A stretch of 64,000 nt of DNA from Aquabacterium sp. J223. GTDB taxonomy: Bacteria; Pseudomonadota; Gammaproteobacteria; Burkholderiales; Burkholderiaceae_C. A program made the translations under genes and the position numbers. Positions 1 to 64,000 of this stretch are shown piece after piece. Positions within the stretch are counted from its first letter, which is position 1, and every line of letters begins with the position of its first letter. The notes beneath the pieces are model-generated. The model was not told the DNA's origin. It saw nothing but the letters and a program-made list of their open reading frames with translations, and ran no database searches. Where the stretch lies: contig NZ_CP088297.1 in NCBI RefSeq assembly GCF_024666615.1, positions 2,170,001-2,234,000 of the forward strand, in the 5' to 3' direction.

Positions 1-2
1 AC

Positions 3-770
3 CTGCTCGAGGGCTGGCCGGCGCTGCCCGGCGTCGGCGCCGCGATGACCGACCGGCGGGGCGGTGCCAGCACCGGCCCCTGGTCCGGCTTCAACCTCGG
101 CGACCACGTCGGCGACGCGCCCGCCGCGGTCGCTGCGAACCGCGACGCGCTGCAGCGGCACCTCGGCGTGCGGCCGGTCTGGCTGCGCCAGGTGCACGGG
201 CGAGACGTGCTGCGGCTGGCGCACGCCGACGCCGAGGCCGGTGCGCCGGCGCCCCTCGCCGACGCCGCGGTGACCGCCGAACGCGGCCTGGCCTGCGCCA
301 TCCTCGTGGCCGACTGCCTGCCGGTGCTGTTCGCCGACGTGCACGGCCGGGCGGTGGGCGCGGCGCATGCCGGCTGGCGCGGGCTGGCCGGCGGCGTGCT
401 GGAGGCCACCGTGCAGGCGCTGTGCGGCCTCACCGGCGGGACGGCGTCGCAACTGCGCGCCTGGCTCGGTCCCTGCATCGGCCCGGCGGCCTTCGAGGTC
501 GGCGAGGACGTGCTGCAGGCCTTCGGCGCCGCCGGCGACGGGTCGTCGGCCGGGCGTTTCACGCCGCAGGGCCGGCGCGACGGCCGCGCCCGCTGGACCG
601 CCGACCTGGCCGGACTGGCCCACGACCGGCTGCGCGCCTGCGGCGTGCACGACGTCAGCGCCTGCGGCCGCTGCACCGTGCAGGACCCGGTGCAGGGCGG
701 CTTACGTTTCTTTTCGTTCCGGCGCGACGGCGTCACCGGCCGCATGGCCGCGCTGGTCTGGCGCCGTTGA
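3..770 (+). CDS. pgeF: Peptidoglycan editing factor PgeF / YfiH-type polyphenol oxidase family protein (5' end cut by window)
   Basis: Member of the YfiH/PgeF (COG1496) family, cytoplasmic enzymes that remove wrongly incorporated residues from peptidoglycan precursors and were earlier described as laccase-like. Visible family motifs are [20 protein letters not shown] and GPCIGP, which carry the His/Cys/His metal-site residues, and a C-terminal CGRCT segment. An ATG lies at 45, but the frame is open to the window edge and reads LLEGWPALPGVGAAMTDRR. In the family the TDRRGG stretch is internal (equivalent to TTRRGG), so the true start is upstream of base 1 and this entry is partial. Its last 69 bases overlap the 3' end of the convergent small membrane protein gene. 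The phaC operon follows on the same strand. Confidence 0.88.
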   Translation: MLEGWPALPGVGAAMTDRRGGASTGPWSGFNLGDHVGDAPAAVAANRDALQRHLGVRPVWLRQVHGRDVLRLAHADAEAGAPAPLADAAVTAERGLACAILVADCLPVLFADVHGRAVGAAHAGWRGLAGGVLEATVQALCGLTGGTASQLRAWLGPCIGPAAFEVGEDVLQAFGAAGDGSSAGRFTPQGRRDGRARWTADLAGLAHDRLRACGVHDVSACGRCTVQDPVQGGLRFFSFRRDGVTGRMAALVWRR

Positions 771-977
771 GGCCGGCCCGGCCGCGTCCGCGTCGCGCCG
801 CCGCTTCAGCCGGCGCCGGGCCGGCGTGGCCATGAGGTAGAGCACCACGCCCATCGGCAGCAGCCCGTACAGCAGCAGGGTGAAGAAGGCGCCGAGCAGC
901 GTCCCGTTCGGCGCCGTCGCTTCCGCCACCGCCATCATCAGCACCACGTAGCCCCAGGCCACCGCCACGATCAGCAT
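702..977 (-). CDS. Small conserved membrane protein, function unknown
   Basis: A 91-residue protein with two hydrophobic stretches at about residues 2-20 and 28-48, followed by a basic (ARRRLKRRRDAD) and then polar, disordered-looking tail. The topology suggests two membrane spans with a cytoplasmic C-terminus. It is transcribed divergently from phaC, with an 87-base gap between the two starts, and its end runs 69 bases into the convergent pgeF end. I recognise the general type as a small protein common beside pgeF/phaC in Burkholderiales but cannot assign a function. The reading frame is supported by clean membrane segments followed by a basic stop-transfer-like cluster, which would be unusual for a shadow frame. 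Confidence 0.62.
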   Translation of the reverse strand: MLIVAVAWGYVVLMMAVAEATAPNGTLLGAFFTLLLYGLLPMGVVLYLMATPARRRLKRRRDADAAGPASTAPDQRGHAAGDAVAPERKET

Positions 978-1064
978 CGACCCCGCCTTTTGCCGACTTC
1001 AATTTCGGCGATGATGTCACCGCCTCCCCGGGCCGCGGACCCCGGGGCGCCGAGGAGAACAACG

Positions 1065-2771
1065 ATGAACGCGCCTGAATCCATGCACCCGCGGCCCGCC
1101 GCTGCCGCGAGCTTCCCACCCGTTGCCGACCTGGGTGTGGCCTTCGGCGACCTGCTGCAGCGCTTCGGCAAGGTGCAATTGCCGGCCGACGCGATGGCCC
1201 GGCTGCAGGCCGAGTACGTCGAGCAGGCGCGGGCCCTGTGGGACGAGGCGCTGGCGCCGCAGGCCGCCCCGGCACCGCTGAAGGACCGCCGCTTCGCCGC
1301 GCCGGTCTGGCAGGAGCAGGCCCATGCCCGCTTCGCCGCCAGCCTGTACCTGCTCAACGCCCGCACCCTGGCGCGCATGGCCGACCTGCTGGACGGCGAC
1401 CAGAAGACCCGCGAGCGCATCCGCTTCGCGGTGCGCCAGTTCGTCGACGCGACCAGCCCCAGCAACTACCTGCCGCTGAACCCGGAGGCGCTGCAGAAGG
1501 CCGTCGAGACCCAGGGCCAGAGCCTGATGGCCGGCCTTCAACACCTGCTGCACGACGTGCGCCAGGGCCATGTCTCGCAGACCGACGAGACGGTGTTCGA
1601 GGTCGGCCGCAACGTCGCCACCACCGAGGGCCAGGTGGTGTTCGAGAACGAGCTGCTGCAGCTCATCGAGTACCGGCCGCTGACCGAGACGGTGCACGAG
1701 CGGCCCATCCTGTTCGTGCCGCCCTGCATCAACAAGTACTACATCCTCGACCTGCAGCCGGAGAACTCGCTCATCCGCTACACCGTGGCCGAGGGCCACC
1801 GGACCTTCGTCATCAGCTGGCGCAACCCCGACGAATCGCTGTCCGACAAGGGCTGGGACGACTACATCGAGGACGGTGTGCTGCGCGCCATCCAGGTGGT
1901 GCAGAGCATCTCGCGGCAGGAGCGCATCAACACGCTCGGCTTCTGCGTCGGCGGCACCCTGCTGGCCACCGCGCTGGCGGTGCTGGAGGCGCGCGGCGAG
2001 CGGCCGGCCGAGAGCCTGACGCTGCTGACCACCTTCCTCGACTTCTCGGACACCGGCGTCATCGACGTCTTCATCGACGAGACGGCGGTGAAGCTGCGCG
2101 AGCTGACCATCGGTGCGCAGGCGCCCACCGGCCCCGCGCTGCTGCGGGGCCAGGAGCTGGCCAGCACCTTCAGCTTCCTGCGCCCGAACGAGCTGGTCTG
2201 GAACTACGTGGTGGGCAACTACCTGAAGGGCGAGACGCCGCCGCCCTTCGACCTGCTGTTCTGGAACTCCGACGCCACCAACCTGCCGGGCCCGATGTTC
2301 TGCTGGTACCTGCGGCACACCTACCTGGAGGACCGGCTGAAGGTGCCGGGCGCGCTGCAGGTCTGCGGGGTGCCGCTGGACCTCGGCCGGCTGGCCCTGC
2401 CGACCTACGTCTACGCCTCGCGCGAGGACCACATCGTGCCGTGGCCCTCGGCCTACCGCAGCACCGGCGTGCTGAAGGACGCCGACTGCCGCTTCGTGCT
2501 CGGCGCCTCCGGACACATCGCCGGCGTGATCAACCCGCCGGCCAAGGGCAAGCGCAGCCATTGGCTGCGGCCCGGTGACGCCGCCCTGCCGTCCAGCCCG
2601 TCCGAATGGCTGGCCGGCGCCGAGGAACGGCCCGGCAGCTGGTGGCCCGACTGGTCGGCCTGGCTGGCCCGCCGGGCGGGGGGCCGGGTCAAGGCGCCGA
2701 CGTCCTTCGGCAGCCGGGTGTACAAGCCGATCGAGCCGGCGCCCGGCCGCTACGTCCGGCAGCGGGCCTGA
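1065..2771 (+). CDS. phaC: Class I poly(3-hydroxyalkanoate) synthase
   Basis: Polymerises (R)-3-hydroxyacyl-CoA into PHB at the granule surface. The protein is 568 residues, the usual class I length (about 560-600). The alpha/beta-hydrolase catalytic triad is visible: the lipase-like box GFCVGG with the nucleophilic Cys, Asp in [11 protein letters not shown] and His in GASGHIAGV. The N-terminal region (about residues 1-190) is the usual variable synthase domain. The ATG at 1065 is chosen because GAGGAG sits 7 bases upstream; the same frame is open further upstream to an ATG at 990, but that stretch lacks family similarity. It heads phaC-phaA-phaB, the classic Cupriavidus-type order, so the enzyme should use short-chain (C4) monomers made by the two following enzymes. 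Confidence 0.97.
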
Positions 2772-2830
2772 CCGACCCGACCGCCGTTCCGTCCCCGACC
2801 TTCTTCCGTTCCCCCACGCAGGAGACCCTC

Positions 2831-4015
2831 ATGAGCCAAGAAGACATCGTCATCGTCGCCGCCGCCCGCACCGCGGTGGGCAAGTTCGGCGGCACGCTGG
2901 CCAAGACGCCGGCGGCCGAGTTGGGCGCCACCGTCATCAAGGCACTGCTGGAGCGCAGCGGTCTCGCCGGGGAGCAGATCGGCGAGGTCATCCTCGGCCA
3001 GGTGCTGCAGGCCGGCACCGGCCAGAACCCGGCGCGCCAGGCGGTCATCAAGTCGGGCCTGCCGCAGGCGGTGCCGGCGATGACCATCAACAAGGTCTGC
3101 GGCTCGGGCCTGAAGGCGGTGATGCTGGCCGCCCAGGCCATCCGCGACGGCGACAGCGAGATCGTCATCGCCGGCGGCCAGGAGAGCATGAGCCTGTCGC
3201 CGCACGTGCTGCAGGGCAGCCGCGACGGCCAGCGCATGGGCGACTGGAAGATGGTCGACTCGATGATCACCGACGGCCTGTGGGACGTGTACAACCAGTA
3301 CCACATGGGCATCACCGCCGAGAACGTGGCCAAGAAGTACGGCATCGGCCGCGAGGCGCAGGACGCGCTGGCGCTGGCCAGCCAGCAGAAGGCTGCCGCC
3401 GCCCAGGAGGCCGGCCGCTTCAAGGACGAGATCGTGCCGGTGTTGATTCCCCAGAAGAAGGGCGACCCGATCGTCTTCGCCGCCGACGAGTTCATCAACA
3501 AGAAGACCAGCGCCGAGGCGCTGGCCGGCCTGCGCCCGGCCTTCGACAAGGCGGGCAGCGTGACCGCGGGCAACGCCTCCGGCCTGAACGACGGCGCCGC
3601 CGGCGTGGTGGTGATGAGCGCGAAGAAGGCGCAGGCGCTGGGCCTGAAGCCGCTGGCGCGCATCGCCAGCTATGCCAGCGCCGGCCTCGACCCGGCCATC
3701 ATGGGCATGGGGCCGGTGCCCGCGGCGCGCAAGGCGCTGGAGCGGGCGGGCTGGAAGCCGGCCGACCTGGACCTGCTGGAAATCAACGAGGCGTTCGCCG
3801 CGCAGGCCTGCGCCGTGCACCAGGAGATGGGCTGGGACACCAGCAAGGTGAACGTCAACGGCGGCGCCATCGCCATCGGCCATCCGATCGGTGCCTCCGG
3901 CTGCCGCATCCTGGTGACACTGCTGCACGAGATGCAGAAGCGCGATGCGAAGAAGGGCATCGCCTCGCTGTGCATCGGCGGTGGCATGGGCGTTGCGTTG
4001 ACCGTCGAGCGCTGA
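2831..4015 (+). CDS. phaA: Acetyl-CoA acetyltransferase (beta-ketothiolase)
   Basis: Condenses two acetyl-CoA to acetoacetyl-CoA, the first step of PHB synthesis. The product is 394 residues, the normal thiolase length. The active-site Cys lies in [11 protein letters not shown] near residue 90, the catalytic His in [14 protein letters not shown] and the second Cys in [10 protein letters not shown] near the C-terminus. The ATG at 2831 follows GGAGAC at 2821-2826 and lies 59 bases after the phaC stop. An upstream in-frame extension exists but reads through the phaC end and is not family-like. Co-transcription with phaC is likely. Confidence 0.96.
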
Positions 4016-4108
4016 GTTTCCGGCCCCCGCTCGCTGTCGCACCGGCTTCGAGCGGCGGTCGGGCCGCTCGGGTCGGTCCGCCGCCGGCCCGGGCGGGCTC
4101 GCGTTACA

Positions 4109-4128
4109 GGGCAAGCCCGGGCTTGCCC
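4109..4128. repeat. 20-bp perfect palindrome in the phaA-phaB gap
   Basis: GGGCAAGC-CCGG-GCTTGCCC is an uninterrupted inverted repeat in the 185-bp spacer between phaA and phaB. There is no T-tract beside it, so it is not a classic intrinsic terminator. It could stabilise an mRNA end, act as a processing site, or lower phaB expression relative to phaCA. No protein-binding function can be assigned. Confidence 0.55.
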
Positions 4129-4200
4129 CGCCGCGCGGCGGCCCGCAACCTGTCATCCAGCGCCGCTAGGCTCAACCCACCCTTCAGGAGAACGTTCCCC

Positions 4201-4938
4201 ATGGCTCAACGCATTGCCTACGTCACCGGCGGCATGGGCGGCATCGGCACTTCCATGTGCCAGCGCCTGCACCGCGACGGATTCAGGGTCATCGCCGGCT
4301 GCGGTCCCAGCCGCGACTACGACAAGTGGCTGGGCGAGCAGAAGGCCCTCGGCTTCACCTTCTATGCGTCGGTGGGCAACGTCGCGGACTGGGAATCGAC
4401 GGTGCAGGCCTTCGCCAAGGTCAAGGCCGAGCACGGGCCGGTGGACGTGCTGGTGAACAACGCCGGCATCACCCGCGACGGCACCTTCCGCAAGATGAGC
4501 CGTGCCGACTGGGACGCGGTGATCGACACCAACCTCAACAGCATGTTCAACGTGACCAAGCAGGTCATCGACGACATGCTGGACCGCGGCTGGGGCCGCA
4601 TCATCAACATCAGCTCGGTCAACGGCGAGAAGGGCCAGTTCGGCCAGACCAACTATTCGGCGGCCAAGGCCGGCATGCACGGCTTCACCATGGCGCTGGC
4701 GCAGGAGGTGGCGAGCAAGGGCGTGACGGTGAACACCGTGAGCCCGGGCTACATCGCCACCGAGATGGTCAAGGCGGTGCGCCAGGACGTGCTGGACAAG
4801 ATCGTCGCCCAGATCCCGGTGCGCCGACTCGGCAACCCGGAGGAGATCGCCTCCATCGTCTCCTGGCTGGCCGGCGACGAGTCCGGCTTCACCACCGGCG
4901 CCGACTTCAGCTGCAACGGCGGCCTGCACATGGGGTGA
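4201..4938 (+). CDS. phaB: Acetoacetyl-CoA reductase (NADPH-type, SDR family)
   Basis: Reduces acetoacetyl-CoA to (R)-3-hydroxybutyryl-CoA, the PhaC substrate. A 245-residue short-chain dehydrogenase with the Rossmann glycine motif GGMGGIGTSMC at the N-terminus, NNAGITRD, the catalytic Ser in IINISSVNG, and YSAAKAG carrying the catalytic Tyr and Lys. The loop after the second strand (AGCGPSRDYDKW) resembles the NADPH-binding loop of Cupriavidus PhaB. The start at 4201 follows AGGAGAA at 4184-4190. It is separated from phaA by 185 bp containing a 20-bp palindrome and may also have its own weak promoter. It ends ahead of a set of hairpins facing the convergent DUF455 gene. Confidence 0.96.
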   Translation: MAQRIAYVTGGMGGIGTSMCQRLHRDGFRVIAGCGPSRDYDKWLGEQKALGFTFYASVGNVADWESTVQAFAKVKAEHGPVDVLVNNAGITRDGTFRKMSRADWDAVIDTNLNSMFNVTKQVIDDMLDRGWGRIINISSVNGEKGQFGQTNYSAAKAGMHGFTMALAQEVASKGVTVNTVSPGYIATEMVKAVRQDVLDKIVAQIPVRRLGNPEEIASIVSWLAGDESGFTTGADFSCNGGLHMG

Positions 4939-4950
4939 GCCCGGACGCGG

Positions 4951-5075
4951 AAGGTCCAGCGGACCTTCTGTGCCTGGCGAACGACCGGCTTGCGCCCGGC
5001 TGGGGTAAGGACGTCAGGGCCTGCCTGCGCAGGCCCTGTCGCCTCGGACCACTCGCCGGCATGCAGGCCGGCGAG
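4951..5075. terminator. Three consecutive hairpins in the convergent phaB / DUF455 gap
   Basis: The 148-bp convergent spacer holds three perfect stem-loops: AAGGTCC-AGC-GGACCTT (4951-4967), CAGGGCCTGC-CTGC-GCAGGCCCTG (5015-5038) and CTCGCCGGC-ATGCAG-GCCGGCGAG (5052-5075). None is followed by a T-run on either strand, so they are best read as a bidirectional, U-less terminator or mRNA 3'-end stabilising region for phaCAB and for the opposite gene. The structures are directly visible; the function is inferred. Confidence 0.5.
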
Positions 5076-5086
5076 CGGCGCTGAGC

Positions 5087-5881
5087 CTAGGGCCTCACCA
5101 GCGCCCCCAGCTCTTCCTCGCTGAACCCCGCCCGCCGCCGCGCCTCCAGGTTGAACGGCGGCTTCAGCCGCGGCGCGCCGTGGCGCCGCGCCAGCACCGG
5201 GTAGTGCGCCACCGGGTCCAGCCCGTCGCGCGCGCACAGCCAGCCGTACCAGCGGTTGCCGATGGCCACATGGCCCACCTCGTCGCGCAGGATGACGTCG
5301 AGGATCTCCACCGCCCGCACGTCGCCGGCGCGGCGCAGGCGCTGCTGCATCGGCGGCGTGGCGTCCAGCCCGCGCGCCTCCAGCGTGCGCGGCACCAGCG
5401 CCATGCGGGCCAGCGGGTCGGCGGCGGTGCGCTCGCACATGGTCCACAGGCCGTCGTGGGCGTCGAAGTCGCCGTAGCGGCAGCCGAGCGTGGCCAGGTG
5501 CCCGGCCAGCAGGCCGAAGTGCAGCGCCTCTTCCGACGCCACCTGCAGCCAGTCGCGGTAGTAGGCGGGCGGCAGGCCGGCGAAGCGCCACACCGCGTCC
5601 AGCGCCAGGTTGATGGCGTTGAACTCGATGTGCGCCACCGCGTGCAGCAGCGCCGCCCGGCCCTCGACGGTGAAGGGGCTGCGCCTCGGCACCGCCGCCG
5701 GATCGACGAGCCGGGGACGCGCCGGCCGGCCGGGCAGCGGCGCGTCGCAGGCCAGCACGGCGTCGGGCGCGAGCACCGCGTCGGGCGCGCGCACGGCATT
5801 GCCCAGCGCCCGCGCCGCCACGGCCTTGTCCTCGGGGTCGGCCAGGCGCAAGACCTCCAGCGCGCGTCGTCTGAGCTCCAT
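5087..5881 (-). CDS. Ferritin-like DUF455 family protein
   Basis: A 264-residue member of the COG2833/DUF455 ferritin-like family, function not established. The protein shows the spaced acidic/His pattern of a four-helix di-metal fold: AHIEFNAINLALD, then ASEEALHFGLL, then ILRDEVGHVAIGNRWY. The start at 5881 (MELRRRALEVL) is chosen because it opens the family-like region. An upstream extension in the same frame would run antisense through the carbonic anhydrase gene and is rejected. It is divergent from the gamma-carbonic anhydrase gene, 66 bp apart, and convergent with phaB. A redox or oxygenase role is plausible from the fold only. Confidence 0.85.
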   Translation of the reverse strand: MELRRRALEVLRLADPEDKAVAARALGNAVRAPDAVLAPDAVLACDAPLPGRPARPRLVDPAAVPRRSPFTVEGRAALLHAVAHIEFNAINLALDAVWRFAGLPPAYYRDWLQVASEEALHFGLLAGHLATLGCRYGDFDAHDGLWTMCERTAADPLARMALVPRTLEARGLDATPPMQQRLRRAGDVRAVEILDVILRDEVGHVAIGNRWYGWLCARDGLDPVAHYPVLARRHGAPRLKPPFNLEARRRAGFSEEELGALVRP

Positions 5882-5947
5882 TCCTACAATGATCGCACCC
5901 GGCCCGTGCCCCTTGCGGTGCCGCCGCCCACCCCCACTTCCACCGCC
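5882..5947 (+). promoter_or_regulatory. Short divergent promoter region, DUF455 / gamma-carbonic anhydrase
   Basis: TACAAT at 5885-5890 is a good sigma-70 -10 element for the downstream plus-strand gene, about 58 bp before its ATG. It lies only 4 bp from the divergent DUF455 start, so its -35 region would sit inside that gene. No clear -35 match was seen. Confidence 0.4.
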
Positions 5948-6472
5948 ATGGCCCTGTACTCGCTGGACGACATCATTCCCCGTGTCCCGGCCTCGGCCTG
6001 GGTGGCCGAATCGGCCGACGTGATCGGCCAGGTGGCGCTGGGCGAGGACGCCAGCGTCTGGCCCGGCGCGGTGCTGCGCGGCGACACCGACTGGATCCGT
6101 GTCGGTGCGCGCAGCAACGTGCAGGACGGCGCGGTGCTGCACACCGACGCCGGCGTCGAGCTGGTGATCGGCGACAACGTGACCGTCGGCCACCAGGTGA
6201 TGCTGCACGGCTGCACCATCGGCGACGGCGCCCTCATCGGCATCCAGGCGGTGGTGCTGAACGGTGCCCGGATCGGCCGGAACTGCCTGGTCGGCGCCGG
6301 TGCGGTGGTGACCGAGGACAAGGCGTTCGAGGACGGCTGGCTCATCCTCGGCGCCCCGGCGCGGGCGGTGCGGCCGCTGACGGCAGAGCAACTGGCGCGC
6401 CTCGCCTATTCCGCACAGCACTATGTGGACGCCGCCCGCCGCATGCGCCGCGGGCTGAAGCGCATCGGCTGA
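5948..6472 (+). CDS. Gamma-carbonic anhydrase family protein (YrdA/PaaY-like hexapeptide-repeat protein)
   Basis: A 174-residue left-handed beta-helix protein with repeated hexapeptides (VIGQVALGEDASVWPGAVLRGD, then ARSNVQDGAVLH and beyond) and a C-terminal helix. The metal-binding histidines expected for gamma-class enzymes are present in AVLHTD and in VGHQVMLHG. Many relatives bind zinc but have weak or no carbonic anhydrase activity, so the reaction is not certain. The start at 5948 (MALYSLDD) fits the family N-terminus. It is followed 16 bp later by hslO on the same strand, probably one transcript. Confidence 0.9.
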   Translation: MALYSLDDIIPRVPASAWVAESADVIGQVALGEDASVWPGAVLRGDTDWIRVGARSNVQDGAVLHTDAGVELVIGDNVTVGHQVMLHGCTIGDGALIGIQAVVLNGARIGRNCLVGAGAVVTEDKAFEDGWLILGAPARAVRPLTAEQLARLAYSAQHYVDAARRMRRGLKRIG

Positions 6473-6488
6473 AGAAGGCGAGCCCGTT

Positions 6489-7455
6489 TTGAGCGAATTG
6501 CACAAGTTCCTGTTCGACGGCCTGCCGGTGCGCGGCATGCTGGTGCGCCTGACCGACGCCTGGCGCGAGCTGCTGTCGCGCCGCGAAGGCGAGCGCGCCT
6601 ACCCCGCGCCGGTGCGGGCGCTGCTCGGCGAGATGGCCGCCGCCGGCGTGCTGATGCAGGCCAACATCAAGTTCAACGGCGCGCTGGTGCTGCAGATGCA
6701 GGGCGACGGCCCGGTGCGGCTGGCGGTGGCCGAGGTGCAGCCCGACCTGGCCGTGCGCGCCACCGCGACGGTGCAGGGCGAGGTGCCCGAGGCCGCGCGG
6801 CTGGAGGCGCTGCTCAACGTTCACGGCCAGGGCCGTTGCGCCATCACGCTCGACCCCAAGGACCGGTTGCCCGGGCAGCAGCCCTACCAGGGCATCGTGC
6901 CGCTGCACGGCGATCGCCGCGAGCCGCTGCAGCGGCTGTCCGAGGTGCTGGAGCACTACATGCTGCAGTCCGAGCAGTTGGACACCCGGCTGGTGCTGGC
7001 CGCCAACGACGACATCGCCGCCGGGCTGCTGATCCAGCGCCTGCCGGTGGAGGGCGAGGGCAACCTCGAAGGGCAGGGCGGCGCCAGGAACGAGGACGAC
7101 ATCGGCCTCAACGAGCACTTCAACCGCATCGCCCACCTGGCCGCCACGCTGACGCCGGAGGAACTGCTGACGCTGGACGCCGACACCGTGCTGCGGCGGC
7201 TGTTCTGGGAGGAGACGGTCACCCGGTTTGAGCCGCTGCAGCCGCGCTTTGCCTGCACCTGCTCGCGCGAGCGGGTGGGCCAGATGCTGCGCGGCCTGGG
7301 CCGCGAGGAGGTGGACGGCATCCTCGCCGAGCGGGGTGACGTCGAGATCGGCTGCGAGTTCTGCGGCCGCCAGTACCACTTCGACCCGGTCGACGTCGGC
7401 GAGCTGTTCACGCCGGCCCGCGACCAGCCCCCCCACCGGGTCCAGCCTGCACTGA
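6489..7455 (+). CDS. hslO: Redox-regulated chaperone Hsp33, apparent frameshift near the 3' end
   Basis: Heat-shock protein 33 is a cytoplasmic holdase activated by oxidation of a zinc centre. The four zinc cysteines are visible as FACTCS and GCEFCGR (CxC...CxxC). The start appears to be TTG at 6489 (MSELHKFLFDGLPVRG). At the C-terminus the frame runs on past DQPP into about 400 bp antisense to the next gene. Removing one C from the C7 run at 7428-7434 gives DQPPTGSSLH and a stop at 7453-7455, a sensible 321-residue protein. I therefore annotate to 7455 and regard the run as carrying one extra base. The same correction also repairs the convergent gene. Confidence 0.85.
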
Positions 7456-8110
7456 CGGCACGCCGGGCGGCGTGCTCGCAGTCGGGGTCGTCGCAGTCCT
7501 CGCACAGGCGCCGCCAGCGCGGCCGCGCCGCATCCTGCCGCTCGCGGCGCCGCTGCAGACCGTCGGCCGGGGGGCGGTGCGCCAGCAGCAGCGGCGTCAG
7601 GGCGTCCAGCGCGCTGTCCAGCCGCGCGCTGCCCTCGCCGACCACCACGCTCCAGCCGAGGCCGGCGTCCGCCAGCGCGCGCCGGAGCCCGGCGTCGACC
7701 CCCCGCTGCACCTGCGGCCCGTCGCGCTGCAGGCCGTCGGCGACCCACGGCAGGTCGAGCGCGGTGAGCAGCACCGCCGCCACGTGGTCGTGGTGGAACT
7801 GCATGGCCATCGGCCACAGCGAGCGGTCGCCGAACAGCAGCTCGCTGTAGAGCGCCGTCGTCAGCGGCGTGGTGTCGGCGATCACCAGGTCGTGCCGGGC
7901 CGCGGCCGCCAGCAGCCGGGCCGCCTGGGCCTCGGCGATGGGGCGCTGCTCGTGGGCTTGCGGCGTGCGGCCTTCGCGGTCGCACCACTCGCGCAGCACC
8001 TCCGGCACCGCCGCGCAGCGCCAGCCGGTGAGGTCGGGCAGGGCCGACGCCAGCGCCTGCGAGAGCCGCGTCTTGCCGGTGCTCTCGGCGCCGAGCAGGG
8101 CGACGATCAT
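7408..8110 (-). CDS. NadR/nicotinamide riboside kinase-like AAA ATPase, apparent frameshift at 3' end
   Basis: P-loop protein with Walker A GAESTGKT at residues 7-14, EVLREWCD, and DTTPLTTALYSEL. It resembles the ribosylnicotinamide kinase domain of NadR. Its ATG overlaps the pnuC stop (ATGA), so the pair probably forms a nicotinamide riboside import-and-phosphorylate unit for NAD salvage. The C-terminus has a CEDCDDPDCEH cluster that could bind metal. As written the frame has no stop until inside hslO. Deleting one base in the shared C7/G7 run (7428-7434) ends the protein at 7408 after GAGRGPA, 233 residues, with a 48-base overlap of hslO. Kinase specificity is inferred from context. Confidence 0.75.
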
Positions 8111-8751
8111 GCGACCGCGGCCGCCGCCGGCCGGGCGCCGCCGGCCAGCCGGGCCCATCGGTGCCAGCCGACCGCGGCCAGCGCCAGGAACACCATGTAC
8201 AGGCCGGCGGTGGCGACCAGGCCCTGGCCGAGGAACAGCACGATGCTGAGCGCGTTGACCGCCACCCAGGCCATCCAGTTCTCGACGTACTGGCGGCCGA
8301 GCAGCCACTGCCCGGCCAGTCCGCCGGCGGTGGGCAGCGCGTCCTGCCAGGGCGAGGGATGGTCGGTGGCCCACTGCAGCAACCCGCCCAGCAGCGGCCA
8401 GGCCACCAGCACCGCGGCCAGCACCGCCAGCCGGCCGCGCCACGACAGCCAGCGCACCGCCAGCGGTGCGCCGTCGGCCTGGCGGCCGTGGCGCCACTGC
8501 CACCAGCCCCAGGCCGCCACCGCGATGAACACCGCCTGCAACGCCACCTGGCCGTACAGCCGGCCGGCCGCGAAGACCCAGGCATAGAGCGCGGAAGACG
8601 CCATGGCCAGCGGCCAGGCCAGCGGGTGCACCCGAAGGTTGCAGCCCACCATCCACAGCGCCAGCACGATGGCCAGCGCCTCGGCCGCCGACACCGGCAC
8701 GCCGCCCAGCGTCAGCAGCGGCTGCAGCAGCGGCGACGCAGTCGCGGTCAC
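8107..8751 (-). CDS. pnuC: PnuC-type nicotinamide riboside transporter
   Basis: A 214-residue inner-membrane protein with about seven hydrophobic segments and the PnuC-type motifs WGWWQWRHG and the late segment WMAWVAVNALSIVLFLGQGL. PnuC proteins carry out facilitated uptake of nicotinamide riboside. The GTG start at 8751 overlaps the ftsB stop (GTGA), and its own stop overlaps the ATG of the kinase-like ATPase, so translation is coupled on both sides. A longer upstream frame would read antisense-like through ftsB and is rejected. Confidence 0.88.
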   Translation of the reverse strand: MTATASPLLQPLLTLGGVPVSAAEALAIVLALWMVGCNLRVHPLAWPLAMASSALYAWVFAAGRLYGQVALQAVFIAVAAWGWWQWRHGRQADGAPLAVRWLSWRGRLAVLAAVLVAWPLLGGLLQWATDHPSPWQDALPTAGGLAGQWLLGRQYVENWMAWVAVNALSIVLFLGQGLVATAGLYMVFLALAAVGWHRWARLAGGARPAAAAVA

Positions 8752-9029
8752 TTGGCCCGCGGCGTGCTGACGTGCACCAGCACCTCGTCGGGCTTGACCA
8801 TGCCCAACTCGGCGCGGGCCTTCTCCTCGACCATCTCCAGGCCGGTCTTCAGGTCGCTCACCTCGGCGGCCAGCTGATCGTTGGCCTGGCGCGCCTGGTC
8901 GTTCTTCTGGCGCTGCTCGTCGAGCTGGCCCTGCAGCGCCTGCACCCGCACCACGCCGCCCTTGCCCCACCACAGCTCGAGGTGGACGAGCGCGAGCAGG
9001 GCGACGAGCAGCACGGTGACGAGCCGCAT
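8748..9029 (-). CDS. ftsB: Cell division protein FtsB
   Basis: A 93-residue bitopic protein with a short cytoplasmic N-terminus, one membrane span at about residues 3-20 (VTVLLVALLALVHLELW), then a periplasmic coiled coil rich in Gln/Glu (LQGQLDEQRQKNDQ...), and the family segment EEKARAELGMVKPDE. FtsB joins FtsL and FtsQ in the divisome. It lies 12 bp downstream of eno, the usual eno-ftsB order of beta- and gammaproteobacteria. Confidence 0.93.
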   Translation of the reverse strand: MRLVTVLLVALLALVHLELWWGKGGVVRVQALQGQLDEQRQKNDQARQANDQLAAEVSDLKTGLEMVEEKARAELGMVKPDEVLVHVSTPRAK

Positions 9030-9041
9030 GGCCTGGAAGCG

Positions 9042-10665
<1,624 letters not shown>

Positions 10666-10666
10666 G

Positions 10667-14143
<3,477 letters not shown>

Positions 14144-14240
14144 CGAACGACCGAAGGTGACCTGCCGGCGCGGGCCGAGGGCCCGGCCCGCCAACCCCGT
14201 GGGGGATCGGCCGGCGTACCCGGCGGCCGAGGGGCCGACA

Positions 14241-15068
14241 TCAAACGATTTTTTCGTCGGGCTGCGTGATCTTGCGCATCGGCTCGTGGCGGGCCGAGGG
14301 CACGCACAGCGCGTTGGCCACGCCGGCGCCGTCCCAGTGCGGGTCCTCGATGCTCTTGAACACCTGGCGCAGCTGCTCGCCCCAGGTGCCGCGGATCATG
14401 CGGAAGTACGGGTTCTGCTCGTCGATGCAGACGACGTGGTCGCTCCTCAGCTCGCCGGCCCGGTAGACCAGCAGGTCCAGCGGCAGGCCGACCGAGAGGT
14501 TGGACTTCAGCGTCGAGTCCATCGACACCAGCGCGCACTTGGCCGCCTCGTCCAGCCCGGTGGCGGGCGTGATCATGCGGTCCAGCACCGGCTTGCCGTA
14601 CTTGCTCTCGCCGACCTGGAAGAAGCAGGTCTCGCGGGTGGCCTCGATGAAGTTGCCGGCCGAGTAGACGAGGAACATGCGCATCGCCTCGCCGGCGATC
14701 TGGCCGCCGAAGATGAAGCTGGCGTTGAAGTCGACGCCGGTGGCCTTCAGCGCCTTGCCGTCCTGCTCGTAGACGCGGCGCACCGCGCTGCCCAGCACCC
14801 GCGCGGCGTCGAACATGCTGGTCGCGTTCCAGATGGTGGTGGGCGGCGCGTCGTCGCCGGCGGCCACCTTCTCGACCTGCAAGATCTCCCGCACCGACTG
14901 GCTGATCGACAGGTTGCCCGCCGACAGCAGCACCATGAAGCGGTCGCCCGGCCGCTCGTAGATCATCATCTTGCGGAAGGTGCTGATCTGGTCCATGCCG
15001 GCGTTGGTGCGCGAGTCGGACAAGAAGACCATCCCGGCATCGAGCTTGATGCCCACGCAGTAGGTCAT
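14241..15068 (-). CDS. Anbu-type proteasome-like protease (COG3484)
   Basis: A 275-residue Ntn-hydrolase related to the proteasome beta subunit and HslV. The N-terminus MTYCVGIKLDAG gives Thr as the expected nucleophile after Met removal. SDSRTNAGMDQ and FRKMMIYERPGD match the conserved Asp and Lys positions. Anbu forms open-helical or ring assemblies in solved examples. In many genomes it is grouped with ATP-grasp, alpha-E and transglutaminase genes; those partners are absent here and it lies 28 bp downstream of mutS. Its substrates are unknown. Confidence 0.88.
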   Translation of the reverse strand: MTYCVGIKLDAGMVFLSDSRTNAGMDQISTFRKMMIYERPGDRFMVLLSAGNLSISQSVREILQVEKVAAGDDAPPTTIWNATSMFDAARVLGSAVRRVYEQDGKALKATGVDFNASFIFGGQIAGEAMRMFLVYSAGNFIEATRETCFFQVGESKYGKPVLDRMITPATGLDEAAKCALVSMDSTLKSNLSVGLPLDLLVYRAGELRSDHVVCIDEQNPYFRMIRGTWGEQLRQVFKSIEDPHWDGAGVANALCVPSARHEPMRKITQPDEKIV

Positions 15069-15096
15069 GGTGGCGGGTCTCCGAAGGGGGTGGTGT

Positions 15097-17652
15097 TCAC
15101 GTCAGGGCTTTCAGTCGGTAGAGGGCGTCGAGCGCCTCGCGCGGGCTCATCGCGTCGGGGTTCAGCGCCGCCAGTTCCTGCAGCAGCCTGGACGGAACGG
15201 CGGGCTCGGTCACGGCGGGCTCGGCCGGCGCGGCGAACAGGTCCACCTGCGGGTCGTCGCGCCGGCCGGCGGCTTCCAGTGTCTCCAGCGCCGCGCGCGC
15301 CTGGCGCAGCACTGGCCCCGGCATGCCGGCCAGCCGCGCCACCTGCACGCCGTAGCTGCGGCTGGCGGGCCCGGGCCGGATCTCGTGCAGGAAGACGATG
15401 TCGTCGCCGCTTTCGGCGGCCGAGACGTGCAGGTTCAGCGCCCGCTCGTGCTTCACCGGGAAGGCGGTGAGCTCGAAGTAATGGGTGGCGAACAGCGTGA
15501 ACGCGCGGTTGCGGTCGTGCAGGTGGCTGGCGATGGCGCCGGCCAGCGCCAGGCCGTCGAAGGTGGAGGTCCCGCGCCCGATCTCGTCCATCAGCACCAG
15601 GCTCTGCTCGGTGGCGCCGTGCAGGATGGCGGCGGCCTCGGTCATCTCCAGCATGAAGGTGGACTGGGCATTGGCCAGGTCGTCGGAGGCGCCGATGCGG
15701 GTGTGGATGGCGTCCATCGGCCCCAGCCGGCAGGCCTTCGCCGGCACGTAGGAGCCGATCGCCGCCAGCAGCGCGATCAGCGCCACCTGCCGCATGAAGG
15801 TGCTCTTGCCGCCCATGTTGGGGCCGGTGATGACCAGCAGCCGGGTGCGCGCGTCGAGCCGGCAGTCGTTGGCGATGAAGTCGCCGCGGCCGGCCTCGCG
15901 CAGCCGAGCCTCGACCACCGGGTGGCGGCCGGCCTCGATCTCCAGGCAGGGGTGGGCGACGAAGTCGGGCCGGCACCAGCCCAGCGTGCGCGCCCGCTCG
16001 GCCAGCGCCGCCAGCGCGTCCAGCGTGGCCAGCGCCCGCGCCGCCGCCTGCAGCGCGGGCAGGTGCGGCAGCAGGGCGTCCAGCAGCTGCTCCCACAGCC
16101 ATTTCTCGCGCGCCAGCGCGCGGTCCTGCGCCGACAGCGCCTTGTCCTCGAAGGCCTTCAGCTCCGGCGTGATGAAGCGCTCGCAGTTCTTCAGCGTCTG
16201 CCGGCGCTGGTAGTCGGCCGGCACCCGGTCGAGCTGGCCGGCGGTGACCTCGATGTAGAAGCCGTGCACCTTGTTGAACTGCACCCGCAGGTTGTTGATG
16301 CCGGTGCGGGCGCGCTCGCGGGCTTCCAGCGCGAGCAGGAAGTCGTCGCAGTTCTGGCCGATGGCGCGCAGCTCGTCCAGCTCGGCGTCGAAGCCGGTGG
16401 CGATGACGCCACCGTCGCGCAGCAGCACCGCCGGCTCCTCGGCCACCGCGGCCTGCAGCAGCGCTTCCGCCTCCGGCGGCGGCTGCAGGGCGGCGTGCAG
16501 GGCGTCGAGCAGGGCGTCGCCGTCGGGCACGGTGGCGCGCAGCACGGGCAGCAGCCGCAGCGTGGCGCGCAGGCCCGACAGCTCACGCGGGCGCACCTGG
16601 CGCAGCGCGATGCGCGAGGCGATGCGCTCGACGTCGCTGACGGCGCGCAGCGCCTCGCGAAGCGGCTCGACGCCACGCGCCAGCAGGGTGTCGATGGCGC
16701 CGTGGCGGGCGACGGCCTCGGCACGGTCGCGCCGCGGGTGCACCAGCCAGTGGCGCAGCGCCCGGCTGCCCATGCCGCTTCGGCAGCTGTCGAGCAGCGA
16801 CAGCAGCGTCGGCGCCTCCTCGCCGCGCAGGGTGCGCAGCAGCTCCAGGTTGCGCACGGTGGCCGGCGGCAGGTCCAGCAGTTCGCCGCCGCGCTCCACC
16901 CGCAGCGCGGCGACGTGGGCCAGCGTGCGCGCCTGCGTGTGCTCGGCGTAGGCCAGCAGGGCGCCGGCGGCCGCGTGGGCCAGCGGCAGCCCCTGCGCGG
17001 TGAGGCCGGCCAGGCCGGCGACCTTGAGCTGCTCGCACAGCTTGCGCTCGCCCAGCGCCGGCTCGAACTGCCAGGCCGGGCGCGGCGTCAGCGGCAGGCG
17101 GCCGTCGGTGGCGACGCCGAGGGCGGGCAGGCCACCCAAGGCCTCGCGGTCGACCAGCAGCTCGGCGGCATCGAGCCGGGTCAGCCAGCCGGGCAGCTCG
17201 GCCTCGCTGCATTCGGTCAGGCCCAGTTCGCCGGCGGCCAGGCTCAGCCAGGCCAGCCCGCAGCGGCCGCGCGCGCGGTGCAGCGCCACCAGCTTGGCGT
17301 CCACCCGCTCGGCCAGCAGGGCGCCGTCGACCACCGTGCCCGGCGTGACGATGCGCACCACCTGGCGCTCGACCGGCCCCTTGGCGGTGGCCACGTCGCC
17401 CACCTGCTCGGCGATGGCCACGGCCTCGCCCTGGCGGATCAGCTTGCCGAGGTAGCTTTCCAGCGCATGCACCGGCACGCCGGCCATCACCACCGGCTCG
17501 CCGGCACTGCTGCCGCGCGTGGTCAGCGTGATGTCGAGCAGCCGGTGCGCGCGCCGCGCGTCGTCGTAGAAGGTCTCGTAGAAGTCGCCCATGCGGAACA
17601 GCAGCAGGGCGTCGGGGTGCTGGGCCTTCAGGCGCAGGTACTGCGCCATCAC
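15097..17652 (-). CDS. mutS: DNA mismatch repair protein MutS (N-terminus uncertain)
   Basis: Recognises mismatches and small loops. The mismatch-wedge motif lies in [13 protein letters not shown] near residue 20, Walker A in [10 protein letters not shown], Walker B in [14 protein letters not shown], and there is a C-terminal helix-turn-helix region. This frame can begin only at GTG 17652 or the adjacent ATG, which gives 851 residues and cuts the normal HTPMMQQ-like lead. Upstream the frame reads [13 protein letters not shown] with no start codon. An ATG at 17737 in another frame ([15 protein letters not shown]) would join if one base were removed around 17665-17680, giving 879 residues. The true start is therefore probably 17737. 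It sits downstream of suhB. Confidence 0.93.
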
Positions 17653-17767
17653 CGGGGTGCTGGCCGGCGAGGGCCGGGTCGTCCGGCGTGGTGCCGCCGG
17701 CCGCGGGCAGCGCCGGCGGGTCGAGGTCGCGTTTCATCGCGGCGGCCGCGTCGTCACCACCGGTGGG

Positions 17768-18805
17768 TCAGGCGCGGGGCGGCCGCCGCTTCGGCGCCGC
17801 ACGCTCCGGCGCGGGCGCCGGCATGTCGGCCTTGCGGATGCGCACCGCCTTGCGCTCGGGAACCGCCGGTGCGGGGTCGCCGTCGTCGACCTCACCCGGC
17901 GTGGCGATGGTGCCCAGGCTGGCGGCCAGCGCCTCTTCGGGCGTGGGCTGCGCCACCGCGGGGGTGGCGTCGTCGGCACCGGCGTCGTCGGGCTTGATCA
18001 CCCGCGAGAAGGGCGACAGCAGCTGCACCAGCTGGCCGTAGATCTTCGGCGAACCGGCCACCACCTCGCGCTGGAACAGGTAGTCGGCCTCGCCGGTGAA
18101 GTTGCCGATCAGCCCGCCGGCCTCGGTGACCATCAGCGAGCCGGCGGCGATGTCCCAGGGGTTGAGGCCGGTCTCGAAGAAGCCGTCGTAGTGGCCGGCC
18201 GCCACATGGCACAGGTCCAGCGCGGCGGCGCCCGGCCGGCGCAGGCCGGCGCACAGCGGCATCAGCGCCTCGAACATCTTGACGTAGCGCTTGAAGTTGT
18301 CGCCCTTGCGGAAGGGGAAGCCGGTGCCGATGAGCGCGTCCGACATGCGGGTGCGCTTGGACACCCGCAGCCGCCGGTCGTTGAGGAAGGCGCCGCGCCC
18401 GCGCGAGGCGTAGAACAGGTCGTTGCGCGACGGGTCGTAGACGACGGCCTGCTGCACCACGCCGCGGTGGGCGAGCGCGATCGACACCGCGTAGAACGGG
18501 AAGCCGTGGATGAAGTTGGTGGTGCCGTCCAGGGGATCGATGATCCACAGGAACTCGCTGTGCTTGGCGCCGTGTTCGCGGCCCGACTCCTCGGCCAGGA
18601 TGCCGTGGCCCGGGTAGGCCTGCAGCAGGATGTCGATGATGGCCGCCTCGGCCGCCTGGTCCACCTCGGTCACGAAGTCGTTGGGCGACTTGGTGTTGAT
18701 GCGCAGGATGTCGAGGTCCAGCGACGCCCGGTTGATGATGGACCCCGCGGCGCGCGCGGCCTTGACCGCGGTGTTGAGCATGGGGTGCAGGGCGGCTTGC
18801 GACAT
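17768..18805 (-). CDS. suhB: Inositol monophosphatase family protein SuhB with C-terminal extension
   Basis: Mg-dependent phosphatase fold of the IMPase family; SuhB also joins ribosomal-RNA antitermination complexes in E. coli. Motifs are [15 protein letters not shown] and [17 protein letters not shown], both metal/substrate signatures. The product is 345 residues, about 75 longer than typical SuhB. The extra C-terminal tail from about residue 270 is Ala/Pro/Glu rich and ends in a basic RIRKADMP...[11 protein letters not shown] stretch, predicted to be disordered. The start at 18805 ([14 protein letters not shown]) is the family N-terminus. It lies upstream of mutS. Confidence 0.92.
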
Positions 18806-18942
18806 CGGTGTCCAGGCGGGGAGGGAAGGGCGGCGACGGGGGGAAAGAACGGCCGCGTCACCGGCGCCATGACCAGGGCGGTGGCGGTCCGAGGCCTGAG
18901 TCGGCCCCGGCGGTTCGGGCCCGCGCATTCTATGCTGGGGGC

Positions 18943-19720
18943 ATGGCCGACCCTCGCGATCCGACCCCCGCCGCCCCCCTGCCGGCATCGCCGCGCTGGC
19001 GGCACGGCGATGCCACCCGCTTCATCCTGATGGAGACCAGCCACGCCGGCAACGTCGGTGCTGCGGCGCGGGCCATGAAGGTGATGGGCTTCACCGACCT
19101 GGTGCTGGTGCGGCCGCGCTTCGCCGACGTGCTGAGCCGCGAGGAGACGGTGGCCATGGCCAGCGGTGCGGCCGACGTGCTGGCCCATGCGCGCGTCGTC
19201 GAGCGCCTGGACGATGCGCTGGAGGGCGTGACCCACCTGCTGGCCACCGCGATGACGCCGCGCGACTTCGGACCGCCGGCCTTCGCGCCGCGCGACCACC
19301 TGCCGGTGCTGGCGACGACGGACCAGCGCCTGGGCCTGCTCTTCGGCAGCGAGCGCTATGGCCTGGCCAACGAGGACGTCTACCGCTGCCATGCGGTGAT
19401 CTCCATCCCCACGGCGCCGGGCTACGGCTCGCTCAACCTGGCGCAGGCGGTGCAGCTGGTGGCCTATGAATGGCGGCAGGCCCTGGGGGGGCTATGCGGT
19501 GGCCGCCCGCACCACACCGGCGGCGACCGCCGATGCCGCCGCGGTGCAGGGTGCGCTGTCGCATTGGGCGCAGGTGCTGGAGGCCATCGGCTACCTGGAC
19601 CCGGCGGCGCCGAAGAAGCTGCTGCCGCGGCTGAACCAGTTGCTCAACCGTGCACAACTCACGGTCGAGGAAGTGCACATCCTGCGGGGCATCGCACGCG
19701 CTGTTACATCGCGCCGGTAG
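18943..19720 (+). CDS. trmJ: tRNA/rRNA 2'-O-methyltransferase TrmJ (SpoU family), frameshift in sequence
   Basis: SPOUT methyltransferase that modifies tRNA position 32. Visible motifs are [21 protein letters not shown] near the N-terminus, [14 protein letters not shown], and [18 protein letters not shown]. After WRQALGG the frame is lost at the G7 run 19485-19491. Deleting one G continues as [16 protein letters not shown] and then [20 protein letters not shown] to the stop at 19720, a normal 258-residue protein. A -10-like TATGCT lies at 18931-18936, just before the ATG. It is divergent from suhB. The break is more likely a base-call error than a real mutation. Confidence 0.86.
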
Positions 19721-19843
19721 GAGTTGGCAGGACGCCCTGCTGCGAGTGTTGTTGCTCCTGCAGACGCGGGGGTGCGGGGGGTGTTGCCAGCGGGTCGGGG
19801 TTCCTAAAGTCCTCTTCAACGTAACCACGTGTTCAGGACGTCC

Positions 19844-20500
19844 ATGACCCGCACCGCCTTCATCGCCGCCGCCGCCCTGCTGGCCTCGGTCCAGGCCCAC
19901 GCCGTCACGGTGACGCTGACCGCCGGCCCCAGCACGGCGGTGGCGGGTGCCAACGTCGAGACCTTCGAGTCCTACGCCGCCGGCAGCAACCTGAACGGCG
20001 GCAAGGTGTACGCCTGGAACTCGCCCGGTGCGGCGCTCACCGGCGACAACATCTACCTGATCAGCGGCATCTCGGCCCAGCCGAAGCACGGCGCTGCCTT
20101 GGTGAAGGACCAGTGGTTCTCGGTGGCCGGCGGCGGCGACGCGACCTTCAGCTTCGCCAGCGCGCAGTCGTACGTCGGCTTCCTCTGGGGCTCGGTGGAC
20201 ACCTACAACCGCGTCACCTTCTACAACGGCAGCAGCGTGCTGGGCAGCTACGTCGGCGGCACCGGCGGCCTGCCCAACGTGCCCACCGGCAACGGCCACC
20301 AGGGCACGGCGCAGTACTTCAACTTCTTTGCCGACGCGATCACCTCGGTGCGCTTCCAGTCCGGCGGCAACGCCTTCGAGATCGACAACCTGGCCAGCGT
20401 GACCGCGGTGCCCGAGCCCGAGAGCTACGCGCTGCTGCTGGCCGGCCTGGGCGCGATGGCCTTCGTCGCCCGTCGCCGCCGCAGCGACGACCTGCGCTGA
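19844..20500 (+). CDS. PEP-CTERM sorting-domain surface protein
   Basis: A 218-residue secreted protein. An N-terminal signal peptide (MTRTAFIAAAALLASVQAHA) is followed by a beta-rich body with aromatic and Gly/Asn-rich strands. The C-terminal PEP-CTERM tripartite signal is VPEPESYALLLAGLGAMAF followed by VARRRR. Such proteins are processed by an exosortase and linked to exopolysaccharide or the envelope. No exosortase, prsK or prsR gene is in the window. The start ATG 19844 has AGGA 6 bp upstream; a GTG at 19829 in frame is possible. A strong terminator follows. Confidence 0.85.
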   Translation: MTRTAFIAAAALLASVQAHAVTVTLTAGPSTAVAGANVETFESYAAGSNLNGGKVYAWNSPGAALTGDNIYLISGISAQPKHGAALVKDQWFSVAGGGDATFSFASAQSYVGFLWGSVDTYNRVTFYNGSSVLGSYVGGTGGLPNVPTGNGHQGTAQYFNFFADAITSVRFQSGGNAFEIDNLASVTAVPEPESYALLLAGLGAMAFVARRRRSDDLR

Positions 20501-20571
20501 GCATCGAACAACGGCACAGGGCGAGGGCGGCTCCCCACCGCCCGACACGCCACGAGGAGGAGGGGGGGCAG

Positions 20572-20600
20572 CAGGGACCGCCAGGTCCCTGTTGTCTTTC
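20572..20600 (+). terminator. Intrinsic terminator after the PEP-CTERM gene
   Basis: CAGGGACC-GCCA-GGTCCCTG is a perfect 8-bp stem with a four-base loop followed by TTGTCTTTC. It lies 72 bp after the PEP-CTERM stop and isolates that gene from cysE. Confidence 0.8.
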
Positions 20601-20680
20601 CGGCCACCGGGCGGGCCGCCCGCACCCCGAGGGGCCGGCGCATACACTTCCCGACGATCCTCCACCGACCGACCCGCCCC

Positions 20681-21460
20681 GTGTTCGACCGCCTGCGTGA
20701 CGACATCGCCTGCATCCGAGAGCGCGACCCCGCCGCGCGCTCGGCATGGGAGGTGCTCACCTGCTACCCCGGACTGCACGCCCTGGTGCTGCACCGCTGG
20801 GCGCAGGCCTGCTGGCGCGCGGGCTTCAAGTGGTTGGGCCGTTTCATCTCCAACGTCGCCCGCACGCTGACCGGCATCGAGATCCACCCGGGCGCCACCA
20901 TCGGCCGCCGGGTGTTCATCGACCATGGCATGGGCGTCGTGATCGGCGAGACCGCCGAGGTCGGCGACGACTGCACCATCTACCAGGGCGTGACGCTGGG
21001 CGGCACGTCGCTGACGAAGGGAGCCAAACGGCACCCGACGCTGGGCCGCGGGGTGATCGTCAGCGCGGGCGCCAAGGTGCTGGGCGGCTTCACCGTCGGC
21101 GACGGCGCGCGCATCGGCTCCAACGCCGTGCTGCTGCAACCGGTGCCGCCCGGCGCGACGGCGGTCGGCATCCCGGCGCGCATCGTCGTCAAGGACGGCG
21201 ACGTGGCGCGCGAGGCGGCGGCCAACAAGCTGGGCTTCTCGGCCTATGGCGTGACGCAGGGCGACGACCCGGTGGCGCAGGCGCTGCGCGGCCTGATCGA
21301 CAACGCCTCCGGCCATGAGCACCAGATCGCCCTGCTGTGGCAGGCCATCGAGAAGTTGTCGGCCGGCGCCCGCGAACTGCCCGACGGCGACTGCGTGCCG
21401 CAGGACGCGCACACCACCGAGCGCTTCGACGCGGGGGCGCTCAGCCGGCTCGTCAAGTAG
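20681..21460 (+). CDS. cysE: Serine O-acetyltransferase
   Basis: Acetylates serine with acetyl-CoA, the committing step of cysteine synthesis. The protein is 259 residues: an N-terminal helical domain ([20 protein letters not shown]) and a left-handed beta-helix with GVTLGGTS and the catalytic region [18 protein letters not shown] start at 20681. The shorter length compared with the E. coli enzyme matches the form common in betaproteobacteria. Its stop overlaps the end of the convergent mog gene. Confidence 0.95.
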
Positions 21461-22105
21461 CCGGCGTTCCCGGTCCACCGGCGGGTGAAGCAGGCCGACG
21501 GGCCGACTTCGGCCGGAAGGCATCGCACACCGCCGCGTCGGTTTCCAGGTATGGCCCCCGATGAGGTCGATGCAGTAGGGCACCGCGGCGAAGATGCCGG
21601 GCACCGGCGGCCCGGCGGTCGGCAGCCCCTGCAGCGTCTCGGCGATCGACTTGGGCTGGCCGGGCAGGTTGACGATCAACGCGCCCTTGCGGATGACGGC
21701 CACCTGCCGCGACAGGATGGCGGTGGGCACGAAGCGCAGGCTGATCTGGCGCATCTGCTCGCCGAAGCCCGGCATCACCTTGTCGGCCACCGCCAGGGTC
21801 GCTTCGGGCGTGACGTCGCGTGGTGCCGGGCCGGTGCCGCCGGTGGTGAGCACCAGGTGGCAGCCGTCGGTGTCGACCAGTTCGGCCAGCGTGCGCTCGA
21901 TGGTGGGCTGGTCGTCGGCGATCAGGCGCTCGCGCCAGTCCACCGGGTTGCGCAGGGCACGGCCGAGCCATTCGCGCAGGGCGGGCAGGCCCTCGTCCGG
22001 GTAGACCCCGGCCGAGGCCCGGTCGCTGACCGACACCAGGCCGATGCGCACCGGCTCGAAGCCGGCGGCGCCGTCAGTCGTCTTGGGATTCGTCGTCTCG
22101 CTCAT
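21453..22105 (-). CDS. mog: Molybdopterin adenylyltransferase (Mog/MoaB family), frameshift in sequence
   Basis: Adenylates molybdopterin during molybdenum cofactor synthesis, needed by NasA in this window. Motifs are [33 protein letters not shown] and [13 protein letters not shown]. After PYCIDLIGG the frame is lost at the C5 run 21555-21559. Adding one base gives [21 protein letters not shown] and a stop at 21453, 217 residues, where FRPKSARR is a typical betaproteobacterial C-terminus. Without the correction the frame runs on antisense through cysE. It overlaps darP by 32 bp at its start and the cysE end by 8 bp. Confidence 0.85.
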
Positions 22106-22676
22106 CGTCTCGTTGTGAGGGGTCACCGGCCCCGTCCAGCGCCTGCTGCACGAAGCGGAAGACATCGCGGTGGTGCCGGCCCTGGCGTTCGCCCAGCGGC
22201 CGCACACCGTCCTTGCGGGCGGCGCGCAGCAGGCTGCGCAGCACCTGGGCGTCGCTGTCGGGGAACTCGGCGATCCAGCGCGTCAAGGCCGCATCGTCGG
22301 CAATCAGTTCGTCGCGCCAGCGCTCGGCCAGGTGCAGGCGCAGCGTGGCGCGGGCGCCGGGCAGGCGCTGCTCGGCCACCGCCTCGCGCAGGGGCTCGGG
22401 GTCGAGCTGGCGCATCAGCTTGCCGACGTACTGCATCTGCCGGCGCCGGCCCTCGAAGGAGCGGGTGCGCTTGTACTCGTGCAGCGCGTCGAACAGCGAC
22501 TCGGTCATCGTGCCGTCGGCGACCAGCCGCGTCAGCCGGTCGTCGCCGAGGGACGCCAGCGCTTCGCCCAGCGACTGCAGGTCGTGCGACTGCTGCTTGC
22601 GGCGCGTCTTGCTGGGGCGGTCGTCGCGCGACGCCGGCTCGTTCGGTTCGGTGGAGGGGGGCAGGGAAGGGGGCAT
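22074..22676 (-). CDS. darP: Ribosome-associated protein DarP/YjgA (DUF615)
   Basis: A 200-residue protein of the YjgA/DarP family that binds late 50S ribosomal precursors. The family core reads SKTRRKQQSHDLQSLGEAL, then LHEYKRTRSFEGRRRQMQYVGKLMR. It ends in an acidic tail ([12 protein letters not shown]). The start at 22676 is chosen from family length. Divergent from pmbA, the common darP/pmbA arrangement. The stop overlaps the start of mog on the same strand, so the two are likely co-translated. Confidence 0.92.
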   Translation of the reverse strand: MPPSLPPSTEPNEPASRDDRPSKTRRKQQSHDLQSLGEALASLGDDRLTRLVADGTMTESLFDALHEYKRTRSFEGRRRQMQYVGKLMRQLDPEPLREAVAEQRLPGARATLRLHLAERWRDELIADDAALTRWIAEFPDSDAQVLRSLLRAARKDGVRPLGERQGRHHRDVFRFVQQALDGAGDPSQRDDERDDESQDD

Positions 22677-22792
22677 TCGACGCCGCGGGCCGTGCGCGCG
22701 GGCAGGGCTTGGAGGAAGGGCCTGGAAAGGGGTGGCGGCTATCATAGTTCTCGCCTGCCCAACGTCGTTTCGCCCGCGCCACGACCCGCCTG

Positions 22793-24160
22793 ATGAGCTC
22801 CTCGACCACCGGTTTCGCCCACACCCCCGACCAGTTCCAGCAGATCGCGCGCGACGCGCTGCTGCTGGCCCGACACCTGGGGGCCAGCGACGCCGGGGTG
22901 GAGGTGTCCGAAGGGGTGGGGCTGTCGGTGTCGGTGCGCAAGGGCGCGGTGGAGAACGTCGAGCGCAACCGCGACAAGTCGCTCGGCGTCACCGTCTACC
23001 TGGGCCGGCGGCGCGGCAACGCCAGCAGCAGCGACTTCTCGGCCGCGGCCTTGAAGGCCACGGTGCAGGCGGCCTACGACATCGCCCGCTTCACCGCCGA
23101 AGACCCGGCGGCCGGGCTGCCCGACGCCGACGACCTGGCCGGCCCCGACGAGGCCGGTCGCGACCTCGACCTGTTCCACCCCTGGGCCATCGACGCCGAG
23201 GGCGCGGCGGCGATCGCCCGCCGCTGCGAAGCCGCCGCGCTGGGCACCGACAAGCGCATCACCAACTCCGAAGGCGCGGGTGTCTCGGCCCAGCAGTCGC
23301 ACTTCTGGATGGCCAACAGCCGGGGCTTCGGCGGCGGATACGCCAGCTCGCGGCATTCGCTGTCGGTGGCGCCGATCGCAGGCCGGGGCGCGAAGATGCA
23401 GCGCGACGCCTGGTACAGCAGCATGCGCGCCGCCGACGACCTGGCCGCGCCGGAGGCGGTGGGGCGTTATGCCGCCGAACGCGCGCTGTCCCGCCTGGGC
23501 AGCCGCAAGATCGCCACCTGCGAGGTGCCGGTGCTGTTCGAGTCGACGCTGGCCACCGGGCTGATCGGTTCGCTGGTCGGCGCCGTCAGCGGCGGCGCGC
23601 TGTACCGCAAGGCCACCTTCCTGCACGACAGCCTGGGCCGGCCGGTGCTGGCGGATCACCTGGACCTGGACGAGGACCCGCTGGTGCCGCGCGGCAAGGG
23701 CAGTTCGCCCTTCGACGACGAGGGCGTGCGGGTGCGCCCGCGCCGGGTGGTCGACGCCGGCGTGCTGCAGGGCTACTTCCTGTCCAGCTACTCGGCGCGC
23801 AAGCTGGGCATGGCCACCACCGGCCATGCCGGCGGGGCGCACAACATGACGCTGACCAGCCGCCTGACCCAGCCGGGCGACGACCTCGACGCCATGCTGC
23901 GCAAGCTGCACCGGGGCCTGTTCGTCATCGAGCTGATGGGCCAGGGCGTCAACGGCGTGACCGGCGACTACTCGCGCGGCGCCGCCGGCTTCTGGGTGGA
24001 GAACGGCCGCATCGTGCACCCGGTGGAGGAAGTCACCATCGCCGGCAACCTGAAGCAGATGCTGCGCGACGTCGTCGCCGTCGGTGCCGACCGCTACACG
24101 CTGGGCACCAAGACCACCGGCTCGGTGCTGATCGAGAAGATGAAGGTGGCGGGGGCCTGA
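22793..24160 (+). CDS. pmbA: Metalloprotease subunit PmbA/TldE
   Basis: Subunit E of the TldD-TldE protease that degrades unfolded peptides and matures some peptide antibiotics. The protein is 455 residues. Family segments are GLSVSVRKGAVENVERNRDKSLGV, RDAWYSSMRAADDL, GMATTGHAGGAHNM and VNGVTGDYSRGAAGFWVENG. There is no HExxH site, as expected for the E subunit, because the zinc ligands are in TldD. tldD is not in this window. A 116-bp divergent gap separates it from darP. Confidence 0.94.
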   Translation: MSSSTTGFAHTPDQFQQIARDALLLARHLGASDAGVEVSEGVGLSVSVRKGAVENVERNRDKSLGVTVYLGRRRGNASSSDFSAAALKATVQAAYDIARFTAEDPAAGLPDADDLAGPDEAGRDLDLFHPWAIDAEGAAAIARRCEAAALGTDKRITNSEGAGVSAQQSHFWMANSRGFGGGYASSRHSLSVAPIAGRGAKMQRDAWYSSMRAADDLAAPEAVGRYAAERALSRLGSRKIATCEVPVLFESTLATGLIGSLVGAVSGGALYRKATFLHDSLGRPVLADHLDLDEDPLVPRGKGSSPFDDEGVRVRPRRVVDAGVLQGYFLSSYSARKLGMATTGHAGGAHNMTLTSRLTQPGDDLDAMLRKLHRGLFVIELMGQGVNGVTGDYSRGAAGFWVENGRIVHPVEEVTIAGNLKQMLRDVVAVGADRYTLGTKTTGSVLIEKMKVAGA

Positions 24161-24171
24161 GCCCCTCGGCC

Positions 24172-25667
<1,496 letters not shown>

Positions 25668-25680
25668 GTCCCGTCCCCCC

Positions 25681-26538
25681 TCAGGCCGCGCGCCGGCCGA
25701 ACCAGCGCTTGAAGCGCAGCGGGTCCCACAGCCCCTTGGGCAGGAAGAGGGTGATCACGACCAGGATCAGGCCGTTGACCACCAGCCGGAAGTCCTTCAG
25801 GCCGCGCAGCAGTTCGGGCAGCAGGGTGAGGATGGTGCTGCCCAGCACCGGACCGGTCAGCCCGCCGATGCCGCCGAGGATGGCCATGGTCAGGATCTCC
25901 ACCCCGCGGTCGAAGCCGTACTCGTTGGGGCCGATGAAGAAGGTCAGGTGCGCGTTCAGCGCGCCGGCCAGCCCGGCGATGACCGCGCCCAGCACGAAGG
26001 CCAGCAGCTTGAAGCGGTTGACGTCCACGCCCATCAGGCCGGCGGCGGTCTCGTCCTCCTTGATGGCCTCGAAAGCGCGGCCCACCTTCGAGCGGCGCAG
26101 CCGCCACAGCACGAAGAGCGTGATCGCGACGGCCAGCGCCACATGCCACCACTGGGTCAGCGGCGGGATGCCGTTCAGGCCCAGCGCGCCGCCGGTCCAC
26201 TGATCGGTGTTGAGGATGGTCACCCGCACCACCTCGCCGAAGCCCAGCGTCGCCATCGCCAGGTAGACGCCCGACAGGCGCAGCGTCGGCGTGCCGATGA
26301 CCAGCGCCATCAGCGCCGGTGCCGCCATGCCGCCCGCCAGCGCGACGGGGAAGGGCGCACCGACCAGCATGGTCAGCAGCGCCGAGGTGTAGGCGCCGAT
26401 GCCCATGAAGGCGGCGTTGGCCATGGCCAGCAGCCCGCAGGACAGCGTGAGGTAGATCGACAGCGCCAGCAGCGCGTTGGTGCCCAGCGTGAGCACCAGG
26501 TTGCTGTAGATGGCCCAGAAGTTCTCGAAGCTGCCCAC
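25681..26538 (-). CDS. livM: Branched-chain amino acid-type ABC transporter permease LivM
   Basis: A 285-residue inner-membrane permease with about eight to nine hydrophobic segments. Motifs are AFMGIGAYTSALL, YLAMATLGFGEV and the EAA-like cytoplasmic loop RAFEAIKEDETAAGLMGVD. The GTG at 26538 (VGSFENFWAIYSN) lies two bases after the livH stop and is the best start. A longer frame continues upstream but is the shadow of livH. Confidence 0.92.
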   Translation of the reverse strand: MGSFENFWAIYSNLVLTLGTNALLALSIYLTLSCGLLAMANAAFMGIGAYTSALLTMLVGAPFPVALAGGMAAPALMALVIGTPTLRLSGVYLAMATLGFGEVVRVTILNTDQWTGGALGLNGIPPLTQWWHVALAVAITLFVLWRLRRSKVGRAFEAIKEDETAAGLMGVDVNRFKLLAFVLGAVIAGLAGALNAHLTFFIGPNEYGFDRGVEILTMAILGGIGGLTGPVLGSTILTLLPELLRGLKDFRLVVNGLILVVITLFLPKGLWDPLRFKRWFGRRAA

Positions 26539-26540
26539 GA

Positions 26541-27440
26541 TCAAACCTTGCGCTCTTGCTGCCGGCCGAACAGCCCCGTCGGCTTGACCAGCAGGATGAG
26601 GAACAGCAGGCCGAAGGCCACGGCGTCGCGCATGGTCGAGCCGACGTAGGCCACCGACAGCACCTCGGCGAAGCCGAGGAAGAGGCCGCCCAGCATGGCG
26701 CCGCGGATGTCGCCCATGCCGCCGAGGATGATCACCGCGATGCCCTTGTGCAGCATCGGCTGGCCCATCAGCGGGAAGACGGCGTTGGAGTACAGCCCGA
26801 TCAGCACCCCGGCCACGCCGCCCAGGCCGGCGGCGATGAAGGAGGTGAGGATGAACAGCTTCTCGACGTGGATGCCGAGCAGGTAGGCGGCCTTCGGTGA
26901 TTCGGCGATGGCCCGCAGGGCGCGGCCCGTCTGCGTGCGGCGGATGACCAGCAGCAGCGCCGCCATCAGCGCGAAGGAGCCGAGGATGATGCCCAGCTCC
27001 AGCGAGGTGAGGTGCAGTTCGCCGATGTCCAGCGACTGGTCGGACAGCACCTCGGGCGGGAAGCGCAGGTTCTCGGCGCCGAAGAGGCCCTGCACCGTGC
27101 TGTTCAGCGCGATGCCGACGCCGATGGTGGCGATCATCGGGATCAGGTGCGGCGCATTGCGCTTGCGCAGCGGCCGCAGCACCAGCACGTCGATCGCCAC
27201 GCCGAGCAGGCCGCTGACGACGAAGCCGACGACCAGCGCCGCCCACCACGGCAGCGACCACAGCAGCACCGCCTGCAGGGCGGCGTAGGCGCCGACCATG
27301 AACACCGCGCCGTGCGAGAGGTTGATGACGCCCAGCACGCCGAAGATGAGCGTGAAGCCCAGCGCGAAGAGCGCGTAGACGCAGCCCAGCGACAGGCCGT
27401 TGATCAGCTGTTGTTCCAGCACGGTGGTGATCCCGGTCAA
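26541..27440 (-). CDS. livH: Branched-chain amino acid-type ABC transporter permease LivH
   Basis: A 299-residue inner-membrane permease with eight hydrophobic segments. Family motifs are YALFALGFTLIFGVLGVINLSHGAVFMVGAY and, in the cytoplasmic loop, ALRAIAESPKAAYLLGI. The first in-frame start is TTG at 27440, inside the T-tract of the terminator that follows livK. GTG at 27422 (VLEQQLINGL) is a plausible alternative. Neither has a clear Shine-Dalgarno. This suggests weak, readthrough-dependent expression relative to livK. Confidence 0.93.
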   Translation of the reverse strand: MTGITTVLEQQLINGLSLGCVYALFALGFTLIFGVLGVINLSHGAVFMVGAYAALQAVLLWSLPWWAALVVGFVVSGLLGVAIDVLVLRPLRKRNAPHLIPMIATIGVGIALNSTVQGLFGAENLRFPPEVLSDQSLDIGELHLTSLELGIILGSFALMAALLLVIRRTQTGRALRAIAESPKAAYLLGIHVEKLFILTSFIAAGLGGVAGVLIGLYSNAVFPLMGQPMLHKGIAVIILGGMGDIRGAMLGGLFLGFAEVLSVAYVGSTMRDAVAFGLLFLILLVKPTGLFGRQQERKV

Positions 27441-27469
27441 AAAAACGGGGCGTCGTCACCGACGCCCCG
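27439..27469 (-). terminator. Intrinsic terminator between livK and livH
   Basis: On the minus strand CGGGGCGTCG-GTGA-CGACGCCCCG forms a perfect 10-bp stem with a four-base loop, followed at once by seven T residues. It lies 18 bp after the livK stop. Because livHMGF follow with no obvious new promoter, it probably acts as a partial terminator that sets a high ratio of binding protein to permease. Confidence 0.9.
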
Positions 27470-27487
27470 GTTGCGCTGGCGCGCGGC

Positions 27488-28663
27488 TTACTTCTCGAGG
27501 ACGAACTTGCCGTTCTTCGTCACGCTGACGATGGCGGTCTGCTTGGCGTCGTAGCCGGCGGGCTTGCCCGAGCGGTCGCTGGCGCGGGTGAACTCGAAGG
27601 CACCGGTGGCGCCGGTCCACTTCACCGTCGGCAGGGCGTCACGCAACGCGGTCCGGTCGGCGGCCAGGTTGCCGCTGAACTTCACCTTCTTCATCGCCTG
27701 GGTGGCGATGTACATCGCGTCGTAGGCCTGGGCCGCGAACTGGTCCGGCGCCGACTTGTACTTGCTGGTGTAGGCGACGATGAACTTGCGGTTGGCGTCG
27801 GTCTGGTTCTCGATCGACCAGGGGCTGCCCACCCACAGGTTGTCGGCGCGCTCCTTGGCGAGGTCGAAGACCCGCACCGAGTTCATGCCGTTGCCGCCGA
27901 TGACCGGCACGTTCAGGCCGAGCTGGCGCGCCTGCACCATGATCGGGGCGCCTTCGGCGATGAGCGCCGACAGCACCAGCGCGTCGGGGTTGGTGGCCTT
28001 GATCTTGGTGAGCTGGGCCTTGAAGTCGACGTCGCCCTTGGCGAAGGTCTCGGTGGTGGTGACCGGGATCTTCAGGTCGTCGAGCGCCCTCTTGAAGTTG
28101 TCGTAGCCGCTCTTGGTGAAGACGTCGTCGTTGCCGTAGAGCACGGCCACCTTCTTCACGCCGGCCTTCTTCACCGCCATCTTCAGCGTCTCGGGCAGCA
28201 CGTCGGCCTCGGTGACCGAGTTGCGGAAGACGTAGTCGCCGATCGAGGTGATGCCGTCGGCGGTGTTCGACGTGCCGAAGGCCACCGTCTTGGCGGCCTG
28301 GGCGATCGGGTCCGCCGCCTGCGCGGAATTCGACAGCGTCGGGCCGAACACCATCAGCACCTGGTCCTGGAAGATCAGCTTCTTGAAGACGTTGATCGCC
28401 TCTTCCTTCTTGCCCTGCTCGTCCTCGACGACCAGGCTGATCTTGCGGCCATTGACGCCACCGGCGGCGTTGATCTCGTCGACGGCCAGCTGGAAGCCGT
28501 TGCGGATGGCCACGCCGTACTGCGCGGCGCCGCCGGACAGGGCTTCGGCCACGCCGATCTTGAGGTCCTGCGCCTGGGCCAAGGTCAGGGTGGGCAGGCC
28601 GGCCGCGGCGGCCAGCGCGACACCGGCGATCAGGTGCCGGCGGTGGAAACGGGGCTGGGTCAT
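27488..28663 (-). CDS. livK: Periplasmic branched-chain amino acid-type substrate-binding protein
   Basis: A 391-residue type I periplasmic binding protein. The N-terminal signal MTQPRFHRRHLIAGVALAAA carries an RRHL pair, so Sec or Tat export are both possible; cleavage is likely after TLTLAQA. The mature body begins QDLKIGVAEALSGGAAQYG and contains VVEDEQGKKEEAINVFKKL and KVAVLYGNDDVFTKSGYDNFK. The ligand is probably a branched-chain or related amino acid but cannot be fixed from sequence. First gene of the transporter, closed by a strong terminator. Confidence 0.93.
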   Translation of the reverse strand: MTQPRFHRRHLIAGVALAAAAGLPTLTLAQAQDLKIGVAEALSGGAAQYGVAIRNGFQLAVDEINAAGGVNGRKISLVVEDEQGKKEEAINVFKKLIFQDQVLMVFGPTLSNSAQAADPIAQAAKTVAFGTSNTADGITSIGDYVFRNSVTEADVLPETLKMAVKKAGVKKVAVLYGNDDVFTKSGYDNFKRALDDLKIPVTTTETFAKGDVDFKAQLTKIKATNPDALVLSALIAEGAPIMVQARQLGLNVPVIGGNGMNSVRVFDLAKERADNLWVGSPWSIENQTDANRKFIVAYTSKYKSAPDQFAAQAYDAMYIATQAMKKVKFSGNLAADRTALRDALPTVKWTGATGAFEFTRASDRSGKPAGYDAKQTAIVSVTKNGKFVLEK

Positions 28664-28700
28664 GTCGTCTGTCTCTCGTCGTTGTGTGGGGAAAGGGACG

Positions 28701-29051
28701 TCACCGGTCCATCGCGATCGCCTGCTGGTACAGCCGCGTCGAACGGGCGCCCGAGCGGCAGAAGGCCAGCAGCGGCCGCGGCAGCTCCGCCAGCAGTTCG
28801 GCGAAGCGCGCGATCTCGTCCGGCGACTGCCAGCCGCCCTGCACCGGCAGGTGCGCATAGACCAGGCCCGCCTCGTTGGCCGCGGCCTCGATGGCCGCGC
28901 TGGTGGGCTGGTCCGGGCCGCCCTCGAAGTCGGGCCGGTTGTTGACCACGCTCTTGAAGCCCTGCGCGGCGGCCACGGCCATGGCGGCCGGCTCCAGCTG
29001 CGGGGCGACGCAGACATCGGGGGCGATGCGCTGCAGGGGAAGGCTGCTCAT
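28701..29051 (-). CDS. DUF442 / TIGR01244-type protein-tyrosine-phosphatase-like protein
   Basis: A 116-residue small protein with SVVNNRPDFEGGPDQP and a phosphatase-type loop FCRSGARS (C-x5-R). This matches the DUF442 (beta-lactamase hydrolase-like N-domain) family, often called TIGR01244 sulfurtransferase/phosphatase. In relatives fused to metallo-hydrolases it is linked to sulfide detoxification; here it stands alone. The start at 29051 has AGGAGT 6 bp upstream. It lies just upstream of livK but with a separate ribosome site; shared transcription is not evident. Confidence 0.85.
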   Translation of the reverse strand: MSSLPLQRIAPDVCVAPQLEPAAMAVAAAQGFKSVVNNRPDFEGGPDQPTSAAIEAAANEAGLVYAHLPVQGGWQSPDEIARFAELLAELPRPLLAFCRSGARSTRLYQQAIAMDR

Positions 29052-29141
29052 CTCGACTCCTGGCGGGGCGGAACGGACACGGACGGCCCGGGCAGGGAAG
29101 CGGTCCGTGGACTGCAACAAGCGGTTTGCAGGGGCGCGAGC

Positions 29142-29603
29142 TTAACCCTGCAGCGCGCGCTTGACCGCTGCGGAGACTGCGGACATCTCCGCCTTTCCCG
29201 ACAGCTCGGCCTTCGCCAGCGCCATCAGCTTGCCCATGTCGCCCGCGGCTGGCGGGCGGCCGAGTTCGGCGGCCACCTGCTGCACCAGGGCGGCCACGGC
29301 GGTGGCCAGCTCGGCCTCGCCCAGGCGCTGCGGCAGGTAGGCCTGCAGCACGGTGATCTCGGCCGCTTCCTTGTCCGCCAGGTCCTGCCGGCCGCCGGCC
29401 TGGTAGGCGGCCACCGAGTCGCGGCGCTGCTTGACCATCTTGTCGACCACGCCGACGACGGCCGCGTCGTCCAGCGTGATGCGTTCGTCGACCTCGCGCT
29501 GCTTGATGGCGGCCAGCAGCAGGCGCACGGTGGACAGCCGGTCGCTGTCCTTGGCGCGCATGGCGGCCTTCATGTCGTCCTGGATGCGTTCTTTCAAGCT
29601 CAT
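29142..29603 (-). CDS. yqeY: GatB/YqeY domain-containing protein
   Basis: A 153-residue protein with the YqeY alpha-helical domain: MSLKERIQDDMKAAMRAKD, then RQDLADKEAAEITVLQAYLPQRL and a C-terminal GDMGKLMALAKAELSGKAEMS. The domain resembles the tRNA-binding tail of GatB; its cellular role is unsettled. The rpsU-yqeY order is common in proteobacteria. A full terminator lies between the two, so yqeY may depend on readthrough. Confidence 0.93.
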   Translation of the reverse strand: MSLKERIQDDMKAAMRAKDSDRLSTVRLLLAAIKQREVDERITLDDAAVVGVVDKMVKQRRDSVAAYQAGGRQDLADKEAAEITVLQAYLPQRLGEAELATAVAALVQQVAAELGRPPAAGDMGKLMALAKAELSGKAEMSAVSAAVKRALQG

Positions 29604-29624
29604 GGTGCGGGGCGGTGGAGGTCG

Positions 29625-29665
29625 GAAAAACAAAGAAGCCCGCGGCGGCGTCCCGCGCGGGCTTC
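29625..29665 (-). terminator. Intrinsic terminator between rpsU and yqeY
   Basis: On the minus strand GAAGCCCGCG (29665-29656) pairs with CGCGGGCTTC (29644-29635) across an 11-base loop, then TTTGTTTTT follows. It lies 23 bp after the rpsU stop and 22 bp before the yqeY start. Confidence 0.88.
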
Positions 29666-29688
29666 CTGGTGGCCGAGGCGCCGGGTGC

Positions 29689-29901
29689 TCAGTACAGCTT
29701 CTTCGGCAGCTGCATGCTGCGCACGCGCTTGAAGTGGCGCTTCACCGCCGCAGCCTTCTTGCGCTTGCGCTCGGCCGTGGGCTTCTCGTAGAACTCGCGT
29801 GCGCGCAGTTCGGTCAGCAGGCCCAGCTTCTCGATCGTGCGCTTGAAGCGGCGCAGGGCCACGTCGAACGGCTCGTTTTCTTTGACGCGAATGGTGGTCA
29901 T
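29689..29901 (-). CDS. rpsU: 30S ribosomal protein S21
   Basis: A 70-residue basic protein, full length. It reads [20 protein letters not shown] with the conserved [22 protein letters not shown] and ends [10 protein letters not shown]21 contacts the 16S rRNA near the anti-Shine-Dalgarno. A 180-bp upstream gap separates it from the flavoprotein gene; nothing else was seen in it. Confidence 0.98.
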
Positions 29902-30081
29902 GTAACGGAAAGTCCTTGGGGGAGGTGCGCTCGGTGTCGGCGGCGGGCCTCAAGCGGCGGCCAGGGGTGCGGAAGGTTCCGGAATCCCCACCCAGGCCAC
30001 CAGCGGCGCCAGACTCGTCGCCTGGGCTGCCCTCGGCGCCCGGCCGATCGAACACGCGGTTCTTGCTAGCAAAGACGACGA

Positions 30082-31302
30082 TTATAGCCCGGCGACGCTG
30101 TACGTCCGCAAGGCCCGCCCACAGGCCGCCGCACTGGCCCAGGCCCACTGGAAGTTGTAGCCGCCCAGCCAGCCGGTGACGTCGACCACCTCGCCGATGA
30201 AATGCAGGCCCGGCACGCGGCGGCTTTCCAGGCTTTGCGAGCTGAGCTCCCGGGTGTCGACGCCGCCGGCCATCACTTCGGCCTTCTTCCAGCCCTCGGT
30301 GCCGCTGGGCCGCGGTTGCCAGCGCCGCAGGCCCTCCGCGAGGCGGGCGATGTCGCGGTCGCGCAACTCGGCCACGGGCTTGTGCGCCTCGAGGTCGTGC
30401 GCCGCCAGCCACTGCTCGGCCAGCCGCTGCGGCAGCACCTGCGCCAGGCGGTTGCCGAGCTGGCGTCGCGCGCCGGCCGCCTTGTCGGCGAGCAGTTCGT
30501 CGGCCAGCGGCCGTCCTGCCAGGAGGTCGATGTCCAGCGGCTGGCCGGCTCGCCAGTGGCTGGACGCCTGCAGGACGCCCGGGCCGCTCAGGCCCCGGTG
30601 GGTGAACAGCAGGTCCTCGTCGAAGGTGGGCGCCGGCCGGTCGCCGGCGCGGATGTGCACCGGCAGCGCCACCCCGGCCAGGCCGGCGAATGGCGCCCAC
30701 GCCGCGGCGTCGAAGGTCAGCGGCACCAGCGCCGGCCGCGGCTCGACCACCGCATGGCCGAAGCGCCGTGCCAGGCGCAGGCCGAAGTCGGTGGCGCCGA
30801 TGGCGGGCACCGGCAGGCCGCCGGTGGCGACCACCACCTGGGCAGCGCGCACCGGGCCGGCCGCCGTGTCGACTTCGAAGCCGCGGTCGGACGGCCGGAC
30901 CTCGCCCACGGCGCACGGCTGGCGGCGCACCACGCCGCCGGCGTCGCATTCGCGCAGCAGCAGGTCGATGACCTGCTGGCTGCTGTCGTCGCAGAACAGC
31001 TGCCCCTTGTGCTTCTCGTGGAAGGGGATGCGGTGGCGTTGCACCAGCGCGATGAAGTCGGCCGCGGAGTAGCGCGCCAGCGCCGAGCGGGCGAAGCGCG
31101 GGTTCTCGGACAGGAAGTGCGCCGGCCCGGCGTCGCGGTTGGTGAAGTTGCAGCGGCCGCCGCCGGAGATGCGGACCTTTTCCGCCACCTTGGGCGAGTG
31201 GTCGAGCAGCAGCACCGTCAGACCGCGCTGCCCTGCGATGCCCGCGCAGAACAGCCCGGCGGCGCCGGCGCCGATGACGACGGCGTCGAAGACAGGGGGC
31301 AT
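30082..31302 (-). CDS. NAD(P)/FAD-dependent oxidoreductase of the HI0933/YhiN family
   Basis: A 406-residue flavoprotein. The N-terminal FAD motif is VVIGAGAAGLFCAGIAG, and the family-specific segments are KVRISGGGRCNFTN, KGQLFCDDSSQQVIDLLL, TGGLPVPAIGATDFG and the C-terminal FIGEVVDVTGWLGGYNFQWAWASA. The substrate and reaction are unknown. It is on the minus strand downstream of cobA (31-bp gap), so it may be a tail gene of the nitrate assimilation cluster. Confidence 0.9.
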   Translation of the reverse strand: MPPVFDAVVIGAGAAGLFCAGIAGQRGLTVLLLDHSPKVAEKVRISGGGRCNFTNRDAGPAHFLSENPRFARSALARYSAADFIALVQRHRIPFHEKHKGQLFCDDSSQQVIDLLLRECDAGGVVRRQPCAVGEVRPSDRGFEVDTAAGPVRAAQVVVATGGLPVPAIGATDFGLRLARRFGHAVVEPRPALVPLTFDAAAWAPFAGLAGVALPVHIRAGDRPAPTFDEDLLFTHRGLSGPGVLQASSHWRAGQPLDIDLLAGRPLADELLADKAAGARRQLGNRLAQVLPQRLAEQWLAAHDLEAHKPVAELRDRDIARLAEGLRRWQPRPSGTEGWKKAEVMAGGVDTRELSSQSLESRRVPGLHFIGEVVDVTGWLGGYNFQWAWASAAACGRALRTYSVAGL

Positions 31303-31333
31303 GCGGCCGGATTATCCCGGCCGGGCCGGCCCG

Positions 31334-32116
31334 TCAGGCCGTGAGGCGGACCGGGTCGGCCGGCGCCTCGCCCGCTCGCGCCAGCCCGAGCAGCACGTCG
31401 CCGACGATCAACACCGCCGGGCTGCCGAGCCCGGCCGCGGTCACCGCCGCCGGCAGCGTGCCGAGCGTGGCGACCACCTGGCGTTGCTGCGGCAGCGTCG
31501 CGTGCTGCACGGCGGCGGCCGGCGTGTCGCCGGGCAGTGCCTGCAGCAGCCCGGCCGACAGCGCGGGCAGCTGCGCGATGCCCATGTAGACGACCAGCGT
31601 CAGCCCCTGCGCCGCCGCGTGCCCGAGCGCCGCCCAGTCCGGCGGCTGGCCGCCCTCGCGGGCATGGCCGGTGACCAGGATGACCCCCCGCGCATGGTCG
31701 CGGTGGGTCAGCGGCACGCCGAGCGAGGTGCCGGCGGCCAGCCCCGCGGTGATGCCGTTCACCACCTCGACCTCGATGCCCGCCGCGCGCAGCACCTCGG
31801 CCTCCTCCCCGCCGCGGCCGAAGACGAAGGGGTCGCCGCCCTTGAGCCGCACCACGCGCTCGCCGGCCAGCGCCTCGGCCACCATCAGCCGCTCGATGAA
31901 GGCCTGCGGCGTGCTGGCACAGCCGCCGCGTTTGCCGACGTGGACGATGCGCGGCGGCGCGTCGACGCCGGCCAGCGCGGTGGCCAGCACGTCGGGTCCG
32001 ACCAGGTCGTCGACCAGCAGCACCGTGGCGCGGCGGATCGTCTTCACCGCCTTCAGCGTCAGCAGTTCGGGGTCGCCGGGCCCGGCGCCGACCAGGGCGC
32101 ACCAGGGCCGGCTCAC
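31334..32116 (-). CDS. cobA: Uroporphyrinogen-III C-methyltransferase (SUMT)
   Basis: Transfers two methyls from S-adenosylmethionine to uroporphyrinogen III to give precorrin-2, the precursor of siroheme. The protein is 260 residues, single-domain (no CysG dehydrogenase/ferrochelatase part). Motifs are LVGAGPGDPELLTLKA, VHVGKRGG, VRLKGGDPFVFGRGGEE and the glycine-rich GITAGLAAGTSLGVPLTHRD. The GTG start overlaps the ybiB stop. Its place behind nirB-nirD-nasA indicates it supplies siroheme for NirB. Confidence 0.94.
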   Translation of the reverse strand: MSRPWCALVGAGPGDPELLTLKAVKTIRRATVLLVDDLVGPDVLATALAGVDAPPRIVHVGKRGGCASTPQAFIERLMVAEALAGERVVRLKGGDPFVFGRGGEEAEVLRAAGIEVEVVNGITAGLAAGTSLGVPLTHRDHARGVILVTGHAREGGQPPDWAALGHAAAQGLTLVVYMGIAQLPALSAGLLQALPGDTPAAAVQHATLPQQRQVVATLGTLPAAVTAAGLGSPAVLIVGDVLLGLARAGEAPADPVRLTA

Positions 32117-33069
32117 GCCGTCCTCTCCTTGAGCGCCTCGCCGCGCTCGATCGCCCGCACCGCCGCCACGATGGCCTGCACCTGCTGCTCCAGCGGGCCC
32201 GGGGCCGGCTTCTCGCCGCTCAGCACCGACTGGATGTACAGCGCGGTGGTGGTGGCGTCGTGCTGGCGGGGCAGCACCGGCAATTCGGCCAGCACGCCCT
32301 CCTGCGGCGCCAGGCTGAGGTCCTCGCGCCGCAGGCCGCCGATGACCACGTCCATGCGGGGCTGCCGGCGCGGATCGGCGACCGGCTCGCCCTCGGTGCC
32401 GCGCAGCAGCAGCATGTCGGCGTGCGTCGCCGCGGCGTACTGCCGCATCAGTTCGCCGAACTCGGGGTGGGTGTGGTTGACCACCCGCAGCGCGCGGCCG
32501 GCCAGCGGCTTGAGCATCTTGGCCACGGTGTGGCCCGAGTTGCGCACGCCGACCACGCGGCGCACGTCGAGCAGGGCGGCCAGCGGCGGGCACATCAGGT
32601 CGGTGCGCACGAAGGCCGGCTCCTGGCGCGACCAGGCCTGCTCGGCCTCCTCCACCTGCCGGGCGATGGCGAGGCCGAGGCTGTGGAAGACGTCGGCGGT
32701 GGTGACCCGCGCCGGGTCCTGCAGCGGGCCGTGCACCACCACCTTCAGCCCTTCCTGCGCCAGCCGCAGCGCCAGCAGGGGCGTGAGGTTGGGCAGGCGG
32801 CGGGCGCCGTTGTAGGACGGCAGCAGCACCACCGGCGCACCGGCCTCGGGCAGCGGCGCGCAGCGTTCGTGGGTGGCGTCGAGGAAGCCGATCAGCTCGT
32901 CCAGCGATTCGCCCTTGACCCGCATGGCCAGCGCGAAGGCGCCGATCTCCAGGTCCGTGACCTGCCGGTCCAGCACCTGGCGCATCAGGTCCAGCGCCTG
33001 TTCGCGGTCCAGCGACCTGGCGCCGGCGGCGCCGCGGCCGATCTCCCTGATGTGGTGGGCAATGCTCAT
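32113..33069 (-). CDS. ybiB: DNA-binding protein YbiB (TrpD2 family)
   Basis: A 318-residue protein related to anthranilate phosphoribosyltransferase but without that activity in characterised relatives; YbiB/TrpD2 binds nucleic acid and is LexA-regulated in E. coli. Features are LDREQALDLMRQVLDRQVTDLEIGAF (helical N-domain), SYNGARRLPNLTPLLA, GVRNSGHTVAKML and VVNHTHPEFGELMR. Placed between nasA and cobA, starting 49 bp after nasA. Why it sits inside a nitrate operon is not known. Confidence 0.88.
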   Translation of the reverse strand: MSIAHHIREIGRGAAGARSLDREQALDLMRQVLDRQVTDLEIGAFALAMRVKGESLDELIGFLDATHERCAPLPEAGAPVVLLPSYNGARRLPNLTPLLALRLAQEGLKVVVHGPLQDPARVTTADVFHSLGLAIARQVEEAEQAWSRQEPAFVRTDLMCPPLAALLDVRRVVGVRNSGHTVAKMLKPLAGRALRVVNHTHPEFGELMRQYAAATHADMLLLRGTEGEPVADPRRQPRMDVVIGGLRREDLSLAPQEGVLAELPVLPRQHDATTTALYIQSVLSGEKPAPGPLEQQVQAIVAAVRAIERGEALKERTA

Positions 33070-33118
33070 TCGAAACCCCTGCGCCGGATTCGCAAGTTTC
33101 AGGCCTTTGGGGAGACCC

Positions 33119-35923
33119 TCATGCGGCGGCGGGCAGGCCCACCGGCTGCGCGGCCATGCGCTTGAGCGTCGGCAGGCAGGACCCGCATTGCGTGCCGCAG
33201 CGCAGCCGCTGCTGCAGCGCGGCGACGCGGGCGGCCTCGCCGCGTTCGTCCATGGCCGCCAGGGCCTCGAGGATCTGCGGCTCCCGCACGTCCAGGCAGG
33301 CGCAGACCTGCCGCCCGCGGTCGACCACCGCCACCGGCGGCGTGGCGCCCGCCTGCAGCAGCTGGCGGCCGAAGCGGCCGGCCGGGCTTCCCTCGTCGAG
33401 CAGGCCGCGGATCCAGGCCTCGGCGCTGGTGTCGCCGGCCAGGAGCAGGCCGGTCAGCCGCCAGTCGCCGGCGCCGTCGGGCACCAGCCGCAGGCGCCGG
33501 CGCTGGCCTCGGCGCGGGTCGTCGTAGCGCAGCAGGCGCTCGCCGTCGGTGAGGTCGAGCGCCGCCTGCACGGCGTCGAGCAGCGCGGCCGGCGGCGGCT
33601 CGTAGGCCGCGGCCCGGAACAGCACGCCGCTGCGGTCGCGGCCGAACGGCACGCAGGTGGCGAAGCCGAAGCGCGGCAGCAGCGCGCGCAACGCGGTCAG
33701 CGCCTGGGGCGCACGGTCATCGGGCAACCAGGCGGCGGCGACCAGCCGCCACGGCAGCTCGGCGCGCACCACCTTCACCGCAGCGTGCTTCAGTTCCGGC
33801 TGCTTCGACGTGGGGCAGAAGGCCCCGGTGGTCAGCGCGTTGACGCCCGGCAGCGGATCGCCGTGGCCGTTCTGGCCGCTGACGAACTCCTCGCCCCAGT
33901 GCATCGCGATGAAGGCCTGGGCCGGTGCCACCGCCGTGGTGGTCTGCACGGGCAGCAGCAGCGTGCCGCGGCGCGAGGTGACCTGCGCCAGCGCGCCGTC
34001 CGCCAGGCCGAGGCGGGCGGCGTCCGACGGGTGCAGCTCGACCGTGGGTTCCGGCACATGGCCGAAGAGGCGGCCCAGCGTGCCGGTGCGGCTCATGCCG
34101 TGCCACTGGTCGCGCAGGCGGCCGGTGGTCAGGCTGAACGGGAAGCGGGCGTCGCGCGGCTCGGCCAGCGGCACGAAGGGCGCGTCGAAGAACTTGGCGC
34201 GGCCGTCGTCGGTGGCGAAGTGGAAGTCGGTGTAGAGCCGTTCGGCGCCCTGTTCGGCGCCCTGCGGCATGGGCCAGCACTGCGGCCCCTGGCGCTCCAG
34301 CACCAGCCAGTCGAGGCCGGTGATGTCGAGGTCGCGGCCCCGGGTCGATTCGCGGTGCTCGCGCCACACCGCCTGCGCGCTGTCGTAGGGGAACAGCGTC
34401 GGCCGGCCGGGGCGCAGCCGCAGCTCCAGCCGGCGCGCGATGTCGCGGGCGATGCGCCAGTCGTCGCGTGCCTCGCCGGGCGGCGGCACCGCGGCGCGCA
34501 CGCGGCTGATGCGGCGCTCGCTGTTGGTCACCGTGCCGTCCTTCTCGCCCCAGCTGCTGGCCGGCAGCAGCAGGTCGGCGTAGGGCGCGGTGGCGGTGGT
34601 GGCGTAGGCCTCCTGCAGGATCACGAACTCGGCGCGCTGCAGGGCGCGGCGCACGGTGGCCTGGTCGGGCATCGACTGGGCGGGGTTGGTGCAGGCGATC
34701 CACAGCGCCTTCACCTCGCCGTCGGCGGCGGCCTGGAACAGCTCGACGGCGGTCTTGCCGGGCGTGGCCGGCACGTCATCGACGCCCCACAGCCCGGCCA
34801 CTTCTGCGCGGTGGGCCGGGTTCGCCAGGTCGCGGTGGGCCGACAGCAGGTTGGCCAGGCCGCCGACCTCGCGCCCGCCCATGGCGTTGGGCTGGCCGGT
34901 GAGCGAGAAGGGACCGGCACCCGGCCTGCCGATCTGGCCGCAGGCCAGGTGCAGGTTGATCAGCGCGGCGTTCTTGGCGGTGCCGTCGGCGCTCTGGTTA
35001 AGGCCCTGGCAGTAGAGCGACAGCGTCGGCCGGCGCCCCGCCACCCCGGGCTCGACGCCGGCGAACCAGCGCGCCGCCTGCACCAGCGCCGCCTCGTCCA
35101 GCCCGGTGAGCTGCGCCGTGAGCGCCGGCGTGGCGTTGCGCACGCGCGCCTTCAGCGCGTCGAAGCCGGTGGTGTGGGCCTCGATGAAGGCGGCGTCGAC
35201 CCAGCCCTCCCACAGCATCAGGTGCAGCAGGCCGTGGTACAGCGCCACGTCGCTGCCGGGCAGCAGCGGCAGGTGCAGGTCGGCCATCTCGGCCGTCTCG
35301 GTGCGCCGCGGGTCGGCGACGACGATCTTCAGGCCGGGGTTGTCGCGCTTGGCGTCCTCGATGCGGCGGAAGAGCACCGGGTGTGCCCAGGCGGTGTTGC
35401 TGCCGGTGATGAACACCGTGGCGGCGTGGCGCACGTCGTCGTAGCAGGCCGGCGGCGCGTCGGCGCCCAGCGTGGCCTTGTAGCCGGCCACCGCCGAGCT
35501 CATGCACAGCCGCGAGTTGGTGTCGACGTTGTTGGTGCCCAGCAGCCCCTTGGCCAGCTTGTTGAAGACGTAGTAGTCCTCGGTCAGCAGCTGGCCGGAG
35601 AGGTACAGGCCCACCGCGTCGGGCCCGTCGCGTTCGACGATGCCGGCCAGGCGCTGTGCGGCAAGGTCCATCGCGGCGTCCCAGCCGAGGGGCTGCAGCG
35701 GCCCGCCGCGTTGCGGCCGGTGCTGCGGCGCCAGCAGCCGGTGGCCCTGCACCAGCACCGGCGACGCGGTCAGGTGCAGCGTGCTGCCCTTGGTGCACAG
35801 GCGGCCGAAGTTGGCCGGATGGTCGGGGTCGCCGCGCACGCCGGTGATGGCGTCGCCGTCGCTCTCGATGACGACGCCGCAGCCGACGCCACAGTAAGGG
35901 CAGGTGGACTTCGTCTCGCGCAT
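33119..35923 (-). CDS. nasA: Assimilatory nitrate reductase catalytic subunit (Mo-bis-MGD, with C-terminal [2Fe-2S] domain)
   Basis: Cytoplasmic reduction of nitrate to nitrite. The protein is 934 residues. The N-terminal [4Fe-4S] motif CPYCGVGCGV plus a later CTKG is followed by the molybdopterin oxidoreductase core (NSRLCMSSAVAGYK, GSNTAWAHPVLFRR) and the molydopterin dinucleotide-binding domain. The last about 70 residues form a BFD-like [2Fe-2S] domain with CACLDV and CGTQCGSC. No signal peptide, as expected for the assimilatory class. It follows nirD by 22 bp in nirB-nirD-nasA. The Mo cofactor would be made with Mog, encoded at 21.5 kb. Confidence 0.95.
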   Translation of the reverse strand: MRETKSTCPYCGVGCGVVIESDGDAITGVRGDPDHPANFGRLCTKGSTLHLTASPVLVQGHRLLAPQHRPQRGGPLQPLGWDAAMDLAAQRLAGIVERDGPDAVGLYLSGQLLTEDYYVFNKLAKGLLGTNNVDTNSRLCMSSAVAGYKATLGADAPPACYDDVRHAATVFITGSNTAWAHPVLFRRIEDAKRDNPGLKIVVADPRRTETAEMADLHLPLLPGSDVALYHGLLHLMLWEGWVDAAFIEAHTTGFDALKARVRNATPALTAQLTGLDEAALVQAARWFAGVEPGVAGRRPTLSLYCQGLNQSADGTAKNAALINLHLACGQIGRPGAGPFSLTGQPNAMGGREVGGLANLLSAHRDLANPAHRAEVAGLWGVDDVPATPGKTAVELFQAAADGEVKALWIACTNPAQSMPDQATVRRALQRAEFVILQEAYATTATAPYADLLLPASSWGEKDGTVTNSERRISRVRAAVPPPGEARDDWRIARDIARRLELRLRPGRPTLFPYDSAQAVWREHRESTRGRDLDITGLDWLVLERQGPQCWPMPQGAEQGAERLYTDFHFATDDGRAKFFDAPFVPLAEPRDARFPFSLTTGRLRDQWHGMSRTGTLGRLFGHVPEPTVELHPSDAARLGLADGALAQVTSRRGTLLLPVQTTTAVAPAQAFIAMHWGEEFVSGQNGHGDPLPGVNALTTGAFCPTSKQPELKHAAVKVVRAELPWRLVAAAWLPDDRAPQALTALRALLPRFGFATCVPFGRDRSGVLFRAAAYEPPPAALLDAVQAALDLTDGERLLRYDDPRRGQRRRLRLVPDGAGDWRLTGLLLAGDTSAEAWIRGLLDEGSPAGRFGRQLLQAGATPPVAVVDRGRQVCACLDVREPQILEALAAMDERGEAARVAALQQRLRCGTQCGSCLPTLKRMAAQPVGLPAAA

Positions 35924-35945
35924 GGCCGCAGTGCTCAGGCCGCGA

Positions 35946-36368
35946 TCACGCCGAATGCGGCGCCTGCACGTCGAAGGTCTGGTCGCCCACCGCGCCGGTG
36001 GTGGCGCCCGGGCCGGCCACCGGCGCCGGCAGGTCCAGCGCGTGGGTGGCCAGCTCGTGGCCGTCCAGCATCACCTGGCCGGCCTCGACCTTGACGGCGA
36101 AGCGCGGCGTGCAGCCCTCGTCCGGCGCCGCGGCGCAGCCGCTGTCCAGCCCGATGCTCCAGTTGTGCAGCGGGCAGGCCACCGATTCGCCGAAGACGAT
36201 GCCCTGGCTCAGCGGCCCGCCCCTGTGCGGGCAGCGGTCGAGCAGGGCGAACACCTTGTCCTCGGCGTTGCGGAACACGGCCACGGCCATGCCTCGGGGC
36301 CGCGCCACGCGGCGCGCCCCGAGCACGGGGATGTCCTCGACGCGGCAGATGGTCTTCCAGTCGCTCAT
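35946..36368 (-). CDS. nirD: Nitrite reductase (NADH) small subunit
   Basis: A 140-residue Rieske-like subunit that partners NirB. The motifs CPHRGG and CPLHNW provide the usual two Cys and two His ligand positions, so it may carry a [2Fe-2S] cluster, unlike the cluster-less E. coli NirD. The start at 36368 (MSDWKTICRVEDIPVLGARR) is 8 bp downstream of the nirB stop. The last 25 residues are a non-conserved tail. Confidence 0.93.
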   Translation of the reverse strand: MSDWKTICRVEDIPVLGARRVARPRGMAVAVFRNAEDKVFALLDRCPHRGGPLSQGIVFGESVACPLHNWSIGLDSGCAAAPDEGCTPRFAVKVEAGQVMLDGHELATHALDLPAPVAGPGATTGAVGDQTFDVQAPHSA

Positions 36369-36376
36369 GGTGGGCT

Positions 36377-38812
36377 TCAGGCGGGTTGCAGGGGGATGAA
36401 CTGGCGGGTGTCCACCGCGGCCTTGTCGAACTCGAACCAGGGGTCGGGTTCGCCGTCGAGCGAGAACTGCAGCTTGGCCCAGAGCTGGCGGCGCAGGTCG
36501 TCGTCCTCGAGGATCTTCTTCTTCACGTAGTCCAGGCCGACGCGGTTGATGTAGTGGCAGGTGCGCTCCAGGTACCAGCCCTCCTCGCGGTAGAGCTGGA
36601 GGAAGGCGCCGGAGTACTCCAGCACCTCCGCCGGCGTCTTCAGCTTGACGAAGAAGTGCGCCACCTCGGTCTTGATGCCGCCGTTGCCGCCGACGTAGAT
36701 CTCCCAGCCCGAATCGACGCCGATCACGCCGACGTCCTTGATGCCGGACTCCGCGCAGTTGCGCGGGCAGCCGCTGACGGCGAGCTTGACCTTGTGCGGC
36801 GCGTACATGCGCCACAGCGCACGCTCCAGGTCCTTGCCCATCTGGGTGGAGTCCTGGGTGCCGAAGCGGCACCACTCGCTGCCCACGCAGGTCTTCACCG
36901 TGCGCAGCGCCTTGGCGTAGGCGTGCCCCGAGGCCATGCCGATGTCCTTCCAGACGTTGACCAGGTCCTCCTTCTTCACGCCCAGCAGGTCGATGCGCTG
37001 GCCGCCGGTCACCTTGACGGTGGGGATCTTGTACTTGTCCACCGCGTCGGCGATGCGGCGCAGTTCGTCGGCGGTGGTCTCGCCGCCCCACATGCGCGGC
37101 ACCACGCTGTAGGTGCCGTCCTTCTGGATGTTGGCGTGGCTGCGCTCGTTGATGAAGCGGCTCTGCGGGTCGTCCTGCGCTTCCTTCGGCCAGGTGCTGA
37201 TCAGGTAGTAGTTCAGCGCCGGACGGCAGGTGGCGCAGCCGTTGGGCGTGCGCCAGCCCAGGCGCTTGTGCACCTCGGCGATGGTCAGCAGGTGGTCGGC
37301 GCGGATGGCCTCGCGGGCGTCCTGGTGGCTGGCGTCGGTGCAGCCGCACATCGCCTTCTTGGTCGGCGGCTTGGAGTAGTCGCCGCCGGCGGTGAACATC
37401 AGCAGCTGCTCGACCAGGCCGGTGCAGGAGCCGCAGCTGGCGCTGGCCTTGGTGTGCTTGCGCACCTCATCCAGCGTGAACAGGCCCTTCTCCTTGATGG
37501 CCTTGCAGATGGCGCCCTTGTTGACGCCGTTGCAGCCGCAGACCTCGTCGGTGTCGGCCATCGCCGCGGCCTTGCTGTGGCCTTCGTGGCCGACGTCGCC
37601 GATGTTGGATTCGCCGAACATCAGCTTGTCGCGGATGTCGTGCACCGCGCGGCCCTCGCGCAGCAGCTTGAAGTACCAGGAGCCGTCCACCGTGTCGCCG
37701 TACAGGCAGGCGCCGATGAGCTTGTCGTCCTTCAGCACCAGCTTCTTGTAGACGCCGCCGGCGGCGTCGCTCAGCACCACCTCCTCGCAGTCGGGGCCGC
37801 CGGTAAAGTTGCCGGCCGAGAACAGGTCGATGCCGGTGACCTTGAGCTTGGTCGAGACCTGGCTGCCGGTGTACAGGCCGATGCCGAACTCGGCCAGGTG
37901 GGTGGCGCAGACCCGGCCCTGCTCGAACAGCGGCGCCACCAGGCCGTAGGCGATGCCCCGGTGGGCGGCGCATTCGCCCACCGCATAGATGCGCGCGTCG
38001 GTCACGGTCTGCAGGGTGTCGGTGACGACGATGCCGCGGTTGCAGTGCAGGCCGCTCTTTTCGGCCAGCTCGGTGTTCGGCCGGATGCCCGCGGCCATCA
38101 CCACCAGGTCGGCCGGGATGGCGCTGCCGTCCTTGAAGCGGACGGAGCCGACGCGCCCGTCCTCGGCGGGCAGCAGCGCTTCGGTGTGGGCCGAGAGGCG
38201 GAACTTGAGCCCGCGCGCTTCCAGCGACTTCTGCAGCAGGCGTCCGGCGGTCTCGTCGAGCTGCCGTTCCATCAGCCAGGGCGAGATGTGGACCACCGTC
38301 ACGTCCATGCCGCGCAACATCAGGCCGTTGGCCGCCTCCAGGCCGAGCAGGCCGCCGCCGATGACCACCGCGTGCCGGTGCGTCTTCGCCGTCTCGATCA
38401 TTGTGTCGGTGTCGGCGATGTCGCGGTACGCGATGACGCCCGGCAGGTCCTTGCCCGGCACCGGCAGGATGAAGGGGTTGGAGCCGGTGGCCAGCAGCAG
38501 GCGGTCGTACTCCGCCTCGGTGCCGTCCTCCGCCCGCACGACGCGGCGCCGGCGGTCGATCTGCACCACCTTCTTGCCGCGGTGCAGGGTGATGCCGTGC
38601 TCCTCGTACCACGCCAGCGGGTTGAGGATGATCTCGTCGATCGTCTGCTCACCGGCGAGCACCGGCGACAGCAGGATGCGGTTGTAGTTCGGGTGCGGCT
38701 CGGCACCGAAGATCGTCACCTCGTACAGATCGGGCGCGATCTTCAACAGCTCCTCGATCGTGCGGACACCGGCCATGCCGTTGCCCACCATCACCAGCTT
38801 CATCTTCTTCAT
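36377..38812 (-). CDS. nirB: Nitrite reductase (NADH) large subunit
   Basis: Six-electron reduction of nitrite to ammonium in the cytoplasm. The protein is 811 residues, usual length. An FAD-binding N-terminus (MVGNGMAGVRTIEELL) and an NADH-binding motif (VVIGGGLLGLEAANGL) are followed by a BFD [2Fe-2S] domain (CGCNGVNKGAICKAI, then SCGSCTGL). The siroheme/[4Fe-4S] half has CVGSEWC and SGCPRNC. It heads the operon nirB-nirD-nasA-ybiB-cobA. The unusual leader upstream suggests nitrate/nitrogen control. Confidence 0.96.
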   Translation of the reverse strand: MKKMKLVMVGNGMAGVRTIEELLKIAPDLYEVTIFGAEPHPNYNRILLSPVLAGEQTIDEIILNPLAWYEEHGITLHRGKKVVQIDRRRRVVRAEDGTEAEYDRLLLATGSNPFILPVPGKDLPGVIAYRDIADTDTMIETAKTHRHAVVIGGGLLGLEAANGLMLRGMDVTVVHISPWLMERQLDETAGRLLQKSLEARGLKFRLSAHTEALLPAEDGRVGSVRFKDGSAIPADLVVMAAGIRPNTELAEKSGLHCNRGIVVTDTLQTVTDARIYAVGECAAHRGIAYGLVAPLFEQGRVCATHLAEFGIGLYTGSQVSTKLKVTGIDLFSAGNFTGGPDCEEVVLSDAAGGVYKKLVLKDDKLIGACLYGDTVDGSWYFKLLREGRAVHDIRDKLMFGESNIGDVGHEGHSKAAAMADTDEVCGCNGVNKGAICKAIKEKGLFTLDEVRKHTKASASCGSCTGLVEQLLMFTAGGDYSKPPTKKAMCGCTDASHQDAREAIRADHLLTIAEVHKRLGWRTPNGCATCRPALNYYLISTWPKEAQDDPQSRFINERSHANIQKDGTYSVVPRMWGGETTADELRRIADAVDKYKIPTVKVTGGQRIDLLGVKKEDLVNVWKDIGMASGHAYAKALRTVKTCVGSEWCRFGTQDSTQMGKDLERALWRMYAPHKVKLAVSGCPRNCAESGIKDVGVIGVDSGWEIYVGGNGGIKTEVAHFFVKLKTPAEVLEYSGAFLQLYREEGWYLERTCHYINRVGLDYVKKKILEDDDLRRQLWAKLQFSLDGEPDPWFEFDKAAVDTRQFIPLQPA

Positions 38813-38965
38813 GGCGTCGCTCGCTTCGGGTCACACCAGGGGCGCTGCACGGCAGGACGGGCGCACGCGCAACGGTGCGGCCCGGTCCATGGCGACCGGC
38901 AGTGGGAGGGAACAGGGAGGGGGACAGTCGGGCTCACGTGGCGCTCCGTTTCGCTTGCACGAAAC

Positions 38966-38992
38966 CCGCCGGGGCCAGAGGCCGCATGGCGG
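38966..38992 (-). terminator. Candidate leader terminator/attenuator hairpin upstream of nirB
   Basis: Minus-strand outer stem CCGCC (38992-38988) with GGCGG (38970-38966) and inner GGCC-TCT-GGCC. It is followed by GTTTCGTG, a weak U-containing tail. It lies 18 nt beyond hexaloop hairpin 2, where an antitermination target would be expected. The poor U-tract keeps confidence low. Confidence 0.35.
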
Positions 38993-39010
38993 TTCAAGGA
39001 GGCACATCGG

Positions 39011-39074
39011 CTGCGCACTGCGGTGTGCGCAGGACCGGCGTTGCGGTGCCCAATCCGGGCGCGACGCTGCGCCC
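39011..39074 (-). promoter_or_regulatory. Tandem hexaloop hairpins in the nirB leader, ANTAR (NasT/NasR)-type RNA target
   Basis: Read on the minus strand: hairpin 1 GGGCGC-AGCGTC-GCGCCC (39074-39057), a 24-nt linker, then hairpin 2 CTGCGCAC-ACCGCA-GTGCGCAG (39032-39011). Stems are perfect (6 and 8 bp), both loops have six bases, and both have A at loop position 1 and G at position 4. That pair of features is the known recognition signature for ANTAR antiterminator proteins, including NasT and NasR, which control nitrate assimilation operons. The genes nasS/nasT are not in this window. Confidence 0.65.
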
Positions 39075-39085
39075 GCGCATTGCAA

Positions 39086-39101
39086 TGCAGCATCCATGCC
39101 A
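39086..39101 (-). promoter_or_regulatory. Sigma-54-like -24/-12 promoter for nirB
   Basis: The minus strand reads TGGCATGGATGCTGCA, matching the TGGCACG-N4-TTGCA pattern with the invariant GG and GC spaced by ten bases and two mismatches. The predicted start is near 39075, one base before the first leader hairpin. Short GC-rich matches arise by chance, so this needs experimental support; the positional fit with the leader raises it above background. Confidence 0.4.
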
Positions 39102-39319
39102 CCCGGCCTTGCCTCGGCAAGGGCGACGGGGCCGCTGTGGCGAATGCGCGGCGGTGGTGCGGCCGCTGTCATCCGGTGCGCGGACTGCACCAGCGCGACA
39201 CGTGACGCCCGCGTTGGCCGACGGCGCAAGCCCCCGAGACCAGGGGGTCCACTTGCGGTGGCGTTGGCCGAAACAGGGGGCTGATACGATGCTTTCCCAA
39301 GTTCAAGCTAGGGATCGCT

Positions 39320-40426
39320 TTGAATGTGCGCGGGCCTGCACTTGCCTCGCACCGACCACCCGCCGACCATGCGCGGAGACCGACGCGCGGCGCCGGCCCC
39401 GCCTCCGCTGACGCCTTCTCGGATGCCCGATTCGCTTTCTCCCCCGCCGACGCCGATGCCAGCCAGGGCGTGCTGGGCGCCTTGCTCCCGGCGCTGCTCG
39501 AGCGCCAGGGGGCGATGCTGCTGCTGAAGGACGTGGGCAGCGGTCGTTACGTCTGGGTGAGCCCGGCCATGGTCGCCTGGCTCGGCCTGCCCGCCGATCA
39601 GGTGCGCGGCCGCACCGACGTCGAGATCTTCGAAGGTGCGGTGGCCGCCAGCCTGCGCGCCGCCGACCAGACGGCGCTGTCGCACGGCGAAGGCGTGTTC
39701 GCCAGCGAGCACAAGTTCGACTGGCACGGGGTGCGGCAGGAGCTGTCGGTGCTGCGTGCGGTGACCCGGGGCGAGGACGGTCGGCGCTGGCTGTGCAGCC
39801 TGTGGACCGACCAGCGCGCCCACCGCGGCCGCGAGGCGCAGTTGCGCACGGCGCTCGAGCAGCTCGAGCAGCAGCAGCGCGCCAACGAACAGCTGCGGCG
39901 GGAGCTGCAGGAGCAGTCGGTGCGCGACCGCGTCACCGGGCTGTACTCGCGCGGCCATTTCGACGACCAGCTGCGCCGGGAGGTCGACCTTTCGACCCGC
40001 GAGCACCGCGAGTTCTCGATGGTGCTGATCGGCCTGGACCCGCCCACCGACCGGGTGCGCGACCGCGGCGAACAGGCCCAGGAGCGTGTGCTCGAGGCGG
40101 TGGGCCGGCTCCTGCGCAGCAACACCCGGGCGATGGACGCGTCCAGCCGCATCGACGAGCAGCGCTTCGCGGTGCTGCTGTCGGGTGTCGGGCTGGCCAC
40201 CGCGCATGCCCGCATGGAAGGCCTGCGCCGGCAGTGCGCCACACAGATCGTCGTGCTCGACGGCGAGGACCTCGGCTTCACCGTGTCGATGGGCGTGGCC
40301 AGCTTCCCGCACACCGCCGTGTCCCAGGCCGACCTGGTCGACGCCTGCGAGACCGCGCTGACCGAAGCCCGCCGCCGGGGTGGGAACCAGGTGACGCTGG
40401 CCAGCATCCGCTTCGACGCGGAATGA
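39320..40426 (+). CDS. PAS-like sensor with degenerate GGDEF domain
   Basis: A 368-residue soluble protein. A PAS-like domain lies at about residues 50-170 (RYVWVSPAMVAWLGLPADQVRGRTDVEIFE), a Gln/Glu-rich coiled-coil linker at about 175-200, then a GGDEF-fold domain (VRDRVTGLYSRGHFDDQL ... SMGVASFPHTAV). The signature motif position reads RIDEQRFAVLL in place of RxGGDEFxxLL, so diguanylate cyclase activity is very unlikely; a binding or regulatory role is more plausible. The start is TTG 39320, with GTG 39326 possible. Divergent from nirB and convergent with the 6S RNA gene. Confidence 0.8.
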   Translation: MNVRGPALASHRPPADHARRPTRGAGPASADAFSDARFAFSPADADASQGVLGALLPALLERQGAMLLLKDVGSGRYVWVSPAMVAWLGLPADQVRGRTDVEIFEGAVAASLRAADQTALSHGEGVFASEHKFDWHGVRQELSVLRAVTRGEDGRRWLCSLWTDQRAHRGREAQLRTALEQLEQQQRANEQLRRELQEQSVRDRVTGLYSRGHFDDQLRREVDLSTREHREFSMVLIGLDPPTDRVRDRGEQAQERVLEAVGRLLRSNTRAMDASSRIDEQRFAVLLSGVGLATAHARMEGLRRQCATQIVVLDGEDLGFTVSMGVASFPHTAVSQADLVDACETALTEARRRGGNQVTLASIRFDAE

Positions 40427-40428
40427 AG

Positions 40429-40462
40429 AAGCGGCCTGGACCCGGAGAGGGGCAGGCCGCTT
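40429..40462 (-). terminator. Terminator of the 6S RNA gene (also between the convergent GGDEF gene)
   Basis: AAGCGGCCTG and CAGGCCGCTT form a perfect 10-bp stem around a 14-base loop. On the minus strand CTTCATTCC follows, and it starts a few bases after the predicted 6S RNA 3' end. It also lies 2 bp after the GGDEF gene stop, so it may act on both strands. Confidence 0.75.
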
Positions 40463-40465
40463 GAA

Positions 40466-40648
40466 GAAGGTGTTCGCCGCGAGCCGCGGGCCGCATTCCT
40501 GAACCCAGGTGGATTCAGGTGGGCGAGGTCAGCCGGGCATCGGGTTCATCTGACGCGAGACGATCGCACCAGCCCGGCAATGTTCCAAGCCCTTGCTCAA
40601 AGAGCATCGGTTCAAGGAAATAAAAACCCGCGCGAACGCGGCGAACGG
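40466..40648 (-). ncRNA. ssrS: 6S RNA
   Basis: Regulatory RNA that binds sigma-70 RNA polymerase in stationary phase. Both ends pair: 5' GTTCGCCGCG with 3' CGCGGCGAAC, and 5' CGCGGG with 3' CCCGCG. The 5' part contains CCTTGAACCGAT (compare E. coli CCCTGAGCCGAT). The 3' part contains the hairpin CACCTGAATCCACCTGGGTT followed by CAGGAATGCGGC, matching the E. coli CACCTTGAACC...GGGTTCAAGG...GCGGC segment. The length of about 183 nt is typical. It lies directly downstream of zapA, the conserved zapA-ssrS order, with a -10 element just before and a terminator just after. The ends are estimated. Confidence 0.85.
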
Positions 40649-40653
40649 ATGTG

Positions 40654-40659
40654 ATTTTA
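40654..40659 (-). promoter_or_regulatory. -10 element of the 6S RNA promoter
   Basis: Minus-strand TAAAAT lies 6 bp before the predicted RNA start, in the gap between the zapA stop and the 6S 5' end. No good -35 hexamer was recognised at the usual spacing. Confidence 0.55.
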
Positions 40660-40693
40660 AGGCCGGGCCTGCACATCCTTGTGCTTGCAAAGG

Positions 40694-41008
40694 TCACAAC
40701 AGGCGGCCGTCGTCGTTCAACGCCTCGTCGAGGCGCTGAACCAGCTGGGCCAGCCTGGCCTCGCCCGCCTCGCCGCCGAGCGCCGGGGCGCGCTGGGTGG
40801 TTTCGCGCCCCTTCTCCGCCAGTTGGAACGCGAGGTTGAGCGCGGCCAGCACGGCGATGCGCTCGCGGGCTTTGACCCGGCCGGCATCGCGGATGGCGCA
40901 CATCTCGCGGTCCACCGACGCCACGGCGGCCTGCAGCGAAGTCTCGCCGCCATCCGGGCAGCCGAGCAGGTAGCTCTGGCCCATGATGGTCACTTCGATC
41001 TGCTTCAT
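40694..41008 (-). CDS. zapA: Cell division protein ZapA
   Basis: A 104-residue FtsZ-ring bundling protein. The N-terminus MKQIEVTIMGQSYLLGCPDG is the ZapA beta-strand module and the rest is a long helix (RERIAVLAALNLAFQLAEKGRET) forming the dimer coiled coil. Its ATG overlaps the stop of the upstream ZapB-like gene. Followed directly by the 6S RNA gene. Confidence 0.93.
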   Translation of the reverse strand: MKQIEVTIMGQSYLLGCPDGGETSLQAAVASVDREMCAIRDAGRVKARERIAVLAALNLAFQLAEKGRETTQRAPALGGEAGEARLAQLVQRLDEALNDDGRLL

Positions 41009-41265
41009 CGGCGGGCCTCGTCGTCGGGCGTCGGCGTGGGCGGCGTCTGCAGCGCGGCCGCGATGCGCGGTTCGGCATCGGGGGGCAGCCGCTCGAGCAG
41101 CGCGTCGATGCGGGCGCGGGCGGCGGCCAGCCGGGAGCGCAGGCTTTCGCGTTCGGCGCTCACGCTCTCCAACTGCTGGGCCAGCAGGACGTTGGTGCGC
41201 CGCAATTCGGCATGGCGCAGCAGCAGCCGCTCCACCCGCTCGGCAAGGTCTTCGATCTTCGACAT
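41005..41265 (-). CDS. ZapB-like / TIGR02449 family coiled-coil protein
   Basis: An 86-residue protein that is almost wholly a coiled coil: MSKIEDLAERVERLLLRHAELRRTN with regular leucines, then an acidic/proline tail. It resembles the DUF904/ZapB-like small proteins found just upstream of zapA in many proteobacteria. A cell-division role is inferred from this coupling (4-bp overlap with zapA). Confidence 0.8.
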   Translation of the reverse strand: MSKIEDLAERVERLLLRHAELRRTNVLLAQQLESVSAERESLRSRLAAARARIDALLERLPPDAEPRIAAALQTPPTPTPDDEARR

Positions 41266-41335
41266 GCTGGGTGGCGGTCGTCCGACGAGGTCGGCGGATT
41301 GTAGGCCGCGGTCCTGCGGCGGCCGCCGTGGCGGC

Positions 41336-41983
41336 TCAGGGCGTCGGCGGCGCTTCCACCAGCGGAAAGCTGTCGCACCAGCGGCTGACGGCGCAGTCCA
41401 GGCAACGCGGTCGGCGGGCCTGGCAGACGTAGCGGCCGTGCAGGATGAGCCAGTGGTGGGCGTCCTGCCGGTAGGCCTGCGGCACGCGGTCGAGCAGGCG
41501 CAGTTCCACCGCCAGCGGCGTGCGGCCGGGCGCCAGGCCGGTGCGGTTGGCGACGCGGAAGATGTGCGTGTCCACCGCCATCGTCGGCTCGCCGAACGCG
41601 ACGTTGAGCACCACGTTGGCCGTCTTGCGGCCGACGCCGGGCAGCGCTTCCAGCGCCTCGCGATGGCGCGGCACCTCGCCGCCGTGCTGCTCGAGCAGGA
41701 GGCGGCAGGTGGCGAGCAGGTTCTTCGCCTTGGTGCGGTACAGCCCGATGGTGCGGATGTGTTCGGCGATCGCGGCCTCGCCGAGGGCGATCAGCCCGGC
41801 CGGCGTGTTGGCCACGGGGAACAGCCGGCGGGTTGCCTTGTTCACCCCGGCATCGGTGGCCTGCGCCGACAGCAGCACCGCGACCAGCAGCTCGAAGACG
41901 CTGCTGTACTCGAGCTCGGCCCGTGGCTCGGGGTTGGCCGCCCGAAGCGCGGCGAAAAAGGGGTCGACGTCCTGGTCGCGCAC
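41336..41983 (-). CDS. nth: Endonuclease III
   Basis: DNA glycosylase/AP lyase for oxidised pyrimidines. The protein is 215 residues. The helix-hairpin-helix segment is LPGVGRKTANVVLN, with the catalytic Lys in GRKTAN and the Asp in MAVDTHIFRV. The C-terminal [4Fe-4S] site is CQARRPRCLDCAVSRWC (C-x6-C-x2-C-x5-C). GTG at 41983 is the best start, 25 bp after the rsxB stop. The upstream frame is a shadow of rsxB. The rsxB-nth link also occurs in gammaproteobacteria. Confidence 0.93.
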   Translation of the reverse strand: MRDQDVDPFFAALRAANPEPRAELEYSSVFELLVAVLLSAQATDAGVNKATRRLFPVANTPAGLIALGEAAIAEHIRTIGLYRTKAKNLLATCRLLLEQHGGEVPRHREALEALPGVGRKTANVVLNVAFGEPTMAVDTHIFRVANRTGLAPGRTPLAVELRLLDRVPQAYRQDAHHWLILHGRYVCQARRPRCLDCAVSRWCDSFPLVEAPPTP

Positions 41984-42008
41984 CGGCGGAGGTGGGCCCG
42001 GGGCGGGC

Positions 42009-42704
42009 TCAGACGGCCTGCGTCCGCCGGGCGCGGGCGTTCGCCAGCGCCTGGGCCAGCAGGCGCTGCGGGCGATGGTCGGCGCCGCCGGCCGGTGCCG
42101 GCGAGGGGGTGACCGTTGGCACGCCCGAGGCGGCATCCGCCGGCGTGGCCGCGTCGGGCGGCGCGTCACCCGCTGTGGCCGCCATGCCGGCGATCCCCTC
42201 CCGCCGGGCCTGGTGCGCGCGGTAGCGCTGCCGGGCCTGTTCCGCCTGCCAGGGTTGCCAGGCGGCCCAGCCGGTGCGCGCGGGTTCGGTGGTGTCGAGC
42301 CGGATGCAGTCCACCGGGCACGGCGGCAGGCACAGCGCGCAGCCGGTGCAATGGGCGGCGACGACCTGGTGCATGCGCTTCGGCGCGCCGACGATGGCGT
42401 CCACCGGACAGGCGTCAAGGCACAGCGTGCAGCCGATGCAGTCGGCCTCGGCGATGCGGGCGACGCGCAGCGGGCCCTCGTCCCCGCAGTCGGGGTCAAG
42501 CGGCAGCACGGAGCGGCCGGTCAGGGCTGCCAGCCGCGCGACGCCTTCCGCGCCCCCGGGAGGACAGCGGTTGATCGCCGCCGAGCCGTGCGCCATGGCC
42601 TCGGCATAACGGCGGCAGTCCGGGTAGCCGCAGCGCGTGCACTGCGTCTGCGGCAGGCTGGCGTCGAGCGCGTCGGCGAGCGAATCGGCGAGCGGCGGTG
42701 GCAT
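42009..42704 (-). CDS. rsxB: RnfB/RsxB-type iron-sulfur ferredoxin
   Basis: A 231-residue electron-transfer protein. The N-terminal Fe-S domain has [12 protein letters not shown] and a later INRCPPGG. Two 4Fe-4S ferredoxin motifs follow: [15 protein letters not shown] and [15 protein letters not shown] long Ala/Pro-rich C-terminal tail comes after. It lacks the N-terminal membrane segment of canonical RnfB, and no other rnf/rsx genes are adjacent, so it is a stand-alone soluble form whose partner is unknown. Confidence 0.88.
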
Positions 42705-42729
42705 CCGACCCTGCGGCTGGCGTGGCGCG

Positions 42730-44040
42730 TCAGCGTGCCGGCCGCGCCGCCACCGCTTCCGCGCTGGCGCCGGTGGCCCGGCCGTGGCGCTCGGCGACGG
42801 TACCGTCGAAACGGGCGATGAACTGGCGCACCTCGGGGTAGACCTTCTCGCGCCAGCGGCGGCCGGAGAAGATCCCGTAGTGGCCGGCGCCCTCGACGTC
42901 GTAGTGGAACTGACGCTCCGGCGGGATGCCGGTGCACAGGCCGTGCGCGGCCTTCGTCTGGCCGGCGCCCGAGATGTCGTCCAGTTCGCCTTCGATGGTC
43001 AGCAGCGCCGTCTGGCGGATGTCCTGTGGCCGCACCAGCTGGCCGTCGACCTGCCAGGTGCCGTTGACCAGCGCGAAGTCCTGGAAGACGGTCTTGATGG
43101 TGTCCAGGTAGTACTCGGCCGGCATGTCGAGCACCGCGTTGTACTCGTCGTAGAACTGACGGTGGGCTTCGACGCTTTCTTCGTCACCCCTCACCAGGTC
43201 GAGGAAGTAGTCGTAGTGCGAGCTGAGGTGCCGGTCGGGGTTCATCGCCACGAAACCGGTGTGCTGCAGGAAGCCGGGGTACACCGCGCGACCGGAGCCC
43301 GGGTAGTTCTGCGGCACGCGGTAGATGACGTTGTTCTCGAACCACTCGTAGCTCTTGTTCATCGCCAGGTTGTTGACCGCGGTGGGCGACCGGCGGGCGT
43401 CGATCGGGCCGCCCATCATGGTCATCGTGCGCGGCAGCGGTTCGCCTGCACTGGCCATCAGCGAGACCGCGGCCAGCACCGGCACGGTCGGCTGGCACAC
43501 CGACATGACGTGCACATCGGGCCCGATGTGGCGGATGAACTCCTGCACGTAACGCACGTAGTCGTTGAGGTGGAAGGGCCCTGCGCTCACCGGCACCATG
43601 CGGGCATCGGTCCAGTCGGTGATGTAGACCTTGTGGTCCTGCAGCAGGCTGCGCACGGTGTCGCGCAGCAGCGTGGCGTGGTGGCCGGACAGCGGCGCCA
43701 CCACCAGCACGGTGGGCTGCTGCTTCATGCGCGACAGCGCGTCCAGGTCGTCGGTGAAGCGCTTGAAGCGCAACAAGCGGCAGAACGGCTTCTCCAGCGC
43801 CACCTGTTCCTGCACCGCGACCTCGACGCCGCCGCATTGCGCGGTCTGGATGCCGAACTCCGGCTTCTCGTATTCCTTCGCCAGCCGGTGCACCAGGTCG
43901 AAGCCGGCCGACATCCGGTCGGCCAGCGGCGCTTGGGCGAAGGGCGACAGGGGGTGGCTGTACAGCTTGGCGGAGGCGCGGGCGAACTCGGCGAACGGGG
44001 CCGTCAATGCACGCTGGGTCTCGTAGATCTGGTAAAGCAT
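42730..44040 (-). CDS. phaZ: Intracellular polyhydroxybutyrate depolymerase
   Basis: Mobilises stored PHB granules. The protein is 436 residues and very like Cupriavidus PhaZ1. The catalytic Cys is in [12 protein letters not shown], the Asp in [13 protein letters not shown] and the His in [13 protein letters not shown]. The start is [12 protein letters not shown] at 44040; ATG 44046 (MAMLYQ) is equally usable. It gives the cell the degradation side of the PHB cycle opposite the phaCAB genes at the other end of the window. Downstream is rsxB. Confidence 0.95.
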
Positions 44041-44163
44041 GGCCATGCCCTCGGAATGCGATGAACACGCCAGCCGAGCCGGCGTGTGAAGCCGCACCCA
44101 TGGTGCGGCGCAACATCCTCAATGGTGCACTGGGCGTGCCCGCCAGCAACCCGCAAAAACCAC

Positions 44164-44192
44164 AGAAAAAATGCAGATCTGTCGCCGATCTG
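44164..44192 (-). terminator. Intrinsic terminator after tyrB
   Basis: On the minus strand CAGATC-GGCGACA-GATCTG is followed by CATTTTTTC. It lies 23 bp after the tyrB stop. An overlapping alternative stem CTGTCGCC...GGCGACAG (44179-44207) could compete. It separates tyrB from phaZ. Confidence 0.75.
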
Positions 44193-44215
44193 TCACGTTG
44201 GCGACAGTGTGGACG

Positions 44216-45418
44216 TCACACGACCTTGGCGATCGACTGAACCACGTGGTCGATGTTGTGGTCGTTGAGCGCCGCCACGCAGATGCGGCCGGAGTCCACC
44301 CCATAGACACCGAACTCGCTGCGCAGGCGCTGCATCTGCGCGGCGCTCAGGCCTGAATAGCTGAACATGCCCTGCTGCCGGGTGATGAAGCCGAAATCGC
44401 CGGGGACGCCCGCGTCGGTCAGCTTGGCGACGAACGCCTGCCGCATGGCGCGGATGCGCTGCCGCATCCCGGCCAGTTCCTCCTCCCACATCGCCCGCAG
44501 GGCCGGCGTGTCCAGCACGGTCGCCACCACTTGGGCCCCGTGCGTCGGCGGGTTGCTGTAGTTGGTGCGGATGACGATCTTGAGCTGGCTCAGCACGCGC
44601 TGGGCTTCTTCCGCGCTGGCGCAGACGACGCTCAGCGCGCCGACGCGTTCGCCGTACAGCGAGAAGCTCTTCGAGAACGAGGTGGAGACGAAGAAGTCGA
44701 TGCCGGCCGCCAGGAACTGCTGCACCGCGGCGCCGTCCTCGGCCAGCCCCACACCGAAGCCCTGGTAGGCCATGTCAAGGAAGGGCACCAGGCGGCCCGA
44801 CGTCACCGCCGCCACCACCTCCGTCCATTGGGCCGGCGTCAGGTCGTAACCCGTGGGGTTGTGGCAGCAGGCGTGCAGCACGACGACGGTGCCGGCAGGG
44901 GCCGCCCGCAGCGCGGCCAGCAGGCCGTCGAAGTGGATGCCCTTCGACTCGGCGTCGTAGTAGGGGTACGTGCCCACCTCGAAGCCGGCGTTGGTGAACA
45001 GCGCCCGGTGGTTCTCCCAACTCGGGTCGCTGATCAGCACCTTGGCGGCCGGGTTCAGCTTCTTCAGGAAATCGGCGCCGATCTTCAGCCCGCCGGTGCC
45101 GCCGATGGCCTGCACGGTGGCGACTCGGCCTTCCTTCAACACGGCGCTGCCGTCGCCGAACACCAGGCGCTGCACCGCCTTGTCATAGGCCGCGATGCCG
45201 TCAATCGGCAGGTAGCCACGGGCCTTCGGCGCCTCCATCAACTGACGCTCGGCCGTCGCCACGCACTTCAACAGCGGCAGGCGACCCTGCTCGTCGTAGT
45301 AGACGCCGACGCCGAGGTTGACCTTCTTGGGGTTGGTGTCGGCCGCGAACTGCTCGTTGAGGCCGAGGATGGGGTCACGCGGGGCGAGTTGGACGGTGTC
45401 GAACAGCGACATGGGCAT
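44216..45418 (-). CDS. tyrB: Aromatic amino acid aminotransferase
   Basis: Class I PLP-dependent aminotransferase, 400 residues. Features are [42 protein letters not shown], the PLP-binding Lys in [16 protein letters not shown], and [10 protein letters not shown]. It interconverts aromatic amino acids or aspartate with their 2-oxo acids; aspartate versus aromatic preference is not certain from sequence. The start is 45418 ([20 protein letters not shown]) or two codons later. Divergent from uvrB across 145 bp. Confidence 0.92.
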
Positions 45419-45563
45419 TTCCGGGAAGTCGGGGAGGGCGGCCGGGGAACGGTCCGAGGCACCGGGCAGCGCTCGGGTACGCTGCAGGGTTGGCCGCGAT
45501 CGCGACGCGACGGCGGCACCCGGCCGGGCCGGGATTCTAAGTGGTCACTTCACAACCCCTGGC

Positions 45564-47687
45564 ATGTCGTCGAACCCCGTCCCCATCTCCCCACCTGCCG
45601 CAGAGGCGGGCGCCGCGACACCGGTCGAGGGCAGCTTCGTCGGCTTCCCCGGGTCGCCGTTCCAGCTTTTCCAGCCCTATCCGCCGGCGGGCGACCAGCC
45701 CGCCGCGATCGACCAGCTGGTCGAGGGCGTGCAGGACGGCCTGAGCTACCAGACGCTGCTCGGCGTCACCGGCTCCGGCAAGACCTTCACCATGGCCAAC
45801 GTCATCGCCCGGCTGGGCCGCCCGGCCATCGTCTTCGCGCCGAACAAGACGCTGGCGGCGCAGCTCTACAGCGAGTTCCGCGAGTTCTTCCCCAAGAACG
45901 CGGTCGAGTACTTCGTCAGCTACTACGACTACTACCAGCCCGAGGCCTACGTCCCGCAGCGAGACCTGTTCATCGAGAAGGACAGCTCGATCAACGAGCA
46001 CATCGAGCAGATGCGGCTGTCGGCCACCAAGAGCATCCTCGAGCGGCGCGACGTCGTGATCGTCGCTTCGGTCAGCGCGATCTACGGCATCGGCAAGCCG
46101 GAGGACTACACCCAGATGCGGCTGATCGTGCGCGTCGGCGACAAGCTGAGCCAGCGCGACCTCATCGCGCAGTTGGTCCGCATGCAATACACCCGCAACG
46201 AGGTGGACTTCGGCCGCGGCAGTTTCCGCGTGCGCGGCGACACCATCGACGTCTTTCCGGCCGAGCACTCCGAACTCGCGCTGCGCATTGAGTTGTTCGA
46301 CGACGAGATCGAGAGCCTGTCGCTGCTCGACCCGCTGACGGGCCGGGTGCGGCAGAAGGTGCCTCGGTTCGTGGTCTACCCTTCCAGCCACTACGTGACG
46401 CCGCGCGAGCAGGTGCTGCGCGCCATCGACGGCATCAAGACCGAGCTGCGCGAGCGGCTGGACGAACTGGTCAAGGCCGGCAAGCTGGTCGAGGCCCAGC
46501 GCTTGGAGCAGCGCACCCGCTTCGACCTGGAGATGCTGCAGGAGGTGGGCCACTGCAAGGGCATCGAGAACTACACCCGGCACCTGTCCGGCGCGGCGCC
46601 GGGCGATCCGCCGCCGACGCTGGTCGACTACCTGCCGGCCGACGCGCTGATGTTCCTGGACGAGAGCCATGTGCTCATCGGCCAGTTGGGCGGCATGTTC
46701 AACGGCGACCGCGCCCGCAAGACGGTGCTGGTGGAGTACGGGTTCCGCCTGCCGTCGGCGCTGGACAACCGGCCGCTGAAGTTCGAGGAGTTCGAGCGCA
46801 AGATGCGGCAGGCCGTCTTCGTCACCGCCACGCCGGCCGACTACGAGAAGCAGCACGCCGGCCAGGTGGTGGAGCAGGTGGTGCGGCCCACCGGCCTGGT
46901 CGACCCGCAGGTGGAGGTGCGGCCCGCCGCCCACCAGGTGGACGACGTGCTGCAGGAGATCCGCGAGCGGGTGGACGTCGGCGAGCGGGTGCTGATCACC
47001 ACGCTGACCAAGCGCATGGCCGAGCAGCTCACCGACTACCTCAGCGACAACGGCGTCAAGGTGCGCTACCTGCACTCGGACATCGACACCGTGGAGCGGG
47101 TGGAAATCATCCGCGACCTCCGGCTGGGCCAGTTCGACGTGCTGGTGGGCATCAACCTGCTGCGCGAGGGGCTCGACATCCCGGAGGTGTCGTTGGTCGC
47201 CATCCTCGACGCCGACAAGGAGGGCTTCCTGCGTGCCGAGCGCAGCCTGGTGCAGACCATCGGCCGGGCGGCCCGCAACGTCAACGGCAAGGCCATCCTG
47301 TACGGCGACAGGGTGACCGACTCGATGCGTCGTGCCATCGACGAGACGGAGCGGCGGCGCGCCAAGCAGATCGCGCACAACCTGGCCGAAGGCATCACGC
47401 CGCGCAGCGTGAAGAAGCAGGTCCGGGAGATGATCGATGGCGTGGTCAGCCAGCAGGACGACCGGGCCAAGCTGCGCTCGAACGAGCCGGAGGCCGGGGA
47501 GGCGCTGTCCGAGAAGGACCTGGGCAAGCGCATCAAGCAGCTCGAGCGGCAGATGCTCGAGCACGCCAAGAACCTGGAATTCGAGAAGGCGGCGCGCACG
47601 CGCGACCAATTGGCGCTGTTGCGGGAACAAGCGTTCGGCGCGGCGGTCCATGACAACGTGGTGCCGCTGTCAGGCAAGGCCGCTTGA
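45564..47687 (+). CDS. uvrB: Excinuclease ABC subunit UvrB
   Basis: Damage-verifying helicase of nucleotide excision repair. The protein is 707 residues. Walker A is [13 protein letters not shown], the beta-hairpin is [12 protein letters not shown], motif II is DESHV, and the helicase C-domain has [15 protein letters not shown] and IGRAARN. The UvrC-binding UVR domain is at the C-terminus ([25 protein letters not shown]). ATG 45564 is chosen; an in-frame extension upstream is not family-like. No LexA box was seen in the 145-bp divergent region. Confidence 0.97.
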
Positions 47688-47749
47688 AATCCCTCGCTGC
47701 CACGGGGGAACTTCTCCGCAGATGACCGACCGAATCAGTCGGCTTCATC

Positions 47750-47782
47750 TATAATCGAGCGAAACACTCGGGATTATTCGAG
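47750..47782 (+). promoter_or_regulatory. iscR operon promoter with inverted-repeat elements
   Basis: A consensus TATAAT -10 lies at 47750-47755, about 123 bp upstream of iscR. It is followed by CGAG (47756-47759), CTCG (47767-47770) and CGAG (47779-47782), forming two overlapping inverted repeats. This is the expected place for [2Fe-2S]-IscR autorepression, but the match to the known type 1 IscR site is only partial. Confidence 0.5.
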
Positions 47783-47877
47783 GGTTTTCCCCGGTTACCG
47801 CCGGATCCAAGCCGGAATGACAGCCGTATCACCAGAGGTCGTCATGTTTCGGCACGCCGCGAGGCAAAGGAGAAGAG

Positions 47878-48411
47878 ATGCGTCTCACCACCAAAGGCCG
47901 CTTTGCGGTCACCGCGATGATCGATTTGGCGCTGAGGTCGCACAACGGCCCCGTGGCGCTTGCCGCCATCAGCCAGCGCCAGCAGATCTCGCTGTCCTAC
48001 CTGGAGCAGCTGTTCGGCAAGCTGCGCCGGCATGAGCTGGTCGAAAGCACCCGCGGGCCGGGCGGCGGTTACTCGCTAGGCCGCAAGGCGGAGGACATCA
48101 CCGTCGCTGACATCATCGTCGCCGTGGACGAGGCGCTGGACGCCACCGGTTGCGGCGGCAAGGAAAACTGCATGGGCGACGACGCCGGCCGCTGCATGAC
48201 GCACGACCTGTGGACCAGCCTGAACAACAAGATGATCGAGTACCTGGATTCCATCTCGCTGAAGAAGCTGGTGGACGACCAGTTGGCCAAAGGCATCTCG
48301 GTGGAGGAGGCGCCGGTCAAGCGCGCCATCTCCAGCCAGCCGGTGGTCAAGCCGATCAAGGTGACCGCGCCCAACTCGGTCTTCGCCCTCGGCAACGCGT
48401 TCTCGAAGTAG
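47878..48411 (+). CDS. iscR: Fe-S cluster assembly transcriptional regulator IscR
   Basis: A 177-residue Rrf2-family repressor. The winged helix is at MRLTTKGRFAVTAMIDLALRS, with a recognition region SLSYLEQLFGKLRRHELVESTRGPGGGY. The [2Fe-2S] cysteines are in CGGKENCMGDDAGRC, followed by the liganding His in MTHDLW. First gene of iscR-iscS-iscU-iscA-hscB-hscA-fdx and expected to repress it when cluster supply is sufficient. AAAGGAGAAG precedes the ATG. Confidence 0.96.
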   Translation: MRLTTKGRFAVTAMIDLALRSHNGPVALAAISQRQQISLSYLEQLFGKLRRHELVESTRGPGGGYSLGRKAEDITVADIIVAVDEALDATGCGGKENCMGDDAGRCMTHDLWTSLNNKMIEYLDSISLKKLVDDQLAKGISVEEAPVKRAISSQPVVKPIKVTAPNSVFALGNAFSK

Positions 48412-48489
48412 GGCTGCCCGGCGCCTGCGCGCGCCGGGTGCCGACCCGTTCCCCACGTCGAACTCGCCAGCTTCTGCCAGCACCCCATC

Positions 48490-49711
48490 ATGGACATGAC
48501 CCCGCACTTCCCCATCTACATGGACTACGGCGCGACCACGCCCTGTGATCCGCGGGTGGTCGATGCGATGGTGCCCTGGCTGCGGGAGCACTTCGGCAAC
48601 CCGGCGTCGCGCAGCCACGCCTGGGGCTGGGAGGCGGAAGAGGCGGTGGAAGCGGCCCGCCGCCATGTCGCCGACCTGATCGGCGCGGACCCGCGCGAGA
48701 TCGTGTGGACCTCCGGCGCCACCGAGTCCAACAACCTGGCGATCAAGGGGGCGGCGCAGTTCTACAAGGGCCGCGGCAAGCACCTGATCACCGTCAAGAC
48801 CGAGCACAAGGCGGTGCTCGACCCGATGCGCGAACTGGAGCGCCAGGGCTTCGAGGTGACCTACCTCGACGTGCAGGAGAACGGCCTGCTCGACCTGGAC
48901 CGCTTCAAGGACGCGCTGCGGCCGGACACCATCCTGGCGTCGGTGATGCTGGTCAACAACGAGATCGGCGTGATCCAGGACATCCCCGCCCTCGGCGCGC
49001 TGTGCCGGGAGCGCGGCGTCGTCTTCCACGTCGACGCGGCCCAGGCCACCGGCAAGGTGGCCATCGACCTGCAGACGCTGCCGGTCGACCTGATGAGCCT
49101 GGCCTCGCACAAGACCTACGGTCCCAAGGGCATCGGCGCGCTGTACGTCCGCCGCAAGCCCCGGGTCCGGCTGGAGGCGCAGATGCACGGCGGCGGCCAC
49201 GAGCGCGGCATGCGCTCCGGCACGCTGCCCACGCACCAGATCGTCGGCATGGGCGAGGCCTTCCGCATCGCCAAGGCCGAGATGGGCACCGAGGGCGAGC
49301 GCATCCGCATGCTGCAGCAGCGCCTCGCTGCGCGGCCTGTCGGACATCGAGCAGGTCTTCGTCAACGGCGACCTCGAGCGCCGGGTGCCGCACAACCTCA
49401 ACGTGTCGTTCAACTTCGTCGAGGGCGAGTCGCTGATCATGGGCATCAAGGGCCTGGCGGTTTCATCGGGCTCGGCGTGCACCTCCGCCAGCCTGGAGCC
49501 GAGCTACGTGCTGCGGGCGTTGGGCCGCAGCGACGAACTGGCCCACAGCAGCCTGCGCATCACCATCGGCCGCTTCACCAGCGAGGAAGAGATCGACTAC
49601 GCGGTGAGCACCATCCGCCAGAACGTCGCCAAGCTGCGCGAACTGTCGCCGCTGTGGGAGATGTACAAGGACGGCATCGACATCAGCACGATCCAGTGGT
49701 CGGCCCACTGA
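48490..49711 (+). CDS. iscS: Cysteine desulfurase IscS, frameshift in sequence
   Basis: PLP enzyme that supplies sulfur for Fe-S clusters, thiouridine and thiamine. Seen are [26 protein letters not shown], the PLP Lys in [12 protein letters not shown], and in the downstream frame the active-site Cys in [16 protein letters not shown]. The frame changes between about 49320 and 49350: RMLQQRL is followed by junk, while one frame over [21 protein letters not shown] continues to the stop at 49711. Removing one base gives 406 residues, normal for IscS. The enzyme is normally essential, so a sequence error is likely. The start may be 48490 or 48496. Confidence 0.88.
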
Positions 49712-49741
49712 CCGGACCACGACAAGATTTGGAGAGACACC

Positions 49742-50149
49742 ATGGCTTACAGCGACAAGGTCATCGACCACTACGAGAACCCGCGCAACGTCGGCTCGTT
49801 CGACAAGGGTGACGACACGGTGGGCACCGGCATGGTCGGTGCGCCGGCCTGCGGCGACGTGATGAAACTGCAGATCAAGGTGAACCCGACCACCGGCCTG
49901 ATCGAGGACGCCAAGTTCAAGACCTACGGCTGCGGCTCGGCCATCGCCTCCAGCTCGCTGGTGACCGAATGGGTCAAGGGCAAGAGCCTGGACGAGGCGC
50001 TGACCATCAAGAACACCCACATCGCCGAAGAGCTGGCGCTGCCGCCGGTGAAGATCCACTGCTCCATCCTTGCCGAGGATGCGATCAAGGCCGCCGTCGA
50101 CGACTACAAGGCGAAGAGCGGCGTGGCCGCCGCGGTCGCGGCCAAGTGA
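49742..50149 (+). CDS. iscU: Fe-S cluster scaffold protein IscU
   Basis: A 135-residue scaffold. The three cluster cysteines are in [21 protein letters not shown] and [11 protein letters not shown], and the HscA-recognised LPPVK motif precedes the third Cys. GGAGAG is 9 bp upstream of the ATG. It lies 30 bp after iscS. The stop overlaps a possible GTG start of iscA. Confidence 0.97.
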
Positions 50150-50154
50150 GCGCG

Positions 50155-50478
50155 ATGGCCGTCACCCTGTCGGAAGCCGCCGCCCGCCACGTCAGCCGCT
50201 ACATCGCCCGGCGCGGCAAGGGCGTCGGCGTGCGGCTGGGCGTGAAGACCACCGGCTGCTCGGGCCTGGCCTACAAGCTGGAGTACGCCGACGAGATCGC
50301 GCCCGAGGACCATGTGTTCGAGGGGCATGGCGTGAAGATCCTGGTCGACCCGAAGAGCCTGCCGTACATCGACGGCACCGAGCTCGACTTCGTGCGCGAA
50401 GGCCTGAACGAGGGCTTCAAGTTCCACAACCCCCGTGAGAAGGACCGCTGCGGCTGCGGCGAGTCGTTCCGGGTCTGA
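50155..50478 (+). CDS. iscA: Iron-sulfur cluster assembly protein IscA
   Basis: A 107-residue A-type carrier. The conserved cysteines are in [13 protein letters not shown] and DRCGCGESF (C...CxC). ATG 50155 ([13 protein letters not shown]) is used. A GTG at 50146 overlapping the iscU stop is an alternative and would indicate translational coupling. Followed by a terminator before hscB. Confidence 0.95.
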
Positions 50479-50519
50479 AGGCGTTCGACACCGCGTCGAC
50501 GGCCTTCTCCTCATCACCG

Positions 50520-50551
50520 GGCGCGGCCTCTTTCCGGGGCCGCGCCTTTTT
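50520..50551 (+). terminator. Intrinsic terminator/attenuator between iscA and hscB
   Basis: GGCGCGGCC-tctttccgg-GGCCGCGCC is a perfect 9-bp stem followed by TTTTTC. It starts 42 bp after the iscA stop and ends right at the hscB start region. Since hscBA-fdx lack an obvious new promoter, it probably reduces their expression relative to iscRSUA by partial termination. Confidence 0.85.
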
Positions 50552-50561
50552 CATGGTGGCC

Positions 50562-51092
50562 ATGACCGACGACCTCAAGCTCGACGACGACGACTTCACG
50601 CTGTTCGGCCTGCCCCGGCGCTTCACGCTGGACCCGGCGCAGCTCGAAGAACGGCGGCGCGTGCTGCAGGCGGCGACGCACCCGGACCGCTTCGCCTCGC
50701 AGGGCGCCGCGGCGCAACGCGTGGCCATGCAGTGGGCCGTGCGGGTGAACGAGGCGCACCGGCGGCTGAAGGATCCGGTGGCCCGCGCCGCGCTGCTGTG
50801 CGAGCTGGCCGGCGTGCCGATCGACGCCGAACGCAACACCGCCATGCCGGCCGAGTTCCTGGTGCAGCAGATGGCCTGGCGTGAGGCGCTGGAGGAGGCC
50901 GCTGACGTCCCGGCGGTGGAGGCGCTGGACGACCAGGTGGCCGCCTTCGAGCGCGAGGTGCAGGCCAACATCGCCCGCCTGCTCGACCAACAGGGCGATG
51001 CGCGGGCGGCGGCCGAGCGGGTCAGAGCCCTCATGTTCGTTGCGCGCTTTCGGTCCGATGTCGAGAAGCGCCTCGACGCCCTGGGACAATAG
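50562..51092 (+). CDS. hscB: Fe-S assembly co-chaperone HscB (Hsc20)
   Basis: J-domain co-chaperone that brings IscU to HscA. About 176 residues; the J-domain has the HPD motif in THPDRFASQGAA, and there is a C-terminal three-helix IscU-binding bundle (EFLVQQMAWREALEEAADV). The start is ATG 50562 (MTDDLKLDDDDFTLFGLP); ATG 50553 in the same frame is one base after the terminator T-run. Six bp before hscA. Confidence 0.93.
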   Translation: MTDDLKLDDDDFTLFGLPRRFTLDPAQLEERRRVLQAATHPDRFASQGAAAQRVAMQWAVRVNEAHRRLKDPVARAALLCELAGVPIDAERNTAMPAEFLVQQMAWREALEEAADVPAVEALDDQVAAFEREVQANIARLLDQQGDARAAAERVRALMFVARFRSDVEKRLDALGQ

Positions 51093-51098
51093 AGACCC

Positions 51099-52955
51099 AT
51101 GGCGCTACTCCAGATTTCAGAGCCCGGCCAGGCGCCGGACCCGCACCAGCGCCGCATCGCGGTCGGCATCGACCTCGGCACCACGCATTCGCTGGTGGCG
51201 GCGGTGCGCCATGGCGTGGCCGACTGCCTGCCCGACGCCGAGGGCCGGGTGCTGCTGCCGTCGGTGGTGCGCTACCTGGAGGGCGGTCGCCGGCAGATCG
51301 GCTTCGATGCCCAGGCCGAGCAGGCCGCCGACCCCGAGAACACCATCGTCTCGGTCAAGCGCTTCATGGGCCGCGGCCTGGGCGACGTGGCCGAGGCCGG
51401 CAAGCTGCCGTACCGCTTCATCGACAAGCCGGGCATGCTGGCCCTGCACACCCGCGAGGGCGAGAAGTCCCCGGTGGAGGTGTCGGCGGAGATCTTGGCC
51501 TCGCTGCGCCAGCGGGCCGAGGACAGCTTCGACGACGAACTGTTCGGTGCCGTCATCACCGTGCCCGCCTACTTTGACGACGCGCAGCGCCAGGCGACCA
51601 AGGACGCGGCGCAGCTGGCCGGGCTGAAGGTGCTGCGGCTGCTCAACGAGCCGACGGCCGCGGCGGTGGCCTACGGCCTCGACCACGGCAGCGAGGGGCT
51701 GTACGCCATCTTCGACCTGGGCGGCGGCACCTTCGACATCTCGCTGCTGCGCCTGTCGCGCGGTGTCTTCGAGGTGGTCGCCACCGGCGGGGATGCCGCG
51801 CTCGGCGGCGACGACTTCGACCGGGCGCTGGCCGACTGGGCGCTCGACCAGGCCGGCCTGCGGGCCGACGCCGCGCACGACAAGCGCGCCGTGCTGGTCG
51901 CGGCCCGCGCCGCCAAGGAGGCGCTGACCGACACCGAGCGGGTGGTGCTGACCGCCGACCTGGCCGCCGGCAGCTTGCAGGTGCCGGTGGACCGCGCGCG
52001 CTTCAATGCCCTCACCAAGCCGCTGGTCGACCGCACGCTGGCCAGCGTCAAGCGCGTGCTGCGCGACGCCAGGGTGGGCCGTGACGACGTTCAAGGCGTG
52101 GTGCTGGTCGGCGGCGCCACCCGCATGCCGGCCGTGCGCACCGCGGTAGGCGAGTTCTTCGGCCGGCCGCCGTTGGTCGACCTCGACCCCGACCAGGTGG
52201 TGGCCCTCGGCGCCGCCCGGCAGGCCCACCAGCTGGCTGGCCATGGCGACGGCGACGACCTGCTGCTCCTGGACGTGATCCCGCTGTCGCTGGGCCTGGA
52301 GACGATGGGCGGGCTGGTCGAACGCATCATCGAGCGCAACGCCACCATCCCCACCGCCAAGGCGCAGGACTTCACCACCTTCAAGGACGGCCAGACGGCG
52401 ATGGCGCTGCACGTGGTGCAGGGCGAGCGCGAGCTGGTCAGCGACTGCCGCTCGCTGGCGCGCTTCGAGCTGCGCGGCATCCCACCGATGGCCGCCGGTG
52501 CCGCACGCATCCGCGTCACCTTCGAGGTCGACGCCGACGGGCTGCTCAACGTGCGCGCGCGCGAGCAGGGCTCGGGCGTCGAGGCGGCCATCACCATCAA
52601 GCCGAGCTACGGCCTGGCCGACGAGGACATCGCCCGCATGCTGCAGGACGGCTTCGCCCGCGCGGAGGACGACCTGCAGGCCCGCGCGCTGCGCGAGGCT
52701 CAGGTCGACGCCGAGCGCCTGGTGCTGGCCACCCGGTCGGCGCTGCAGGCCGACGGCGACCTGCTCGCCGACGGCCAGCGCCGCGACGTCGAGGCCCTGC
52801 TGTCGGCGACGGCGTCGGCCGCGGAAGGGCGGGACGCCGCTGCCATCGAGGCGGCCACCAAGGCGCTGGCCGCCGGCACCGAGGCCTTCGCCGCGCTGCG
52901 CATGAACCGCGGCATCCGCCGGGCCCTGACCGGCCGCAGCGTCGAAGACGTCTGA
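51099..52955 (+). CDS. hscA: Fe-S assembly chaperone HscA (Hsp70 family)
   Basis: Specialised Hsp70 that releases clusters from IscU. The protein is 618 residues. The ATPase domain has [27 protein letters not shown] and [15 protein letters not shown]. The substrate domain begins near residue 390 ([18 protein letters not shown]). The C-terminal helical lid lacks the EEVD-like tail of DnaK, as usual for HscA. Near-adjacent to hscB, 6 bp apart. Confidence 0.96.
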
Positions 52956-52996
52956 GGCCCCAGGCCGACGAACAACGAGAACCGAGCGAACCGCCC

Positions 52997-53335
52997 GTGC
53001 CCGTCATCAAGATCCTGCCCCACGCCCAGTACTGCCCGGAGGGCACCACCGTCGAGGCGCCCGCCGGCACGTCGATCTGCGAAGCGCTGCTCGACCACGG
53101 CATCGAGATCGAGCACGCCTGCGAGATGAGCTGCGCCTGCACCACCTGCCATGTGGTGGTGCGCGAGGGTTACCGGTCGCTGGGCGAGCCCGACGAGGCG
53201 GAAGAGGACCTGCTGGACAAGGCCTGGGGCCTGGAGCCGGACTCGCGGCTGTCGTGCCAGGCCATCCTGTCGCAGCAGGACGTGACGATCGAGATCCCCA
53301 AGTACACCATCAACCACGCTCGAGAAAACCACTGA
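52997..53335 (+). CDS. fdx: [2Fe-2S] ferredoxin of the ISC system
   Basis: A 112-residue adrenodoxin-type ferredoxin giving electrons to IscS/IscU. The cysteine motif is CEMSCACTTC with the fourth Cys in RLSCQAI. GTG start at 52997 (MPVIKILPHAQYCPEG). Last gene of the operon; no iscX follows. Convergent with argF, with a hairpin in the 15-bp gap. Confidence 0.96.
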   Translation: MPVIKILPHAQYCPEGTTVEAPAGTSICEALLDHGIEIEHACEMSCACTTCHVVVREGYRSLGEPDEAEEDLLDKAWGLEPDSRLSCQAILSQQDVTIEIPKYTINHARENH

Positions 53336-53342
53336 GCGTGGC

Positions 53343-53366
53343 CGGACGGATCAGCCGATCCGTCCG
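53343..53366. terminator. Bidirectional hairpin between fdx and argF
   Basis: CGGACGGATC-AGCC-GATCCGTCCG is a perfect 10-bp stem with a four-base loop. It lies across the argF stop codon and 8 bp beyond the fdx stop. There is no U-tract. It probably serves both convergent units. Confidence 0.6.
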
Positions 53367-54265
53367 AGCAGCAGGTACTCCATCAGCGCCTTCTGCACGT
53401 GCATGCGGTTCTCGGCCTCGTCCCAGACCACCGACTGCGGACCGTCGATGACCTCGGCGGCGACCTCCTCGCCGCGGTGGGCGGGCAGGCAGTGCATGAA
53501 GAGGGCGTCGGGCTTGGCCACGGCCATCATCTCGGCGTCGACGCACCAGTCGGCGAAGGCGGCGCGCCGCTGCTCGTTCTCGGCCTCGAAGCCCATGCTG
53601 GTCCACACGTCGGTGGTCACCAGGTCGGCGCCGCGGCAGGCGTCCATCGGGTCGGCGAAGACCTTGTAGCAGCTGCCGTCGCCGCGCAGGCCGACCACCG
53701 ACGGGTCCACCTCGTAGCCGCTGGGCGTGCTCAGGTGCACGGTGAAGCCGAGCACCTCGGCCGCCTGCAGCCAGGTGTTGGCCATGTTGTTGCCGTCGCC
53801 CACCCAGGCCACCGTGCGGCCGGCGATGGCGCCCCGCCGCTCGATGTAGGTGAAGACGTCGGCCAGGATCTGGCAGGGGTGGTACTCGTTGGTCAGGCCG
53901 TTGATCACCGGCACCCGCGAATGCGCGGCGAACTGCTCGATGCGCGACTGCTCGAAGGTGCGGATCATGACGAGGTCGACCATCCGGCTGATGACCCGCG
54001 CCGTGTCGGCGATGGGCTCCGAGCGGCCGAGCTGGCTGTCGCCGGTGGTCAGGTGCACCACCGAGCCACCCATCTGGTACATGCCGGCCTCGAAGCTCAC
54101 CCGCGTGCGGGTGCTGGCCTTCTCGAAGATCATGGCCAGCGTGCGGTCGGCCAGCGGCTGGTACTTCTCGTAGTTCTTGAACCGCGTCTTGATGATGGAC
54201 GCGCGCTCGAACAGGTAGGCGTACTCCTCCGCGCGCAGGTCCTTGAACTGCAGGTAGTGCTTCAT
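53351..54265 (-). CDS. argF: Ornithine carbamoyltransferase
   Basis: Makes citrulline from ornithine and carbamoyl phosphate in arginine synthesis. The protein is 304 residues. The carbamoyl-phosphate site is EKASTRTRVSFE, HPCQILAD follows, and the ornithine loop is MHCLPAHRGEEV. The start at 54265 (MKHYLQFKDL) is the family N-terminus. It lies 40 bp downstream of argD, forming an argD-argF unit. Confidence 0.97.
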   Translation of the reverse strand: MKHYLQFKDLRAEEYAYLFERASIIKTRFKNYEKYQPLADRTLAMIFEKASTRTRVSFEAGMYQMGGSVVHLTTGDSQLGRSEPIADTARVISRMVDLVMIRTFEQSRIEQFAAHSRVPVINGLTNEYHPCQILADVFTYIERRGAIAGRTVAWVGDGNNMANTWLQAAEVLGFTVHLSTPSGYEVDPSVVGLRGDGSCYKVFADPMDACRGADLVTTDVWTSMGFEAENEQRRAAFADWCVDAEMMAVAKPDALFMHCLPAHRGEEVAAEVIDGPQSVVWDEAENRMHVQKALMEYLLLGRIG

Positions 54266-54305
54266 GAGGCGGGGTCCCGGCTTCATGGCAGAGCGGGCGG
54301 GCGCG

Positions 54306-55514
54306 TCATGCCACGCCGAGGAAGCGGCGCACCACCGGCGCCAGCAGGGCGACGATCTGGCGGGCCTCGTCCTCGCTGAGGATGAGCGGCGGCACCAGCC
54401 GGATGACGGTGTCGGCGGTGACGCTCAGCAGCAGGCCGGCGTCGGCCGCCAGGTTGAGGATCTCGCCGCAGGGCCGGTCGAGCTCGATGCCCAGCATCAG
54501 GCCCTGGCCTCGGATCTCCTTCACGCCGGGCAGGCTGCCGAGCTGGCGCTGCAGTTCCCCGCGCAGCACCTCGCCGACCTTCGCCGCGTGGGCGAGCAGC
54601 CCGTCCTCTTCCATGATGCGCAGCGTCTCCACGCCGGCCCGCATCGACAGCGGGTTGCCGCCGAAGGTGGTGCCATGGTTGCCGGGCTGGAACACATCGG
54701 CCGCCTTCGGCCCGCAGACCACCGCGCCGATGGGCACGCCGGAGCCCAGTCCCTTGGCCAGCGGCATCACGTCCGGCACGATGCCGGCCCACTGGTGCGC
54801 GAACCACTTGCCGGTGCGGCCGATGCCGCACTGCACTTCGTCCAGCATCAGCAGCAGGCCGTGGCGATCGCACAGCGCGCGCAGGCTCTGCAGGTAGTCC
54901 AGGCGCGTGGGGTTGATGCCGCCTTCGCCCTGGATGGTCTCGAGGAAGACGGCGACCACGTTGGGCCGCGCCTGCACCTCGGCCTGCAGCGCGGCCAGGT
55001 CGTTCAGCGGCACGCGGACAAAACCCTCCACCAGCGGCCCGAAGCCTGCCTGCACCTTGGGGTTGCCGGTGGCCGACAGCGTGGCGATCGATCGGCCGTG
55101 GAAGGCCTTCTCGTAGACGATGATCTCCGGCCGGTCGATGCCCTTGTCGTGGCCGTACTTGCGCGCGATCTTGATCGCCGCCTCGTTGGCCTCGAGGCCT
55201 GTGGAACAGAAGAAGGCCGCGGTCAGCCCGGACAGCTCGCACAGCTTGGCCGCCAGCTGTTCCTGCAACGGCACCTGGTAGTAGTTGGAGCAGTGGATGA
55301 GCTTGGCGACCTGCTCCTGCAGCGCCGGCACCAGCTTCGGGTGGGCGTGGCCCAGCGTGTTCACCGCGATGCCGCCCAGGCCGTCGAGGTAGCGCTTGCC
55401 GGCGGTGTCCCACACCCAGCAGCCCTGGCCATGCGACAGGGCGAAAGGCAGCCGGCCGTAGGTCTTCATCAGGTGGCTCGGCGCGGCGGTGGACGTGGGC
55501 GTGCTCATCGACAT
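54306..55514 (-). CDS. argD: Acetylornithine aminotransferase (class III)
   Basis: PLP enzyme converting N-acetylglutamate semialdehyde to N-acetylornithine. The protein is 402 residues. Features are DGLGGIAVNTLGHAHP, FCSTGLEANEAAIKIAR, YEKAFHGRSIATLSATG, LDEVQCGIGRTGK and the PLP Lys in PLAKGLGSGVPIGA. The start is 55514 (MSMSTPTSTAAPS) or 55508. A stable hairpin occurs in its leader 21 nt before the start. Upstream of argF. Confidence 0.94.
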   Translation of the reverse strand: MSMSTPTSTAAPSHLMKTYGRLPFALSHGQGCWVWDTAGKRYLDGLGGIAVNTLGHAHPKLVPALQEQVAKLIHCSNYYQVPLQEQLAAKLCELSGLTAAFFCSTGLEANEAAIKIARKYGHDKGIDRPEIIVYEKAFHGRSIATLSATGNPKVQAGFGPLVEGFVRVPLNDLAALQAEVQARPNVVAVFLETIQGEGGINPTRLDYLQSLRALCDRHGLLLMLDEVQCGIGRTGKWFAHQWAGIVPDVMPLAKGLGSGVPIGAVVCGPKAADVFQPGNHGTTFGGNPLSMRAGVETLRIMEEDGLLAHAAKVGEVLRGELQRQLGSLPGVKEIRGQGLMLGIELDRPCGEILNLAADAGLLLSVTADTVIRLVPPLILSEDEARQIVALLAPVVRRFLGVA

Positions 55515-55534
55515 GGCTCCGGTGCAAAGGCGAA

Positions 55535-55568
55535 GGGCCGGCCCGCTGTGCAAAGCGGGCACCGGCCC
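55535..55568 (-). promoter_or_regulatory. Strong hairpin in the argD 5' leader
   Basis: On the minus strand GGGCCGG pairs with CCGGCCC, and inside it CCCGCT pairs with AGCGGG around a six-base TTGCAC loop (13 pairs, with a two-base bulge). It ends 20 nt upstream of argD. There is no U-tract. Possibly a translation- or stability-control element; no ligand or protein can be named. Confidence 0.4.
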
Positions 55569-55666
55569 CGTGGCACGGATTCTATGCGTCGGTCAACGGA
55601 CCGGAAGACTGCCGTTGCACCATCCGCAATGCGTTCCTGCATGGTGCCGTGAGGCACAATCTCAGG

Positions 55667-55996
55667 GTGACATCAGCAGCGCCGCGCGAAGTCTTCATCC
55701 AGGGCATCACGAAGGAGGGCCGTCCTTTTCGCCCCAGCGACTGGGCCGAGCGGCTGGCCGGCGCGATGTCGAGTTTCCGCCCCGGCGGCAATGTCGGCGG
55801 ACACGGTGCCCACATCGGCTACTCCCCTTACTGCTTCCCCAGCACCGTGGCCGGCGTGAAGTGCGTGATCGTGAGCGAGGCGCTGCGCGAGATCGAGCCC
55901 ATGGCCTGGGACTTCGTCATGAACTTCGCCAGGGACAACGGTCTGCAGGTGGGCGAAGCCTGTCGCTTCGAGCCGCAGGGCGACGGGAAGCCCTAG
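55667..55996 (+). CDS. DUF3579 family protein
   Basis: A 109-residue protein of a small betaproteobacterial family of unknown function (DUF3579). It contains REVFIQGITKEGRPFRPSDW, FRPGGNVGGHGAHIGYSPYC and KCVIVSEALREIEPMAWDF. GTG 55667 is used; an in-frame GTG at 55649 is possible. Divergent from argD and followed by a terminator. Confidence 0.82.
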   Translation: MTSAAPREVFIQGITKEGRPFRPSDWAERLAGAMSSFRPGGNVGGHGAHIGYSPYCFPSTVAGVKCVIVSEALREIEPMAWDFVMNFARDNGLQVGEACRFEPQGDGKP

Positions 55997-56032
55997 CCGT
56001 CCCGTGATGCCGCACCGGGCGGTCGCAAGCAG

Positions 56033-56066
56033 AAGAGCCCGCACATCGGCGGGCTCTTTGCTTTTC
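56033..56066 (+). terminator. Intrinsic terminator after the DUF3579 gene (bidirectional with rpsT)
   Basis: AAGAGCCCGC-ACATCG-GCGGGCTCTT is a 10-bp perfect stem with a six-base loop, followed by TGCTTTTCC on the plus strand. It lies 37 bp after the DUF3579 stop and 40 bp beyond the rpsT stop on the opposite strand. Confidence 0.85.
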
Positions 56067-56105
56067 CACCGGGACCGGCCCGGTCGTGCGGCGAGGGCGG
56101 CGCCG

Positions 56106-56408
56106 TCAGGCGGCCGCTTGCAGCGCCTTGACCTTGGCGGCCAGGCGGCTCTTGTGACGGGCGGCCTTGTTCTTGTGGAAGATGCCCTTGTCGGCCACCG
56201 AGTCGATGACGCTCTGGGCGGTCTTGAACAGGTCCGCGGCGCGGTCCTTGTCGCCGGCGGCGACGGCCTTCTGCACGTTCTTGACGACGGTGCGGAACTT
56301 AGAACGCAGCGCGCTGTTGGCGGCGTTCAGCTTGACGTCCTGGCGGGCGCGCTTGCGGCCCGACGCCAGGCGGACGGTCTTCTTCTTGGCTTTGGACGAG
56401 GTGGCCAT
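56106..56408 (-). CDS. rpsT: 30S ribosomal protein S20
   Basis: A 100-residue basic protein. [20 protein letters not shown] and [22 protein letters not shown] with the C-terminal [19 protein letters not shown] match S20. ATG 56408 is chosen. It lies divergent from murJ with 68 bp between the starts, the common rpsT/murJ arrangement. Confidence 0.97.
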
Positions 56409-56476
56409 GCTGGAATGGGCGCTCCGCTGATGGAGTTCCGGTGGAAAAGCCCGCGAGTATAGCATCGCGCCCTCGC

Positions 56477-58048
56477 ATGAACCTCTTCAAGGCCGCTTCC
56501 ACCGTCTCCCTGCTCACGCTGGCCTCCCGGATCACCGGGTTGCTGCGGGACATGCTGCAGGCCTCGATCTTCGGCGCCAACGCGCTGACCGACGCCTTCA
56601 CGGTCGCCTTCCGCATCCCCAACCTGCTGCGTCGGCTGGTAGGCGAGGGTGCCTTTTCGCAGGCCTTCGTTCCGCTGCTGGCCGCCTCGCGCGAGCGCGA
56701 CGGCGAGGACGCCACCCGGCACCTGATCGACGCGGTGGCCACCGTGCTGCTGTGGGTGCTGGTGGGGCTGTGCGTGACCGGCATCGTCGGCGCACCCCTG
56801 CTGGTCTGGCTCATCGGCAGCGGCCTGGAGCGCAGCGGCGGGTTCGACCCCGCGGTGGTGATGACGCGCTGGATGTTCCCCTACATCGCCTGCATGTCGC
56901 TGGTGGCGCTGTCGGCCGGCATCCTGAACACCTGGCGGCGCTTCGTGGTGCCGGCGGCCACGCCGGTGCTGCTCAACCTGGCGTGGATCGGCGCCATGCT
57001 GTTCCTCACGCCGTGGTTCGCACGCTGGGGCATCGAGCCGGTCTACAGCCTGGCCGTCGGGGTGATGCTCGGTGGCGTGCTGCAGCTGGCGGTGCAGGTG
57101 CCGGCCTTGAAGCGCGTGGGCGCGCTGCCGCGCTTCGGCCTGCGCTGGCGCGCCTTCCGCGAGGCCTGGGCCCACGCCGGCGTGCACGAGGTGCTGCGCA
57201 AGATGGCGCCCGCGCTGATCGGGGTGTCGGTGGCGCAGATCTCCCAGCTGATCAACACGCAGATCGCCAGCCACCTCGGCGCCGGTGCGGTGTCGCTGCT
57301 GACCTATGCCGACCGCCTGATGGAGTTCCCGTCCGCGTTGCTCGGCGTGGCGCTCGGCGTGGTGCTGACGCCGCAGCTGTCGGCCGCCAATGCCCGGGGC
57401 GACGCCCAGGCCTATTCCGGGCTCATCGAATGGGGCCTGCGGCAGCTGCTGCTGCTGGCGGTGCCGTGCGCGGTGGCGCTGCTGGTGTTCCCGTTGCCGC
57501 TGGTGGCCACGCTGTTCCAGCGCGGCGCCTTCGGTGCCGAGCAGGCCCAGGCGGCGGCCTGGGCGGTGGCGGGTTATGGCGTCGGCCTGATCGGCATCGT
57601 CTCGATCCGCATCCTGGCGCCGGGCTACTTCGCGCAGCGCGACACGCGCACGCCGGTGCGCGTGGGCATCGCCGCGCTGGTGCTGACGCAGTGCTTCAAC
57701 GCCGTCTTCGTGCTGTGGCTGCAGTGGGGCATCGCGGGGCTTGCGCTGTCTACCGGGCTCGGCGGCCTGGTCAACGCCGGCCTGCTGCTGTACCTGCTGT
57801 GGCGGCGCGGGGTATGGCGGCCGGCGCCGGGCTGGCCGGCCTTCCTCGCGCGCATCACCGCCGGCAGCGCGGTGATGGGCGCCGGGCTGTGGTGGGCCGC
57901 ACAGCACATCGACTGGCTGGGCCTCGGCCGGCAGGAGCTGCTGCGCGCCGGCTGGATGGCCGCGGTGCTGGCCGCGGCGGCGGTGATCTACTTCGGCAGC
58001 CTGTGGCTGCTCGGACTTCGGGCGACGGCGCTGCTGCGACGCCAATGA
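56477..58048 (+). CDS. murJ: Lipid II flippase MurJ
   Basis: Moves lipid II across the inner membrane for peptidoglycan synthesis. The protein is 523 residues with about 14 membrane segments. The N-terminus [25 protein letters not shown] and [23 protein letters not shown] carry conserved arginines and residues of the central cavity. The start at 56477 is the family start; upstream in-frame codons are not family-like. Confidence 0.96.
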
Positions 58049-58105
58049 CGACGGTGCCGCCGGTGGGATCGGCACCGGCATGCCGGCGCGGCCTACACTC
58101 GGCGC

Positions 58106-58975
58106 ATGCGCTTCGCAAGGATGAGCCGGCTGCAGTACTTCGAGCTGCTGGTCGCGCAGGACGAGGGCCTCGCGGTGCTGGAGGCGGCCATCGCGGTGGC
58201 CCAGGACGAGGCGCCGGATCTCGACCCCCAGGCCGTGCTGCAGGAGATCGACGGCCTGGCGCTGCGCCTGAAACGCCGCCTGCCGGCCGACGCGTCCGCG
58301 CTGCACCGGCTGCGGCTGCTCAACCGCTACTTCTTCCACGAGCTGGGCTTCGCCGGCAACGTCAACGACTACTACGACCCGGCGAACAGCTACCTCCATG
58401 AGGTCCTGCGCCGGCGCCGCGGCATCCCGATCACGCTGGCGCTGCTGTACATGGAACTGGCGCAGCAGGTCGGCCTGTCGGCCCGCGGCGTGGCCTTCCC
58501 CGGGCACTTCCTGGTCAAGCTGCGGGTGGGGCAGGGCGACGGCGCCGGCGAGGTGGTGATGGACCCGTTCTGCGGCCAGTCGCTGTCGTCCGAACAGCTC
58601 GACGAGCGCCTGGCGCCCTACCGCCGGCGGCACGGCCTCACCGGCGACTTCGAGGTGCCGCTCGGCCTCTTCCTGCAGGCCGCCGGCGGCCGCGACATCG
58701 TCGCCCGGCTGCTGCGCAACCTGAAGGAGATCCACCGACAGGCCGGCGACTGGCCGCGGCTCTTGGCGGTGCAGCGGCGGCTGGTCATCCTGCTGCCCAA
58801 TGCGCCCGAGGAGCGGCGCGACCGCGGCCTGGCGCATGCCGAACTGGGCGAGTTCCCCGAGGCCGCGGAGGACCTGGCGCACTACCTCGAGCAGCGGCCC
58901 GCCGCCGAGGACGCGCGCGCGCTGCGCGAGCGGCTGGCGGCGCTGCGGCAGCTCGGCCGGCCGCGCCTGCATTGA
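58106..58975 (+). CDS. SirB1 family protein (transglutaminase-like fold plus TPR)
   Basis: A 289-residue cytoplasmic protein. A transglutaminase-like region (FFHELGFAGNVNDYYDPANSY, RRGIPITLALLYMELAQQVG, GVAFPGHFLVKL, DPFCGQ) is followed by TPR-like helices (LAHAELGEFPEAAEDLAHYLEQ). The Cys of classical transglutaminases is not in the expected position, so activity is doubtful. Role unknown; sirB1-type genes commonly sit near murJ and hda in betaproteobacteria. TACACT at 58092-58097 is a possible -10. Confidence 0.88.
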   Translation: MRFARMSRLQYFELLVAQDEGLAVLEAAIAVAQDEAPDLDPQAVLQEIDGLALRLKRRLPADASALHRLRLLNRYFFHELGFAGNVNDYYDPANSYLHEVLRRRRGIPITLALLYMELAQQVGLSARGVAFPGHFLVKLRVGQGDGAGEVVMDPFCGQSLSSEQLDERLAPYRRRHGLTGDFEVPLGLFLQAAGGRDIVARLLRNLKEIHRQAGDWPRLLAVQRRLVILLPNAPEERRDRGLAHAELGEFPEAAEDLAHYLEQRPAAEDARALRERLAALRQLGRPRLH

Positions 58976-59004
58976 CCGGCCGGCGTCGCGCCGGGGCGCT
59001 CTCC

Positions 59005-59010
59005 TAGAAT
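59005..59010 (+). promoter_or_regulatory. -10 element upstream of hda
   Basis: TAGAAT lies 39 bp before the hda ATG in the 74-bp gap after sirB1, in the context TCCTAGAATCGCCGCTTTT. The -35 region is not clear. Confidence 0.45.
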
Positions 59011-59049
59011 CGCCGCTTTTGTGCGGTCCGCCCGAGCGACCGCCGCCGG

Positions 59050-59718
59050 ATGAAGCAGATCCCCCTGGCCATCGTGGAGCCGGCCCAGCCGGACTTCGAC
59101 CACTTCCTGGTCGGCGCCAATGCCGCCGCGCTGCAGCACCTGCTGGCGCTCCAGCCCGGCGCGGCGCCGGTCTACCTGTGGGGGCCCGAGGGCAGCGGCA
59201 AGACCCACCTGCTGCACGCGCTGGCCGCCGAGCAGCGCCGACGCGGTGCGCAGGTCGGCAGTTTCGACGCCCGGACGCCCTTGCCGTGGACCTTGGACGA
59301 GGGCTGGGCGGCTTTGCTGCTGGACGACTGCGACGCCTTCGACGCCGACCGGCAGCAGGCGGCGTTCAGCCTCTTCGTGCAGGCCCATCCGGCCGGGGTG
59401 CTGATCGCGGCGGCGGGCCGGCTGCCGCCCGTGGACCTGCCGGTGCGCGACGACCTGCGCACCCGCCTCGGCTGGGGCCATGTCTTCGCGCTGGCGCCGC
59501 TGGCGGAGGACGAGGCCCGCGCGGCGCTGCGCCGCGAGGCCGACCGCCGCGGCGTCCTGCTGGCCGACGAAGTGATCGACTACCTGCTGACGCGCTTCTC
59601 GCGCGACCTGAAACACCTGATGCTGCTGCTCGACCGGATGGACCGTTTCGCCCTCTCCCAGCAGCGGCCGCTCACCGTGCCGCTGCTGCGCCGCATGCTG
59701 GCCGAGGAGGGCCTGTGA
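59050..59718 (+). CDS. hda: DnaA regulatory inactivator Hda
   Basis: AAA+ protein that with the beta sliding clamp hydrolyses DnaA-ATP after initiation. The protein is 222 residues. The N-terminal MKQIPLAI contains the clamp-binding QIPL motif, Walker A is GPEGSGKTHLLHAL, Walker B is LLLDDCDAFD, and the sensor region is RDDLRTRLGWGHVF. The stop overlaps the GTG of the next gene (GTGA). Confidence 0.94.
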   Translation: MKQIPLAIVEPAQPDFDHFLVGANAAALQHLLALQPGAAPVYLWGPEGSGKTHLLHALAAEQRRRGAQVGSFDARTPLPWTLDEGWAALLLDDCDAFDADRQQAAFSLFVQAHPAGVLIAAAGRLPPVDLPVRDDLRTRLGWGHVFALAPLAEDEARAALRREADRRGVLLADEVIDYLLTRFSRDLKHLMLLLDRMDRFALSQQRPLTVPLLRRMLAEEGL

Positions 59719-60383
59719 GGCTGGCGCTGTTCGACCTCGACGGCACGCTGCTGCCCATCGACTCCGACCATGCGTTCGGCGACTACCTGGTGCAGCGCGG
59801 CTGGGCCGATGCAGAGCACTTCAAGCGCGGCAACGACGCGTTCTACGCCCAGTACCTGGCCGGGCGGCTCGACGTGCCCGCCTACATCGCCTTCTGCACC
59901 ACCGCCTGGCGCGACCGCCCGGCGGCCGAGCTGCAGGCCCTGCAGGCCGACTTCATCCGCGAGGCCATCGGTCCGCAGCTGCTGCCGCCGGCACGTGACC
60001 TGGTCCGACGCCACCAGGACGACGGCGACCTGGTGGCCATCGTCACCGCCACCAACGAGGTGGTGACGCGGCCGATCGCCGACGCCTTCGGCGTCGAGCA
60101 CCTGATCGCGCTGAAGCTCGCCCGCGACCACCATGGCCGGGTCACCGGCGCCATTGACGGCGTGCCCAGTTACCAGGCCGGCAAGATCGTGCGCGTCGAG
60201 CAGTGGCTGGCCGCGCTGGGCCGGCGCTGGGACGACTTCGACGACACCGTGTTCTACAGCGACTCCACCAACGACCTGCCGTTGCTGGAACGCGTCGACC
60301 GACCCGTGGCCACCAACCCCACGCCCGCACTGGAGGCCATCGCGCGCGAGCGCGGCTGGCCCGTCCTGAGGCTCTTTGCATGA
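59715..60383 (+). CDS. HAD-IB family phosphatase
   Basis: A 222-residue HAD hydrolase of the SerB-like IB subfamily. The nucleophile motif is FDLDGTLLP, motif II is IVTATNEVVT, motif III Lys is in QAGKIVRV, and motif IV is YSDSTNDLPLLE. The cap region (NDAFYAQYLAGRLDVPAYIAF) matches the family that includes phosphoserine- and histidinol-phosphate phosphatases. The substrate is unknown. Coupled to hda and pcnB by 4-bp overlaps at both ends. Confidence 0.9.
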   Translation: MRLALFDLDGTLLPIDSDHAFGDYLVQRGWADAEHFKRGNDAFYAQYLAGRLDVPAYIAFCTTAWRDRPAAELQALQADFIREAIGPQLLPPARDLVRRHQDDGDLVAIVTATNEVVTRPIADAFGVEHLIALKLARDHHGRVTGAIDGVPSYQAGKIVRVEQWLAALGRRWDDFDDTVFYSDSTNDLPLLERVDRPVATNPTPALEAIARERGWPVLRLFA

Positions 60384-61978
60384 TCAAGAAATTCATCGAC
60401 CGCCTGCTCGGCAAGCCGTCCGGCCCGCCGAAGCCGCCGCTGGGCAAGCGCCGCGAGGTCGCGGCCGCGGAGCACGGCATCGACCCCGGCCTCGTCGACG
60501 AACGTGCGGTGAAGGTGGTGCGCACGCTGCAGGAGGCGGGGCACCAGGCCTACATCGTCGGCGGCGCGGTGCGCGACCTGCTCTGCGGTCGCCGGCCGAA
60601 GGACTTCGACGTCGCCACCGACGCCACGCCGGAGCAGGTAAAGGCGCTGTTCCGCCGCGCCTTCATCATCGGCCGGCGCTTCCGCATCGTCCACGTGGTG
60701 CATGGCCGCGGCCGCGATCACGAGGTGATCGAGGTGTCCACCTTCCGCGCCTACCTGGACGCCACCGCAGCCGACCAGGTGGAGGGCAACGAGAAGACCA
60801 GCAAGGCCGAACTGGCCGGCAAGAGCCACGTCGTCGACGCCAGCGGCCGGGTGCTGCGCGACAACGTCTGGGGCCCGCAGGTGGAGGACGCCGCACGGCG
60901 CGACTTCACCGTCAACGCCATGTACTACGACCCCACCACGCAGGCGGTGGTGGACTACCACGGCGGGCTGAAGGACGCGAAGGCCAAGCTGCTGCGCATG
61001 ATCGGCGATCCCGCCACCCGCTACCGCGAAGACCCGGTACGCATCCTGCGCGTGGTGCGCTTCGCCGCCAAGCTGGGCTTCTCCATCGAGCCGAAGACCC
61101 GCGCGCCGATCGCCGAGACGCTGCCGCTGCTGGCCAACGTGCCGGCCTCGCGGCTGTTCGACGAGATGGTCAAGCTGCTGCAGACCGGCCATGCGCTGGC
61201 CTCGCTGGAGCAGATCAAGGCGCATGGCCTGCACCGCGGCGTCTTCCCGGTGCTCGACGCGGTGCTCGACGATCGCAAGCCCAACCCGCAGCGCGACCAC
61301 TTCGTGCGGCTGGCGTTGACCGACACCGACAAGCGGGTGGAGGAGGACCGGCCGGTGGCACCGAGCTTCCTGCTCGCCTGCCTGCTGTGGCACGAGGTGC
61401 TCGAACGCTGGAACCGGCTCAAGGCCGACGGCGAATCGGTGACCCCGGCGCTGGCCCAGGCCATCGACCAGGTGTTCGATGCCCGCATCGGCGACATCTC
61501 CGGCCGCGGCAAGCTCGGCGCCGACATGCGCGAGATCTGGATGATGCAGCCGCGCTTCGAGCGCCGCGTCGGCGCGACGCCGTTCAGCCTGGTCGAGCAG
61601 CCGCGCTTCCGTGCCGGCTTCGACTTCCTGCGGCTGCGCGCGGACGCCGGCGAGGCGCCGACCGAACTGGCCGACTGGTGGGAGGACTTCGCCCTCGGCA
61701 CGCCGGAGGAGCGGGAGGGCCTGGTGCAGGCCGCCCGCGAGGCGCAGGCCCAGTCCCGCAAGCCGGCGCGCGGCGGCGGACGGGTGCACCGGGCCCCGCG
61801 TGAAGACGGTGCCGTGCCGACCGAGCCGGCGATGGCCATCGCCGCATCGGACGACGGCGCCGAGGGCGGGGACGTGGGCGAGGGCGGCGCCGGCCCCGCG
61901 CGCAAGCGCCGCCGGCGCCGCCGCAAGCCGGCCGGCGCCGGCGCGCCCGCCGAGGCGGGGGCCGCGGGCGGCGAATGA
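60380..61978 (+). CDS. pcnB: Poly(A) polymerase I
   Basis: Adds 3' poly(A) tails that promote RNA decay. The protein is 532 residues. The nucleotidyltransferase motif is GGAVRDLLCGRRPKDFDVATDA, RDFTVNAMYYDP follows, and the second domain has RYREDPVRILRVVRFAAKLGF. It ends in a Gly/Ala region and a strongly basic RKRRRRRRKPAG tail likely to contact RNA. ATG 60380 overlaps the HAD gene stop. Confidence 0.95.
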   Translation: MIKKFIDRLLGKPSGPPKPPLGKRREVAAAEHGIDPGLVDERAVKVVRTLQEAGHQAYIVGGAVRDLLCGRRPKDFDVATDATPEQVKALFRRAFIIGRRFRIVHVVHGRGRDHEVIEVSTFRAYLDATAADQVEGNEKTSKAELAGKSHVVDASGRVLRDNVWGPQVEDAARRDFTVNAMYYDPTTQAVVDYHGGLKDAKAKLLRMIGDPATRYREDPVRILRVVRFAAKLGFSIEPKTRAPIAETLPLLANVPASRLFDEMVKLLQTGHALASLEQIKAHGLHRGVFPVLDAVLDDRKPNPQRDHFVRLALTDTDKRVEEDRPVAPSFLLACLLWHEVLERWNRLKADGESVTPALAQAIDQVFDARIGDISGRGKLGADMREIWMMQPRFERRVGATPFSLVEQPRFRAGFDFLRLRADAGEAPTELADWWEDFALGTPEEREGLVQAAREAQAQSRKPARGGGRVHRAPREDGAVPTEPAMAIAASDDGAEGGDVGEGGAGPARKRRRRRRKPAGAGAPAEAGAAGGE

Positions 61979-62470
61979 CGGTGCCGGCGGCCCGTGCGGC
62001 CTACGTCGGCCTGGGCGCGAACCTGGGCGACGCGCGCGGCACCTTGCGGCAGGCGCTGGCCGAGTTGGCGGCGCTGCCCGGCGTGGACGCCAGCCGCGCC
62101 TCGTCGCTCTGGCGCAGCGCACCGGTCGAGGCCAGCGGCCCCGACTTCGTCAACGCGGTGGCCGAATTGCACACCACGCTCGAGCCGATGGCGCTGCTGC
62201 GGGCGCTGCAGGCCATCGAGCGGCGCCACGGCCGCGAGCGGCCCTATCCCAACGCGCCGCGCACGTTGGACCTGGACCTGCTGGCCCACGGCGAGTCGGT
62301 CGTCGACACCGAGCCCCTGCGGTTGCCGCACCCGCGGCTGCACCGCCGCGCCTTCGTGCTGCGGCCGCTGCTGGAACTCGCCCCCCCACCTGTCGCTGCC
62401 GGGCCTCGGACCGCTCGCCGCCTGGCTGCCCGCCGTGACCGATCAACCCCTGGAGCGCCTTGCACCATGA
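61975..62470 (+). CDS. folK: 2-amino-4-hydroxy-6-hydroxymethyldihydropteridine pyrophosphokinase (HPPK), frameshift in sequence
   Basis: Transfers pyrophosphate from ATP to the pterin in folate synthesis. Features are YVGLGANLGDARGTLRQAL, GPDFVNAVAELHT, the core RPYPNAPRTLDLDLL and the LRLPHPRLHRRAFVLRPL loop. At the C7 run 62381-62387 the frame is lost. Deleting one C gives LAPHLSLPGLGPLAAWLPAV and a stop at 62468-62470 that overlaps the next start (ATGA), total 164 residues. As written it fuses to the DUF486 protein, which is not a known fusion. The pcnB stop overlaps its start. Confidence 0.88.
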
Positions 62471-62820
62471 ATTCCTTGCCCGTGGCCGTGCAGACCTTCG
62501 GCCTGCTGACGCTGTCCAATGTCTTCATGACCTGGGCCTGGTACGGCCACCTGAAGACCCTGGGCGACCGGCCCTGGTGGATCGCCGCACTGCTGAGTTG
62601 GGGCGTGGCGCTGTTCGAGTACCTGCTGCAGGTGCCGGCCAACCGCATCGGCTTCGAGGGTGGCATCAACCTCGCCCAGCTGAAGATCGGCCAGGAGGTC
62701 ATCACGCTGGCGGTGTTCGTGCCCTTCAGCGTGTTCGTCATGCAGCAGCCGCTGAAGTGGGACTACCTGTGGGCCGGCCTCTGCCTGCTCGGGGCGGTGT
62801 ACTTCATCTTCCGCAGCTAG
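62467..62820 (+). CDS. DMT-superfamily small membrane protein (DUF486)
   Basis: A 117-residue protein with four predicted membrane segments: VAVQTFGLLTLSNVFMTWAW, then WWIAALLSWGVALFEYLL, VITLAVFVPFSVFVM and YLWAGLCLLGAVYFIF. It matches the DUF486 family (conserved AWYGHLK and QVPANRIG motifs). Transported compound unknown. ATG 62467 overlaps the restored folK stop. Confidence 0.9.
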   Translation: MNSLPVAVQTFGLLTLSNVFMTWAWYGHLKTLGDRPWWIAALLSWGVALFEYLLQVPANRIGFEGGINLAQLKIGQEVITLAVFVPFSVFVMQQPLKWDYLWAGLCLLGAVYFIFRS

Positions 62821-62858
62821 CCGCGGCCCGCGGGTGGTGGGGCCCACGGTGCGCCCCC

Positions 62859-62864
62859 TAGAAT
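62859..62864 (+). promoter_or_regulatory. -10 element of the DUF47-pit promoter
   Basis: TAGAAT lies 82 bp before the DUF47 ATG. A start near 62871 would place the Pho-box-like repeat just downstream. No clear -35 hexamer was recognised. Confidence 0.45.
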
Positions 62865-62873
62865 GTCGGGTTG

Positions 62874-62891
62874 ATGACAATTCGATGACAT
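62874..62891 (-). promoter_or_regulatory. Pho-box-like direct repeat (PhoB binding candidate)
   Basis: The minus strand reads ATGTCAT-CGAA-TTGTCAT: two 7-bp direct repeats 4 bp apart, each matching CTGTCAT at 6 of 7 positions. It overlaps the predicted transcription start of the DUF47-pit operon, in reverse orientation. In Sinorhizobium meliloti the equivalent orfA-pit operon is repressed by PhoB, so a repressor site is plausible. Confidence 0.55.
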
Positions 62892-62940
62892 GGTGGCCGG
62901 TTGCCTTCCCGGAACCGCCATGGCTGATGGGGAGACCGCC

Positions 62941-63588
62941 ATGCTCTTCGGCAAGCTGTTGCCGCGCGAAGGCAATTTCTTCGAGCTGTTCAACCAGCAC
63001 GGAGACCAGATCGTCCGCGGTGCCCGGGCGTTCATGCAGATGGTGCGGCAGTACGACGACGTCGCCGCGCGCGAGCAGCACGCCGCCACCGTCGACGACG
63101 CCGAGCGCCAGGCCGACAAGGTGACCGCCGAGGTCAACCGCCTCCTGCACAAGACCTTCATCACGCCGATCGACCGCGAGCAGATCCACGGCCTGATCAA
63201 CGCGATGGACGACATCCTCGACCTGCTGCAGGACACCAGCGAGACGATGTCGCTGTACGACGTCAAGCGCATCGACGAAGAGGTGGTGCGCCTGGCCGAG
63301 CTGTCGTCCAAGTGCTGCGAACGGGTGCAGCACGCGGTGTCGCTGCTGTCGCGCCTGAACCACCAGGAGGTGACCGAAGGCGCGCTCAAGGCCTGCGAGG
63401 AGATCGACCGCCTGGAGTCGGACGCGGACCGGGTCATGCGCTCGGCGATGTCCCGCCTGTTCAGGGAACAGGCCGACGTCCGCGAACTGATCAAGCTGAA
63501 GACCATCTACGAGCAACTGGAGTCGATCACCGACCGCTGCGAGGACGTGGCCAACCTGATCGAAGGCATCGTGCTCGAGAACTCGTGA
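62941..63588 (+). CDS. DUF47 / PhoU-like phosphate transport accessory protein
   Basis: A 215-residue all-helical protein of the DUF47 (TIGR00153, Pap) family that accompanies Pit transporters. Segments are LLPREGNFFELFNQHGDQIVRGA, HKTFITPIDREQIHGLINAMDDILD and KLKTIYEQLESITDRCEDVANLIEGIV. ATG 62941 is chosen from the family start; an in-frame GTG/ATG series upstream (from 62890) is not conserved. Its stop overlaps the pit start by one base. Confidence 0.93.
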   Translation: MLFGKLLPREGNFFELFNQHGDQIVRGARAFMQMVRQYDDVAAREQHAATVDDAERQADKVTAEVNRLLHKTFITPIDREQIHGLINAMDDILDLLQDTSETMSLYDVKRIDEEVVRLAELSSKCCERVQHAVSLLSRLNHQEVTEGALKACEEIDRLESDADRVMRSAMSRLFREQADVRELIKLKTIYEQLESITDRCEDVANLIEGIVLENS

Positions 63589-64000
63589 TGGCGGCCACTG
63601 TCCAGATCGGCTTCTGGGTGGTCGTGCTGCTGGTGGTGCTGGCGGTGCTGTTCGACTTCATGAACGGCTTCCACGACGCGGCCAACTCCATCGCCACCGT
63701 CGTGTCCACCGGCGTGCTGCGGCCCCAGCAGGCCGTGGTGTTCGCCGCCGCGTTCAACTTCGTGGCCATCTTCATCTTCCACCTCAAGGTGGCCGCCACG
63801 GTGGGCAAGGGCATCGTCGAGCCCGGCGTCGTCGACCACCATGTCATCTTCGGCGCCCTGGTCGGGGCCATCGCCTGGAACGTCGTCACCTGGCTCTACG
63901 GCATCCCGTCGAGCTCCTCCCACGCGCTGATCGGCGGCATCGTCGGTGCGGTGGTGGCCAAGGCGGGGACCGAGCCGCTGATCGCCTCCGGCATCTGGAA
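63588..64000 (+). CDS. pit: Low-affinity inorganic phosphate transporter Pit (3' end cut by window)
   Basis: Start of a PiT-family H+/phosphate symporter. The visible 137 residues hold the signature DFMNGFHDAANSIATVVSTG in the first membrane segments, then RPQQAVVFAAAFNFVAIF, and GIPSSSSHALIGGIVGA. ATG 63588 is coupled to the DUF47 stop (GTGATGG). The gene continues past base 64000. Confidence 0.95.
   Translation, partial: MAATVQIGFWVVVLLVVLAVLFDFMNGFHDAANSIATVVSTGVLRPQQAVVFAAAFNFVAIFIFHLKVAATVGKGIVEPGVVDHHVIFGALVGAIAWNVVTWLYGIPSSSSHALIGGIVGAVVAKAGTEPLIASGIW

Follow-up and report, generated by a model that had tools for sequence, protein, structure and literature searches.

A probable ANTAR-type leader behind a sigma-54-type promoter upstream of nirB in Aquabacterium sp. 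J223 and its possible output at translation initiation

The nirB locus and its leader

The window analysed here is a stretch of 64,000 nucleotides from Aquabacterium sp. J223 (contig NZ_CP088297.1, positions 2,170,001 to 2,234,000). Its minus strand carries the gene series nirB-nirD-nasA-ybiB-cobA, in which nirB and nirD are followed by genes for an assimilatory-type molybdopterin reductase, a glycosyltransferase-3-like protein and a tetrapyrrole methylase. The closest NirB among the named genomes is that of Piscinibacter sp. MQ-18 (87%). The leader 5' of nirB contains a sigma-54-type promoter, two hairpins with loops of six nucleotides and a candidate leader ORF (Table 1). The window also holds a 6S RNA gene at 40470-40647 on the minus strand (Rfam RF00013, 53.4 bits).

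Table 1. Features of the nirB leader, with positions in the window
Feature	Position	Strand	Basis
Sigma-54-type promoter TGGCATGGATGCTGCA, GG-N10-GC	39086..39101	-	Sequence; spacing to hairpin 1 common to relatives
Hairpin P1, 7 bp, loop AGCGTC (39068-39063)	39056..39075	-	Sequence; compensatory changes in family alignment
GGGCAC, which may be the 5' arm of an outer stem, P2b	39046..39051	-	
Hairpin P2, 8 bp, loop ACCGCA (39024-39019)	39011..39032	-	Sequence; family alignment; ensemble probability 0.97
Tail AUGUGCCUCC, 3' arm of P2b (GUGCCU 39005-39000) or anti-Shine-Dalgarno strand (AUGUG 39007-39003 and CUCC 39001-38998)	38998..39007	-	
GC-rich stem (CCGCC...GGCGG, then GTTTCG)	38966..38992	-	Sequence; not found as terminator
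Small hairpin GUUUCGU-GCAA-GCGAAAC adjoining ribosome site	38948..38965	-	Minimum-energy structure
GGAG, ribosome site of leader ORF; predicted pairing with CUCC, probability 0.81	38944..38947	-	
Candidate leader ORF, GTG start at 38937, 42 codons, TGA stop overlapping nirB ATG	38809..38937	-	Translation
nirB, first full-size gene of nirB-nirD-nasA-ybiB-cobA	36377..38812	-	

The promoter-like site matches the sigma-54 consensus TGGC...GC, and transcription is predicted to start at about 39075, counting 12 nt from the C of the -12 element, which is the first base of the 7-bp stem of P1. Both hairpin loops carry A at position 1 and G at position 4 (A1/G4), and they are separated by a gap between P1 and P2 of 24 nt if P1 is counted as a 6-bp stem or 23 nt if it is counted as a 7-bp stem. 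A first-pass annotation of this DNA had reported the GG-N10-GC site and the second hairpin with its stem of 8 bp and its loop, and the sequence agrees with it on both. The first hairpin it had described has the loop that it gave but a stem one base pair longer than the 6 bp it stated, and the terminator-like stem it had placed downstream exists as a GC-rich stem in which the terminator search did not detect an intrinsic terminator.

When both strands of the window were searched for pairs of hairpins with A1/G4 loops (stems of at least 5 bp, gap of 3-40), the pair near nirB was the only one. Markov sequences matched in dinucleotide composition yielded 0.43 pairs per window at this loose threshold, and a pair with stems of 6 and 8 bp occurred in 0 of 30. 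As a whole, the leader folds with an unremarkable energy (z 0.19), which is uninformative on its own. Rfam gave the leader no match at the gathering threshold in a search of the whole window, and with E up to 10 it returned two weak, chance-like matches in 38790-39400. A search of the genome with a loosely defined DNA pattern was discarded, as the 53 places it returned were mostly meaningless.

ANTAR proteins encoded in the genome

A profile search found three ANTAR matches over the cut-off in the genome. One is NasT (210 amino acids, a receiver-like part plus ANTAR, L004:8007-8636, ANTAR 78 bits), the presence of whose gene had been named as a check in the first-pass annotation, and this gene adjoins the nitrate-transporter cluster nrtABC. 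The second strong match is a protein of 431 amino acids with ANTAR at residues 131-184 and two PilJ stretches, the gene for which is divergent to a narK-like transporter gene. This PilJ-type protein has a receiver-like start, with residues 17-187 aligning to 1s8n, an antiterminator whose structure is known. The match at its C-terminus is to chain 6gcv_A, a 'Chemotaxis transducer' (E 1e-4), which is McpN. Nitrate is bound by PilJ of McpN according to the title of a reference in PMC8199190. The third ANTAR match is weak and lies 3' of a histidine kinase. Within the family, the PilJ-type ANTAR protein was found in 70 of 399 genomes.

The first-pass annotation had assigned control of nirB to NasS together with NasT. 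The NasS part of that proposal is unsupported, as no candidate for NasS, which is related to NrtA but cytoplasmic, was seen among the eight NMT1_2 matches of the genome, of which the two strong ones were inspected. Both of these have twin-arginine starts by eye and look exported, one of them with a sub-threshold TAT_signal match. A gene for a PP2C phosphatase-protein kinase fusion adjoins the nitrate genes (L005:4942-6651) and is located between narK and nirB in relatives.

Conservation of the double hairpin

The double hairpin is present in 35 of 47 distinct sigma-54-anchored leaders compared with 30 of 9,400 shuffles. Of 29 named divergent loci, this set took in 17; with the remaining 12 (L070 plus 11 resembling Variovorax), none of which had given a double hairpin except for an uncertain pick in L080, the proportion would drop to about 35 of 59. 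Among the leaders with the cut-off score of 20 or more, 35 in all, P1 starts 7-18 nt past the promoter 16-mer and the gap between P1 and P2 is 17-27 nt. Comparison of sequences thus brings out the promoter, P1, P2 and their spacing. The loops of the relatives begin with A or G, and their conservation is partly a product of how the hairpins were picked, since the finder demanded A or G at position 1 and G at position 4. The stems, whose conservation in related leaders the first-pass annotation had proposed as a check, carry compensatory changes.

The family alignment holds 31 of the 35 scoring leaders, with L168, L170, L171 and L173 dropped as near-duplicate or doubtful. Cells of the alignment are paired in 93% of cases for P1, 86% for P2 and 87% for P2b (88.5% overall), and both sides have changed in 5 of 7 pairs of P1, 5 of 8 pairs of P2 and all 4 pairs of P2b. 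The covariation score was reached by 0 of 500 column shuffles and slid versions scored far lower, figures which are inflated by relatedness. RNAalifold recovers P1 and P2 unaided, but not P2b. The candidate P2b arm of the window lies 13 nt 5' of P2 compared with 7-10 nt in most relatives, and because of this difference in register it is not seen in the columns of the alignment.

The idea that every leader adjoining a gene for the PilJ-type protein is of the window's type was rejected, since 21 of 64 such leaders lack the double hairpin. Eighteen of these 21 are L026 and named loci, mainly from Variovorax, which have P1 only, and the double-hairpin picks for the other 43 include plainly wrong ones (L080, L103, L115 and L174). 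The other three of the 21 (L180, L182 and L190) show, on visual inspection, a P2 with a bulge. In five Variovorax-like narK leaders (L073, L081, L097, L120 and L126), P1 is near-invariant (GCGGTGT-AACGAA-GCACCGC) and there is no hexaloop P2.

Genomic contexts of the leader type

Only three of 29 relatives (L033, L049 and L050) have a strict A1/G4 pair within about 620 nt 5' of nirB. The first impression of poor conservation that this gave was dropped, as the scarcity of pairs near nirB arises because the element mostly precedes narK or nrtA; in the named genome set the pairs are mostly at least 3 kb upstream of nirB. Both observations speak against an account of the element that involves nirB only. 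Two layouts are found in the family. In one, an ANTAR gene is followed by the leader and nrtABC, and in the other, a PilJ-type gene is divergent to the leader and narK, with nirB in place of narK in L050, L167, L183, L184, L185, L192 and L193. The window leader belongs to the leader kind of the second layout, most copies of which precede narK rather than nirB. At one locus from a Rhizobacter MAG (L055, about 3526-4001), a leader of the window's type is followed by an apparently broken narK start and then by nirB.

In the window's genome, a covariance model of the leader matches the nirB leader with 78.7 bits and the narK leader with 44.5 bits, both of which are training sequences, and the next match has 28 bits. 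The narK leader (L005:8017-8092, minus strand) is a decayed member of the type with the promoter TGGCACGGATGCTGCA. The covariance search across related genomes, another check put forward in the first-pass annotation, gave 48 matches in 46 of the 399 family genomes. Of these matches, 37 are divergent to a PilJ-type gene at 71-239 nt (within 400 nt), and seven lie directly 5' of nirB, at 44-225 nt, in genomes outside the training set. The remainder comprise the window's own leader, one match 5' of narK on a contig without a PilJ-type gene, and two further matches, in G066 (40.7 bits) and G058 (34.5 bits, E 0.0099). The PilJ-type protein is encoded in 38 of the 46 genomes with a match (Fisher p 5e-26, not corrected for relatedness), and no match occurs in 32 of the 70 genomes that encode it. 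The window leader is very probably an ANTAR-type leader.

The seven genomes with nirB leaders, all of which lack the PilJ-type protein, bear on which protein may read the leader. Five of them (G090, G102, G128, G275 and G329) have a full-length NasT, of 74-78% identity, as the sole strong ANTAR match. G108 has a NIT-ANTAR protein in this role, and in G096 the strong ANTAR match resembles NasT at the C-terminus only. In G108 the NIT-ANTAR (NasR-like) gene adjoins nrtA (L239). The leader type is thus tied to the PilJ-type protein yet able to be kept with NasT only, and NasT is a possible reader because it stands alone in the five. It is unlikely, nevertheless, that NasT alone reads the window leader with the PilJ-type protein serving only the neighbouring narK. 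The five genomes favour that arrangement, but the association of the leader type with the PilJ-type gene argues against it, as do the terminator kind of leader found between nasT and nrtA, where none of the model matches was placed, and the presence of both proteins in the window's genome.

Termination or translation

None of 47 leaders of the window's type has a stem of at least 8 bp followed by a U tract, versus 32 of 35 leaders located between an ANTAR gene and nrtA, with shuffles giving 4% and 5%, respectively. With 7-bp stems allowed the counts are 3 of 47 versus 35 of 35, and with a looser terminator rule they are 4 of 45 versus 35 of 35. The 35 nrtA leaders include several, such as L146, L148, L151 and L153, for which the ANTAR protein matches NasT at the C-terminus only, and which are probably NasR-like. 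The nrtA leaders follow the textbook design: in most of them, one side of the terminator consists of the P2 loop together with the 3' arm of that hairpin (AAAGGCGTCC). The scanner found no intrinsic terminator overlapping P2 in the window leader, though it also overlooked the stem in this genome's own nrtA leader, which has 9 bp and is followed by TTCGCTTT.

The second feature of the window's leader type that comparison brings out is the distance from P2 to the first start codon. In 36 of 47 leaders, with L180 dropped from this count as too short, the first start preceded by a ribosome site lies 45-63 nt past P2, as opposed to 14% in shuffles, the starts having been picked by a ribosome-site rule. 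The ORF that begins there is a short leader ORF, narK or nirB. In the window the first start is 73 nt past P2, outside this range. Short ORFs, 13-63 codons in length, occupy the equivalent site in the leaders of many relatives, and no clear sequence likeness was found among them.

Under classical ANTAR antitermination, the mode of control proposed for nirB in the first-pass annotation, the bound protein would block a terminator between P2 and nirB, which here would be a weak or Rho-dependent one. It is the mode of all characterised proteobacterial ANTAR leaders (PMC3369931), the nrtA leader of the window's own genome has the 9-bp stem described above, and terminator prediction may fail in GC-rich genomes, as PMC8164766 notes. 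Antitermination at nirB is nonetheless doubtful because no intrinsic terminator of 8 bp or more was found in any leader of the window's type; the contrast with the nrtA leaders holds at every stem threshold, the scanner result points the same way, and a constant distance to the start codon is unexpected under antitermination. The absence of a terminator and the fixed start distance are strong support for a translational output, and on balance the leader appears slightly more apt to act on translation than on termination. Three narK leaders beside a PilJ-type gene, those of Pelomonas, Mitsuaria and Roseateles (L070, L088 and L103), have P1 and, past it, a strong terminator with a U tract. The PilJ-type protein can thus act in other ways, because its gene adjoins leaders with U-tract terminators and leaders with P1 only.

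It is very unlikely that the window copy is a nonfunctional relic brought from the neighbourhood of narK by rearrangement, for although its nearest leaders are Methylibium-type narK leaders (L059 and L168), no ANTAR gene adjoins it and its start distance and P2b register are off, its stems and loops have no defects (score 30 versus 20-28 in most relatives), the narK copy of the genome is the more decayed of the two by the model scores of these two training sequences, and a comparable nirB leader is kept in seven other genomes.

Proposed mechanism

The reading favoured here, though only narrowly, is that of a sigma-54-transcribed leader read by an ANTAR protein with translation initiation as its output. 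Transcription from the sigma-54 promoter would yield a leader RNA that offers its first pair of hairpins as target to a nitrate-responsive ANTAR protein, which may be the PilJ-bearing protein encoded beside narK, NasT encoded beside nrtABC, or both. With no protein bound, the tail AUGUGCCUCC would pair with the ribosome site and GTG start of the leader ORF. Closure of the ribosome site would keep translation of nirB low, since the stop codon of the leader ORF overlaps the nirB start and the two would be coupled. Binding of the ANTAR protein to P1 and P2 would favour the outer stem P2b, which would capture the tail and free the ribosome site.

In leaders of the window's type the tail past P2 is often AUGUGCCUCC or AUGUAUCUCC. 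Pairing of the tail with the start region has a mean of 6.8 expected pairs versus 3.5 with a shuffled tail and is higher in 31 of 37 leaders, and its energy is -10.1 kcal/mol versus -6.8 for shuffled tails. Against tails swapped between leaders the energies are -10.1 and -9.2 kcal/mol, respectively, with the native tail better in 26 of 42 (p 0.017, not corrected for relatedness), a gain that is modest because CUCC and GGAG are common to many leaders. The window's own tail and start pair with -13.2 kcal/mol, among the best 5% for swapped partners. Folding of the regions from tail to start is not unusual (mean z -0.7). For P2b, the best-helix test gave 11.8 versus 11.3 for swaps, a small difference, and in the window P2b is weak, with a probability of 0.14 and with the closed form 6.6 kcal/mol better than the P2b form. 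A switch between P2b and the closed form is weakly supported.

A broader reading can be offered tentatively and with less confidence, namely that the terminator-less ANTAR subclass of the Burkholderiales is a two-state translational activator, in which one tail strand would pair backward with the linker as P2b in the open, protein-bound state or forward with the ribosome site in the closed state. Its reader would be an undescribed one-component nitrate sensor consisting of a receiver-like domain, ANTAR and two PilJ stretches, or NasT where that sensor is absent. If this were true, a single genome would have two ANTAR circuits, one acting by antitermination at nrtABC and the other on translation at narK and nirB.

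Comparison with known systems

Among papers listed by searches of an open-access library, no title or abstract opening describes an ANTAR-PilJ regulator or, for Burkholderiales, an ANTAR leader of nirB or narK that has no terminator. ANTAR proteins are known chiefly as antiterminators, and a terminator-less subclass tied to the start codon would show the module switching its output; the ANTAR protein with PilJ stretches is named here as a candidate nitrate sensor. The nasF leader of Klebsiella, which is transcribed from a sigma-54-dependent promoter, resembles the window leader in preceding nitrate genes, in its double hairpin and in having an ANTAR reader, as is proposed here. It differs in that its reader NasR is a NIT-ANTAR protein, in place of the PilJ-bearing protein or NasT proposed for the window, and in that the window leader has no terminator.

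The ANTAR-target RNA described for EutV, NasR and AmiR in PMC3369931 shares with the window leader the two hexaloop hairpins with A1 and G4 and the association with nitrogen genes and an ANTAR gene. The window leader departs from that description in having no intrinsic terminator overlapping P2, and its type further differs in allowing A or G at loop position 1 in relatives, in the possible P2b and in the fixed start distance. In the same paper, translation control was already suggested for some terminator-less ANTAR-target matches, and Burkholderia and nitrite reductase are named among the matches (Ramesh et al. 2012, PMC3369931). This 2012 suggestion would become testable in proteobacteria with the leaders described here.

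NasT is common to the window's genome and the NasS-NasT system of Paracoccus (PMC3795266), from which the genome differs in that its nasT adjoins nrtABC and in the lack of a visible NasS candidate among the two matches inspected. ANTAR translational control in mycobacteria and other actinobacteria (PMC8164766) likewise has its output at the translation start, as is proposed here. In those actinobacterial RNAs the ribosome site is inside the double hairpin and binding represses translation, whereas in the window leader the ribosome site lies about 64 nt past P2 and binding is proposed to activate.
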